From assembly GCA_913055845.1 (NCBI GenBank), contig CAJXKO010000013.1, positions 1 through 43,854 on the forward strand: a stretch of 43,854 nt of DNA, in the 5' to 3' direction. Source of the DNA: an uncultured Bacteroidota bacterium (GTDB taxonomy: Bacteria; Bacteroidota; Rhodothermia; Rhodothermales; Salinibacteraceae). The position numbers were made by a program, and so were the translations under genes. Positions 1-43,854 of this stretch are shown one piece after another. The notes below the pieces were generated by a model, which saw only the letters and a list, made by a program, of their open reading frames with translations, searched no databases and was not told where the DNA came from. Within the stretch, counting starts at the first letter, position 1, and every line of letters starts with the position of its first letter.

Positions 1-1368
<1,368 letters not shown>

Positions 1369-1588
1369 TCCAAATACCTATTGCTTGCAGCGGAGTTGTT
1401 CTTGCTAGAGTGAGGGAGGGCAAGTCCCGTGGGGTTTGGCGTTGGAGCGGGGCGGTCCATGATTGTACTGTAAATCCTGCTGCTTGAGTCCAGGCAGTCG
1501 GGATCCGCGGCGGCCCACGCGCCTACGTCCAGGGTGATCCTCGAATTCAGAGGGACTTTTGTCTCTTCCCGACTTGGTACCCGTCGTC

Positions 1589-1945
1589 ATGGCCGTTGAC
1601 CGTCCGTACATTCTATTTCTGGCCACTGTCTTTCTCGCGATAGTCGTTGCGGCCTGTAGCGGGGGAGATGGAGGAAGCAAAGAGGCAACGGTCGTGAACC
1701 CACGTCTCTTGCAGACGCCGAGCGGGGAGCGGGTCTTTGCGGGCACGCTCGTAAACCCTGGAGCGTCCACCATCGGCATCGCCGAAATCGAGGTCGGTCT
1801 TTACGATGATCAGGGAGGGCGCATCGAGACAATGCGCATTCAGGTACAGGACGTCACCCCGGGCGACTCCGTCGAGTTCAATCAGACCATCGACTCGGAC
1901 CGCCCCATTCAGCAGGCCCAGGTGCAGGGCGTCCTCATTCCGTAG
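1589..1945 (+). CDS. Small secreted lipoprotein, FxLYD-like
   Basis: Encodes 118 residues beginning MAVDRPYILFLATVFLAIVVAACSGGDGG. This is a lipoprotein signal with a short hydrophobic stretch and lipobox VAAC, so the Cys at about residue 23 would be lipidated and anchor the protein in a membrane facing the periplasm. The mature part, about 90 residues, resembles FxLYD-type beta-sandwich domains, with V-N-P-G then V-G-L-Y-D-D-Q-G, a pattern of extracytoplasmic proteins of unknown function. The ATG at 1589 is preferred over an upstream TTG (1559) because it places the signal peptide directly at the N-terminus. The stop codon lies on the edge of a 19-bp tandem duplication. No partner is evident; valS ends 220 bases upstream. 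Lipoprotein status is well supported, the function unknown. Confidence 0.8.
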   Translation: MAVDRPYILFLATVFLAIVVAACSGGDGGSKEATVVNPRLLQTPSGERVFAGTLVNPGASTIGIAEIEVGLYDDQGGRIETMRIQVQDVTPGDSVEFNQTIDSDRPIQQAQVQGVLIP

Positions 1946-1981
1946 CACGCGCGGGCCTCCGGAGCACGCGCGGGCCTCCGG
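1944..1981. repeat. Two perfect tandem copies of a 19-bp unit
   Basis: The unit AGCACGCGCGGGCCTCCGG occupies 1944-1962 and is repeated exactly at 1963-1981. The first copy overlaps the last two bases of the lipoprotein stop codon. It looks like a recent replication-slippage duplication. Each unit is GC-rich and may form a weak hairpin, but no function is claimed. Confidence 0.9.
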
Positions 1982-1997
1982 GGCCTGAGACAAACGA

Positions 1998-2031
1998 AAG
2001 GACCCCGGCAGCCAAGCGCTGCGGGGTCCTT
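1998..2031. terminator. Bidirectional terminator hairpin
   Basis: The arms AAGGACCCC (1998-2006) and GGGGTCCTT (2023-2031) are perfectly complementary, and inner arms GCAGC/GCTGC extend the stem. It sits between the convergent lipoprotein gene and moeZ. The A-rich bases on one side and TT on the other suit termination from both directions, although no long T-tract is present. Confidence 0.75.
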
Positions 2032-2058
2032 CGCTCCATCAAAGCAGAGTGAGCGCCG

Positions 2059-3276
2059 CTAGTACTTCGGCACATCCGCGTCGATCTCGTCACTCCATGC
2101 AAGAACGCCGCCGGCGAGGTTGGACGCGTTGTAGCCCTTTTCGCGCAGAAACTCGGTGGCCTTCGCCGAGCGACCGCCCGAGCGGCAGTGCACCACAATC
2201 TCGTCGCCCGGACTTGCCTCCAGTTCATCGAGGCGATCCTCCAACTCGTCGACTGGGATAAGCTGGTCGGCGTCGATGCTGGCAATGTCGGCCTCGTACG
2301 GCTCGCGCACGTCGAGCACGAACGGGGCATCGCCCGCGTCGCGTCGCCGCTTGAGGTCGTGAACGGAGAGTTCGGGGATGGCGTTGTCGGAGTCGGACAC
2401 GTCAGCGTCGGCAGTTCCGTTTGTGGAGGCATCGTTGTCTTGCGGAATCCCGCAAAACGCCTCGTAGTCGATCAGTTCCGTCACTGTCGGATTTTCGCCG
2501 CAGACCGGGCAGTCCGGATTCGTGGGGACGTTGACCGTGCGGAAGTCCATGCTCAGGGCGTCCACCATTAGCAAGCGTCCGATTAGGGGCTCCCCCACGT
2601 CGGCCAGAAGCTTAATGACCTCGGTGGCCTGCAGCGTGCCGATGAGGCCGGGGAGGATGCCGAGCACGCCGCCCTCGGCGCAGGACGGGACGAGACCCGG
2701 TGGGGGCGGCTCTTCGTAGAGACAGCGGTAGCAGGGGCCGTCCTCGGTGGCGAAGACGGAGACTTGGCCCTCAAACCGGAAGATGGATGCGTAGACGTTG
2801 GGTGTGCCCGTCATCACGCAGGCGTCGTTGACGAGGTAGCGGGTGGGAAAATTGTCCGTCCCGTCGGCCACCACGTCGTAGTCGTCGATGATGCCGAGCG
2901 CGTTGTCGCTTGTGAGCCGCACCTCGTGCCGCTCCACCTCCACGTGTGGGTTGAGGTCTTCCAGGCGCTCGGACGCGGCGTCCAGTTTGGGCCGCCCTAC
3001 GTCGCTCGTGCCGTAGAGAATCTGACGCTGGAGGTTGGAGGCCTCCACGGTGTCGAAGTCGACGAGGCCGATCCGCCCCACGCCCGCGGCGGCGAGGTAG
3101 GTGGCGGCGGGCGAGCCGAGGCCCCCCGCGCCGACGAGGAGGACGGACGCGTTCTTGAGTTTCTCCTGCCCCTCCCGGCCAAATTCAGGCAGCGTCAGGT
3201 GACGGCTGTAGCGCTGGAGTTCCTCCGAGGTCAGTTCGGCCTGCGTCTCGTCGGGTGCTGCTGTGGTTGTAGACAT
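2059..3276 (-). CDS. moeZ: MoeZ/MoeB-like adenylyltransferase-sulfurtransferase (E1-like + rhodanese)
   Basis: Encodes 405 residues. The N-terminal E1-like ThiF/MoeB domain (about 20-270) has the nucleotide loop GAGGLGSPAATYLAAAGVG, the following LVDFDTVEASNLQRQ, and two CxxC pairs (CYRC and CPVC) that would bind zinc. A rhodanese domain fills the last ~110 residues with the active-site loop HCRSGGRS. Such fusions adenylate the C-terminal Gly of a ubiquitin-like sulfur carrier and pass persulfide sulfur to it, leaving a thiocarboxylate. The natural partner here is CysO, encoded just upstream, as MoeZ serves CysO in mycobacteria. The start is set at the ATG of MSTTTAAPDE, because the roughly 80 residues that an upstream start would add look non-coding. 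Last gene of the cysM-mec-cysO-moeZ operon. Confidence 0.92.
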   Translation of the reverse strand: MSTTTAAPDETQAELTSEELQRYSRHLTLPEFGREGQEKLKNASVLLVGAGGLGSPAATYLAAAGVGRIGLVDFDTVEASNLQRQILYGTSDVGRPKLDAASERLEDLNPHVEVERHEVRLTSDNALGIIDDYDVVADGTDNFPTRYLVNDACVMTGTPNVYASIFRFEGQVSVFATEDGPCYRCLYEEPPPPGLVPSCAEGGVLGILPGLIGTLQATEVIKLLADVGEPLIGRLLMVDALSMDFRTVNVPTNPDCPVCGENPTVTELIDYEAFCGIPQDNDASTNGTADADVSDSDNAIPELSVHDLKRRRDAGDAPFVLDVREPYEADIASIDADQLIPVDELEDRLDELEASPGDEIVVHCRSGGRSAKATEFLREKGYNASNLAGGVLAWSDEIDADVPKY

Positions 3277-3379
3277 GTCGTTGGTCCGGTTGATGATCGA
3301 TAACCGCGCATTTCGGCGTTCGGATCGCGCATCACGTGTGGCCACTCGGGCCTCGACGACATGCGCAATGCGAAGTGTG

Positions 3380-3426
3380 CACGGCCGCCGGTACTCGGGA
3401 AGCGGCTTCCCACGAGGGCGGCCGTG
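3380..3426 (-). promoter_or_regulatory. Large nested stem-loop between cysO and moeZ
   Basis: CACGGCCGCC (3380-3389) pairs perfectly with GGCGGCCGTG (3417-3426). Nested inside is GGGAAG (3397-3402) with CTTCCC (3406-3411) around a three-base loop. In the transcript it begins about 14 nt after the cysO stop and lacks a U-tract. That makes an mRNA-stabilising or processing element more likely than a strong terminator. Such a structure could give extra CysO, which is needed as a stoichiometric carrier, relative to MoeZ. Confidence 0.6.
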
Positions 3427-3439
3427 TTGGGGAGGTGTT

Positions 3440-3733
3440 TCACCCACCCGCAATCGACGGAACGATGGACACCTCGTCACCCGACTCCAGCGCGGTGTGG
3501 ACGCCGTCGCCGAAGCGTACGTCTTCATCGCCCACGTAGATATTCACGAATTGGCGAAGCTCGTCGTTCTCGTTGTAGAGGTTGTCGGCGAGGTCAGGGT
3601 AGCGGTCCACGAGGGTGCGGAGCGCCGTGTCCACCGTGTCGGCCTCCACGTCGACGGTCGACTGGCCGTCGGTGGCGGAGCGGAGCGGCGTCGGGATGCG
3701 TACGGTGACGGTGGTGGTTTCAGTCGTTGGCAT
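3440..3733 (-). CDS. cysO: CysO-like sulfur carrier protein (ubiquitin fold, C-terminal Gly-Gly)
   Basis: Encodes 97 residues of the MoaD/ThiS beta-grasp family, ending SIVPSIAGG. The free terminal Gly-Gly is the site that MoeZ would adenylate and convert to a thiocarboxylate. The segment FVNIYVGDEDVRFGDG closely matches, from memory, the equivalent segment of mycobacterial CysO, which also ends AVAGG. This supports CysO over MoaD or ThiS. The ATG of MPTTETTT is chosen because the upstream in-frame residues are low-complexity and the family begins near this point. It is flanked by mec (upstream) and moeZ (downstream) on the same strand. No extra residues follow the Gly-Gly, so no proteolytic activation would be needed. 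Confidence 0.9.
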   Translation of the reverse strand: MPTTETTTVTVRIPTPLRSATDGQSTVDVEADTVDTALRTLVDRYPDLADNLYNENDELRQFVNIYVGDEDVRFGDGVHTALESGDEVSIVPSIAGG

Positions 3734-3895
3734 GGTGGTAGGACGTTGAAGGTTGGAGGGTAAAACGTTGAAGCGAGGGGAAGCATGAGGGCGTGAACAC
3801 GTGGAAGGGGAGGACACTCACCTCCGGGCATCCATGTATCCAAATCCCCCGAAGCATCCAGGCCGATCGTGCAGGGAAATTCACTCGTTTGGGAG

Positions 3896-4333
3896 CTACA
3901 TAAGTTCAGGGTCGGGCAAAACAATGTCCTCCCTCCGAAACTCCGAGCGGTTGAGGGCGAGGGTCCAAGCGGTCACCGCGTCGGGCGTGCCGTCGTGAAC
4001 GGAAACGATGACATACGTGTAGCCGGGGAAAGTCGCCTCCGCTAGGTCTGTCTCCGACGGGCGGGCCGGGTGGTCGGGGTGCGAGTGGTAGATGCCCACT
4101 ACGTCGAGGTCCTGCTCCTGCGCCGCCGCGTCCGCCCGGCGATAGTCATCCGCAGTGAGTTCGTAGCGCCGCTCGCGGTTCTCGGCGCGGCGATTCGTGG
4201 CCTGGTGCAGTGCCGTGACGCGGTTCGTGCCCTTGCCCGTCACGGTACCGAGCAGAAAGCCGCAGCCTTCCTCGGGGTAGGCGTCGGCACCATGTTGGCG
4301 GATGGCGTTCAGGATCGAATTCGTCGTTTCCAT
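3896..4333 (-). CDS. mec: JAMM/MPN zinc peptidase, Mec-like (CysO-cysteine hydrolase)
   Basis: Encodes 145 residues, essentially one JAMM domain. The complete signature is visible: Glu22 in EGCGFLLG, then His83-Ser-His85, Ser93 and Asp96 in HSHPDHPARPSETD, giving the HxHx7Sx2D zinc site. In actinobacteria the homologue Mec cleaves cysteine from the C-terminus of the CysO-cysteine adduct. The position here between cysM and cysO makes the same reaction the best hypothesis. Similar JAMM proteins also act as deubiquitinase-like enzymes on other sulfur carriers, but the operon supports Mec. ATG at 4333, directly followed by ETTNSILN. A palindromic repeat separates it from cysM. Confidence 0.9.
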   Translation of the reverse strand: METTNSILNAIRQHGADAYPEEGCGFLLGTVTGKGTNRVTALHQATNRRAENRERRYELTADDYRRADAAAQEQDLDVVGIYHSHPDHPARPSETDLAEATFPGYTYVIVSVHDGTPDAVTAWTLALNRSEFRREDIVLPDPELM

Positions 4334-4363
4334 CAGGATCTGTGTCGGTGAAAGAGGCCGATT

Positions 4364-4441
4364 GATGCGTGAAACGTGACACGTGAGGGGGGCTCCTCAT
4401 TGGGGATCGTCCCCTCTTGGGAATAACGTCCCACGTATCAC
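4364..4441. repeat. Intergenic palindromic repeat, copy A (degenerate)
   Basis: The left arm GATGCGTGAAACGTGACACG at 4364-4383, continuing to 4390, is almost identical to the left arm of copy C at 10878. The right side keeps only CACGTATCAC (4432-4441) of the family. It lies between mec and cysM and its right end overlaps the cysM stop codon. See copies B and C in the RND operon. Confidence 0.65.
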
Positions 4442-5388
4442 TCCTCAGTCCAAAAGTCATCGCTCAGATACCGCGTGCCGGTGTCGCAGAGGATGGTGAC
4501 CACGACGCCCGCTTCCAGCGAACGGGCCACGTCGAGCGCGGTGGCCACGTTTGCACCGGCCGAGGGGCCCACAAGCAGGCCCTCGCTCCGGGCCAGCCGG
4601 CGCGTCATAGCGACCGCCGTTTCGGTGGTGCACGTGCGGTGGGCGTCTGCGAGGTCGGCGTCGTACAGCCCGGGCACAATGGCCGTCTCCATATGCTTCA
4701 GGCCTTCCAGGCCGTGCATCGCCGTCTCCGGCTGCAGGGCGATGCCCTGGATCGACGGGTCGTGCGCCTTCAGTCGGCGCGTGACGCCCATGAACGTGCC
4801 GGTGGTGCCGAGACCGGCCACGAAATGCGTCACCTGGCCCTCGGTCTGTTCCAGAATCTCGGCGCCCGTGCCGTCGTAGTGGGCCTGCCAGTTCGCGTCG
4901 TTGTTGTATTGGTCGGGGTAGAAGTAGCGGTCGGGCTCCGCCGCCACCAGTTCCTTTACCCGCTCTTGGGCCCCATCCGTCCCGGTCATGGGGTCCGTCA
5001 GAATGAGCTCAGCGCCGTAGGCCCGTAGCACTTTTTTGCGCTCTTCGGACGCGTTTTTGGGGAGGGCGAGCGTCACGTCCAGTCCCTTTGCGGCCCCGAT
5101 CATGGCATAAGCGATGCCCGTGTTGCCACTCGTCGCGTCGATAAGCGTCTGGTCGCGACGAAACGCACCGGAGTCGAGCCCCGCTTCGATCATACGAAGG
5201 GCCGGCCGATCTTTCACTGAGCCGCCGGGATTAAGGTGCTCCGCCTTGGCATAGACCGAGACCGTCCCCGGCAGGTCGGTCGCAAGGCTATCGAGTCGCA
5301 GCAGAGGGGTTTGGCCGATGGCGTCGACCAAGTCCGACGCAGGTCGGGCGACGGCGGAGGACGAGGCAGGGGACACGGCAGTACTCAT
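4438..5388 (-). CDS. cysM: Cysteine synthase, CysM-like (PLP enzyme using CysO thiocarboxylate)
   Basis: Encodes 316 residues of fold-type II PLP enzyme. Visible landmarks are NPGGSVKDR with the Schiff-base Lys59, the substrate loop TSGNTG, and the PLP-phosphate glycine loop AGLGTTGT. In the CysO pathway this enzyme makes an aminoacrylate from O-phosphoserine (CysM of mycobacteria) and adds the CysO thiocarboxylate, leaving CysO-cysteine for Mec. An O-acetylserine/sulfide synthase cannot be excluded from sequence alone, but the mec-cysO-moeZ genes downstream strongly favour the carrier route. The ATG at 5388 (MSTAVSPASS) is chosen; another ATG lies 24 bases upstream. It is first in the operon and is preceded by a Cys-codon leader ORF and a terminator/antiterminator. 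Confidence 0.9.
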   Translation of the reverse strand: MSTAVSPASSSAVARPASDLVDAIGQTPLLRLDSLATDLPGTVSVYAKAEHLNPGGSVKDRPALRMIEAGLDSGAFRRDQTLIDATSGNTGIAYAMIGAAKGLDVTLALPKNASEERKKVLRAYGAELILTDPMTGTDGAQERVKELVAAEPDRYFYPDQYNNDANWQAHYDGTGAEILEQTEGQVTHFVAGLGTTGTFMGVTRRLKAHDPSIQGIALQPETAMHGLEGLKHMETAIVPGLYDADLADAHRTCTTETAVAMTRRLARSEGLLVGPSAGANVATALDVARSLEAGVVVTILCDTGTRYLSDDFWTEE

Positions 5389-5419
5389 CGGCGAAAAAGA
5401 CAGAGTGATCAAAAGAAAA

Positions 5420-5447
5420 AGCCTCTCACGGACACACCGGAGAGGCT
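5420..5447 (-). terminator. Intrinsic terminator in the cysM leader (attenuator)
   Basis: Read on the minus strand, AGCCTCTC (5447-5440) is followed by CGG, a TGTGT loop, CCG, a bulged T, then GAGAGGCT (5427-5420). The run TTTTTCTTTT comes immediately after. This is a textbook Rho-independent terminator, but it lies 31 bases before the cysM start codon, so it would stop transcription before the operon. Its left arm can pair instead with an upstream segment (5518-5526), see the antiterminator entry. Confidence 0.88.
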
Positions 5448-5526
5448 ACAGGGGCAAGCAGAATGTCGGGGCGAACCTCAGCGCTCGGTCGCAGGGGGCA
5501 GGGCCCCGATCAGACGCAGCCTCTCC
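5439..5526 (-). promoter_or_regulatory. Antiterminator pairing competing with the cysM-leader terminator
   Basis: In the minus-strand transcript GGAGAGGCT (5526-5518) is a perfect 9-nt complement of AGCCTCTCC (5447-5439), which is the left arm of the terminator hairpin. Segment 1:2 pairing would destroy the terminator (2:3), the hallmark of transcription attenuation. The leader ORF stop codon (5480-5478) lies between segments 1 and 2. A ribosome that finishes the ORF would sit between the two segments and favour the terminator. One stalled at the Cys codons upstream of segment 1 would leave both free to pair. The pairing is seen directly; the mechanism is inferred. Confidence 0.8.
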
Positions 5527-5615
5527 GTGGAGGACCGACAGCACCGACAGCAACACCGGATCGCATCCGGCGCCACGGTCGTCCAGACCGCAATGGAAGA
5601 GGCAGGCGAGAGCAT
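5478..5615 (-). CDS. Cysteine-codon leader peptide upstream of cysM (45 aa)
   Basis: A short ORF, ATG at 5615 to TGA at 5478, encodes 45 residues. Residues 21-27 are CCCRCCR, from codons TGT TGC TGT CGG TGC TGT CGG. Five Cys codons within seven is extreme, and the ORF sits directly ahead of a cysteine biosynthesis operon and its attenuator. The last Cys codon is 11 nt before antiterminator segment 1. It would be translated as a sensor: scarce Cys-tRNA stalls the ribosome and lets the antiterminator form. A GTG at 5576 in the same frame could give a shorter 32-residue version. No Shine-Dalgarno site is seen, as usual in this group. Polycysteine short ORFs are described as cysteine-responsive attenuators in mycobacteria; homology to those is not implied. 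Confidence 0.75.
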   Translation of the reverse strand: MLSPASSIAVWTTVAPDAIRCCCRCCRSSTERLRLIGALPPATER

Positions 5616-5642
5616 GAAGGGGGGTGAAAGCGTGAGATATCA

Positions 5643-5657
5643 ATGCCAAAACGGCAT
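5643..5657. promoter_or_regulatory. Small palindrome in the cysM-leader/deaminase divergent gap
   Basis: ATGCC, five bases, then GGCAT form a perfect inverted repeat at 5643-5657, 28 bases upstream of the leader ORF start. It could be an operator or part of the minus-strand promoter region. No factor is assigned. Confidence 0.35.
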
Positions 5658-5822
5658 GCTCTGCTACATTCCCATCCTCGAGAACGTTCCCGGGTCCACG
5701 CGGGCCCTCGTCATCGTCACATTTTTGAAGGGGATTCGCGTTTGGGAGGGGGCGGACGGGAACGGTCCGTCCTGCGCCGGATTTTGCACAGCCGAATCCT
5801 ACGTGCCCCACCCTGCTGCGCC

Positions 5823-6299
5823 ATGCACGCGTCCGCCGACGCACTCGATCACGAACGCTTCCTCCGCGCTGCCATCCAGGAGGCTTTGTCGTCCAAAGAG
5901 TCCGGCAATCCGCCGTTCGGGGCCGTACTGGTGGGGGCGGAGGGCACCGTCCTGGACCGGGCCGGCAACACGGAGGCGCGAACGGGGGACTGCACAGGCC
6001 ATGCCGAAACCAATCTTGTCCGTGCCGCCTCGCAGCAGTACGAGATGGATCGATTGCAGGACGCAACCCTCTACGCCAGCACGGAGCCGTGCGCCATGTG
6101 TGCGGGGGCGATCTTCTGGGCTCGCATCGGGCAGGTGGTGTTTGGCCTGCGGGCAGAGCGACACTACGAGATGAAGGGTGAGGCCGGGCGCCAGCTCCAC
6201 CTATCGTGTCGCGAGGTGCTTGATCGGGGAAACCACGACGTAGCGGTCGTTGGGCCGGTACTCGAAGACGAGGCCGCGGCTGTTTTCGGGGAAGAATGA
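5823..6299 (+). CDS. Nucleoside/tRNA-type deaminase (CDA fold)
   Basis: Encodes 158 residues of the cytidine deaminase-like superfamily. The zinc site is complete: HAE in TGHAETNLVRAA supplies the first ligand and catalytic Glu, and PCAMC in STEPCAMCAGAIFW supplies the two Cys. The PCxxC spacing and NPPFGAVLVG N-terminus place it with the TadA/guanine-deaminase branch of small nucleoside deaminases. The substrate cannot be decided by eye. A clearer guanine deaminase is encoded at 30959-31441, so this one may act on another base or nucleoside. The ATG at 5823 is chosen because upstream in-frame residues are unlike the family. It is divergent from the cysM leader. Confidence 0.8.
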   Translation: MHASADALDHERFLRAAIQEALSSKESGNPPFGAVLVGAEGTVLDRAGNTEARTGDCTGHAETNLVRAASQQYEMDRLQDATLYASTEPCAMCAGAIFWARIGQVVFGLRAERHYEMKGEAGRQLHLSCREVLDRGNHDVAVVGPVLEDEAAAVFGEE

Positions 6300-6420
6300 C
6301 GTAGAGCACAGTCGTAGGGGCACGGAGGACTTGTAACGATGCAGGGCGGAAGCAGTCGAAGAACGACCCCCGCATCGAACCAGACTCGAAGCTCCGGGTA
6401 GCACTTGCCTCCACGCAGTT

Positions 6421-6438
6421 CCCGCGGCCCGCCGCGGG
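6421..6438. promoter_or_regulatory. GC-rich hairpin upstream of the RND operon
   Basis: CCCGCGG (6421-6427) and CCGCGGG (6432-6438) form a perfect 7-bp stem with a CCCG loop, 31 bases before the adaptor ATG. It is followed by AGGTCTTTG, not a true T-tract. It may be a weak terminator for the deaminase gene or an mRNA leader structure; it could also be an operator palindrome. Confidence 0.4.
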
Positions 6439-6469
6439 GAGGTCTTTGTTGGATTCTTTTGCTAGTTCC

Positions 6470-7588
6470 ATGAGCAATTCCGCGTCGTCCGCCTCGTCGG
6501 AGTCCGCCCCCGAAGAGACGGGCTGGTCGTCTCGAACCAAGCGCTTGCTGGCCGTCGGCCTCACCGTTGTCGTACTCGTCGGGCTGGCCCTCCCCAAGAT
6601 TAGTGGCTCCGAATCCTCCTCCGGAAGCGATAGCGGATCGAGCGACGCCCCGACACGCGTGGATGCGACTGTAGTGCAGCCTGGAATCGTGACGGAACGG
6701 ATTCGCACCACAGGCACGCTACGGGCCGATGAGTCGGTAGAGGTAGCGAGCGAGGCCTCGGGCAAGATCACGGACATCCAGTTTGAGGAGGGCACGCGGG
6801 TTCAGCAGGGCGACCTGCTTGTGCAGATCAACGATTCGGAGCTGCAGGCGGAGAAACAGCGCCTGCAGCACCAGCTTCGACTAGCCGAAGACCGCGCCGA
6901 GCGCCAAAGGCAGTTGCTGGCCGAAGGGGGCGTGAGTCAGGAAGAGTACGACGCCACCGTGAACGAGGTGGAGGTCTTGAAGGCCGACCTGAAGCTTGTG
7001 GAGGCACGCATCGAGAAAACGAAGGTCCGTGCCCCATTCGACGGCGTCGTGGGACTGCGAGCAGTGAGCGAGGGCGCGTATTTGAGCCCACAGACGCGAA
7101 TCACGACGCTGCAGCGCATCGATCCGGTCAAGGTCAACTTCTCAGTGTCCGAAAAATACGCCTCCCGAGTGGGCCCGGGCCAGTCTGTTATGTTCAGCGT
7201 ACGGGGGCGCGAGGACCGCATGACGGGGGAAGTCTACGCGACTGACACGGAGGTCGACTCCGACACCCGTACCCTCCAGCTACGTGCCCGTGCCCCAAAT
7301 CCCGGTGGCATGCTCCGCCCCGGCATGTTTGCCGACGTGACCGTTACCCTTGGCACCATCGACGACGCCATCGTAGTGCCGTCCTTCGCCGTGCTCCCCA
7401 CCCTTGATGGCCAACGCGTCTTCGTCGTCGAAAACGGCACCGCTCAACCGCGCAACGTTGCGCTCGGCGTCCGCACCGACTCCACCGTGCAGGTGACCGA
7501 CGGTCTTGCGCTCCGCGACACGGTCATTACGTCCGGCATCCAAGAAATGCGCGCCGGGCTGCCGGTTCGGATTGAGACGCTCGAATGA
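6470..7588 (+). CDS. RND efflux periplasmic adaptor (membrane fusion protein, HlyD/AcrA family)
   Basis: Encodes 372 residues. After a Ser/Glu-rich cytoplasmic tail comes a single membrane segment (RLLAVGLTVVVLVGLALPKI, about residues 24-43). A biotinyl-lipoyl-like hairpin follows (EVASEASGKITDIQFEEGTRVQQGDLLVQI), then a coiled-coil with Gln/Arg/Glu heptads and the second lipoyl half (VRAPFDGVVGLRAVSEGAYL). The remainder is beta-barrel and membrane-proximal domain. It links the inner-membrane pump encoded next with the outer-membrane channel further down. The ATG at 6470 is preferred to the TTG at 6446. There is no lipobox, so it is anchored by the transmembrane helix. The three genes run in order adaptor-pump-channel on one strand. 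Confidence 0.92.
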   Translation: MSNSASSASSESAPEETGWSSRTKRLLAVGLTVVVLVGLALPKISGSESSSGSDSGSSDAPTRVDATVVQPGIVTERIRTTGTLRADESVEVASEASGKITDIQFEEGTRVQQGDLLVQINDSELQAEKQRLQHQLRLAEDRAERQRQLLAEGGVSQEEYDATVNEVEVLKADLKLVEARIEKTKVRAPFDGVVGLRAVSEGAYLSPQTRITTLQRIDPVKVNFSVSEKYASRVGPGQSVMFSVRGREDRMTGEVYATDTEVDSDTRTLQLRARAPNPGGMLRPGMFADVTVTLGTIDDAIVVPSFAVLPTLDGQRVFVVENGTAQPRNVALGVRTDSTVQVTDGLALRDTVITSGIQEMRAGLPVRIETLE

Positions 7589-7594
7589 GACACG

Positions 7595-7676
7595 GTCCGT
7601 GAAACGTAAGGCGTGATACGTGAGGGGTCCCTCGCTGTCGATCACGCATCACGGTTCACGCATCACGGATTACGCC
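7595..7676. repeat. Intergenic palindromic repeat, copy B
   Basis: The left half (7595-7625) contains GTGAAACG and GTGATACGTGAGG. The right half (7640-7676) contains GATCACGCATCACG and TTCACGCATCACGG, roughly its reverse complement. It fills the gap between adaptor and pump genes and would fold as a long imperfect hairpin in the mRNA. It belongs to the same family as copies A (4364) and C (10878). Confidence 0.75.
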
Positions 7677-7693
7677 CAGACGCTCAGACGCAG

Positions 7694-10600
7694 ATGTCCC
7701 TCTATTCCCTCAGCATTCGCCGGCCCGTTCTGTCGACGGTGTTCGCGCTGCTCATCATGATTTTCGGGGCGGTGGGTTTCTACTTCCTGGGCGTGCGCGA
7801 GTACCCCGCCGTGGACCCGCCCATCATTAGTGTTACCACCCAGTACCGCGGGGCCAACGCCGACGTAATCGACTCGCAGATCACCGAGCCGCTGGAGGAG
7901 CAGATTAACGGCATCGATGGCATCCGCACCATCGAGTCGGTGAGCCGGCAGGGGCGCTCGACCGTCACGGTGGAGTTCGACCTGGGGGCCGATCTCGAAC
8001 GGGCGGCCAATGACGTGCGCGAGCGGGTGAGCCGCGCCCAACAGCAGCTCCCGCCCGACGCTGAGCCGCCCAGCGTCTCAAAGTCCGACGCCAGCGCGCC
8101 GCCAATTGTCTTTCTGAATATCAAGTCGGACACGCGGAGCCTGATGGAGCTCACGGAGATTGCCGATAAGCGCTTCAAAGAGCGGCTTCAGACCATCGAG
8201 GGGGTGAGCCGTGTCGACATTTGGGGGGAGAAGACCTATTCGATGCGCCTCCAGCTCGATCCCCAGCAGCTCGCGGCCTACAACTTGACGCCGCTTGACG
8301 TGCGCCGCGCGCTCGACCGCTCGAATGTAGAGCTTCCATCCGGGCGCATTGAGGGGAAAACGATCGAGCTTACGGTACGGACGAAGAGCCGTTTAGAGAC
8401 CGTTGAGGAGTTCAATTCGCTCATCCTGAAGCAGAGTGAGAGCGGGCAGACCGTGCGGCTGGAGGACGTGGGGAAGGCCGACATTGCGCCGCTCAACCAG
8501 CGGACGCTCCTGCAGCGGGACGGCGTGCCCATGGTGGGGGTCGTCCTGCGTCCCCTTCCCGGCGCCAACTACATCGACATCGTCGATGAATTCTACAACC
8601 GGCTCGACCGCATCCGGTCCGACCTGCCCAGCGACCTGGAACTCGGCATCGGGTTCGATAACACCGAGCCCATCCGTGATAGCATCAGCGAGGTGCAGCA
8701 GACGATCTTCATCGCGTTTCTCCTCGTGGTGCTTATCATCTTCCTGTTCCTACGCGACTGGCGGTCCACGTTGATTCCGCTGGTGGTGGTGCCCATCGCC
8801 CTCATCGGGTCGTTCTTTGTGATGTACGCGATGGGCTTCTCCATCAACGTGCTCACCCTGTTGGCGCTGGTGCTGGCCATTGGGCTGGTGGTGGACGACG
8901 CCATCGTGGTGCTGGAGAACATCTACGCCAAGATTGAGGAGGGGAAAGAGCCCATCGTGGCGGGCCTGGAGGGGACGCGCGAGATTTTCTTTGCCGTCGT
9001 GGCGACCTCCGTGTCGCTCGTTATCATCTTCACGCCCATCATCTTTATGGGCGGCCTCACGGGGCAGCTGTTCAAGGAGTTTGGGGTGGTGATTGCGGGG
9101 GCGGTGGCGTTCTCCTCGTTCGTGGCGCTCACGCTTACGCCCATGCTGTCCACGCGCCTCCTGAAGCAGCGGGAGCAGAAGCCGTGGGTCTACCGCAAGA
9201 CCGAGCCCTTCTTTGAGGCGCTCACCGACGCGTACCGTCGCTCCCTGGAGTCCTTTATGGAATATCGGTGGATGGCCTTCGTCATCATGGCCGGGTGTGC
9301 AGCGCTCATCGCAATGTTTCACTTCACGCTGCCGCAGCAGCTGGCGCCGCTGGAGGACCGGAGCCTCGTGCGCATCAGCACAACGGCCCGAGAAGGAGCC
9401 ACCTACGACTACATGAGCGGGTACGTAGACAAGATGTACCAGGCGCTCAACGAAACCATTCCGGACAAGCACCAGCGTGCCACCATCTCGGTTACCTCCC
9501 CGGGCTTTGGGGCAGCCAGCTCGGTGAACTCGGCGTTCATGTTCACGCGATTGGTCCCGCCGTCCGAGCGCGATGTCTCGCAAATGCAGTACGCCGACAG
9601 CCTGCAGGCGGCCTTCGGGGAGCTGGAAGGGGCGCGCACGTTTGTCTCGCAGGAGCCGACAATTTCGGTGGGCGGAGGGGGCGGTAGCCTCCCGGTGCAG
9701 TACGTCCTACAGACGTCCAGTGTCGAAAATCTCCGCGAGACGCTGCCGGAGTTTCTGCAAGAGGCGCGCGCTCAGGAAGAACTCGCCTTCGTGGACGTGA
9801 ACCTGAAGTTCAACAAGCCCGAGCTGCAGGTGGAGATCGACCGTGCGAAGGCCAACAATATCGGCGTCTCCCCGCTCGACGTAGCGCAGACCTTGCAACT
9901 GGCGCTGGCAGAGCAGCGTGTGGGCTTCTTTGTGCGGGACGGAGAGCAACGGGAGATTATCGCGTCGGCCAACGAGGAAAGCCGCGACGAGCCCATCGAC
10001 TTGACGAGCCTCTACGTGCGTTCGTCGAGCGGGGAACCGGTGCCGCTGGATAACCTCGTGTCGGTGAGCGAACAGGCCACGCCGCCGCAGCTCTTCCGGT
10101 TCAACCGTTACATGTCGGCCACCGTGAGTGCCCGTCCCGCATCCGGTAGCACAATCGAGGACGGCATCAACGCGATGGACCGCGTGGCGGAGGACGTGCT
10201 GGGACCGTCCTTTACGACGGCGCTCTCGGGGCAGTCGCGTGACTTCCAGGAGACCTCCAACCAGCTGCTATATGTCTTCGGCCTGGCGCTGTTGCTCATC
10301 TACCTTGTGTTGGCGGCCCAGTTCGAGAGCTTCCGAGATCCGCTCATCATCCTCTTCACCGTGCCGCTGGCGCTGGCGGGCGCCATGCTGTTCCTCTGGT
10401 ACTTCAACCAGTCGATCAACATCTTCAGCCAGATCGGCATGGTGATGCTGATTGGGCTGGTGGCGAAGAATGGCATCTTGATTGTCGAGTTTGCGAACCA
10501 GCGCAAGGCGGCGGGGCTCTCCATCCGCGAAGCCATTGAGGAAGCGGCCGCGGTGCGCTTCCGGCCCATCCTCATGACGGCGCTTTCCACCATCCTTGGC

Positions 10601-10840
10601 GTGCTCCCCATCGCGCTGGCACTAGGGGCCGGGGCCGAGAGCCGCATGCCGATGGGGATCGCGGTCATCGGTGGGCTTCTCGTGGGCACGATCTTCTCGC
10701 TCTACGTGATTCCCGCCACGTACACCTACCTCACGAGTGAGGACGCCGGGCCGGTGCTCGTGGGAGGCGACGGAGCCGCGGCCGGCGATGGACTGCCCGA
10801 GGCGGAGGGGGCGACGCAACAGCAGGTGGCGTCTTCGTAG
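7694..10840 (+). CDS. RND multidrug efflux permease (HAE-1/AcrB-like)
   Basis: Encodes 1048 residues, the standard length of the HAE-1 family of proton-driven trimeric pumps. It starts MSLYSLSIRRPVLSTVFALL with transmembrane helix 1. The periplasmic start EYPAVDPPIISV and the first porter domain follow. Around residue 400, helix 4 carries GLVVDDAIVVLENI, whose adjacent Asp pair is the proton relay of AcrB (D407/D408). The second half repeats the pattern (VMLIGLVAKNGILIVEFANQ). Twelve membrane segments and two large periplasmic loops are evident. It would expel drugs, bile-like amphiphiles or dyes through the TolC-like protein encoded downstream. Substrate range cannot be read from sequence. 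The ATG at 7694 is preferred, as the upstream in-frame extension translates the repeat element. Confidence 0.95.
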   Translation: MSLYSLSIRRPVLSTVFALLIMIFGAVGFYFLGVREYPAVDPPIISVTTQYRGANADVIDSQITEPLEEQINGIDGIRTIESVSRQGRSTVTVEFDLGADLERAANDVRERVSRAQQQLPPDAEPPSVSKSDASAPPIVFLNIKSDTRSLMELTEIADKRFKERLQTIEGVSRVDIWGEKTYSMRLQLDPQQLAAYNLTPLDVRRALDRSNVELPSGRIEGKTIELTVRTKSRLETVEEFNSLILKQSESGQTVRLEDVGKADIAPLNQRTLLQRDGVPMVGVVLRPLPGANYIDIVDEFYNRLDRIRSDLPSDLELGIGFDNTEPIRDSISEVQQTIFIAFLLVVLIIFLFLRDWRSTLIPLVVVPIALIGSFFVMYAMGFSINVLTLLALVLAIGLVVDDAIVVLENIYAKIEEGKEPIVAGLEGTREIFFAVVATSVSLVIIFTPIIFMGGLTGQLFKEFGVVIAGAVAFSSFVALTLTPMLSTRLLKQREQKPWVYRKTEPFFEALTDAYRRSLESFMEYRWMAFVIMAGCAALIAMFHFTLPQQLAPLEDRSLVRISTTAREGATYDYMSGYVDKMYQALNETIPDKHQRATISVTSPGFGAASSVNSAFMFTRLVPPSERDVSQMQYADSLQAAFGELEGARTFVSQEPTISVGGGGGSLPVQYVLQTSSVENLRETLPEFLQEARAQEELAFVDVNLKFNKPELQVEIDRAKANNIGVSPLDVAQTLQLALAEQRVGFFVRDGEQREIIASANEESRDEPIDLTSLYVRSSSGEPVPLDNLVSVSEQATPPQLFRFNRYMSATVSARPASGSTIEDGINAMDRVAEDVLGPSFTTALSGQSRDFQETSNQLLYVFGLALLLIYLVLAAQFESFRDPLIILFTVPLALAGAMLFLWYFNQSINIFSQIGMVMLIGLVAKNGILIVEFANQRKAAGLSIREAIEEAAAVRFRPILMTALSTILGVLPIALALGAGAESRMPMGIAVIGGLLVGTIFSLYVIPATYTYLTSEDAGPVLVGGDGAAAGDGLPEAEGATQQQVASS

Positions 10841-10877
10841 GGAGGCTTCAGTGTTGCGTATTGCGTAGTGCGTATCT

Positions 10878-10956
10878 GATGCGTGAAACGTGATACGTGA
10901 GGCTGCCTCCAACCATCGATCACGCATCACTTCTCACGCATCACGTTTCACGCGTC
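10878..10956. repeat. Intergenic palindromic repeat, copy C (best copy)
   Basis: The left arm at 10878-10902 begins GATGCGTGAAACGTGATACG. The right arm at 10932-10956 is its reverse complement at 22 of 25 positions. A further GATCACGCATCAC at 10918-10930 adds a second partial right arm. It lies between pump and channel genes, ending just before the tolC ATG. As mRNA it would form a long hairpin. Confidence 0.8.
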
Positions 10957-10962
10957 CCGTAC

Positions 10963-12321
10963 ATGATCCCTCGTGTTCGTCTCGTCCCGGGCCTTTTCCT
11001 CCTCGTCGGGGCGGTGCTCGTGCCGTCGCTTGCGCAGGCCCAACAGTCGGAGGCCCGCGACACCCTCCGCCTTGATGCCGCCGTTCAGCGCGCCCTCGAC
11101 AAAAACCAGCAGGCCCAGATTGCTCGACGACAGGCCGACATTGCCGAGAACAACGTCTCGCTCGGCAACGCAGGCTTTCTGCCGACGCTCACCGGGCAGG
11201 CCGGGTACTCCGAGACGGTTTCGTCGTCCGATCAGACCTTCCTCGACGGGCAGACTCAGAACACGGACGGAGCGACGACCACCCAGACCACCGCCGAGGC
11301 CAACCTGCGGTGGACGGTCTTCGATGGCCTGCGCCCGTACGCCACGTACAATCGCCTCGGGGCCGAGCGCGACCGGCAGGCGGCCGCCACGATGGAAGAA
11401 ATTGAGGCGCTAGTGGCGGACGTCATTGATGGGTACTACGATGTGGCGCGCCAGCAACAGCAACTCGACGTACTGCGGGAGGCAGCCTCCATCTCCCGCG
11501 AGCGCCTGCGCATCGTGGAGACGCGGCGCGAGTTAGGCTCGGCGTCGGATTTGGAGGTACGGCAGGCCCGTGTGGACCTCAACGCCGACTCGGCGGCGGT
11601 GCTACGCCAGCAAACCGCTCTCGTAAACGCGAAAACCCAGCTCAACCAGCTCCTGGGCCGCTCTGGCGACGCGCCGATCCGCTACGCCGTTACGTCGTCG
11701 ATTGATGTCGACACGAGCCTCGGCTACCAGCCCCTCCAGAAAACGGCCCTCCAGGAAAGCCCGGCGCTCGCCCAGGCCCGCCAGGCCCTGCAGGCGGCTC
11801 GGGCAGCCACCCGTGAGGCCCGCGCGGACTTCTTTCCCACCGTCGACCTCACTGCTGGCTACGGCTACTCACAGCTCGATGCCGAGAGCGGCTTCCTGCA
11901 GGAGAGCACCAGCACTGACCTCACGTACGGTATATCCCTCACCTTCGATCTGTTCGACGGCCTCAACCGATGGCGGCGCCGGCAGAACGCGCAGATTCGC
12001 ACCACCAATGCCCGCCTCGCTGTTCAGGACGTGCGCTCCCGCCTCACGACCGAGCTGACGAGCGCCTACGAGCGGTACCAGAACCGGCTCCGGCTCGTGC
12101 AGCTGGAGCAGCAAAATCTGAGTGCCGTGCAGGCCAACGTCGACGTCGCGCTGAGGCAGTTCGAGGTGGGCACCATCACGAGTGTGGAACTGCGCGAGGT
12201 CCAAGAGCAGTTCATTCAGGCGGAGAGTCGCCTCCTCACCGCCCAGTTCGAGGCGAAGCGGGCCGAGGTGGAGCTCCTCCGCCTGAGCGGGCAGTTGCTT
12301 AGGCGGTATGAAGGACGGTAG
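10963..12321 (+). CDS. TolC-family outer membrane efflux protein
   Basis: Encodes 452 residues. A cleavable signal peptide (MIPRVRLVPGLFLLVGAVLVPSLAQA, cut after AQA) leads into two OEP repeats. Each has long amphipathic helices rich in Ala/Gln/Arg/Glu (for example AALQAARAATREARADFFPTV) and beta segments such as LTAGYGYSQLDAESG and GISLTFDLFDGLNRWRR. This is the trimeric channel that completes the RND pump across the outer membrane. The ATG at 10963 is selected because it gives an immediate signal peptide; an upstream in-frame start would translate the palindromic repeat. Third gene of the efflux operon, followed by a terminator hairpin before the convergent hisG. Confidence 0.93.
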   Translation: MIPRVRLVPGLFLLVGAVLVPSLAQAQQSEARDTLRLDAAVQRALDKNQQAQIARRQADIAENNVSLGNAGFLPTLTGQAGYSETVSSSDQTFLDGQTQNTDGATTTQTTAEANLRWTVFDGLRPYATYNRLGAERDRQAAATMEEIEALVADVIDGYYDVARQQQQLDVLREAASISRERLRIVETRRELGSASDLEVRQARVDLNADSAAVLRQQTALVNAKTQLNQLLGRSGDAPIRYAVTSSIDVDTSLGYQPLQKTALQESPALAQARQALQAARAATREARADFFPTVDLTAGYGYSQLDAESGFLQESTSTDLTYGISLTFDLFDGLNRWRRRQNAQIRTTNARLAVQDVRSRLTTELTSAYERYQNRLRLVQLEQQNLSAVQANVDVALRQFEVGTITSVELREVQEQFIQAESRLLTAQFEAKRAEVELLRLSGQLLRRYEGR

Positions 12322-12332
12322 GCGGGGAGCGA

Positions 12333-12355
12333 GGACACATCGGCGTTCGATGTCC
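12333..12355. terminator. Bidirectional hairpin between tolC-like gene and hisG
   Basis: ACATCG and CGATGT form a perfect 6-bp stem around GCGTT, extended by GGA/TCC with a two-base bulge. The following CCCTTTCC is only weakly T-rich. The convergent arrangement supports a terminator role for both strands. Confidence 0.55.
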
Positions 12356-12387
12356 CTTTCCGGTGCTTCCTCCCCCACCCCCGCGTG

Positions 12388-13239
12388 CTAGATGCGACAG
12401 GTGCGGATGTCGGTAATAATGATGCCGCGGGCGTCGAGCTCCGTGAGCTCATCCATTACCTCGTTGACTGAGTCGCGCTCGATCATGGCCTTCACGGCTA
12501 CCCACCCCTCCTTGCTAAGCGGGGAGACGGTGGGGGACTCGATGCCGGGCGTAATCTCGCGGGCCTCCGGCAGGTTTTTCTTCGGCAGGTCGTACTCCAC
12601 CACCACGTACTCACGGGCCACGATGATGCCCTCTACACGCTCCGCGAAGCGTTGGGCGGCCTCCTTCTCCATGGTCCTGCCGTTTTGGGCCACCAGCACC
12701 GCCTCTGTGTTCAGGATGGGATCCCCGATGGTCTTGAGACCCGCTTCGTCGATGGTGCGGCCTGTTTGCACCACGTCCGCAATCACGTCGGCCACGCCGA
12801 GCTGGATAGAGATTTCCACCGCGCCGTCCAGCGAGATCACGCGGGCGTCCACGCTGCGCGTCTCCAGGTCGCGGCGGACGAGGGTGTCGTAGGAGGTCGC
12901 GATGCGGGTCTCGTCTGTAAAGTCGTCCGGCGTGAGGTCCGTCGACTTGGGGGCCGCGTAGCAGAAGCGAGCCGCGCCAAAGCCGAGGTCCAGGACGTGC
13001 GTCACGTCGGCCCCGCTGTCGTACGTAAGGTCGAGCCCAGTGACGCCCAGGTCAATGATGCCCTTGCTCACGTACGTGGCAATGTCCCGAGGACGCAAGA
13101 AGACGAACTCGACGCCGTGGTCGGGGTCGCGCACAGAGAGTTCACGGCCCCGACGGCGGCAGTGATAGCCGGCCTCGTCGGCCAAGTCCACGGCCCCGTC
13201 CGCCAGGGCGCCTTTGTTGGGAAGAGCAATCTGTAGCAT
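12388..13239 (-). CDS. hisG: ATP phosphoribosyltransferase, long form
   Basis: Encodes 283 residues catalysing the first step of histidine synthesis, joining ATP and PRPP. The N-terminus LQIALPNKGALADGA is typical. The PRPP-binding region is around DVIADVVQTGRTIDEAGL. The last ~75 residues (VSPLSKEGWVAVKAMIERDSVNEVMDELTELDARGIIITDIRTCRI) form the ACT-like regulatory domain of long HisG. It should therefore be hexameric, feedback-inhibited by histidine and independent of HisZ. The ATG at 13239 is chosen; another in-frame ATG lies four codons upstream. It follows hisE on the same strand; the other his genes are not in the window. Confidence 0.95.
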   Translation of the reverse strand: MLQIALPNKGALADGAVDLADEAGYHCRRRGRELSVRDPDHGVEFVFLRPRDIATYVSKGIIDLGVTGLDLTYDSGADVTHVLDLGFGAARFCYAAPKSTDLTPDDFTDETRIATSYDTLVRRDLETRSVDARVISLDGAVEISIQLGVADVIADVVQTGRTIDEAGLKTIGDPILNTEAVLVAQNGRTMEKEAAQRFAERVEGIIVAREYVVVEYDLPKKNLPEAREITPGIESPTVSPLSKEGWVAVKAMIERDSVNEVMDELTELDARGIIITDIRTCRI

Positions 13240-13343
13240 CAAGCGGTGCAATTGGTGATGAGCGAAAGTGGCTTCGGGCTCGGGGCTTGGGACCGGAGGG
13301 ATAGAACAGACTATGAGTCCCGGATCTCCGTGCTCCCGTGCAG

Positions 13344-13607
13344 TTACAGATGTTCGTACACGTCTTCAAGATCAAGGTCGCACGCAATCATGAGGACCTG
13401 AAGATGATACAGGAGCTGCGAGATCTCCTCGGCGGTACGGTCGGTCCCCTCGTGCTCGGCGGCCATCCACACCTCCCCCGCCTCCTCTAGTACCTTCTTG
13501 CCGATTGCGTGCCGGCCCTCATTGACAGCCGCCACGGTTCCGGAATCGGGATCTTGGCGGGCCACCTTGTCGGTGAGCTCGTCGAATAGTTCCTCAAAGC
13601 GCTTCAT
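13344..13607 (-). CDS. hisE: Phosphoribosyl-ATP pyrophosphatase
   Basis: Encodes 87 residues, an all-alpha MazG-like enzyme for the second step of histidine synthesis, hydrolysing phosphoribosyl-ATP to phosphoribosyl-AMP. Recognisable parts are [17 protein letters not shown], whose Glu residues bind magnesium, and [14 protein letters not shown]. It is a free-standing enzyme rather than the HisI-HisE fusion of many bacteria. It lies 104 bases upstream of hisG on the same strand, so the two are probably cotranscribed. No histidine-codon leader peptide was found in the 230 bases upstream. Confidence 0.93.
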
Positions 13608-13839
13608 GGGCGACGGGGACGGTGGAGGGAAAGAAGGTACATAGCATACGGGAGGGATCTGGCGGGCGAAACGACTTCTGCGGTGATTTCTAAAGAATTC
13701 AGTCCATGGATGAGGCCTGCGGAGCGTAAAAATTCCGAAAGGGGGCGTCGAGAAACCTGGACGTTCTGGACCGGCCTTCGTATACTTGCAGGCGAATTGT
13801 CCCGCAGTTCTCGGAATGTAAACGCGATCCCTCCTCCAT

Positions 13840-14439
13840 ATGTCTCAGCTCCTTTCACTCCGCTCCCCATACACGGCTCTCGTTGATCGACTTCGGGGAG
13901 AACGCGCCTCGGTTTTGCTCCAGGCAGTGGGCGTCGTCGGATTTGCTCTGCTGACGGCCCTCGCGGCCAAGGTGCAATTTCGCATCTATCTGTGGGAGGT
14001 GCCGATTACGCTGCAGACGGCGGCGGTCTACGCCAGCGGGCTCTACCTGGGCTGGCGCAACGGCCTGTTTGCGCAGGCCCTATACCTGATGCTCGGGTTC
14101 TTTCTGCCGGTCTTTGCGGGGGACGGATATGGGGTGGGCTATCTCTTCGGCGTGGCCTCGGCGGGCTACCTGCTCTCGTATCCGGCCGCCGCGGCGGTGA
14201 TCGGAGCCCTCTCGAGGCGGTGGAAGGCCTTCTCGGGAAGCACCCTGGCTTCTATGGTGGGGGCAGCCATCATCTTCACATGTGGCGTCGTGTGGCTGCA
14301 CTACGCGGCCGGGCATGGCTCCTGGATGGAGTCGATTGACAAAGGATTCCTCCGATTCGCGGTCATTGACCTCATAAAGGTGCTTGGCGTAGGACTCCTC
14401 TACAGTGGGACGCGCTCCTTGACGCGGGGAGAGACGTAG
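13840..14439 (+). CDS. bioY: Biotin transporter substrate-binding subunit (BioY family)
   Basis: Encodes 199 residues with about six hydrophobic segments. The BioY features are [51 protein letters not shown], with the conserved P-x-T-x-Q and short helical turns. It captures biotin at the membrane and works as an ECF-type S component; energising ATPase and T subunits are not adjacent, so they may be shared or absent. The ATG at 13840 is the first Met of the frame. It is divergent from hisE, and a TATACTTG box at 13781-13788 resembles the Bacteroidetes-type -7 element with one mismatch. Confidence 0.9.
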
Positions 14440-14546
14440 CCGACGGCAGGGGGACGCCTGAACGGAGGACTTGTTGGGGCCGAGGACTAATCAAGTCAAA
14501 AATTCCCCCGGCCGCCGTGCCGGAGGAGATCGGCGACAAGGCGAGG

Positions 14547-14741
14547 TTATAGCTTGTCGAGATCGATTTTCTCCTTGATGGCCTTGTAGGTGTCCCACGA
14601 GATGAGTACGGCGTGGGGCTCATTATTCTTCTGGATCAGTACGCCGTTGCGAGCCGACTGGACCTGGTCAATCAGATCGGAGGTCTCCGATCGCAACTCC
14701 GTGATGGTGGCAACGGCGTCTACGCCTTCGGTGTTGTACAT
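14547..14741 (-). CDS. Orphan antitoxin of the Phd/YefM family
   Basis: Encodes 64 residues. The N-terminal half, VATITELRSETSDLIDQVQSARNGVLIQKNNEPHAVLISWDTYKAI, is the classic Phd/YefM DNA-binding fold. Such proteins neutralise a RelE-, Doc- or PIN-type toxin and repress their own operon. No toxin gene follows: only about 107 bases separate it from the convergent bioY stop. A decayed minus-strand frame lies upstream (see rejected items). It may be a solitary regulator or the survivor of a broken module. The ATG at 14741 gives a seven-residue lead; a GTG at codon 10 is an alternative start. Confidence 0.8.
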   Translation of the reverse strand: MYNTEGVDAVATITELRSETSDLIDQVQSARNGVLIQKNNEPHAVLISWDTYKAIKEKIDLDKL

Positions 14742-15070
14742 CGTTGGGTACTGAGCATTGCTCGCGAGGCATGAGGGTCCTGCCTAAGGAGGGGCATCAG
14801 GACATTCAGAGGAGGGTAGGTGTTCGGAGTCGCTTACCGATTCGTACGGGCCTCTGGACGATTTCCCCTAAGACGTCCCGCGATGCAGAGGAACCGGTCC
14901 ATGTAGGCGTCGGCGATCGGAGTGGCATACGCTAACCTCCACACGTTTCCCTGGAGGGAACCGCGTTCTTTCAGGAAAAGATCCGAAAAACGGGGGCATT
15001 TCGGAAAGAAAGTGAGGGACGAGTTCGTCGGCGAGTTTGGAGAGTCATTTCCTGGACTTTCGACGCACTC
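14742..15070. other. Gene-poor gap between antitoxin and GGCT-like gene
   Basis: No convincing gene is seen in these 329 bases. A 63-codon plus-strand frame (14744-14935) has no family features. A minus-strand frame of about 65 codons (roughly 14800-14995) contains a helix-like stretch but no good start. Close to the downstream gene are two TTTCGGA-type words (14987-15005), possibly promoter elements. Confidence 0.5.
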
Positions 15071-15469
15071 ATGTCTGTCTCACCCCTGCATCTGGCAACG
15101 TACGGCACCCTCATGCAGGCGTTCGGGGGATGCAGCCGCCTGGGCATAGCGGATCGTGTATCGGTTGTGGGCACGTGCTGCTTTGAGGGAGTGCTATACG
15201 ACCTGGGATCGTTTCCTGGGGCGGTGCCTGGCGAGAACATCGTGTACGGTGAGCTTCTGCGCCTTCATGATCCGCGGGTATGGTCTATCCTGGATCAATA
15301 CGAGGGATACGATGCGGACCGTGAGGCGGACTCCCTGTTTGTTCGACGGCAGGTCGACCTGCGGGCGCCCCCCGAGCGGGCGGCCTGGGTGTACTGGTTC
15401 AATGGACGTCCGGATGGGGAGCGGATCGCGTCGGGGGACTGGGCGAGGTACAACGGAGGCAGTCCCTAA
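15071..15469 (+). CDS. Gamma-glutamylcyclotransferase-like protein (AIG2/GGCT fold)
   Basis: Encodes 132 residues. The N-terminal motif ATYGTLM is the YGTL signature of the GGCT fold, and ILDQYEGYD supplies the conserved downstream acidic/Tyr positions, with the Glu of YEGY as the likely catalytic acid. Members cleave gamma-glutamyl compounds to 5-oxoproline, or act on gamma-glutamylamines; the substrate here is undetermined. It is a single gene, convergent with xseB 240 bases away. The ATG at 15071 starts just before the first beta strand. Confidence 0.85.
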   Translation: MSVSPLHLATYGTLMQAFGGCSRLGIADRVSVVGTCCFEGVLYDLGSFPGAVPGENIVYGELLRLHDPRVWSILDQYEGYDADREADSLFVRRQVDLRAPPERAAWVYWFNGRPDGERIASGDWARYNGGSP

Positions 15470-15708
15470 TCCCCTCCAACACCCTCCTTATTTCGAATCA
15501 CTGGGGCCCACTGCGCTGAACGGACAGGTCTTTGGGGGCGACGGATGGGCCTCTGAGTCCAAGGGGGGCGGCAGTCCGGCCCTGGGTTGGTTGGCGTCGG
15601 CCCGTTTCGTCAGGAACCTCCAAGGGCCGCTGGGCACCCGAGGCTGGACGGTTTGCCCGCCGACAGTCATAGGGATAGACGAGCCCTCGAGAGCGTCTCC
15701 CAGGGGAA

Positions 15709-15921
15709 TCAAGAGCCCTCGTCGATCGATAGTTCGCTCATGCGCTGTTCCGCGTCTTCGAGCCGGTCGAGGCATTCGTTGGCCAGGGCCACGCCTTCTT
15801 CGTAGGCGTCGAGGGCCTCCTCGAGGGCCGGAGGATCGTCCTCGAGAGTGTCGACAATTTCTTCGAGGCGCTCCAAGGTGTCCTCGAACGAGCGGTCGGG
15901 GGAGGTCGAGGAGTCGGACAT
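15709..15921 (-). CDS. xseB: Exodeoxyribonuclease VII small subunit
   Basis: Encodes 70 residues: FEDTLERLEEIVDTLEDDPPALEEALDAYEEGVALANECLDRLEDAEQRM is the standard small-subunit helical hairpin. It binds the XseA large subunit, encoded at 18278-19519, to form the nuclease that trims single-stranded DNA. The two genes are often adjacent; here they are about 2.4 kb apart with an SDR gene on the opposite strand between. The ATG at 15921 is used, because the upstream in-frame extension (VLCALLFVSLLSPP) looks like a chance hydrophobic stretch. No gene was recognised in the 240 bases downstream. Confidence 0.92.
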   Translation of the reverse strand: MSDSSTSPDRSFEDTLERLEEIVDTLEDDPPALEEALDAYEEGVALANECLDRLEDAEQRMSELSIDEGS

Positions 15922-16162
15922 AGGTGGAGAGAGCAGAGAGACAAACAGGAGAGCGCACAGTACCAAGACGCCGCCAAGGCTTCGGTTCCGCTTGGTTCGC
16001 GATCCGGGCGACGAGGCCGCGAAGGGGAGGGCGTAGGCGGAGTCCCTGTCCAGATGCCTTGAAACCCTTCTCAGTCCAGGGCGCAGAATGGACGGTGGGC
16101 CCAGAAGTGCCTATCCTGTGCGTGTTCGGACAGACTCTCTCACCAGTTCTCTCTTCGAAGCC

Positions 16163-16936
16163 ATGGATCTTGGACTCGACGGCCGCACCGCCATTGTCAC
16201 GGGGGCGAGCCGGGGCATCGGCAAGTATATCGCCCTGGAATTGGCCCGTGAGGGCTGTCACATCGCCATCTGTGCACGCACCGAGGCGGACCTCGAAGAC
16301 GCGGCGGAGGAAATCCGTGCGGAAGGGGCCGAGGTGCTGGCCCTTCCGATGGACGTGACGGAGGCGGGAGAGCCGGAGCGTCTGGTGCAGGAGACAGCCG
16401 ATCGGTTCGGGCGCATCGACATCTACGTGGGCAATGTAGGGGGGAACCGCCGGGGGGACTTTGAGGAACTCTCCGACGAGGACTGGGACGATCTCATCAA
16501 CCTCAACTTCATGTCGCACGTCCGCGTGAGTCGGGCCGCTATTCCGCACATGAAGGAGGTCGACGGCGCGTCGATCTGCTATATTTCCTCCATCTTCGGC
16601 CGTGAGTTGGGAGGGGGCGGGTTGTCGCTCTACAATACCACCAAGTCGGCCCTCATTAGCGTGAGCAAGGTGATGGCCCAGGAGCTTGCCCCTGAAATTC
16701 GGGTCAACAGCGTGGCACCGGGGTCCATTCGCTTTCCGGGGGGCAGCTGGGATCAGCGCGTGAACGAGAAGCCCGACGAGATGGCGCAGTTCGTCGAAGA
16801 AAACATCGCCATCGGGCGCTTTGGGCGGGCCGAGGAGGTGGCGGACACCGTGACGTACCTGTGCTCCGAGCGTGCCAGCCTTATCACGGGGGCCTGTCTC
16901 AACGTCGACGGCGGGCAGAGCCACTCGCTGATCTGA
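16163..16936 (+). CDS. Short-chain dehydrogenase/reductase (FabG-like SDR)
   Basis: Encodes 257 residues of a classical SDR. The NAD(P) loop is TGASRGIG near residue 14, followed by NVGG (the NAG-type motif). The catalytic Ser is in YISSIFG and the Tyr-x3-Lys is YNTTK. The C-terminus GACLNVDGGQ resembles 3-oxoacyl-ACP reductases. Substrate could be a 3-oxoacyl thioester, a sugar or a steroid-like alcohol; nothing nearby narrows it. The ATG at 16163 directly precedes the first beta strand, while the earlier in-frame ATG at 16088 adds 25 residues unlike the family. It stands alone on the plus strand between xseB and the YjbQ-like gene. Confidence 0.9.
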   Translation: MDLGLDGRTAIVTGASRGIGKYIALELAREGCHIAICARTEADLEDAAEEIRAEGAEVLALPMDVTEAGEPERLVQETADRFGRIDIYVGNVGGNRRGDFEELSDEDWDDLINLNFMSHVRVSRAAIPHMKEVDGASICYISSIFGRELGGGGLSLYNTTKSALISVSKVMAQELAPEIRVNSVAPGSIRFPGGSWDQRVNEKPDEMAQFVEENIAIGRFGRAEEVADTVTYLCSERASLITGACLNVDGGQSHSLI

Positions 16937-16957
16937 CGCGGATAGCAACTCGGGGGG

Positions 16958-18034
16958 TCACTCGAACCGGGTCAGTCGGGCGCGGAGGCGGCGCGTCTGC
17001 GGTTCGGACTTGCGCCACTGTACCAGGATGGGGCTCTGGTAGCGGCCCTGCTCGATGGTCCCTTCGCCGTTGGCCGCGTCCTCGGTCACGAGTAGGCTCA
17101 CCGACCGCTTCATCCGGAGAAACCGCTCGGCCGGCACGGCCAAGCACTTGTCGATAATGCGTTCAACGAGCGACTCGCTCAGCCCAAGCGTATCGACCAC
17201 CTTGTTGACCAGACGCACGAGGTCGTACTTCGCGTAATTTTTGGCCTTGCTGGGAATGGCACTCGGGTCGCGAAGCATATTGCGCCCCTTCCGCGCCATG
17301 AACCGCAGAGGGTCCTGAAGCACCTCGGCCAGGTCGCGCTTCATGAGGAGGGTCTCGTATTCGTTAACCGTGAGGCCGGCGTGATTCTCCTCCGGCACGA
17401 GGTCGAGCAGCACTCGCCCAGTCTTGACGCCGTGTTCGGCAAGCATCTCGTGGAGCCGCTTGAAAAGGCCGAGGCGTGGGTCACGCAGACTCACTGAGTC
17501 GATGGGGTGGTCGGAGACTGGTACCTCCAACTCCGTCTCGTGCACGAGCCGCTCATTGTCGTACCCGATGATGGTCGTGCGGCGCTCGCGGCGGTCGTGG
17601 TTGTCTTTGTTGATCCCGTCGAGGTCGATGAAAAACACCGGGCGGGACGGCGTGCTGGGGTACGTGACGCAGTTTTCGAGCCCAGAGCCGATGAAGGTAA
17701 GATGCGAGTCGGCGTTTCGGGGCTCGGTGCGTCGCTGTTCGGGACTGAGTTCCTTGCGGAGGTGGAGCTGGTCGTGTCGGTAGTTGGCCCCAAATGGAAA
17801 GAGCTCCCGAAAGGGAGCAATGAACTCATGAATCTGATCCTGGCACCGATCGAGGCGGTTGCAGATGGTTTCCTCAAGGTATCCGCCCGTAGTGTGGTAG
17901 GAACAGTAGAGCGCCTCTTCGTGGTTTTGCAGAAAGCCGGCGGCTTCTTTCTGCACATGCTGGTTCACGTCGATGACGTCTACGCGCTGCTCCGGCTGAA
18001 ACTCGATCGTAAGTTGGCTCGGGTCCGAAGCCAT
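16958..18034 (-). CDS. YjbQ/UPF0047-like domain fused to an uncharacterised C-terminal region
   Basis: Encodes 358 residues. The N-terminal ~155 resemble YjbQ (UPF0047): an H-T-T-G-G segment near residue 47, a long helical linker, then H-D-Q-L-H, N-A-D-S-H-L-T and a final strand VFFIDLDG. In YjbQ proteins the corresponding histidines are conserved, and a weak thiamin-phosphate-synthase activity has been reported, but the real role is unsettled. The C-terminal ~200 residues (from about DNERLVHE) were not recognised; they are mostly charged helix with basic patches (FMARKGRNMLRDP). The family link is by eye and only moderately sure. It lies downstream of xseA on the same strand, about 240 bases away. 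Confidence 0.5.
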   Translation of the reverse strand: MASDPSQLTIEFQPEQRVDVIDVNQHVQKEAAGFLQNHEEALYCSYHTTGGYLEETICNRLDRCQDQIHEFIAPFRELFPFGANYRHDQLHLRKELSPEQRRTEPRNADSHLTFIGSGLENCVTYPSTPSRPVFFIDLDGINKDNHDRRERRTTIIGYDNERLVHETELEVPVSDHPIDSVSLRDPRLGLFKRLHEMLAEHGVKTGRVLLDLVPEENHAGLTVNEYETLLMKRDLAEVLQDPLRFMARKGRNMLRDPSAIPSKAKNYAKYDLVRLVNKVVDTLGLSESLVERIIDKCLAVPAERFLRMKRSVSLLVTEDAANGEGTIEQGRYQSPILVQWRKSEPQTRRLRARLTRFE

Positions 18035-18277
18035 GGGCGAAGAGACGTTGACAATCGGGCCAGTCGCGTGTGGGGGGTGGTGGAGGGGACCGTTAGCAAA
18101 GACCCACCGCGAGGCGAAGAGATACCAAAGTCAAAATTCGTGCGGTGTACAGGCTATGGATGAGGCGGTTCCTGGTCAACCAGCACCCCTTCAAGAAACA
18201 AACGGACGAACGGACGCGCGATACGATGCTGTGACATTTCCGCTCTGAGGACAAAAAATGAGGGAGCGGAAGGGGGG

Positions 18278-19519
18278 TCAGTCGTCCTCGGAGGAGGGCA
18301 TCGGGAGCACCTTTGCATCCCGGTGGCCATCTTGAAGATGGATGCGTACGCGGCGGTTTTCTGACAGGGCCTCTACGGAGCGAACGGGGGTGCCCTCATG
18401 GGACACGTACGCGTACCCGCGCCGAAGGGGCTGTTCGGGATCGGCGGCCTGGAGACGGTCCTGGAGCCGCTGGAACTGCGTGCGCGCCTGTTCAATGCAC
18501 CGCTCGCCGCCTCGCGTGAGGCGGTCCACGAGCGTATCGAGGTGCTGCTGGTGCCGCTCAAGACGGCGGACCGGAACGTGGAAGGCGCGGGAAGACACGA
18601 GTGCATCGACGCGCTGGCGGGCATTCTGCAGGCGACGGGTTACCCGTGTGCGGAGGCGGTCGTGAAGCGTGCGCACTCGCTCGGCCACGTCGCGGCGGTC
18701 CGGCACCACGATCTCGGCGGCCGTGGAGGGCGTGGCGGCCCGCTCGTCGGCCACGAGGTCGGCAATCGTTACGTCCGACTCGTGCCCCACGGCGCTCACG
18801 ATGGGGAGGTCGGAGGCCGCGATAGCACGGGCCACCGCCTCCTCGTTAAACGCCCAAAGGTCCTCGGTGGAGCCGCCGCCCCGTCCCACGATGAGCAGAT
18901 CGGCCCGTTGAGCGTCGCTGGAGGGCACGTCGTTGAACGTCGAAATCCCGTCGGCGATGGCCTGGGGGGCGTCGAGGCCCTGCACTTTCACCGGGCACAG
19001 CACCAGCTCGGCCGGCGGGAATCGCCGCTCTAGTCCGGTCCGAATGTCGTGGATGGCCGCGCCCTGGCCGGAGGTGACGACACCGATCGTTTCGGGGAAG
19101 GCCGGCAGCGACTGCTTTCGCTCGGCGGCGAAGAGGCCCTCCGCCTGCAGCTTCTGTTTCAGTTCCTCGAACGCCTTCTGCTGGGCGCCCTTGCCCGCCT
19201 GTCGCATCGCCTGCGCTTGAATTTGCAGGTCGCCCCGCCGTTCGTACACCGAGGCGTGACCATTCACGCGGACCTGCATCCCCTCCTCCGGCTCAAAGTA
19301 GACGTATTGCGTCAGGTGTTTCCACATGACACATCGGATCTGCGCGTCCTCGTCCTTGAGGGTGAAGTAGCAGTGTCCGGACGCGGCTCGCGTGAAGTCT
19401 GAGAGCTCCCCCTCCACCCACACGTCGTCGTAGTGCGCCTCCACGAGGTCGCTGAGCCCGCGGGCGAGTGCGGTGACACTGAGAACTGAGTCGTCAGAAG
19501 GAGCGCTTGAGGACGGCAT
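18278..19519 (-). CDS. xseA: Exodeoxyribonuclease VII large subunit
   Basis: Encodes 413 residues. The N-terminal OB-fold (SVTALARGLSDLVEAHYDDVWVEGELSDFTRAASGHCYFTLKDEDAQIRCVMW) is followed by the nuclease domain with GVVTSGQGAAIHDI, IVGRGGGSTEDLWAFNEE and SAVGHESDVTIADLVAD, all XseA hallmarks. A long Arg/Leu-rich coiled coil then a C-terminal strand (LRRGYAYV) close the protein. With XseB it degrades single-stranded DNA from both ends in mismatch and repair pathways. The ATG at 19519 (MPSSSAPSDD) is favoured over an extension that overlaps the divergent gap. Confidence 0.96.
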   Translation of the reverse strand: MPSSSAPSDDSVLSVTALARGLSDLVEAHYDDVWVEGELSDFTRAASGHCYFTLKDEDAQIRCVMWKHLTQYVYFEPEEGMQVRVNGHASVYERRGDLQIQAQAMRQAGKGAQQKAFEELKQKLQAEGLFAAERKQSLPAFPETIGVVTSGQGAAIHDIRTGLERRFPPAELVLCPVKVQGLDAPQAIADGISTFNDVPSSDAQRADLLIVGRGGGSTEDLWAFNEEAVARAIAASDLPIVSAVGHESDVTIADLVADERAATPSTAAEIVVPDRRDVAERVRTLHDRLRTRVTRRLQNARQRVDALVSSRAFHVPVRRLERHQQHLDTLVDRLTRGGERCIEQARTQFQRLQDRLQAADPEQPLRRGYAYVSHEGTPVRSVEALSENRRVRIHLQDGHRDAKVLPMPSSEDD

Positions 19520-19699
19520 AGGAAAGGTTGGGCGCGGCAAAACACGGCGACACGCCGCGTCTACACGCGCCGTTGCGTGAGAGGTTTTTGAAAGTGTCGC
19601 GCGTCTTGGCCGGCGATCCGGCACACCGGGGCTCTCGCCGCGTTAAGGACCATCGATTTCCCGTTCATGCCCCGCACAATCAAGTTCTCTAGGTGCCCC

Positions 19700-20215
19700 A
19701 TGTCCGATCCGATTCGCATCCAGTTTGTGTGCCTCGGCAACATCTGCCGGAGCCCCCTCGCCAAGGTGGTCTTCCGTGACAAGGTTGAAGAGGCGGGCTT
19801 GCAAGAGCACTTCAAGATTGCCTCGTCCGGCACCGGGAGCTGGCACATCGGCGACACGGCGGACGACCGGATGCGGGAAACGGCCCAGCGCAACGATTTG
19901 TCGCTGGAGGAGCACCGTGCGTCGCAGTTCGAGGCCGCAGACCTGGAGCGGTTCGATCACATCTTCGTGATGGACAAGAGCAACCTGAACGACGTGCTCC
20001 ACCTCGACGAGGACGACGAGTACGGCGGCAAGGTGCGGCTCTTCCGCGAGTTCGATCCGGAGCCGGACGACTATCAGGTGCCCGATCCCTACCATGGCGG
20101 CCGGAAGGGGTTTGAGCGGGTCTATGACATCGTGGAACGCACCTCCGACATGCTCCTGCACCGGCTCGTGGACGAGTACGACCTGGAAGAGCACGTGCGG
20201 AATCCGTCGAAGTAG
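19700..20215 (+). CDS. Low-molecular-weight protein tyrosine phosphatase family
   Basis: Encodes 171 residues. The P-loop is VCLGNICRSP near the N-terminus, the C-x5-R-S/T signature with nucleophilic Cys11 and Arg17. The general-acid loop is DPYHGG. Length and order match the LMW-PTP family. The next gene on the same strand, about 100 bases on, is a fructosamine-3-kinase homologue. Adjacent LMW-PTP homologues of that kind have been reported to dephosphorylate ribulosamine or erythrulosamine phosphates on glycated proteins rather than phosphotyrosine. That role is inferred from the pairing, so a true tyrosine phosphatase remains possible. ATG 19700 precedes the first strand directly. Confidence 0.9.
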   Translation: MSDPIRIQFVCLGNICRSPLAKVVFRDKVEEAGLQEHFKIASSGTGSWHIGDTADDRMRETAQRNDLSLEEHRASQFEAADLERFDHIFVMDKSNLNDVLHLDEDDEYGGKVRLFREFDPEPDDYQVPDPYHGGRKGFERVYDIVERTSDMLLHRLVDEYDLEEHVRNPSK

Positions 20216-20316
20216 AACGTGAGAGCGACGAGTCCTAGACCCCGGGCTACGGGGGCGTGGATTCGTCTGGATCGTCCATCACCCCCCTCTTCTCCCTTCC
20301 AGTTACGCCCGCCAGA

Positions 20317-21189
20317 ATGCTTCCGGATGCGCTGCGCGATACATTGGAAGAGCGGCTTGACGTAACCATCAACGCGGTTGCGGCCGTGAGTGGGGGCTGT
20401 ATTGCCAATGCTTGTCGCTTGGAAACCGACGCTGCCCCGTTTTTCCTGAAGTACGGCGACGAAGAGGTGGCGCGCACCTTTCCGGGCGAAGCGGCGGGCC
20501 TGGATGCGCTCGCCGCGGCCGAGAGTCCGCTGGCCGTACCCGCGGTCCGGGATACGGCGGCCCCGACGGACGACCGTCCAGGATTCCTCGTCATGGAATG
20601 GATCAACGCGGGGCGGAAGGGACGCAATTTTTGGGAACGATTCGGTGAGGGACTCGCGGCTCTGCACCGCCACACTGCGAAGACGTACGGGTTTGAACGA
20701 GACAACTTTATCGGGCGGCTGCCGCAGTCCAACGACTGGACGGACGACTGGCCCACGTTTTTCCGCGAGCAGCGACTGGCCCCGCAGGTGGCAATGGCCC
20801 AGGAGCGCAACCGCTGGCGCACCGACTGGGACCGCCCACTCCAGGCGCTCTACCGGCGTCTCCCTGAGATCCTCCCCGCCAGCCCCGAGCCGTCCGTGTT
20901 GCACGGCGACCTCTGGCAGGGCAACTACATGGTGACGGCCGTGGGCGACCCTGCCCTCATCGACCCCGCCACGTACTACGGCCACCGCGAGGCCGACCTC
21001 GCCATGACGGAACTCTTCGGAGGGTACGACGACGCGTTTTACGACGCCTACCGGGGCGCGTGGTCCCTCGCGTCTGGCTACGACACGCGCCGCGCGGTGT
21101 ACAACCTGTACCATCTCATAAACCACCTCAATCTCTTTGGCGGCGGCTACGCCGGGCAGGTCGAACGCATCCTTCGTCCGTTTGGGTAG
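20317..21189 (+). CDS. Fructosamine/ketosamine-3-kinase family protein
   Basis: Encodes 290 residues of the aminoglycoside-phosphotransferase-like kinase fold. Visible parts are the N-lobe Lys in FFLKYGDEE, a linker (VMEWINAG), the catalytic HGDLWQGN loop with H196 and D198, and the metal-binding D in ALIDPATYYGHREADLAM. That last stretch is diagnostic of fructosamine-3-kinases. Bacterial members phosphorylate ribulosamines or erythrulosamines on damaged proteins, making the adduct unstable so that it falls off. With the preceding LMW-PTP-like gene this would be a two-gene protein deglycation unit. The ATG at 20317 is chosen; the earlier in-frame ATG at 20257 adds a 20-residue stretch not seen in the family. 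Confidence 0.9.
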   Translation: MLPDALRDTLEERLDVTINAVAAVSGGCIANACRLETDAAPFFLKYGDEEVARTFPGEAAGLDALAAAESPLAVPAVRDTAAPTDDRPGFLVMEWINAGRKGRNFWERFGEGLAALHRHTAKTYGFERDNFIGRLPQSNDWTDDWPTFFREQRLAPQVAMAQERNRWRTDWDRPLQALYRRLPEILPASPEPSVLHGDLWQGNYMVTAVGDPALIDPATYYGHREADLAMTELFGGYDDAFYDAYRGAWSLASGYDTRRAVYNLYHLINHLNLFGGGYAGQVERILRPFG

Positions 21190-21211
21190 CCCGAAGAGGC
21201 AGGGCGGAGGC

Positions 21212-21523
21212 TTACAGCCGGACGGCCATGTCGCGGTCGACCGTTATGAGGCACGAGAGGCGCCCTATGCCCATGCTGTGGAGGGTGCCGTCGAGCGTCT
21301 GAGTGGGCGGAGGCACGCCTTCTAGAACCTCAACGGCGCAGAGGCCGCAGTGGCCCCGCCCGCCGCAGTTGGCAACATCCGTAACGGCGTTGTGCGGCGA
21401 GAGGCCGTGGCGGCGCAAAGCTTGGCGCAGTGTGATGCCCGGCTCGACCTCGATCTTGTGGCGGTCGCCCTCGGTGTGTACGGTAACGGTATGCGTCGTG
21501 ATCGTAGAAGCGGTCGTGCTCAT
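21212..21523 (-). CDS. 2Fe-2S ferredoxin (plant/adrenodoxin-like)
   Basis: Encodes 103 residues. A beta-grasp start (THTVTVHTEGDRHKIEVEPGITLRQALRRHG) leads to CGGRGHCGLC, giving C-x5-C-x2-C, with the fourth cluster Cys in RLSCLI about 35 residues later. It is therefore a small electron carrier. As the last gene of crtI-blh-small membrane protein-ferredoxin, it may feed electrons to carotenoid-modifying oxygenases, perhaps those making the keto/hydroxy groups of salinixanthin-type pigments. That link is inferred from position only. Confidence 0.88.
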   Translation of the reverse strand: MSTTASTITTHTVTVHTEGDRHKIEVEPGITLRQALRRHGLSPHNAVTDVANCGGRGHCGLCAVEVLEGVPPPTQTLDGTLHSMGIGRLSCLITVDRDMAVRL

Positions 21524-21574
21524 GTCGACACAGCGGCAGGTCCAACAGGCTACGTGCGGTACGCAGAGCGGGGG

Positions 21575-21793
21575 TCAGGCGGCCGGTTCATTGGGCGCAT
21601 CGGCCAGTTGCCGCTGAACGCGGCGGTAGAGCAAGGCGGCGGCAGTGCCCCAGAGGGCCACGCCGAGGGGAGCGGCGCCCCACCACGGGAGACCAGTAAG
21701 GAGGTGCACCGCGTCGGCCAGCCCCGCGGCCACGAACATCAGAGCGACGGCGAAGATGATGGAATCGCGGACGATGATTTGATCCGAGTTCAT
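21575..21793 (-). CDS. Small two-helix membrane protein
   Basis: Encodes 72 residues with two hydrophobic segments (SIIFAVALMFVAAGLADAVHLL and WWGAAPLGVALWGTAAALLY) separated by a short Gly/Pro turn, and a charged C-tail. No family is recognised. It lies 51 bases after blh and 51 bases before the ferredoxin gene, on the same strand, so it is probably part of the carotenoid/retinal operon. It may help assemble or localise the membrane enzymes. Confidence 0.65.
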   Translation of the reverse strand: MNSDQIIVRDSIIFAVALMFVAAGLADAVHLLTGLPWWGAAPLGVALWGTAAALLYRRVQRQLADAPNEPAA

Positions 21794-21844
21794 GGGGACA
21801 CAAGCAACGGTGCGCGGGCAGTCGATGCGGAAGGGACGTTGGGG

Positions 21845-22897
21845 TTACGGCACGTACCAGATGCCGCGGGCCTGGTCCAGCCAGTCGCCCACCACGATGT
21901 GGGGCAGCGCCAGAATGCAGACGAACACGGTGTAGAAGGCAACGGCCCCGGCCAGCAGCGACGCCCCGCCGAGCGGATTAGGGACGAGTGCGTAGAGGGC
22001 AGCCATGAGGCCGAACGTGGCGAGGGCCCCAATCACCATCGTGGCCCAGGTGCGTGGCAGCGAGAGGCGGTCCGGGGCGGGCGTGTTGGGGGCAATCGCC
22101 GTGGTGCGGGCTGTCTGTCGTAGGGTGTACCAGAGCGGAAAGTACAGCCCCACGGCCAGCATCATGGGCACGAACGTGAAGTAGACAATTAGTAGTGTCG
22201 TCTCGGCCAGATCAGTCCACCACGCGGCCGATCCTCCGCTCCGGAGAAAGCCCCCGCTTAGGTGCACGATCACGGCGAGACCGTAAACGCCCCCCACGGC
22301 GGCTTGCACGGTGGGGAGATGTGTGGCGAGGGGCAGGGGGCCCGTGGCGCCGAAGATGTGTACCATGTAGGTCGAAAACCCGATGTAGACGCCCGGCCAC
22401 ACCAGCAGCGGCACCAGCATCACCGCGCCGCCCCGCACAAACGCCGCGAGAGCGCGTTGCCAGGATGCCTGTAGATGATCGGTCCCGCACAGCGCGTCCA
22501 TCACTTTCAGGCCGCCGTGTCCACCCTTGACCACAGCAGTCGAGAACGCAAGTGCCAGTGCCGCCACGGGCGCGACGAAGAAGAAGCCCACGAAGGCCGC
22601 GAGGAAGCCGAGGTACAGCACGATGTAGCGCAGGCTGAACGAGACCCGGCGGTGGCGCAGGTTCTCGAAGTGCTCGTAGCCGCCGTGCGGCAGATTGAGT
22701 GCCACCATGCCGATGAGGTAGCCCACCATCTGCGTGGTCATCGACAGGGACATGTTCAGTAGGGCCGCCCCAATGCCCCCCAGCGCCAGAGCCCCGAGGG
22801 TGATGCGCGAGCCCCAGACGGCCATGGACGCAGGGGAGTGCGCCGGGGCCTGGCGCGTAGGAGCACGGGGGGACGAAGCGGTCGACAGCGTGGCCAT
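21845..22897 (-). CDS. blh: Beta-carotene 15,15'-dioxygenase, Brp/Blh family
   Basis: Encodes 350 residues with about eight or nine membrane segments. The Brp/Blh metal-site motifs are present: NLPHGGYEHFE near residue 68, KGGHGGLKVMD, and ALPHIVVGDWLD at the C-terminus, each carrying the histidines expected to bind iron. The enzyme cleaves beta-carotene into two retinals, the chromophore of microbial rhodopsins such as the one at 28584-29279. It is directly downstream of crtI. The ATG at 22897 (MATLST) is preferred to a TTG seven codons upstream. A typical member has a similar length. Confidence 0.88.
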   Translation of the reverse strand: MATLSTASSPRAPTRQAPAHSPASMAVWGSRITLGALALGGIGAALLNMSLSMTTQMVGYLIGMVALNLPHGGYEHFENLRHRRVSFSLRYIVLYLGFLAAFVGFFFVAPVAALALAFSTAVVKGGHGGLKVMDALCGTDHLQASWQRALAAFVRGGAVMLVPLLVWPGVYIGFSTYMVHIFGATGPLPLATHLPTVQAAVGGVYGLAVIVHLSGGFLRSGGSAAWWTDLAETTLLIVYFTFVPMMLAVGLYFPLWYTLRQTARTTAIAPNTPAPDRLSLPRTWATMVIGALATFGLMAALYALVPNPLGGASLLAGAVAFYTVFVCILALPHIVVGDWLDQARGIWYVP

Positions 22898-22939
22898 GGA
22901 CACATGCGATTGGTTCAATAGGGGGAGGCGAGAATGGGG

Positions 22940-24412
22940 TCAGGCCGCCGCGTCGGTGAGCACGGCCCCGGCGGTCTGCTCGCCGCTGATGAGGCAGATG
23001 GGCACGCCGACGCCGGGCTTCGTGTCGGCGCCCGTGTAATAAAGGCCGGGGGCGCTCTTCGCGCGGCGGGACGGGCGGAGCGGACCCGTTTGCTGGAGGG
23101 TGTGGGCCAGGCCGAGAGCATTGCCCTTCGGCTGCCCGAAGTGCTCTGCAAACTCGGACACGCAGGCGTCGTGCTCCGTCACGATGCGCCCGCGGAGGTC
23201 GACCCCGGCGTGTTGGGCGAGGTCGTCGAGCACCTGCTCACGCATCCAGGCGCGGCGAGCGGGGCCGTCGCGCAGACCCGGGGCGATGGGCACCAGAATA
23301 AACACCGAGTGGTGCCCGTCCGGGGCGAACGATGGGTCGGTCTTCGACGGGACGTGGAGGTAGTAGGCGGGATTCGTCGGCCACGTCGGATCGTCGAAGA
23401 TCGCCTCGAAGTGGTGGTCCCAGTTGGGGGGGAGGACCAGGGTGTGGTGCCGGAGTGGAGCAACGTCGCCCTTCACCCCTAGGTACAGTAGGTAGGCGGC
23501 GGGCCCGTAGGTGCGATTCTCCCAGTACTTTGCATCGTGGTCCCGCTGATCGGGGGAGAGCAGCGTCTGCTCCACGTGCGCCGGGGAGGCGTTGGCCACC
23601 ACGCGCCGGGCAGTGTGCGTCTCGTCGTCCGTGGACACCCGGACGTGTGTGTTGCGGGAACGGAGTCCCGTCACCTCGGTGCCGGTCCGGAATGTGACGC
23701 CGAGGTCGGCGGCCAGGTCTGCGAGGGCATCGACGACTGACTGCATCCCGCCCACGGGGTGGTAGACGCCCTGATTAAAGTCGACGTGTCCCATTAGGGT
23801 GTAAAGGGCGGGCGTGTTGTACGGCGAGCCGCCCAGGAAGACGAGCTTGTACTCCAGCAGCTGGCGCAGCTTCGGGTGCTTCACATACTGCTGGACGTAG
23901 CGGTCCATGGAGCGGAGGAGAGGAAGCGCCCGCACGGAGCGGAGCACATCGGGGTCCACCCAGTCGAGCAGCCCCGACCGCCGCGGGTATACGAAACGGT
24001 CCATCGCCAGCTCGTAGACCTCCTCGGCGTGGTCCAGGTACCGCCGGAAGGCGTCGGCCGCGCCGTCCTCGTAGGCCTCTAGCTTTGGGGCCAAGGCGGC
24101 GGGATCGGCCGGCACGTCGAGCTGGTCGCCGTCCTTCCAGAGAATTCGGTAGCTGGGGTCGAGCTGCTCCAGCTCGTAGGCGTCCTCAACCGACCGGTTG
24201 AAGGTCTCGAAGAACCGTTCGAAAACGTCCGGCATCAGGTACCAGGAGGGACCGGAATCGAACCGGAAGCCGTCGGAGGCAAAGGTTCCCGCCACGCCGC
24301 CCAGGTCGTCGTGTTGCTCCAGGACGGTCACGTCAGCCCCGGTTTCGGCAAGATGGCACGCTGCCGAGAGTCCGGCAATTCCGCTTCCGACGATGGTGAT
24401 GGATTCGTTCAT
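22940..24412 (-). CDS. crtI: Phytoene desaturase-type carotenoid oxidoreductase
   Basis: Encodes 490 residues of the CrtI/CrtD/CrtO family. It opens with the FAD-binding TIVGSGIAGLSAACHLAETGADVTVLEQHDDLGG and has FDSGPSWYLMPDVFERFF, typical of CrtI. The C-terminal dinucleotide segment (GLYYTGADTKPGVGVPICLISGEQTAGAV) is also characteristic. It inserts double bonds in phytoene (CrtI) or modifies later intermediates (CrtD); the exact step cannot be settled by eye. It heads the operon with blh, a small membrane protein and a ferredoxin. The ATG at 24412 starts directly with the nucleotide-binding strand. Its upstream gap, shared with hemN, contains the conserved 24-nt element. Confidence 0.9.
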   Translation of the reverse strand: MNESITIVGSGIAGLSAACHLAETGADVTVLEQHDDLGGVAGTFASDGFRFDSGPSWYLMPDVFERFFETFNRSVEDAYELEQLDPSYRILWKDGDQLDVPADPAALAPKLEAYEDGAADAFRRYLDHAEEVYELAMDRFVYPRRSGLLDWVDPDVLRSVRALPLLRSMDRYVQQYVKHPKLRQLLEYKLVFLGGSPYNTPALYTLMGHVDFNQGVYHPVGGMQSVVDALADLAADLGVTFRTGTEVTGLRSRNTHVRVSTDDETHTARRVVANASPAHVEQTLLSPDQRDHDAKYWENRTYGPAAYLLYLGVKGDVAPLRHHTLVLPPNWDHHFEAIFDDPTWPTNPAYYLHVPSKTDPSFAPDGHHSVFILVPIAPGLRDGPARRAWMREQVLDDLAQHAGVDLRGRIVTEHDACVSEFAEHFGQPKGNALGLAHTLQQTGPLRPSRRAKSAPGLYYTGADTKPGVGVPICLISGEQTAGAVLTDAAA

Positions 24413-24513
24413 GGCAACGCCAACTGGGAATGAAGGGCGACGGCCGGAGTAGGACCCCACGCGTGCAGGTCCTGCCTCTAATCGGCAATTCTTGTTCGCA
24501 AAGATCGGCGCCA

Positions 24514-24537
24514 GGTTCGTCTATTTCGGATAAAAAC
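24514..24537. promoter_or_regulatory. Shared upstream element, copy 1 (crtI/hemN gap)
   Basis: GGTTCGTCTATTTCGGATAA followed by AAAC at 24514-24537 matches copy 2 at 28499-28521 at 22 of 23 bases apart from one extra base. It lies in the divergent gap, roughly 100 bases before crtI and 170 before hemN. It may be an operator or an alternative-sigma promoter; orientation relative to function is unknown. Confidence 0.55.
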
Positions 24538-24706
24538 GTGATCTTTTCTGATTAGTAACCTTTTGCACTGTCAAGGAGGATCGAGATCTCTTATGCTACT
24601 CAGCGCACGGTCCCGCCAGTGCGACATCCACCCTTGAGGGATGCACTCCCCCTCCCTGCGTGTGGTCTCTCCCGCGAGCATCTTCAACCTCTTCTGTCTC
24701 CCCGCC

Positions 24707-26089
24707 ATGGACGCCGACCTTGATCTACTCCGCCAGTACAATCAGTCGCTTCCCCGCTACACCAGCTACCCCACGGCGCCCCACTTCACCCAAGACGTGG
24801 GCCAGGAGGCGTTTCGGCAAATGGTGCAGCATTCGAATGTAGTCTCGCCCGAGGATCCGCTGTCGCTCTACCTCCACCTGCCGTTCTGCCGGCAGCTCTG
24901 TTACTACTGCGGGTGTCACATGAAGGTGACCCACGATCCGGCGCGAATCGAAAAGTACCTGCGGTACCTGAAGCGTGAGATCGACCTGCTCGCCCCGCGG
25001 CTGTCCTCGCGGCGGCCGGTCACGCAGATTCACTGGGGCGGCGGCACGCCGACGCTGCTCACGCCTGCCCAAATTCGAGACTTGGGGGCGCATCTTCGGG
25101 AGCAGTTCCGGATCGCGTCGGACGCCGAGATCAGCATCGAGGCCGATCCGCGGGGCCTCACGGAGGAGCACATTGCCGCCGCCCGATCGGTGGGGTTTAC
25201 ACGACTCAGCCTGGGTGTGCAGACCTTCGATGCACAGGTGCAGGAGGCCATCAACCGCGTCCAGCCGAAGCGACTGACGCGCACGGCGGTCCGGTGGGCC
25301 CGTGCGCACGACTTCGACAGCATCAACATCGACCTCGTCTACGGCCTGCCCCGCCAGACCCCCGACACGTTCGCCGATACGCTGGCGGGCGTTCTAAACC
25401 TCGCGCCGGACCGGATTGCACTCTACAGCTACGCACACGTACCGTCCGTGCTTGAGCACCAGCGCCTGATTCCTGAGGAAGCGTTGCCAGAGCCGACGGA
25501 GCGGCTGCGACTCTTTGGGCAAGCGCTGGAGACGCTGACGGGGCCCGGCGGCTACCGCTTCATCGGGATGGACCACTTTGCGAAGTCCGACGACGAACTC
25601 GCGGTGGCACAGCGGAAGGGAACGCTTCGCCGCAACTTTCAGGGCTATTCTACCCGTGCCGGGGCCGACGTCTATGCCTTCGGCCTGTCTGGCATCCACC
25701 AGCTTTCGGACCTCTACGCCCAAAATGCCAAGGCCCTGCGCGCCTACTACGACGCGATCGACCGCTCGGAGCTGACGGTGTACCGCGGGTATCGCCCCAC
25801 ACAGGAAGATCGACTGCGGCGCCACGTCATCATGGAGCTCATGTGCAACATGGAGTTGAGCAAGGCAGCCGTGGAGGCTCGGTTCGGAATCGACTTCGAC
25901 CGGCACTTTGAAGGCGCCCTCGGCCGCCTGCGTCCCCTGTCGGCGGACGGGCTGGTCTCCCTTGATCAAGACACGATCACGGTGCGTCCGTCGGGGCGCC
26001 TTCTCGTGCGCAACATCGCCTCGGCGTTCGATGCCTATCTGCACAACGATCCCACCGACGAGCAGCCGACCTACTCCGAGAGTGTGTGA
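24707..26089 (+). CDS. hemN: Oxygen-independent coproporphyrinogen III oxidase (radical SAM)
   Basis: Encodes 460 residues. The radical-SAM cluster motif CRQLCYYCGC has Cys61, Cys65 and Cys68, plus the extra Cys70, at almost the same positions as in E. coli HemN. GGGTPTLL and the HemN C-terminal domain (YRGYRPTQEDRLRRHVIMELMCNMEL) follow. It converts coproporphyrinogen III to protoporphyrinogen IX without oxygen, giving heme under microaerobic or anaerobic conditions. The N-terminal PRYTSYPTAPHF is typical. The ATG at 24707 is chosen; the 22-residue in-frame extension upstream lacks family similarity. Divergent from crtI. Confidence 0.95.
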   Translation: MDADLDLLRQYNQSLPRYTSYPTAPHFTQDVGQEAFRQMVQHSNVVSPEDPLSLYLHLPFCRQLCYYCGCHMKVTHDPARIEKYLRYLKREIDLLAPRLSSRRPVTQIHWGGGTPTLLTPAQIRDLGAHLREQFRIASDAEISIEADPRGLTEEHIAAARSVGFTRLSLGVQTFDAQVQEAINRVQPKRLTRTAVRWARAHDFDSINIDLVYGLPRQTPDTFADTLAGVLNLAPDRIALYSYAHVPSVLEHQRLIPEEALPEPTERLRLFGQALETLTGPGGYRFIGMDHFAKSDDELAVAQRKGTLRRNFQGYSTRAGADVYAFGLSGIHQLSDLYAQNAKALRAYYDAIDRSELTVYRGYRPTQEDRLRRHVIMELMCNMELSKAAVEARFGIDFDRHFEGALGRLRPLSADGLVSLDQDTITVRPSGRLLVRNIASAFDAYLHNDPTDEQPTYSESV

Positions 26090-26090
26090 G

Positions 26091-26333
26091 GTGGCCTCTT
26101 GGGACCCAATCCCCTTTCCAATTGCCGCGGGCCCCGCCCCCATTCGCAGGGTCTCGCTGCTGGTGCCGGGCGTCGTGGCGGCCACCGGCCATTACCGGCA
26201 CGGCATTCTTTTGACGCCGATGACGGCCCAGAAAACCGCCCGGTACGTCCGGACTGGCACCCTCTCCGATTGGATCGAGCCCTTCCAGCCGGCCCGTTTC
26301 GACACCGTTTCGTCTGATTTTGAACAAGTGTAG
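26091..26333 (+). pseudogene. Remnant of a ThiO-type glycine oxidase (C-terminal end only)
   Basis: The frame ending at TAG 26331-26333 encodes GVVAATGHYRHGILLTPMTAQ followed by a segment ending EPFQPARFDT. This is the C-terminal FAD-site signature of ThiO/glycine oxidases (ATGHYRxGILLxPxTA ... PFxPxRF). Only about 80 codons remain of an expected ~370, and the part before GVVAATG is only loosely similar to the family. The fragment begins right after the hemN stop. It ends eight bases before the next gene, so the 5' part was deleted. The frame also lacks a plausible start. ThiO would supply dehydroglycine for thiazole synthesis. A translated mini-protein is unlikely. Confidence 0.6.
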
Positions 26334-26341
26334 CACAGCAC

Positions 26342-27853
26342 ATGTCCCACTCGACGGCGTCTTCTCTCCCCCGCATGTCCCCCCCCAATATCGTCCAAGG
26401 CGGCATGGGCATTGGCGTCTCCACCTGGCGTTTGGCCCGCCACGTGGCCCAGCGCGGAGAAATCGGCATCGTGTCCGGCACCGGGATTGACACGGTCGTG
26501 GTGCGGGAGCTGCAGGACGGCGACCCGCACGACCGGTGTCGTGTCCTGGCGGACTACCCCGACACGGCGATCGCCGAAGACCTGCTTGACCGCTTCTATC
26601 AGCCCGAGGGGCGGGCGCCAGACGAGTCGTACGACCTGCTCAAAATGCACGGCTTCGAGCCGTCGGTCCGCTCACAGCGGATCCTCGCGGCGACGACCTT
26701 CACCGAAGTGCGCCTGGCGAAGGAGGGGCACGACGGACTCGTGGGGCTCAACCTGCTTGCCAAGCTGAAGCGCTACACGCTGCCCTGCATCTACGGCGCC
26801 CTGCTGGCTGGCGTGGACATCGTGTCCATCGGAGCAGGCATCCCGATGGAGGAGGCGCGCCAGATTCCGAAGCTCGCGGCGGGGGAAGCGGCCGAGCTGG
26901 GGCTGGACGTGGACACGAGCCAGGCGCCGGACGTGGACGGATCGTTTGCCTATCGGTTCGACCCGGCCGACGTGCTCGACGACCCGCCTACGCTCGACCG
27001 GCCTCTATTCCTGCCCATCGTATCGTCGGACGTACTGGCGCGCATCCTGGACACCAAGCTACCCGACGACCACGTGGACGGGTGGGTGGTGGAGACTCCG
27101 GTGGCGGGCGGCCACAACGCCCCGCCCCGCAACAAGAACTACGCGGAGGACCACACGCCGCTCTACGACGAACGAGACGAGGCCGATCTGGAGTCCGTGC
27201 GCGCGCTCGGGAAGCCGTTTTTCTTGGCCGGCGGGTACGGCTCGCCCCGTGGCCTGCGATTTGCCCGGAGCGTCGGGGCCGCGGGTATTCAGGTGGGGTC
27301 GCTGTTCTCCCTCACCGACGAGTCGGGCTACCCCGAGGGTACGACGCGCCGCCTCATCCGTCGCCTTCACCGCGGAGACCTCTCGGTGAGCACCGACGGG
27401 CGTGTCTCCTCCACTGGCTTTCCGTTCAAAGTCCTGACCGCCGAAGACACGCTGGCCGACGAAGAGGTCTACGCGGAGCGCCGGCGCGTGTGCGACCTCG
27501 GTTACCTGCGCGAGCCGTACCTGGACGGAAAGGGGCGCCTCATGGGGCGGTGTCCCGCCGAGCCGGTGAAGACCTATGAGAGCCGGGGCGGCGATCCAGA
27601 TGAGGCGGAGGGACGCGCGTGTCTCTGCAATGCGCTGCTCGCCAACATCGGTCACGCCCAGCGGCGCGCCGATGGCCCGGAGCCGCCGCTCTTTACGGGC
27701 GGCGATGCCCTGGAGAACCTGCCGCTCGGCTCGGCGGACGATCCGCAGTACGACGCCGACGACGTGATCGAGTATCTGTACGGAGCGGTTCGGTCAGGCC
27801 AGGGAGGGAAGGAAGGGACGCAGAAGCATCCTCGCCCCCACCCGGCCGACTGA
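26342..27853 (+). CDS. Nitronate monooxygenase-like flavoprotein
   Basis: Encodes 503 residues of a TIM-barrel FMN enzyme. Landmarks are IVQGGMGIGVSTWRLARHVAQRGEIGIVSGTGID at the start, VGLNLLAKLKRYTLPCIYGALLAGVDIVSIGAGIP, a Gly/His loop ETPVAGGHNAPPRNK, and a phosphate-binding FFLAGGYGSPRGLRFARSVGAAGIQVGSLF. A Cys-containing C-terminal extension (CDLGYLREPY...RACLCNALL) makes it longer than ordinary 2-nitropropane dioxygenases (~330-370). It resembles the NPD/PfaD-like group that detoxifies nitronates or acts as an enoyl reductase; the substrate is unknown. ATG 26342 is used, with another in-frame Met at codon 12. It follows the thiO remnant directly. Confidence 0.82.
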   Translation: MSHSTASSLPRMSPPNIVQGGMGIGVSTWRLARHVAQRGEIGIVSGTGIDTVVVRELQDGDPHDRCRVLADYPDTAIAEDLLDRFYQPEGRAPDESYDLLKMHGFEPSVRSQRILAATTFTEVRLAKEGHDGLVGLNLLAKLKRYTLPCIYGALLAGVDIVSIGAGIPMEEARQIPKLAAGEAAELGLDVDTSQAPDVDGSFAYRFDPADVLDDPPTLDRPLFLPIVSSDVLARILDTKLPDDHVDGWVVETPVAGGHNAPPRNKNYAEDHTPLYDERDEADLESVRALGKPFFLAGGYGSPRGLRFARSVGAAGIQVGSLFSLTDESGYPEGTTRRLIRRLHRGDLSVSTDGRVSSTGFPFKVLTAEDTLADEEVYAERRRVCDLGYLREPYLDGKGRLMGRCPAEPVKTYESRGGDPDEAEGRACLCNALLANIGHAQRRADGPEPPLFTGGDALENLPLGSADDPQYDADDVIEYLYGAVRSGQGGKEGTQKHPRPHPAD

Positions 27854-27890
27854 GGCGAACGCCGGGTCCGTACGGCCCACAGCGCCCATC

Positions 27891-27921
27891 AGGCCCGCGC
27901 CTGAAAGTCGGGCGCGGGCCT
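27891..27921. terminator. Strong bidirectional terminator
   Basis: AGGCCCGCGCC (27891-27901) and GGCGCGGGCCT (27911-27921) form a perfect 11-bp stem around a 9-base loop. AATTACCTCT follows on the plus strand. It sits between the convergent flavoprotein and osmC genes. Confidence 0.8.
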
Positions 27922-27963
27922 AATTACCTCTAAAGGAGACGGGCTGAGGAAGCGCGGAACCAT

Positions 27964-28395
27964 CTACGGCGTTCCATTGGAGGGAAGTGGTTCCGTCACC
28001 AGTGTGGTTTCGGTCTCCACGCCCGCCTGCTCAAAAAGGCGGCCCACCGGGCAGGCCTCCATCGTCTTATCCAGCACCCGTTGGAGTCGGCCCCGGTCCG
28101 CATCGCTATCGACCCGGACGACTGCCTCGGAGTCGGTAAGCGTGGGGGCACCATCGGACTGGTCGAGGGCGACTTCCACCTCGATTTCCCGGTAGTCGAC
28201 GTTCGAGTTACGGGCCACCTTCGCCCAAATCGTCGAGATGCATCCGGCCAGCGCCATCCCCGAGAGCTCCAGTGCAGTGGGGCCCTCATCGTCGCCATCC
28301 AAGGCTGCGGGCAGGTCCAGCACAACATCGTGGTCCCGTCCGTTGTCTACGACGGATTTGTAGTTGCCGGCAGCGTGTTCAGCGGTGATGTTCAT
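27964..28395 (-). CDS. OsmC/Ohr-family peroxidase-like protein
   Basis: Encodes 143 residues. The two conserved Cys are Cys52 (MALAGCISTIW) and Cys115 (MEACPVGRLF), spaced as in OsmC proteins that reduce organic hydroperoxides. The conserved ELSGMALAGC helix is clear. It is very acidic. It probably protects the cytoplasm from oxidised lipids, relevant to a carotenoid- and retinal-rich membrane. It is divergent from the rhodopsin gene. The 23-nt shared element is 103 bases before its ATG. Confidence 0.88.
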   Translation of the reverse strand: MNITAEHAAGNYKSVVDNGRDHDVVLDLPAALDGDDEGPTALELSGMALAGCISTIWAKVARNSNVDYREIEVEVALDQSDGAPTLTDSEAVVRVDSDADRGRLQRVLDKTMEACPVGRLFEQAGVETETTLVTEPLPSNGTP

Positions 28396-28498
28396 CAGTA
28401 AGAGTCGTCGAGTGTGAAACGTCTGGTGACAAGGAAAGAGGTCTTCAGGCCAGTGTCTTCCGAAATCGCCCAGTACTTGATCAGGGAAGCGTGGTGAC

Positions 28499-28521
28499 GG
28501 TTCTCTATTTCAGATAAAAAC
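28499..28521. promoter_or_regulatory. Shared upstream element, copy 2 (osmC/rhodopsin gap)
   Basis: GGTTCTCTATTTCAGATAAA followed by AAC at 28499-28521. Compared with copy 1 it has one base missing after GGTTC and one G-to-A change. It is 62 bases before the rhodopsin ATG and about 103 before the osmC ATG on the other strand. Confidence 0.55.
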
Positions 28522-28583
28522 ATCCTCTACTGCTCTGTATTCACAAAACCCACACCCTTTCCGACACATCCGTGCTGGCTTCG

Positions 28584-29279
28584 ATGCACAACGGACCGGT
28601 TCCCCTGGCGCTCCCCCTCGGATGGATTGGGCTGATGGTCGGGGCACTCGCCCTTGCGGTACACTGGTGGATGACAGACGACCATCCTTGGCACCATCTG
28701 CTGGCCCTTCTGGTACCCGCAGTCACGGCCCTGTCGTACGTGGCCATGATGTTGGGGCAGGGCGTGACGGTGTTGGCGAGCGGACGTGTGTTCTACTGGG
28801 CTCGCTGGGCGGACGCGATCATAGGAGCCACGCTGCTCGTCCTCAACACGGCACTGGTTGCACTCCCACGCGCCATCCCTCGTCGGAATGTGCTTCTGGT
28901 GGGATTGGCCGCAGCCAACGCAATGGCGATGGCCTGTGCCCTTTTCGCCGGAGCGTCCGTCACGCCGGCAGTGCAGTGGACGTGGTACGCCCTCGGGGCG
29001 GGGGCATACAGCGTCGTCCTGTGGGGCCTCTTTAGGTGCGTGCTGGTCCAAGCCCGGCGGGAAAGGATCCCTGTTCAGCGCCGCCGCGTGTTCATGCGCT
29101 TGCGCAATGTGCTGGTGGGCCTTTCGGTGCTCTACCCAGTGTGGTGGATTGCCGCGCCCCTCGGGCTGGGGTGGGTGACGCTGGAGACTGCCCTATTTGG
29201 ATTCGCCATCCTCGACGTATTGTCGAAGGCCGGGTACGGTGTGTTGCTGGTGGGCGCCCTCCCTTCAGGTAGTTCCTGA
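28584..29279 (+). CDS. Atypical type-1 microbial rhodopsin
   Basis: Encodes 231 residues with seven hydrophobic helices. Helix B (LVPAVTALSYVAMMLGQG), helix C (FYWARWADAIIGATLLVLN), helix F (LRNVLVGLSVLYPVWW) and helix G (ETALFGFAILDVLSKAGYG) align, from memory, with bacteriorhodopsin. The retinal Schiff-base Lys is K215, with D211 (BR D212), R74 (BR R82) and the counterion D77 (BR D85) kept. The BR T89 and D96 positions are Gly81 and Asn88, so the helix-C triad is Asp/Gly/Asn. Two retinal-pocket Trp (BR W86 and W182) appear as Ala78 and Ser181. This suggests a slow or signalling photocycle rather than a fast proton pump. No transducer gene is adjacent. A GTG four codons upstream is an alternative start. 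Confidence 0.87.
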   Translation: MHNGPVPLALPLGWIGLMVGALALAVHWWMTDDHPWHHLLALLVPAVTALSYVAMMLGQGVTVLASGRVFYWARWADAIIGATLLVLNTALVALPRAIPRRNVLLVGLAAANAMAMACALFAGASVTPAVQWTWYALGAGAYSVVLWGLFRCVLVQARRERIPVQRRRVFMRLRNVLVGLSVLYPVWWIAAPLGLGWVTLETALFGFAILDVLSKAGYGVLLVGALPSGSS

Positions 29280-29301
29280 GTCACGGTCCCTTACGCAAAA
29301 G

Positions 29302-29327
29302 GGGCCGGCCGCTCGTCCGGTTGGCCC
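29302..29327 (+). terminator. Hairpin after the rhodopsin gene
   Basis: GGGCCGGCC (29302-29310) pairs with GGTTGGCCC (29319-29327), seven Watson-Crick pairs and two G-U pairs around an 8-base loop, 23 bases after the stop. There is no T-tract, so it is a probable but not certain terminator. Nothing else was recognised in the gap to 29503 except the weak regulatory copy. Confidence 0.45.
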
Positions 29328-29406
29328 GTACCGCGACGTCGCGCACGGGGCAGAGGGCCCGACAGGATCCTTTTCGCTAGGAGGACCCTGGCCTTTGGAA
29401 ACAGAA

Positions 29407-29430
29407 TCTCTGATCCGAAATGGCGGAACT
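29407..29430 (-). promoter_or_regulatory. Shared upstream element, weak copy 3 (before the Rrf2 gene)
   Basis: Read on the minus strand, AGTTCCGCCATTTCGGATCA followed by GAGA keeps the GTTC and ATTTCGGAT cores of copies 1 and 2, about 16 of 24 positions. It is 73 bases upstream of the Rrf2-type regulator, in inverted orientation. This could be an autoregulatory site, but the match may be chance. Confidence 0.3.
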
Positions 29431-29503
29431 TTCGGCCCCGGCCGGCTGGTATTTTTGGGCCACAGCAGGTTCTCGTTTTGCGCCTTCCTACTGGCTTCGT
29501 TCC

Positions 29504-30007
29504 ATGCTCTTGTCCAAAAGTTGCGAGTACGGTCTCCGTGCAATGCTATATCTCGGGTCGAGGGAGGCAGACGATGGGGGCGAAGCGGACAAGGCGAACG
29601 GTCGGTCCCCGTCCTCCCCCCGTGAGTACATCTCGATTCAAACCATCAGCGACGAGCTCGGCATCGGATTCTCGTTTCTGACGAAGGTCTTTCAGCAGCT
29701 CAACGAGGTGGGCCTGCTGACCTCGAAGCGGGGACCGGGGGGCGGCGTGGCGCTCACCCGCCCTGCGGACGCCATCAGCCTCTACGAGATCGTCGTGGCC
29801 ATCGACGGCGACGACCTGTTCGAGGAATGTGTGCTGGGGCTGCCGGGATGTGGCGAGGCCGAGCCGTGCCCCCTTCACGCGCATTGGACCGAGGAGCGCG
29901 ACCGGATGAAGGCTACCTTCCAGGCTACAACGTTGTCCGAGGTGCCCGACGTGCGCCTCACGCCCTTCATCGAGGGGGAGACGAGTGCCGAGGAAACCTC
30001 GTCGTGA
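29504..30007 (+). CDS. Rrf2-family transcriptional regulator with three Cys
   Basis: Encodes 167 residues. An N-terminal winged helix (LLSKSCEYGLRAMLYLGSRE ... ISIQTISDELGIGFSFLTKVFQQLNEVGLLTSKRGPGGGVALTRPADAISLYEIV) is typical of Rrf2. The C-terminal ECVLGLPGCGEAEPCPLH holds three Cys spaced C-x6-C-x5-C, as in Fe-S-cluster members (IscR, NsrR, RsrR-like). It may therefore sense oxygen, nitric oxide or iron-sulfur status. It is placed downstream of the rhodopsin on the same strand, about 225 bases away. The ATG at 29504 is used because the in-frame upstream start adds unrelated residues. Confidence 0.9.
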   Translation: MLLSKSCEYGLRAMLYLGSREADDGGEADKANGRSPSSPREYISIQTISDELGIGFSFLTKVFQQLNEVGLLTSKRGPGGGVALTRPADAISLYEIVVAIDGDDLFEECVLGLPGCGEAEPCPLHAHWTEERDRMKATFQATTLSEVPDVRLTPFIEGETSAEETSS

Positions 30008-30073
30008 TGGCGTGATCCGGGGGCGCCGTCGCGTCGACGGGCCGGCAGAGACGAATCCTCAGGCAGGATGCGA

Positions 30074-30937
30074 TCAGCCGAGTGCAATCAGAAACCCGAC
30101 GGCGGCACAGACGGCGGAAAGGGCGGCTAGCATCAGGAGATGCGAAAACGATAGCTCACGGCCGCCCGTCTCGTCGTCCGGCAGCTCCGCCACGGACACC
30201 GACGCCGGTGGCTGTGCCTCGGGACCGGCCACGACCAAGCAGCCCACCTGCTGGGGATGGTCTTGCACCCAGGCCTGGGCCGGCACGCCCCGAAGAATCC
30301 ACAGAATGAGGAGGTCGCCGGCCGCCGCCACGAGCATTAGGAACCCGTAAAACGTGAGAAGCCAGGTCCCCGTCAGCAGTCCAAGGCCGAGCGGACCTAC
30401 GCCCAGCACGAGGCCCGGCAGGGCAATGGCGACGCGGTAGGTGCGAGCCCGCGTGGGGATCGTGCACTGGGCAAATGGGGTGAGGGCTTTCCAGTGCATC
30501 CCGAACTCGACGTCGCTCCACGACGCCCGTCCCCGCACGTGGCCTAGGCCGTGCAGTCCCTCGTGGAGAATCACCCCGAGCACAAACGCGGTGCAGAATC
30601 CCAGGATGGAGCCGGGATCATTGGGGAATGGGGCTGCGGGAAGGCCCCAAAGGGCGAGGTGGGGACCCAACGAGAGCAGGGCAATTGGGGCCAACAGTGC
30701 GCCGGCCCGAACCTGCGCATCGGTGGGCGGAAGGGCCGCCTGAGACGGGGCGTGGTCCAGGGCGGAAGGCGCAGAAGAGTCGGTGTGGTGGAGGCGGTCG
30801 ATGGTGCAGGAGGGAATAACTGACAAGAACAAACGCGACGCGGAGACGGCCCCCACAAATGTCCCTCGCAAAAAACACCCCAATACGGTGCTCTCGTGCT
30901 CGGATGCGTCTGAAGAGAGCAGACGCAGTACGGCCAT
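30074..30937 (-). CDS. DUF3267-type membrane zincin
   Basis: Encodes up to 287 residues with several membrane segments. The zinc-protease-like motif HEGLHGLGH (HExxH) sits at the end of a hydrophobic helix (FCTAFVLGVILHEGLHG), as in DUF3267 proteins, which are predicted integral-membrane metallopeptidases of unknown substrate. A further conserved block is VEFGMHWKALTPFAQCTIP. The N-terminal ~65 residues are poor in family features, so the true start may be later, though no good ATG was seen. Function is not established. Confidence 0.72.
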   Translation of the reverse strand: MAVLRLLSSDASEHESTVLGCFLRGTFVGAVSASRLFLSVIPSCTIDRLHHTDSSAPSALDHAPSQAALPPTDAQVRAGALLAPIALLSLGPHLALWGLPAAPFPNDPGSILGFCTAFVLGVILHEGLHGLGHVRGRASWSDVEFGMHWKALTPFAQCTIPTRARTYRVAIALPGLVLGVGPLGLGLLTGTWLLTFYGFLMLVAAAGDLLILWILRGVPAQAWVQDHPQQVGCLVVAGPEAQPPASVSVAELPDDETGGRELSFSHLLMLAALSAVCAAVGFLIALG

Positions 30938-30958
30938 GCACCGTGGGTCTCGGAGGCG

Positions 30959-31441
30959 TCAGTATTCTACACGGTCCTCGTAGTTGCGCCACGCCTCGAA
31001 GGGCCGTTCCGCCTCGTCCTGGAGGTGCTGGGTCATCGGGATACGGCGATTTTCGGGGGGCTTGGTGAGTTCCTCATAGATGTGGTCGTCGTCGAACCCG
31101 GCCGCCGCGGCGTCCTCGCGGGTCGCGGCGTAGTACACGCGGTCGAGCCGCGCCCAGTACGCCGCCCCAAGGCACATGGGGCACGGCTCGCAGGTGGCGT
31201 AGAGCGTGCAGCGGGGCAGTTCAAAATCTTCGACCGTGTCGCAGGCCCGCCGGATGGCCGTCACCTCTGCGTGGGCCGTCGGGTCATTGAGGGTCGTCAC
31301 CACGTTGGTCCCGCGCCCAATGATCTCGCCGTCCCGCACCACGAGGGCCGCAAACGGCCCGCCCTGGCCGGTGGTCACGTTCTGAACAGCCATGTCGATG
31401 GCCTCGCGCAGAAAGTGGCTTGGGGGGGATGAGGCAGGCAC
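30959..31441 (-). CDS. guaD: Guanine deaminase
   Basis: Encodes 160 residues, a close relative, from memory, of Bacillus GuaD: GGPFAALVVRDGEIIGRGTNVVTTLNDPTAHAEVTAIRRA, then CEPCPMCLGAAYWARLDRVYYAATREDAAAAGFDDDHIY and a C-terminal PFEAWRNYEDRVEY. The zinc site is HAE plus CEPCPMC. It converts guanine to xanthine in purine salvage. No ATG lies before the conserved FLREAIDMAVQNV helix, so the GTG at 31441 is chosen. Starting at the internal ATG (MAVQNV) would remove the first helix. It is divergent from the aminotransferase gene. Confidence 0.9.
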   Translation of the reverse strand: MPASSPPSHFLREAIDMAVQNVTTGQGGPFAALVVRDGEIIGRGTNVVTTLNDPTAHAEVTAIRRACDTVEDFELPRCTLYATCEPCPMCLGAAYWARLDRVYYAATREDAAAAGFDDDHIYEELTKPPENRRIPMTQHLQDEAERPFEAWRNYEDRVEY

Positions 31442-31644
31442 GGGGCAGAGAGCGGTTGGGGGAAGATGGGCGAAGCACAGGCCGCGAGCACGGGGCCAGA
31501 GCGCGACATTTGATTCGGTTGCTTCCGGCCCTGGTTCCCCGACGCGTACCGCCGGAGGGGGCGTGTAGGGTTGCATACGGCCCCCGAGACCGCTTTCTTG
31601 GCGATGCCGTCGACCGCTCTCCTTCGTTCACCGCTTCCGTCTTC

Positions 31645-32841
31645 ATGGATCTGACCGCCGATCCCGCCGTCGCCACCCGGGCGTCCGCCTTGCAGCAAAG
31701 CGATATCCGCTCCGTGACCCAACGGGTGAAGGCGGTGGACGGCATCAATTTAGGGCAGGGCGTATGCGATCTGCCCACGCCCCAGCCCATCCGGGACCGC
31801 GCCCACCAGGCCCTCCGGGACGATGAATCGATCTATTCGCACTACGCCGGCATTGCGCCCCTCCGGCGTGCTATCTTAGAGAAGACGCAGACCCATAACG
31901 AGGTGCCCGCGACCACGCCCGAAGAAGTCGTCGTGGGGGTCGGGTCGACCGGCGTGTTCGTCTCGGCGGCCTTTACACTGCTGGAAGAGGGCGACGAGGT
32001 GATTCTCTTCGAGCCGTTCTACGGCTATCACCGCAACATTCTGGAGATGACAGGGGCCACGATCCGCTACGTCCCCCTCGGTGGCCCGGCGTCGACGTTC
32101 GACCGGGCGGCGATGGAGGAGGCCGTGACGCCCGACACCAAGGCCGTCGTCGTAAATACACCCGCCAATCCGAGCGGCAAAGTCTGGACGCGCGACGAGC
32201 TCACCGCGCTGGTGGACGTGCTGCACGCCCACGACCTCGTGGCGATGACGGACGAGATCTACGAGTACATGCTCTACGACGGCGCGGAGCATGTGTCGCT
32301 GGCAAGCCTGCCCGGTGCCTACGAGCGCACAATCACAATCTCGGGCTTTTCCAAGGCCTACAACGTCACGGGGTGGCGCCTGGGCTACGGCGTGGCCCCC
32401 GCCCCCATCGCCGAGAAGATGGGTCTCATGAACGATCTACTGTACATCTGTGCGCCCCGTCCCCTCCAGCACGCGGCTCTGGCGGCGTTCGAAGACCTGG
32501 ACGATGACTACATTGCGGAGCTTCAGGTCGATTACGCCACCCGGCGCGCCCTCCTGTGCGAGACGCTCGAGGACATTGGCTTCGACGTGCCGTGGCCCGA
32601 CGGTGCCTACTACGTCCTGGCGGACTTCGAGTCCCTGGCGGCCACACGCGACGGCTTCACGGACGACGAGGCCGCCTGCAGCACACTCATCGAGGAGGCA
32701 CGCATCGGCAGTGTCACCGGACGCTCGTTCTACCAGGATCCGTCGGACGGGCGGTTTCAGCTTCGCTTCTGCTTCGCGAAGGAGATTCCGGTGCTCAAGC
32801 AGGCCTGTGAGCAGCTCCGTGCGGCGTTTGGGGAGGCGTAA
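31645..32841 (+). CDS. Class I/II PLP aminotransferase
   Basis: Encodes 398 residues. The PLP lysine is in ISGFSKAYNVTGWRLGY (SKxxxxTGWR). The N-terminal INLGQGVCDLPTPQPI and the PLP-binding NTPANPSGKVW are family hallmarks. It is similar in pattern to aspartate/aromatic or kynurenine/methionine aminotransferases of the alpha family. The amino-acid substrate cannot be told from sequence alone. The ATG at 31645 (MDLTADPAVA) is selected. It is convergent with the nucleotidyltransferase gene, with only about 35 bases between. Confidence 0.9.
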   Translation: MDLTADPAVATRASALQQSDIRSVTQRVKAVDGINLGQGVCDLPTPQPIRDRAHQALRDDESIYSHYAGIAPLRRAILEKTQTHNEVPATTPEEVVVGVGSTGVFVSAAFTLLEEGDEVILFEPFYGYHRNILEMTGATIRYVPLGGPASTFDRAAMEEAVTPDTKAVVVNTPANPSGKVWTRDELTALVDVLHAHDLVAMTDEIYEYMLYDGAEHVSLASLPGAYERTITISGFSKAYNVTGWRLGYGVAPAPIAEKMGLMNDLLYICAPRPLQHAALAAFEDLDDDYIAELQVDYATRRALLCETLEDIGFDVPWPDGAYYVLADFESLAATRDGFTDDEAACSTLIEEARIGSVTGRSFYQDPSDGRFQLRFCFAKEIPVLKQACEQLRAAFGEA

Positions 32842-32876
32842 CTCGCGATGCGCGAGCGAGGGACGCCGGTTGTACG

Positions 32877-33683
32877 TCACGATCGGAGACAGGCCCGCAC
32901 AGTATCGGGGCCGAGCACGTGGCGCGGCTCGTCGTGGAGGAGCCGCCGGGCCCGCTCCAACTCGTCCACTGTGTTGCAGTGGAGGCGAAGGTCTTTTTGC
33001 CTGGGCAAGCGAAGGGCCCGGAGGGCGTCCGCGTGGGCCACCCGATTCAAGAACGCGCCGAGCCGGTCGGGCGGGCCGTCGTCAGACAGGTACTCGTCAA
33101 CGAGGCGGAGTGCGGCAGGGCGCAGAAGCGTCCACGAGGGGCAGATGCGGTCCGACGTGCCTCCGGTCGGGTCGTCCACGATGTTCGTGACGTCCGGCCC
33201 GTCGAGGTGAAGAAGGCTGCTGTGGGCCCGGCGTTCGGGGTCGGGCTCGTAGAGGGCCAGCACCTGATTGGTCGTCCCGTCGTAGGCATTGAGAATGGGA
33301 GCCAGGGGGAAGCGGTACAGGCTGTCGCCCCCACTGACGAGCGCTCCGTCGGTTGGGAGGCCGGTGCGCTCCAGCAGAAAGTGCAAGTCCCCCACCACGC
33401 CGAGCTGCGCGTCGGGCGTCTTCACCCCGTCGTCGTGCACGTGCAGGGCAATGTCTGCGTCCGCCAACGCCGGCTGTCGGGCCTCGGCCCATTCGCGAAA
33501 GGCCGGTGCAGCCCGGTGGTTGACGGCGACGTGGACGGCGTCGAGGGCGGTCCACCCCGAAACCTCGTCGAGCAAAGGGTCGAGAATGGGACGGCCGGCG
33601 ATCCGGACCAGCGACTTGGGCGTCTCCTCGGTCAGGGGGCGCATGCGGGTCCCGAAGCCGGCACAGAGGAGGTAGGCATCCAC
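32877..33683 (-). CDS. Sugar-phosphate nucleotidyltransferase-like protein
   Basis: Encodes 268 residues. The N-terminal signature YLLCAGFGTRMRPLTEETPKSLVRIAGRPIL is the Rossmann-like NTP-binding motif of sugar-1-phosphate nucleotidyltransferases, and VSGGDSLYRF resembles the metal-binding G-D segment. It lacks the C-terminal beta-helix of bifunctional enzymes. It resembles MurU- or mannose-1-phosphate guanylyltransferase-like short forms. The start is GTG at 33683, since the in-frame upstream part overlaps the cysQ gene and reads as antisense-like sequence. It lies 32 bases after the cysQ-type gene, on the same strand. Confidence 0.82.
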   Translation of the reverse strand: MDAYLLCAGFGTRMRPLTEETPKSLVRIAGRPILDPLLDEVSGWTALDAVHVAVNHRAAPAFREWAEARQPALADADIALHVHDDGVKTPDAQLGVVGDLHFLLERTGLPTDGALVSGGDSLYRFPLAPILNAYDGTTNQVLALYEPDPERRAHSSLLHLDGPDVTNIVDDPTGGTSDRICPSWTLLRPAALRLVDEYLSDDGPPDRLGAFLNRVAHADALRALRLPRQKDLRLHCNTVDELERARRLLHDEPRHVLGPDTVRACLRS

Positions 33684-33715
33684 GGGGAGGAAGATCGGCT
33701 GAGAGGAGCGTCGGG

Positions 33716-34708
33716 CTACGCCGCTTCGGCGGCGGCGAGGGCGTCGATCACGTCGTCGTGAACGGGGCCGTTGGTGGCCACGACGCCCGTGTTGGCTTTC
33801 AGCAGGCGGCCGTGGGTAAAGTCGAGCGGCTCGCCGTGCATGTCGGTGACGGTGCCGCCGGCCGCCTCGACGATCAGGGCCCCGGCCGCATGGTCCCAGA
33901 TCCGCTCCGTGTAGTCGGTGCCGGGACGCGGCAGGCGCAGGTAAATTTCCGCCTCTCCACGTGCCACCATGGCGTACTTGGCCTGGCTGTCGATGCGTAC
34001 CGGGTCGGCGGTGATGCCGAGGCGCTCGCCCGTTTGCGCCGCCAGGTCGTGCGAGCTGTGCGACGAGACAAACGATTCGGTAAAGCGGCTCTGCGACGGG
34101 TCGGTGGTGTTGCTCGTGTGGATGGGTGTGGGGGCCGCGTCGTCGGCGAGAGGCTTCTGCACCGCGCCTTCGCCCCGCACGGCGAGGAAGGCTTGGCCGC
34201 GGCTCTCGGGCGGATCGGCATCGAGACGGTTGGGCAGGTGGGGGCAGCACAGGGCTCCCACCTCCAGCGTGCCGTCCACAATGAGCGCGAGTGCGATGGC
34301 GTACTGGTCGCCCCGCACAAAGCCCTTCGTGCCGTCGATCGGGTCCACCGTCCAGAAGCGGTCGCTGTAGGCGCTGGCCGTGCCGTGGTCGATCCAGTCA
34401 AAGACCGTCTCGGCGCTGGCTTCTGGGTGATGGGCGCGGACCTCCGCGAGCAGTTGATCCCGCACGTCGGCGGGGGCGTCGGTGCGGAGGGCCGCGCTGT
34501 CTTCCTCTCCGATCACAGGATCGTCGGGGAAGGCCTCCTGAAGGGCTTGGCAGATGAGCGCCTGGCTGCCAAAGTCGGCCACGGTCACGGGCGTGCGATC
34601 GTCCTTCTCGAGCACATCGTCGCCCAGGTCGGCGCGGACGGACTGGCATAGGTCGGCGGCGGCCTGCACAGCGCGGAAGGCAACGGTGCGTTCGCGGTCG
34701 TAGGGCAT
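33716..34708 (-). CDS. cysQ: 3'(2'),5'-bisphosphate nucleotidase (CysQ/HAL2 type)
   Basis: Encodes 330 residues of the inositol-monophosphatase fold. The metal motif WTVDPIDGTKGF and the second motif IWDHAAGALIVEAAGG are both complete, with GEED as the third metal ligand region. The length and FVRGDQYAIALALI resemble the yeast HAL2/plant SAL1 type, which hydrolyses PAP to AMP. HAL2-type enzymes are inhibited by Na+ and Li+ and linked to salt tolerance, notable in a halophile. It sits between the HsdR_N-like and nucleotidyltransferase genes on the same strand. ATG 34708. Confidence 0.9.
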   Translation of the reverse strand: MPYDRERTVAFRAVQAAADLCQSVRADLGDDVLEKDDRTPVTVADFGSQALICQALQEAFPDDPVIGEEDSAALRTDAPADVRDQLLAEVRAHHPEASAETVFDWIDHGTASAYSDRFWTVDPIDGTKGFVRGDQYAIALALIVDGTLEVGALCCPHLPNRLDADPPESRGQAFLAVRGEGAVQKPLADDAAPTPIHTSNTTDPSQSRFTESFVSSHSSHDLAAQTGERLGITADPVRIDSQAKYAMVARGEAEIYLRLPRPGTDYTERIWDHAAGALIVEAAGGTVTDMHGEPLDFTHGRLLKANTGVVATNGPVHDDVIDALAAAEAA

Positions 34709-34763
34709 GTAGGAAAAGACGTGTGTGGGAGGAAGAAAGGGACGAAGTGGGCGAAGGGAAGCG

Positions 34764-35234
34764 CTACGTGTCTACGAGATGATCGTAGGGGGGAAGGTCG
34801 TCGAGGAAGCGGTAGCTGCGCGCCTCCACATCGATGGCGCAGGCGTAGTGGGTCTGTCCGTTCGTGACCACGAGGTACGGCGCGCCCAGCACGATGTTGT
34901 AACGGGCGCCCTGGTCGAAGGCGTCTTGGCCGATGGACACGCGCGGCGCCTTGCACTCGACCAGCAGGAGCGGGGAGCCCTGTTGGTCGTGCACGATGAT
35001 GTCGGCGCGCTGGGGCTGGCCCTGGAATTCAAAGGCCGACTCAATCGCCACCAGCCCCTCGGGCGCGTCGAGGTCCTGGATTAAGTACTGCACAAAGTGC
35101 TGCCGCACCCACTCCTCGGGCGTCAGGCGCACGTAGCGGCTCCGGACCGGGTCGTACACGGTGCGCTTGCCGTCGCGCTCCGCGGTCCGGAACTCGTACG
35201 TCGGCAGGTTCAGCGTCTCCACGGCAGTGAGCAC
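34764..35234 (-). CDS. HsdR N-terminal-like nuclease-fold protein
   Basis: Encodes 156 residues resembling the stand-alone type I restriction R-subunit N-terminal domain (HSDR_N_2) common in Bacteroidetes. The PD-(D/E)xK-type core is ADIIVHDQQGSPLLLVECKAP, with Asp, Glu and Lys in the expected order. No methylase, specificity or helicase gene is nearby, so it is not a restriction system here; it may act in nucleic-acid repair or be a housekeeping nuclease of unknown role. It starts with GTG at 35234 (or GTG four codons on). Possibly cotranscribed with cysQ. Confidence 0.75.
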   Translation of the reverse strand: MLTAVETLNLPTYEFRTAERDGKRTVYDPVRSRYVRLTPEEWVRQHFVQYLIQDLDAPEGLVAIESAFEFQGQPQRADIIVHDQQGSPLLLVECKAPRVSIGQDAFDQGARYNIVLGAPYLVVTNGQTHYACAIDVEARSYRFLDDLPPYDHLVDT

Positions 35235-35271
35235 AGCGAACAGAGTGAGCGGGACAGGGGAAGGGGTTCGG

Positions 35272-36441
35272 CTACGAAACGGGAGAGCCCGGACTCTCGC
35301 CGTACCCCGTCATCTCCACGTAGCCGCGACCGGAGGTGGAGCCCTCCACCCGGACGGCGCCCTCCCAGTACCGGACGGACACGTTGAGCTCCTGGTCCGG
35401 AAAGAGGGGAATGACGTGGAGGTCGATGTCTTTGCCGGGCACGCGCAGGGTCCACTCCACCGGATAGGTGTGCGTGCCGTCCGGCGAGGTCCACGTGTCG
35501 AGCACTTCCAGGGACACGTCCGAACGACTGAGTGTTGTGGTGGACCCGTCCGGGGCTACGATCACGCCCTCGCTGAAGGCGCTGGGGGTGCCGTCCGTCC
35601 GCCGGAGTTGATAGTACATGAGGTCGCGCCCGTCGTCGAGTTGCAACGAGAACCAGTCCCATCCCTCCTGATCGGGGCCGAGGGCGGAGGTGCTCCACTC
35701 CCGGTCCATCCAGCTCTGGCCGGACACCGACAGCGTGTCGCCGTCGAGCGTGACCGTGCCCTCCGTGGCCAGGCGCGTGTAGGAATAGTAGTAGGAGGCA
35801 TTGCCGGCGCCGGGCCCCTTCTGGCTGAGACCGCGGTCGCCCTGCAGCACGCGCGGCTTGGTGGGATCGAGGGTGAGATTCACGCCCACGCCCTCGGTCT
35901 GGGCATGGAGCTGCACTGGGAAGGTAGAGGCACCGGTGCTGGCCATCGACCAGTCCTCCAGCCACACGCGGAATGGGTTCGCCTGGGCGCCCGCGAGGCC
36001 CGCCCCGCCCCGCTGAAAGCGCTCGAAGGCGTGGAAGGTCTCCGAGGTCCCGTCCGTGACGGCAAAGTGGCCCATGTACAACTGGTTTGTCCGCCAGTCG
36101 GAGGGCGTCGAGTCGGGGGCGGCGTCGGGGGGCGTGAGGCCAATGCGAAAGAGGGTGAATTCATAGCCGTAGGACTGTGCCTCCGGGCCGGTGAGGTTGC
36201 CGGTGACGTACCACCACTCCGTTTTGTAGCCCGGGTGGGGGCCGTGGTCCGCCGGGAACGTGAAGGGGCGCACCTTCGTGGCGCGGCGGTAGCCGGTGGT
36301 GTCGCTCCCCATCGCCTCGCTGACCGACAGGGAGGTCTGGAGGTCGGTCGCATCGGACGCGGCCGTGAGCCAGTAGGCGCCGAGGCCCAGGGCGAGAAGC
36401 GTCCCCGTCAGAATGGCGATCAGGGTGGTGGAGCGGGACAT
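35272..36441 (-). CDS. AttH/CrtC-like lipocalin domain protein, secreted
   Basis: Encodes 389 residues. A signal anchor (STTLIAILTGTLLALGLGAYWL) is followed by two beta-rich halves. The AttH-like (CrtC-like) features are H-P-G-Y-K-T-E-W-W-Y-V-T-G-N, then FTLFRIGLTPP, and later GQSWMDREWSTSALGPDQEGWDWFSLQLDDGRDLMYYQLR. These two lipocalin repeats are the mark of the family. The product is probably periplasmic. It is the last gene of a three-gene set with an ABC ATPase and FtsX-like permease, as in attEFGH. Despite the CrtC-like fold, carotenoid hydration is not supported by context. The ATG at 36441 is used. Confidence 0.85.
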   Translation of the reverse strand: MSRSTTLIAILTGTLLALGLGAYWLTAASDATDLQTSLSVSEAMGSDTTGYRRATKVRPFTFPADHGPHPGYKTEWWYVTGNLTGPEAQSYGYEFTLFRIGLTPPDAAPDSTPSDWRTNQLYMGHFAVTDGTSETFHAFERFQRGGAGLAGAQANPFRVWLEDWSMASTGASTFPVQLHAQTEGVGVNLTLDPTKPRVLQGDRGLSQKGPGAGNASYYYSYTRLATEGTVTLDGDTLSVSGQSWMDREWSTSALGPDQEGWDWFSLQLDDGRDLMYYQLRRTDGTPSAFSEGVIVAPDGSTTTLSRSDVSLEVLDTWTSPDGTHTYPVEWTLRVPGKDIDLHVIPLFPDQELNVSVRYWEGAVRVEGSTSGRGYVEMTGYGESPGSPVS

Positions 36442-36529
36442 CGAAGGCGAGGGGTTTTGAGGCAATGCAATGCGCTGAACGGTGGGGACAGGGGGCGGTT
36501 CAGGGCTCTGCGGACTCGCGAGGTGCAGC

Positions 36530-39073
36530 CTAGCCGTCCTGCAGCGCCAGGGCCGGGCTTGCCCGCGCCATGCGCCACGTAGGATAGAGTCCGGCGAGAA
36601 GAGCGGCTACCACCGCCAACACGAGCGCCTGCATCAGTACATCGGCCGGTACGCTGAGCTGGAGCGTCCACCCGAACGAGCGCTTGTTGATGACGAAGAC
36701 CAGGACGTACGCTAACACGTAGCCGAGCGGCAGGGACAGAATGCCCGCGATGGCCCCCATCAGGCTCGACTGCAACGTGAGGTACCCCCCCACCTGCGGC
36801 GGCGTCATGCCGGTGGCGCGCAGGACGCCCATCTCCCGTCGTCGCTCCAGCGCCAGCGCCATGAGGGCCGTTAGCACCCCGATAAATGCCACCGCAATCG
36901 CGAGCAGGCGGAGCACGGTCGTGATGGTAAACGTGCGATCGAAGACGCGCATCGAGGTCTCGCGCAGCGCCCTGTTTGACCGAATGAGCACGTCCTGGAG
37001 CCCCGCCACCGAGGCGCGCATGTCGGCGATGAGGGCATCGACGGAGGTGGTGTCGGCGGCGGTGAAGGCGAGCCCTGAGACGCCCCGGTCGTCGTAATAC
37101 TGTTCGTAGGTGGAGCGGCTCATGAGGACGACCCCGAGGTCGGAGCCGTAGTCGTAGTACACGCCCCGGATGGCGAACGGCCGTTGTCCGCGGTCCGTCT
37201 GCAGCCGCAGGGAATCCCCCACACCCAGGTCATAGCGGTAGCTGTAGGGCTCGGAGATGAGCACCGACGCCCCGGTTCGCACGGCGGGCCATGCGGTGTC
37301 CGGCCTGCCGTCCCTGAATTGGTAGATGTCCTCCGTCTCCGGCCCGGGCTCCACGGCCACCAATTCGGTCGGGCCCACCCGGGCTTGCACCCGCACACGC
37401 CGCACCGAGTACGCGCCGGCTACGCCCTCCACGGCCCGCAGCCGGCGGACGACCGACGAGTCGAGGGTGGCGGTGGAGCGCCGGAAGACAAGGCTCGGCG
37501 GCTGCACGTAGACATCCGCCTGCAGCGACTGCTCTAGCCAGTCCGAGACGGTGCCGCGGAAGCTATCGATCATAATGCCGACGCCCACGGTGGCGGCGAT
37601 GGCGACGGTGAGGGCCGCGATGGCGACACCGGTGCGGCTCAGATTGGTGACGACGCCACGTGCCGCCATCCGCCCGATCACGCCCGTGAGGCGACCGAGC
37701 AAGGGGCGCGCCCCGCTCGCAAGGGCCACCACAGCTAGTGGCGTGAGGAGCGCCGCCCCCACCAGAAGGCAAAAAAGAGCGCCGTATCCCGCCCAGATGC
37801 TTTGTTGCGTGCCCAGGAGCAAGAGGCCCCCGCCGCCCATCACGAGGACGCCGACTCCGGCCCACCACGGCGCCCAGCGGCGCAGGGCTGCCTCCTGCGT
37901 GGAGCGCCGCAGAACGGTGCTGACCGGTGCGTTGGTAGCCTCGCGCGCCGGCGGCAGGGCGGCCAAAAGGGTCGTCCCCAGGCCCAGCAGGGCCCCTTTC
38001 GCCAGCGTCCAGGGCGCCACCGTCACCTCGCTCACCTCCACCACAAAGTACAGGTCGTTAATCGTCTGCGCCAGTAGCTGCACCAGCCCCGACGCCAGCA
38101 CCACTCCTAGCAGCAGTCCCAGTGCACTCCCCACGAGGCCCAGCACGGCGGCCTCGCCCAGCACGAGCCGAAAGACCTGTCCTCGCGTCACCCCCAGCGC
38201 CCGCAGGCGTCCCAACAGGCCGCGCCGCTGGACAATCGAGAAGGTCATGGTGTTGTAGATGAGAAACGCGCCCACGATGAGCGCCAGCAAGCTTAGGGCC
38301 GTTAGGTTGAGGTCGAACGCCTCCGTCATCTGCGTCACCGTCTCCGTGCGAGTGTCCGACCGCTGGAGACGCGCGCCGTCGGGCAGGGCACGACGGACGC
38401 CATCCAGGTATACCGCCCGGGCCGCATCATCGGAGGGCGCCAGGAGGTCGATCCGGCTCAGCCGCCCGTCCTGTCCGAAGAGGCGCTGGGCCGTCGACAC
38501 GTCCACCACCAGCAGATTTGCCACGGCCCGCCGTGTGCGTTCATTGCGGGGCTCGATGAGGCCCGCCACGGCGACGGCATGCGTCGTCCCCTCGATCTCT
38601 ACCCGGAGCGTGTCCTCCGACGACACCGCCAGGTCGGCGGCCGTGGGCGCACTCATCAGGGCCACGTCCTGCGTCATGAACGTGCCCAGATCCAGGTCGC
38701 CCGACGCGCCGGTGCCCAGATAGGGCCGAAAGGCGGCATCTGCCAGCGGGTCGATCCCGATCACTTGAAAGGTGCGATCGCCCCGCCGCAGCGTCCCATA
38801 CCCCTCCACGACGGGCGCCGAGGGACGGACCCCCGCCTCGCGCAGGCGACGGTACACGTCGTCGTCGAGCGTCTCGCCGGTGCCCACTACCTGATGCGTG
38901 GCTGTTCCTGTTACCGTTTCTGCGGACAGCTGGAAGGCCCGGCTTGCGCTCGTATTGGCCAAGTCGATAGCGACGACCACGGCCACGCCAATGGCCACCC
39001 CGAGGACCGAGAGGCCCATCAGCCACGGGTGGCGCGTGAGGTAGCGGCGACTGGAGCGCTGGAGAAGCGACAT
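36530..39073 (-). CDS. FtsX/MacB-type ABC transporter permease, fused pair
   Basis: Encodes 847 residues. N-terminal helix LMGLSVLGVAIGVAVVVAIDLA, then a periplasmic MacB-PCD-like domain, three helices (FDLNLTALSLLALIVGAFLIYNTMTFSIVQRR, LGEAAVLGLVGSALGLLLGVVLA), then a second copy with VAIAALTVAIAATVGVGIMIDSFRG and a C-terminal FtsX domain. This is two permease units in one chain, as expected for AttFG-like or LolCE-like transporters that act on substrates in or near the outer leaflet. The ATG at 39073 gives MSLLQRSSRRYL; an earlier in-frame Met is less likely. The ATPase gene is upstream on the same strand. Confidence 0.88.
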   Translation of the reverse strand: MSLLQRSSRRYLTRHPWLMGLSVLGVAIGVAVVVAIDLANTSASRAFQLSAETVTGTATHQVVGTGETLDDDVYRRLREAGVRPSAPVVEGYGTLRRGDRTFQVIGIDPLADAAFRPYLGTGASGDLDLGTFMTQDVALMSAPTAADLAVSSEDTLRVEIEGTTHAVAVAGLIEPRNERTRRAVANLLVVDVSTAQRLFGQDGRLSRIDLLAPSDDAARAVYLDGVRRALPDGARLQRSDTRTETVTQMTEAFDLNLTALSLLALIVGAFLIYNTMTFSIVQRRGLLGRLRALGVTRGQVFRLVLGEAAVLGLVGSALGLLLGVVLASGLVQLLAQTINDLYFVVEVSEVTVAPWTLAKGALLGLGTTLLAALPPAREATNAPVSTVLRRSTQEAALRRWAPWWAGVGVLVMGGGGLLLLGTQQSIWAGYGALFCLLVGAALLTPLAVVALASGARPLLGRLTGVIGRMAARGVVTNLSRTGVAIAALTVAIAATVGVGIMIDSFRGTVSDWLEQSLQADVYVQPPSLVFRRSTATLDSSVVRRLRAVEGVAGAYSVRRVRVQARVGPTELVAVEPGPETEDIYQFRDGRPDTAWPAVRTGASVLISEPYSYRYDLGVGDSLRLQTDRGQRPFAIRGVYYDYGSDLGVVLMSRSTYEQYYDDRGVSGLAFTAADTTSVDALIADMRASVAGLQDVLIRSNRALRETSMRVFDRTFTITTVLRLLAIAVAFIGVLTALMALALERRREMGVLRATGMTPPQVGGYLTLQSSLMGAIAGILSLPLGYVLAYVLVFVINKRSFGWTLQLSVPADVLMQALVLAVVAALLAGLYPTWRMARASPALALQDG

Positions 39074-39152
39074 CGTGCGCAGAGTAAGAAGAAGTGTGGC
39101 ACAAAGAAGGCGGGACGGGCGCGGCGGCACAGCCGTGGCGTTCGTTCGTCGT

Positions 39153-39872
39153 TTATGCCTGGCGGCTTGTCCCTATGTACTCGGGCACCTCGTCGCGGAG
39201 GACTCCGCCGCGGAGATGCAGCACGCGGTCGGCTCGGGGAAGAACTTCGGGGTCGTGGGTGGCCACGAGGAGGGTGGTGTCGGTGTCCTGTACGAGACTG
39301 CCGAGGAGGCTGAGCACCTCCTGTCCTGTCTCGTAGTCGAGGTTGCCCGTCGGTTCGTCGGCCAGTACGAGGAGCGGCTCGTGGGCCAGGGCTCGCGCCA
39401 CCGCGACGCGCTGCTGCTCCCCCCCCGACAGCCGGTCGGGAAAGTCATCGGCCCGGTCGGCAATGCCCACTCGCTCCAGCATCGTGCGGGCACGGTCCTG
39501 ATCGGTCCGCGGCGTCTGGCCCGATAGTTCCAGGGGCAGCCGCACGTTCTCGCCCACGGTGAGCGTCGAGATGAGGTTGAACGACTGGAAGACAAACCCA
39601 ATGTTCGCCCGCCGGAATTTCGTGCGCTCCGTTTCGGACATCGTCGTCAGGTCGGTGCCGCCGATGCGCACGTGGCCGGAGGTGGGCAGGTCGATGCCAC
39701 TAATCAGATTCAGAAGTGTGCTCTTACCGGCGCCGCTGCGTCCCATGAGCACCGAAAACGCGCCCCGATCCAGTTGGAGCGACACGTCGCGCAGCACTGT
39801 GCGGTCCTGGTCGCCTTCGCGGTAGGTTTTGGTGAGGGCCTCCAACTGGACGAGCGAGGACGGGTCGGGCAT
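39153..39872 (-). CDS. ABC transporter ATPase (LolD/MacB/AttE type)
   Basis: Encodes about 239 residues. Walker A is GRSGAGKST, the Q-loop lies in FVFQSFNLI, the signature is RLSGGEQQR, Walker B is [13 protein letters not shown], and the H-loop is VATHD. This places it with the LolD/MacB group that energises FtsX-like permeases for lipoprotein or peptide export. Together with the permease and the lipocalin-domain protein it forms an AttEFGH-like unit whose substrate is unknown. The start is either ATG 39872 or ATG 39878, two codons apart. Confidence 0.93.
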
Positions 39873-40132
39873 GGGCATTGGGCGAGTGGTAGAACAACCA
39901 GGGCGAAAGCAACTGCCCCACGGAGGTCTCGATGGTCGAAGGCACACGGCGATGCCCGAAACGCGCATCCATTCAATGGTTCCCGCCGCGCCGCATGTGT
40001 CACGTCAGCGTTTCCCCGCGGACGCCGCGGGGGTATCCGCTACGAGAATGTTGGGGAATGGGGCCTGTAACGGGCGGGGTGCAGGGCGGAGTTCGAGCGG
40101 CCCGTATGCGAAGGCGTCGAGGGGAGAGGCGA

Positions 40133-41101
40133 CTACGCCTCCTCGCGCTGTGGGGCCAGCAGGTAGAGGACGGCCATCCGCAGGGCCACCCCGTTGGTCA
40201 CCTGGCTCAGGATAATGGCCCGCTCGTGGTCCACCACCGCGTCGGACAGCTCGATGCCGCGGTTCACCGGTCCCGGGTGCATGATGAGCAGATCGGGGTG
40301 GCGGCGCAGATGATCGGTGGTGATGCCGAACTGGTGGTGGTACTCGCGGGTGCTGGGGAAGAGGCCCTCGTCTTGGCGTTCCATCTGGATGCGCAGGGCC
40401 ATCGCGATGTCACAGCCGTCGAGTGCGGCCTCAAGCCGCGTCGTGGTGCGCACGTCCATCGCGTCCTCCATGCCCACCGGCAGCATGGTCGCCGGCCCGC
40501 AGAGGGTGACCTGCGCCCCGAGCGTGGTGAGCGCCTGCACATTGGAGCGGGCCACGCGGCTATGCGTGATGTCGCCGATGATGGAGACGTTCAGGTCTTT
40601 AAACGTATCGACGTGCTCGCGCATCGTCAGCACGTCGAGCAGCGCCTGCGTAGGGTGGGCGTGGGCACCGTCGCCGGCGTTGACGATGACGCTGTCCGTG
40701 CAGCGGGCGAGGAAGTGCGGGGCGCCGGGGGAGGAGTGCCGAAGGACGACCACGTCCACCTTCATGGCCTCCACGTTGCGGGCCGTGTCCTTGAGCGTCT
40801 CGCCCTTCGTGACCGACGAGCCGGACTTCGACAGGCTCACGGTTTCGGCGGAGAGGCGCCCGGCGGCGAGGCTGAACGAGAGTTTGGTCCGCGTGGACGG
40901 CTCGAAGAAGAGGCTGGCCACCGAGGTCCCTTGCAGGGTGGGGACCTGCCGGATCGGACGGTCCAGCACGGTCCGAAACTCCTGCGCCGTATCCAGCAGG
41001 TGGCGGAGCTCGGTGGCCTCGTAGGTGGAAAGATCCAGCAGGTGCCGGTGGCGGAGTGGGGCGGGGCGCTCTGGCGCATCGGGGGGATCCGGGACGGCCA
41101 T
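40133..41101 (-). CDS. pyrB: Aspartate carbamoyltransferase catalytic subunit
   Basis: Encodes 322 residues. The carbamoyl-phosphate motif is FFEPSTRT, and the second-domain motifs [12 protein letters not shown] and [12 protein letters not shown] are complete. It catalyses the committed step of pyrimidine synthesis. No PyrI regulatory chain is nearby, so it is probably of the class controlled through PyrR. The N-terminus from ATG 41101 ([13 protein letters not shown]) is longer and more acidic than usual. It is downstream of pyrR by about 50 bases on the same strand. Confidence 0.95.
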
Positions 41102-41150
41102 GGGTTGGAGAAATCGACGGCGTAGGGAAGAGTAGCGATAACACTGCCGC

Positions 41151-41750
41151 TCAGCGGGCATCGTCGTCGGTCCGGCGGGCGGCGGGGGCTTGAACCATCC
41201 ACACCCCGTCCTCCTCGTCGACCTCCTGCACGCGAACCTTCACGTCTTCGTCGGGGAGGGTGGGCACCGTGCGCCCCACGATGTCGGGGGCAATGGGCAG
41301 CTCGCGATGTTGCCGGTCGATGATGGTGAGGAACTGGACGGAGGCAGGGCGGCCCATGTCCATTAGGGCGTCGAGCGCGGCGCGGCCCGTGCGCCCCGTA
41401 AACACCACGTCGTCCACCAGTACGAGGTGGCGGTCGGTGACGTCGAACGGAATGCGCGTGGTCTGAATTTGGGGCTGCTCCAGCCGCAGGCGCACGTCGT
41501 CGCGGTACATGGTGACATCCAGGAGACCGAGGGGCAGCTCAATGCCGGCCTGCTCCTGGAGGCGCGTTTGGAGCCGGCGGGCCAGGTGCACGCCCCGGGT
41601 CTGCATCCCCACGAACGCATGGGCGTCGGCGGGGGCCGGCGGGCCGTCCGGGTCGATGGGTTCGAGGATCTGCTGGGCCATGCGGTCCAGCGTTCGCCCG
41701 AGGTCGCGGGCGGTCATCAGTTGCGCCTTGATGCGGTCGTCGGACGCCAT
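41151..41750 (-). CDS. pyrR: PyrR bifunctional regulator/uracil phosphoribosyltransferase
   Basis: Encodes 199 residues of the type I PRTase fold. The PRPP loop is [23 protein letters not shown], and [15 protein letters not shown] is a PyrR-like N-terminal motif. In Gram-positives PyrR binds pyr mRNA at high UMP and causes attenuation. A binding loop was not identified here, so regulation of pyrB by it is plausible but unproved. ATG 41750 is used. The C-terminal ~20 residues are an acidic extension. It is divergent from the DUF58 gene. Confidence 0.92.
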
Positions 41751-41901
41751 GGGGGGAGCTACATCGGTGCGGGCGACAGTGTGCGGCGGGATTCCGGCTG
41801 GGGAAGGGGCTGTCGTGGGCCGGCGGCCGTTCGTAAGGAACTGAACATCGGACAAACTTTCTAACGAGCCCACCCTTGTACCCTGACCCCCCTGCCCGTT
41901 C

Positions 41902-42834
41902 ATGGCCGAGTCCAACGCCGCCCGCCGCTACCTCGATCCCGTCGTGATCTCCCAACTCGACACGATGGAGCTGCGGGCCCGTCTCATCGTCGAGGGCTTT
42001 ATCACCGGCCTGCACCGCAGTCCCTATCGCGGCTTCTCGGTCGAGTTTGCCGAGCACCGGCCCTACAATCCCGGCGACGAGCTCCGCCACGTCGACTGGA
42101 AGGTCTACGCCAAGACAGACCGCTACTTTATCAAGCAGTACGAGGAGGAAACGAACCTCCGTAACTACGTCGTCCTCGACACGTCTGCCTCGATGCGCTA
42201 CCAGGGCGAGGGAGGACTTTCGAAACTCGACTACGGGGCCTATCTCGCCGCGGGGCTCCACAACCTGATGCTCAAGCAGCGCGACGCGACGGGCCTCATT
42301 GGGTTCGACGAATCGGTGCACACGTTTCGACCGCCCAAGGCCACGCAAGGCTACCTGCGGCAGCTCCTCGTGGCCCTCGAACGGATCCATGGACGAGAGC
42401 CCGAGGGAGAGCGTACCAGCGCCGCGGCGGCGCTCGAAGAGGTGGCCCAGCGGGTCAAGCGCCGGTCCCTCGTTGTGGTGATTACGGACCTGTTCGAGAA
42501 CATTGCGGCCCACGACGATCTCCTGCGCGCCCTGCGGCACCTTCGTCACCGCGGGCACGAGGTGATTGTCTTTCACGTCCTGGAGGGACAGACCGAGCGT
42601 CAATTTCGGTTTCCGGAGCGGCCCATGCTCTTTCGGGACGTGGAGACCGGGGAGGAGGTCTCGCTCCGCCCCGCCCAACTGCGCGACCATTATACAGAGG
42701 CCGTGGCGCATTTCACCGAAACGTTCCGGCGCAGCTGCCTGGAGCACGACATCGACTTTGCGGAGCTTGACACCAACGAACCCTACGACACGGCCCTGAT
42801 GGCCTACCTCAACAAGCGCGCTCGCCTGGCGTGA
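41902..42834 (+). CDS. DUF58 protein with vWA-like domain
   Basis: Encodes 310 residues. The DUF58 signature is SVEFAEHRPYNPGDELRHVDWKVYAKTDRYFIKQYEEE. A vWA/MIDAS-type metal site follows: VVLDTSASM (DxSxS), with VVITDLFEN as the later acidic segment. Such proteins often lie beside MoxR AAA+ ATPases and are thought to help metal insertion or complex assembly, though no MoxR gene is in the window. Here its neighbour is the divergent pyrR. The stop codon abuts the stop of the convergent membrane-protein gene, with no base between. Confident in family, not in role. Confidence 0.9.
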   Translation: MAESNAARRYLDPVVISQLDTMELRARLIVEGFITGLHRSPYRGFSVEFAEHRPYNPGDELRHVDWKVYAKTDRYFIKQYEEETNLRNYVVLDTSASMRYQGEGGLSKLDYGAYLAAGLHNLMLKQRDATGLIGFDESVHTFRPPKATQGYLRQLLVALERIHGREPEGERTSAAAALEEVAQRVKRRSLVVVITDLFENIAAHDDLLRALRHLRHRGHEVIVFHVLEGQTERQFRFPERPMLFRDVETGEEVSLRPAQLRDHYTEAVAHFTETFRRSCLEHDIDFAELDTNEPYDTALMAYLNKRARLA

Positions 42835-43512
42835 TCATCCGTGCGGTTGGGCCCGTGCTACCGGCGCCGGCGACGACGAGCAGGCGGCCTTGAGGTGCTC
42901 GAACAGGGCAGTCTGGGCGTCCGCCTCGGACAGCCCGATCACGACCGGCCCGTCCCCGGCTCGGAGCAGGAGCACTTCGTCCGACAGTGCTCCCACAAAG
43001 AAGCGCGTGGCCGCGTAGCGACGGTAGTGGCGATGGTAGCGGCGGGCCGAGATGCGATCGACCGCCTCCACGGAGGCGTACGGCAGCGTGCAGGTGCGGG
43101 GGCCCTGAGTCAGCGTTACGGTGTCTGGGCGACACTCCACGCGCACCGCCGGGCGGAACCCGACCAGGCCGATCCCCGCCAGCGCGAGCACTGAGACCAC
43201 CTGCCCCCCCCAGAACAGGGCCTGCCACGAGGGGTTGGCGGTAAGCACCGGTTTGAGGAGCGCCCACCCCAGGTAGTGGCTCATGAGCACGAGCAGGCTC
43301 AGTGCCACGAGGACCACGATAAAGAGTGCCTCGCCCCGCAGTCGATCGCCGACCCATGCCCGGACTGCCCGCCCGAGCAGGGAGTAGCTGGGATGGTACG
43401 TGCGGGAAGACCGGAAGGTGCGCGTCACGGTGACGGCGGGGCTGCGGAGAAAACAGGCGGGGCCCCGAACGCGATCGCGGTCGGGCCGCCTTGACGAAAG
43501 TGCAAAGGGCAC
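42835..43512 (-). CDS. Membrane protein of unknown function (two helices)
   Basis: Encodes up to 225 residues. Two hydrophobic segments (ALFIVVLVALSLLVLMSHYLGWAL and ALFWGGQVVSVLALAGIGLVGF) are followed by a soluble beta-rich C-terminal part resembling a PH-like or bPH domain (VECRPDTVTLTQGPRTCTLPYASVEAVDRISARRY). The start is uncertain: a GTG at 43512, or one about 27 codons later at VTVTRTF. Its stop codon lies directly against the stop of the DUF58 gene. No recognised homologue is named. Confidence 0.6.
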   Translation of the reverse strand: MPFALSSRRPDRDRVRGPACFLRSPAVTVTRTFRSSRTYHPSYSLLGRAVRAWVGDRLRGEALFIVVLVALSLLVLMSHYLGWALLKPVLTANPSWQALFWGGQVVSVLALAGIGLVGFRPAVRVECRPDTVTLTQGPRTCTLPYASVEAVDRISARRYHRHYRRYAATRFFVGALSDEVLLLRAGDGPVVIGLSEADAQTALFEHLKAACSSSPAPVARAQPHG

Positions 43513-43596
43513 ACATGTTCTTGGCTAGATTGTCGGAGGCCCCCTACGGTTCATCGAATCGTAGGTTGCCTGTTGCCCATGCAGGCGTTATGGGAT

Positions 43597-43854
43597 TTAC
43601 GAGGCCACGTACTCGCTGAGGTCGAGCGTCAATTCCTCCCGGTAGGCCCGGTAGCCCGTAACCAAGATGGTTGTCACCGGCACAGCAATCAAGAGCCCAA
43701 ACACACCGAGCAGCGTCCCGAACACCAACAGCGAAAACAGGACGAGAAGCGGGTGTAGGCCCACTTGGTAGCTGAGGATGTTGGGGGTCAGTACGCTCTG
43801 TTCGAGCACACTTTCGCCGAGCAGGACGGCAATCACGATGAGGGCCTTGGTCCA
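43597..43854 (-). CDS. AI-2E/PerM-type membrane transporter, C-terminal part (5' end outside window)
   Basis: The frame runs off the right edge, and the last 85 residues are visible: WTKALIVIAVLLGESVLEQSVLTPNILSYQVGLHPLLVLFSLLVFGTLLGVFGLLIAVPVTTILV then YREELTLD. This is the conserved end of the AI-2E family (NxLxPxxxGxxxxLxPLLVLxSLLxFGxLxGxxGLLxAxPxxA-like). The family exports small molecules or moves Na+; autoinducer-2 transport is demonstrated for few members. The N-terminal half and start are outside the window. Confidence 0.85.
   Translation of the reverse strand, partial: WTKALIVIAVLLGESVLEQSVLTPNILSYQVGLHPLLVLFSLLVFGTLLGVFGLLIAVPVTTILVTGYRAYREELTLDLSEYVAS

Follow-up and report, generated by a model that had tools for sequence, protein, structure and literature searches.

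A candidate Cys-tRNA-sensing leader-peptide attenuator ahead of a cysM-mec-cysO-moeZ operon in Rhodothermales

The leader region and the operon

In the window, which is the whole stretch of 43,854 bases analysed here, a short ORF stands between a candidate promoter, recognized by motif match only, and the first gene of a four-gene operon on the minus strand. The sequence-only reading had described this ORF as having 45 codons, with CCCRCCR at residues 21–27, and as lying 89 bases before cysM. This proved exact on re-translation: minus-strand positions 5478–5615 encode MLSPASSIAVWTTVAPDAIRCCCRCCRSSTERLRLIGALPPATER*, and 89 bases separate the ORF from cysM, whose ATG is at 5388. The features discussed below are the following, in the order of transcription.

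5665..5690, minus strand: promoter-like element GGAACG-N17-GTA, 49 nt ahead of the leader ATG (motif match)
5478..5615, minus strand: leader ORF, 45 codons and a stop, with 30 nt from the stop to the terminator
5538..5555, minus strand: putative regulatory codons Cys21-Cys23, Arg24 and Cys25-Cys26 (CCCRCC, residues 21–26; translation, shuffles, genus alignment)
5515..5527, minus strand: candidate antiterminator strand (strand 2, with CGGAGAGGCTGCG as its core), located within the ORF, 10 nt past the last Cys codon
5437..5447, minus strand: strand 3, the 5' arm of the terminator, common to the antiterminator (folding, pairing, covariation table)
5411..5447, minus strand: predicted intrinsic terminator, hairpin 5447–5420 (−18.4 kcal/mol) and T-rich tract 5419–5411
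4438..5388, minus strand: cysM, cysteine synthase family, first operon gene (best NCBIfam model TIGR01138 cysM, 345.1 bits, below its cut-off of 394.2)
3896..4333, minus strand: mec-like JAB/JAMM protein (desampylase model below cut-off; PF14464 above cut-off)
3440..3733, minus strand: cysO-like ubiquitin-fold sulfur carrier (SAMP1 and archaeal MoaD models above cut-off; PF02597)
2059..3276, minus strand: moeZ-like adenylyltransferase with a rhodanese domain (MoeB models PRK08762 and PRK05690 above cut-offs; MoeZ model PRK07878 below)

The NCBI curated cut-offs are exceeded by the SAMP1 and two MoeB models and missed by those for CysM, Mec (NCBIfam) and MoeZ; the gene names used here therefore rest on best match and gene order. 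In the CysO pathway, MoeZR loads sulfur onto CysO, CysM adds O-phosphoserine and Mec+ frees cysteine (PMC3227635). Judged by best match and gene order, cysM-mec-cysO-moeZ of the window would encode parts of this CysO-dependent cysteine pathway.

The claim that the Cys density of the ORF is above chance was borne out. In 100 dinucleotide shuffles of the 350-base stretch 5' of cysM, the Cys count in nine codons was never equalled, and five Cys per seven codons occur in the leader ORF alone on both strands of the 43,854 bases. The pattern TGYTGYTGYNNNTGYTGY has two matches in the window's own draft genome, one of which is the leader ORF; the second lies, in our reading, on the strand opposite a Gln-rich part of another gene and was rejected. 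Another stretch, CWCRCWC at 22419 on the minus strand, is apparently an out-of-frame stretch inside a coding region.

Between the leader ORF and cysM, AGCCTCTCCGGTGTGTCCGTGAGAGGCTTTTTCTTTT (5447–5411) forms a bulged hairpin followed by a T-rich tract. The segment CGGAGAGGCTGCG (5527–5515) is complementary to the 5' arm of this hairpin and to the bases preceding that arm, and the best antiterminator duplex in the window reaches −34.9 kcal/mol, with none of 200 shuffles of the region pairing equally well. The sequence-only reading was right about the ORF and its Cys codons and had overlooked both the terminator and the antiterminator strand. A simple terminator scan did not list this bulged hairpin and gave two terminator-like matches on the other strand, and a sigma-70 promoter scan gave one promoter-like match, located within cysM; both scans were superseded by folding. 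An Rfam search of positions 4300–6500 (E up to 5) returned only MIR528, at 17.3 bits against a cut-off of 62, so by Rfam the leader region is not a known riboswitch or T-box. The nearest family-supported gene upstream of the leader, a deaminase (5823–6299), is on the plus strand, and hence no other transcript is apparent for the terminator.

The promoter-like element was found at other loci of the order as well: among the 39 order loci, GAAC[GT]-N15..18-GT[AT] lies ahead of the ORF in 30 (L021, one of the 39, offered only 8 nt to search), and among 18 genus representatives in 13, compared with 0.5 expected from shuffles. We take its layout to resemble that of ECF sigma factor promoters. The 49 nt from motif to ATG would make a leaderless start, with the ATG at the 5' end of the transcript, unlikely. 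In actinomycetes, the alternative sigma factors SigH and SigR answer the thiol oxidizer diamide, and SigH controls several sulfur genes (PMC3141025); a link to the leader promoter is only a guess. The sequence AATGTGACGA, at 5714–5723 on the minus strand, recurs 33–34 nt upstream of the GGAACG box in seven of the 11 genus loci and is a possible activator site.

Conservation of the leader and of its reading frame

At an E value of 1e-60 or better, cysM was found in 11 of 13 genomes of the genus, 24 of 27 of the family and 42 of 114 of the order. It adjoins mec at 39 of the 42 order loci, which represent 18 genera, and cysO and moeZ were seen at 38 of these 39 (the stretch of L026 ends early). 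To be scored as a leader, a short ORF had to contain three or more Cys within five codons and to be followed, 10–45 nt past its stop, by the start of a terminator. By this criterion, a leader and its terminator precede cysM at all 39 order loci with the operon, compared with 0/39 on the reverse strand and 0/39 in one shuffle of each locus. The comparison across relatives that had been proposed for this ORF thus came out in its favour: all 39 order loci keep the clustered Cys codons and the position of the stop relative to the terminator, and most of the remaining residues vary. It also points to a short gene ahead of the operon at every order locus examined.

The Cys cluster is reached by at most five of 100 shuffles at 31 of the 39 loci and by more than five (up to 69) at the remaining eight (L013, L014, L015, L020, L023, L024, L028 and L038); because shuffles reach their clusters more often, it is position and comparison that carry the case for these eight. 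Across 54 loci (253,914 nt), 34 five-in-seven Cys clusters fall in the sense-strand leader zone and five elsewhere, and four of these five belong to the second, Cys/Met leader described below. A genome-wide search of the order for (TGY)5 gave matches in 98 of 114 genomes and for that reason was not used as evidence. Two columns of the genus alignment hold Cys in all 11 sequences and a third holds it in nine of 11, with exchange between TGT and TGC. Residues outside the cluster mostly drift, and the peptides are scarcely alike across genera. Two named loci, from Salinivenus sp. (L065) and Roseithermus (L066), carry the same leaders as L012, a locus of the window's genus, and L032, respectively; both are Rhodothermales, Rhodothermota.

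In two genomes, G055 and G056, cysM stands alone, mec and cysO being absent from the stretch examined (L045 and L044, respectively), and no leader precedes it; nor was one found before the match of G057 or the second match of G055, which are cysK-like and 40–41% identical. The best Cys clusters before the lone cysM genes and the cysK-like paralogues were matched by 15–80 of 100 shuffles. Since the leader is absent before the lone cysM genes and the two cysK-like paralogues, it tracks the operon. At L044 and L045, a weak match to part of MoeZ precedes cysM.

At all 39 order loci, the Cys frame ends in a stop codon 25–42 nt before the terminator (median 30, SD 4.0), and this spacing is 22–32 nt at eight loci outside the order. 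In the other two frames, the position of the first stop varies widely, with SDs of 67 (from the 31 loci where one occurs) and 38 (27 loci). The distance from the T tract to the cysM match has an SD of 40, the tract starting 22–186 nt ahead of the match, and the last Cys codon precedes the end of the stop by 27–72 nt at the 39 order loci and by 60 nt in the window leader. As the spacing of the Cys-frame stop is narrow and the other frames scatter, the reading frame is constrained relative to the hairpin. In our view, this narrow spacing is the strongest sign that the ORF is translated. It is extremely improbable that the UGY repeat is an RNA site for protein binding in which the reading frame is incidental: the repeat is indeed conserved as DNA, but the stop position is kept in the Cys frame only, the interruptions are whole codons (Arg, Trp) and the Cys codons exchange TGT for TGC.

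Short Cys-rich proteins can bind metals, and the ORF might on this ground encode a functional Cys-rich peptide that binds metals or thiols, the terminator being merely its 3' end and cysM being expressed by leakage or from its own promoter. The narrow distance at which the terminator follows the ORF fits such a gene. We consider it very unlikely, as between genera the peptides are barely alike outside the Cys cluster, the leader peptide has no family match, the terminator has its pairing partner in the 3' half of the ORF, and the lone cysM genes are without such an ORF.

Pairing, folding and the proposed switch

The proposal of a leader-peptide attenuator made in the sequence-only reading gains support from the conservation, the stop spacing and the presence of a predicted terminator and antiterminator. 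As we now see it, the leader is very probably a ribosome-mediated transcription attenuator of the classical type, with charged Cys-tRNA as its signal. We infer the following course of promoter use, translation, stalling, termination and response to cysteine. RNA polymerase would start at the ECF-type promoter upstream and transcribe the leader ORF, with a ribosome trailing it. When cysteine is ample, the ribosome would pass the Cys codons and strand 2 to reach the stop; strand 3 would be left free, the 3:4 hairpin would form and transcription would stop ahead of cysM. When Cys-tRNA is scarce, the ribosome would halt on the Cys codons and leave strand 2 free, which would capture strand 3 as it emerges; the terminator would not form, and cysM-mec-cysO-moeZ would be transcribed.

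Antiterminator pairing was compared with shuffles at 48 loci with a terminator, 39 from the order and nine others. Left out were L145, L146, L147 and L162 (no Cys cluster), L102 (a polyCys ORF with an unclear terminator), 15 class loci, and L081 and L100. The Cys search stopped 70 nt short of cysM, hairpins were limited to 45 nt, the first of two leaders at L161 was deliberately skipped, and L021, which has a short flank, was taken whole. The antiterminator duplex was equalled by 10 or fewer of 200 shuffles at 28 of the 48 loci, compared with 2.4 expected, and at the other 20 more than 5% of shuffles equalled it; related sequences and between-genus differences in GC may inflate these figures. 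The same two factors bear on a swap test with one locus from each of 18 genera, in which own strands paired at −23.8 kcal/mol on average and swapped strands at −20.5, two of 20,000 permutations were as good as strand 2 with its own strand 3, and the own strand 3 ranked 14th or worse among the 18 partners in six genera.

Strand 3 positions vary jointly with both of their partners, in a table whose pairs are standard by construction; one strand 3 column, subject to the same construction, reads A-T-A at 15 loci, G-C-G at 20 and C-G-C at four. The pairing of strand 1 with strand 2, which would protect the terminator, is at most moderately supported across genera: 71 of 20,000 permutations were as good in the 18 genera, and in the window it is not significant, 79 of 200 shuffles being as good.

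The RNA was then folded with a ribosome in place, no pairing being permitted across it. When the RNA was cut before strand 4, strand 3 was mostly paired for one or more ribosome positions on the Cys codons, and mostly free when the ribosome stood on the stop, at 38 of the 48 loci, and at 32 of the 39 order loci (0.91 compared with 0.34 in the window). Equilibrium folding of the full leader was done for 44 of the 48 loci (omitting L021, L030, L033 and L035). Here, the terminator was favoured with the ribosome on every Cys codon at 26 of 44 loci, the window included (0.86–0.99). The ribosome-free window leader favoured the antiterminator, with a terminator probability of 0.00, unlike 41 of the 44 loci. 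Because equilibrium folding yields no clean switch, the proposed switch would need the co-transcriptional order of events.

Related leaders and a second, Cys/Met leader

Ribosome-mediated transcription attenuators of the trp, his, thr and ilv type are known from Proteobacteria. They share with the present leader a short ORF with cognate codons, an intrinsic terminator and a competing antiterminator strand; they differ from it in that the signal here would be cysteine, the operon belongs to the CysO pathway and the organisms are Rhodothermales, and in that strand 2 lies here within the ORF, 3' of the Cys codons, while the strand 1 pairing of the window is unconvincing. The predicted layout of the window leader is closer to trp/his-type attenuation than to the polycysteine ORFs of mycobacteria. 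Another comparison is with the Bacteroid-trp motif, a trp leader. This motif (RF01692), like the leader studied here, is a candidate cis-regulatory RNA, listed for Bacteroidetes (PMC2864571), but it concerns another amino acid and operon, and the window has no RF01692 match. As of 2010, the authors of one paper knew of leader-peptide systems shown only in Proteobacteria and Actinobacteria, to which they added Firmicutes (PMC2965389).

Polycysteine leaderless short ORFs have been described in mycobacteria (Canestrari et al. 2020, as cited in PMC9031893, PMC9094748 and PMC13236596), and those of Mycobacterium smegmatis regulate translation of downstream genes, according to a review (PMC9031893). 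The candidate cys leaders of Actinobacteria reportedly carry their Cys codons close to the stop and lack a conserved terminator, and a role of Rho was suggested (PMC1262725). The comparison with mycobacteria drawn in the sequence-only reading holds for the sensor, runs of Cys codons in a short ORF ahead of a cysteine operon being common to both; it fails for the output, which here appears to be a terminator/antiterminator pair. In the order loci the Cys codons end 27–72 nt from the end of the stop, and such a pair follows; with its 60 nt and its terminator, the window leader lies outside the actinobacterial polycysteine type. The best reading of these sequences is that of a terminator/antiterminator version of the actinobacterial Cys-tRNA sensor. 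The terminator switch would then be the feature that the actinobacterial leaders are reported to lack (PMC1262725), and the CysO-dependent pathway would gain a defined candidate feedback sensor outside Actinobacteria.

No earlier description of a Rhodothermota leader of this kind was found in the open-access literature among the matches listed. Searches of that literature for a cysM leader peptide with a terminator and for cysteine attenuators gave no match, and an earlier mention in Canestrari 2020 or Lopatovskaya 2010 is possible.

In two other families of the class (f16 and f20), all 15 genomes matched at 1e-80 have the four-gene operon and a polyCys ORF. Their leaders (L048–L062) carry five to nine Cys codons at or near the end of the ORF, and a terminator was found by the criterion in only one of 15, a layout that resembles the actinobacterial cys leaders, with Cys near the stop and no terminator. 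Several of these loci have, as seen by eye, a short inverted repeat around TTACCGG/CCGGTAA beyond the leader stop.

These sister families, together with the likeness of the sensor to the actinobacterial one, favour the possibility that the window leader acts on translation or through Rho, as proposed for actinobacterial polycysteine ORFs, and not through an intrinsic hairpin: 14 of the 15 loci have a polyCys ORF and lack a terminator by the criterion. For the order we regard this as improbable, as an intrinsic terminator and the narrow stop-to-terminator spacing are present at 39 of 39 loci, and the position of the hairpin relative to the cysM start is not constant, the T tract lying 22–186 nt before the match. 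Transcription attenuation by the hairpin remains our reading for the order. One sensor with two layouts in one bacterial class would amount to a natural experiment in which the output changes and the signal is kept.

Outside the class, a phylum sample of 395 genomes (43 matched at 1e-78) gave 20 loci, nine of which carry the compact four-gene operon. Leader and terminator were found at five of these nine, i.e. at five of the 20 loci (L148, L149, L161, L163 and L164). Among the best 80 of 575 named loci, 12 have a leader with a terminator, compared with 0/80 in controls, and a leader of this type was absent from the other 68 of these best 80. Six of the 12 re-find Rhodothermales leaders (L065–L068, L070 and L099), and six are from Pyrinomonadaceae/Acidobacteria (L069, L072, L074, L081, L100 and L126), L100 being the weakest.

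A second type of leader was observed in the sister families. Nine of their 15 loci were read divergently from cysM, and eight have a leader that mixes Cys and Met codons (L048, L051, L052, L054, L056, L057, L058 and L060; not L059), with stretches such as MCMCCMCCMC. It precedes a gene of the mercaptopyruvate-sulfurtransferase/rhodanese kind and a sulfite reductase gene (families named for L051). A class-wide search with the sister-family sulfite reductase matched 34 of 244 genomes, the window's own genome giving no match at 1e-90. A Cys/Met-rich ORF precedes sulfite reductase at 23 of 30 loci (L195–L211, L213–L215 and L220–L222), MSMPMCMCCMCCMCTAEGSGCNFPT from L195 being an example; it is absent from L212, which has only 14 nt of flank, and from L216–L219, L223 and L224. 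All 23 have a terminator 16–33 nt past the stop of this ORF, and at 22 of the 23 the antiterminator was equalled by 10 or fewer of 200 shuffles (the exception being L220).

These features make the second leader a candidate dual Cys/Met attenuator of the rhodanese-sulfite reductase operon or of the sulfite reductase gene; no paper on a Met/Cys leader was found by title in the open-access literature searched. Both leaders probably belong to one family of sulfur-amino-acid attenuators, present in at least two phyla, that swaps its output. A terminator/antiterminator would serve Rhodothermales, some genomes of other classes of the phylum and some Acidobacteriota; a terminator-less form with Cys near the stop would serve the sister families; and in these same families a dual Cys/Met sensor with a terminator would control the sulfurtransferase-sulfite reductase operon, divergent from the cysM operon.

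Two further observations concern loci outside the class. At L088 and L107, both from Acidobacteria, a polyCys ORF lies about 800–880 nt upstream of cysM and perhaps precedes another gene. At L161, the region 400–100 nt before the cysM match holds two successive polyCys ORFs, and a terminator-like hairpin follows each of them; these are apparently tandem attenuators.
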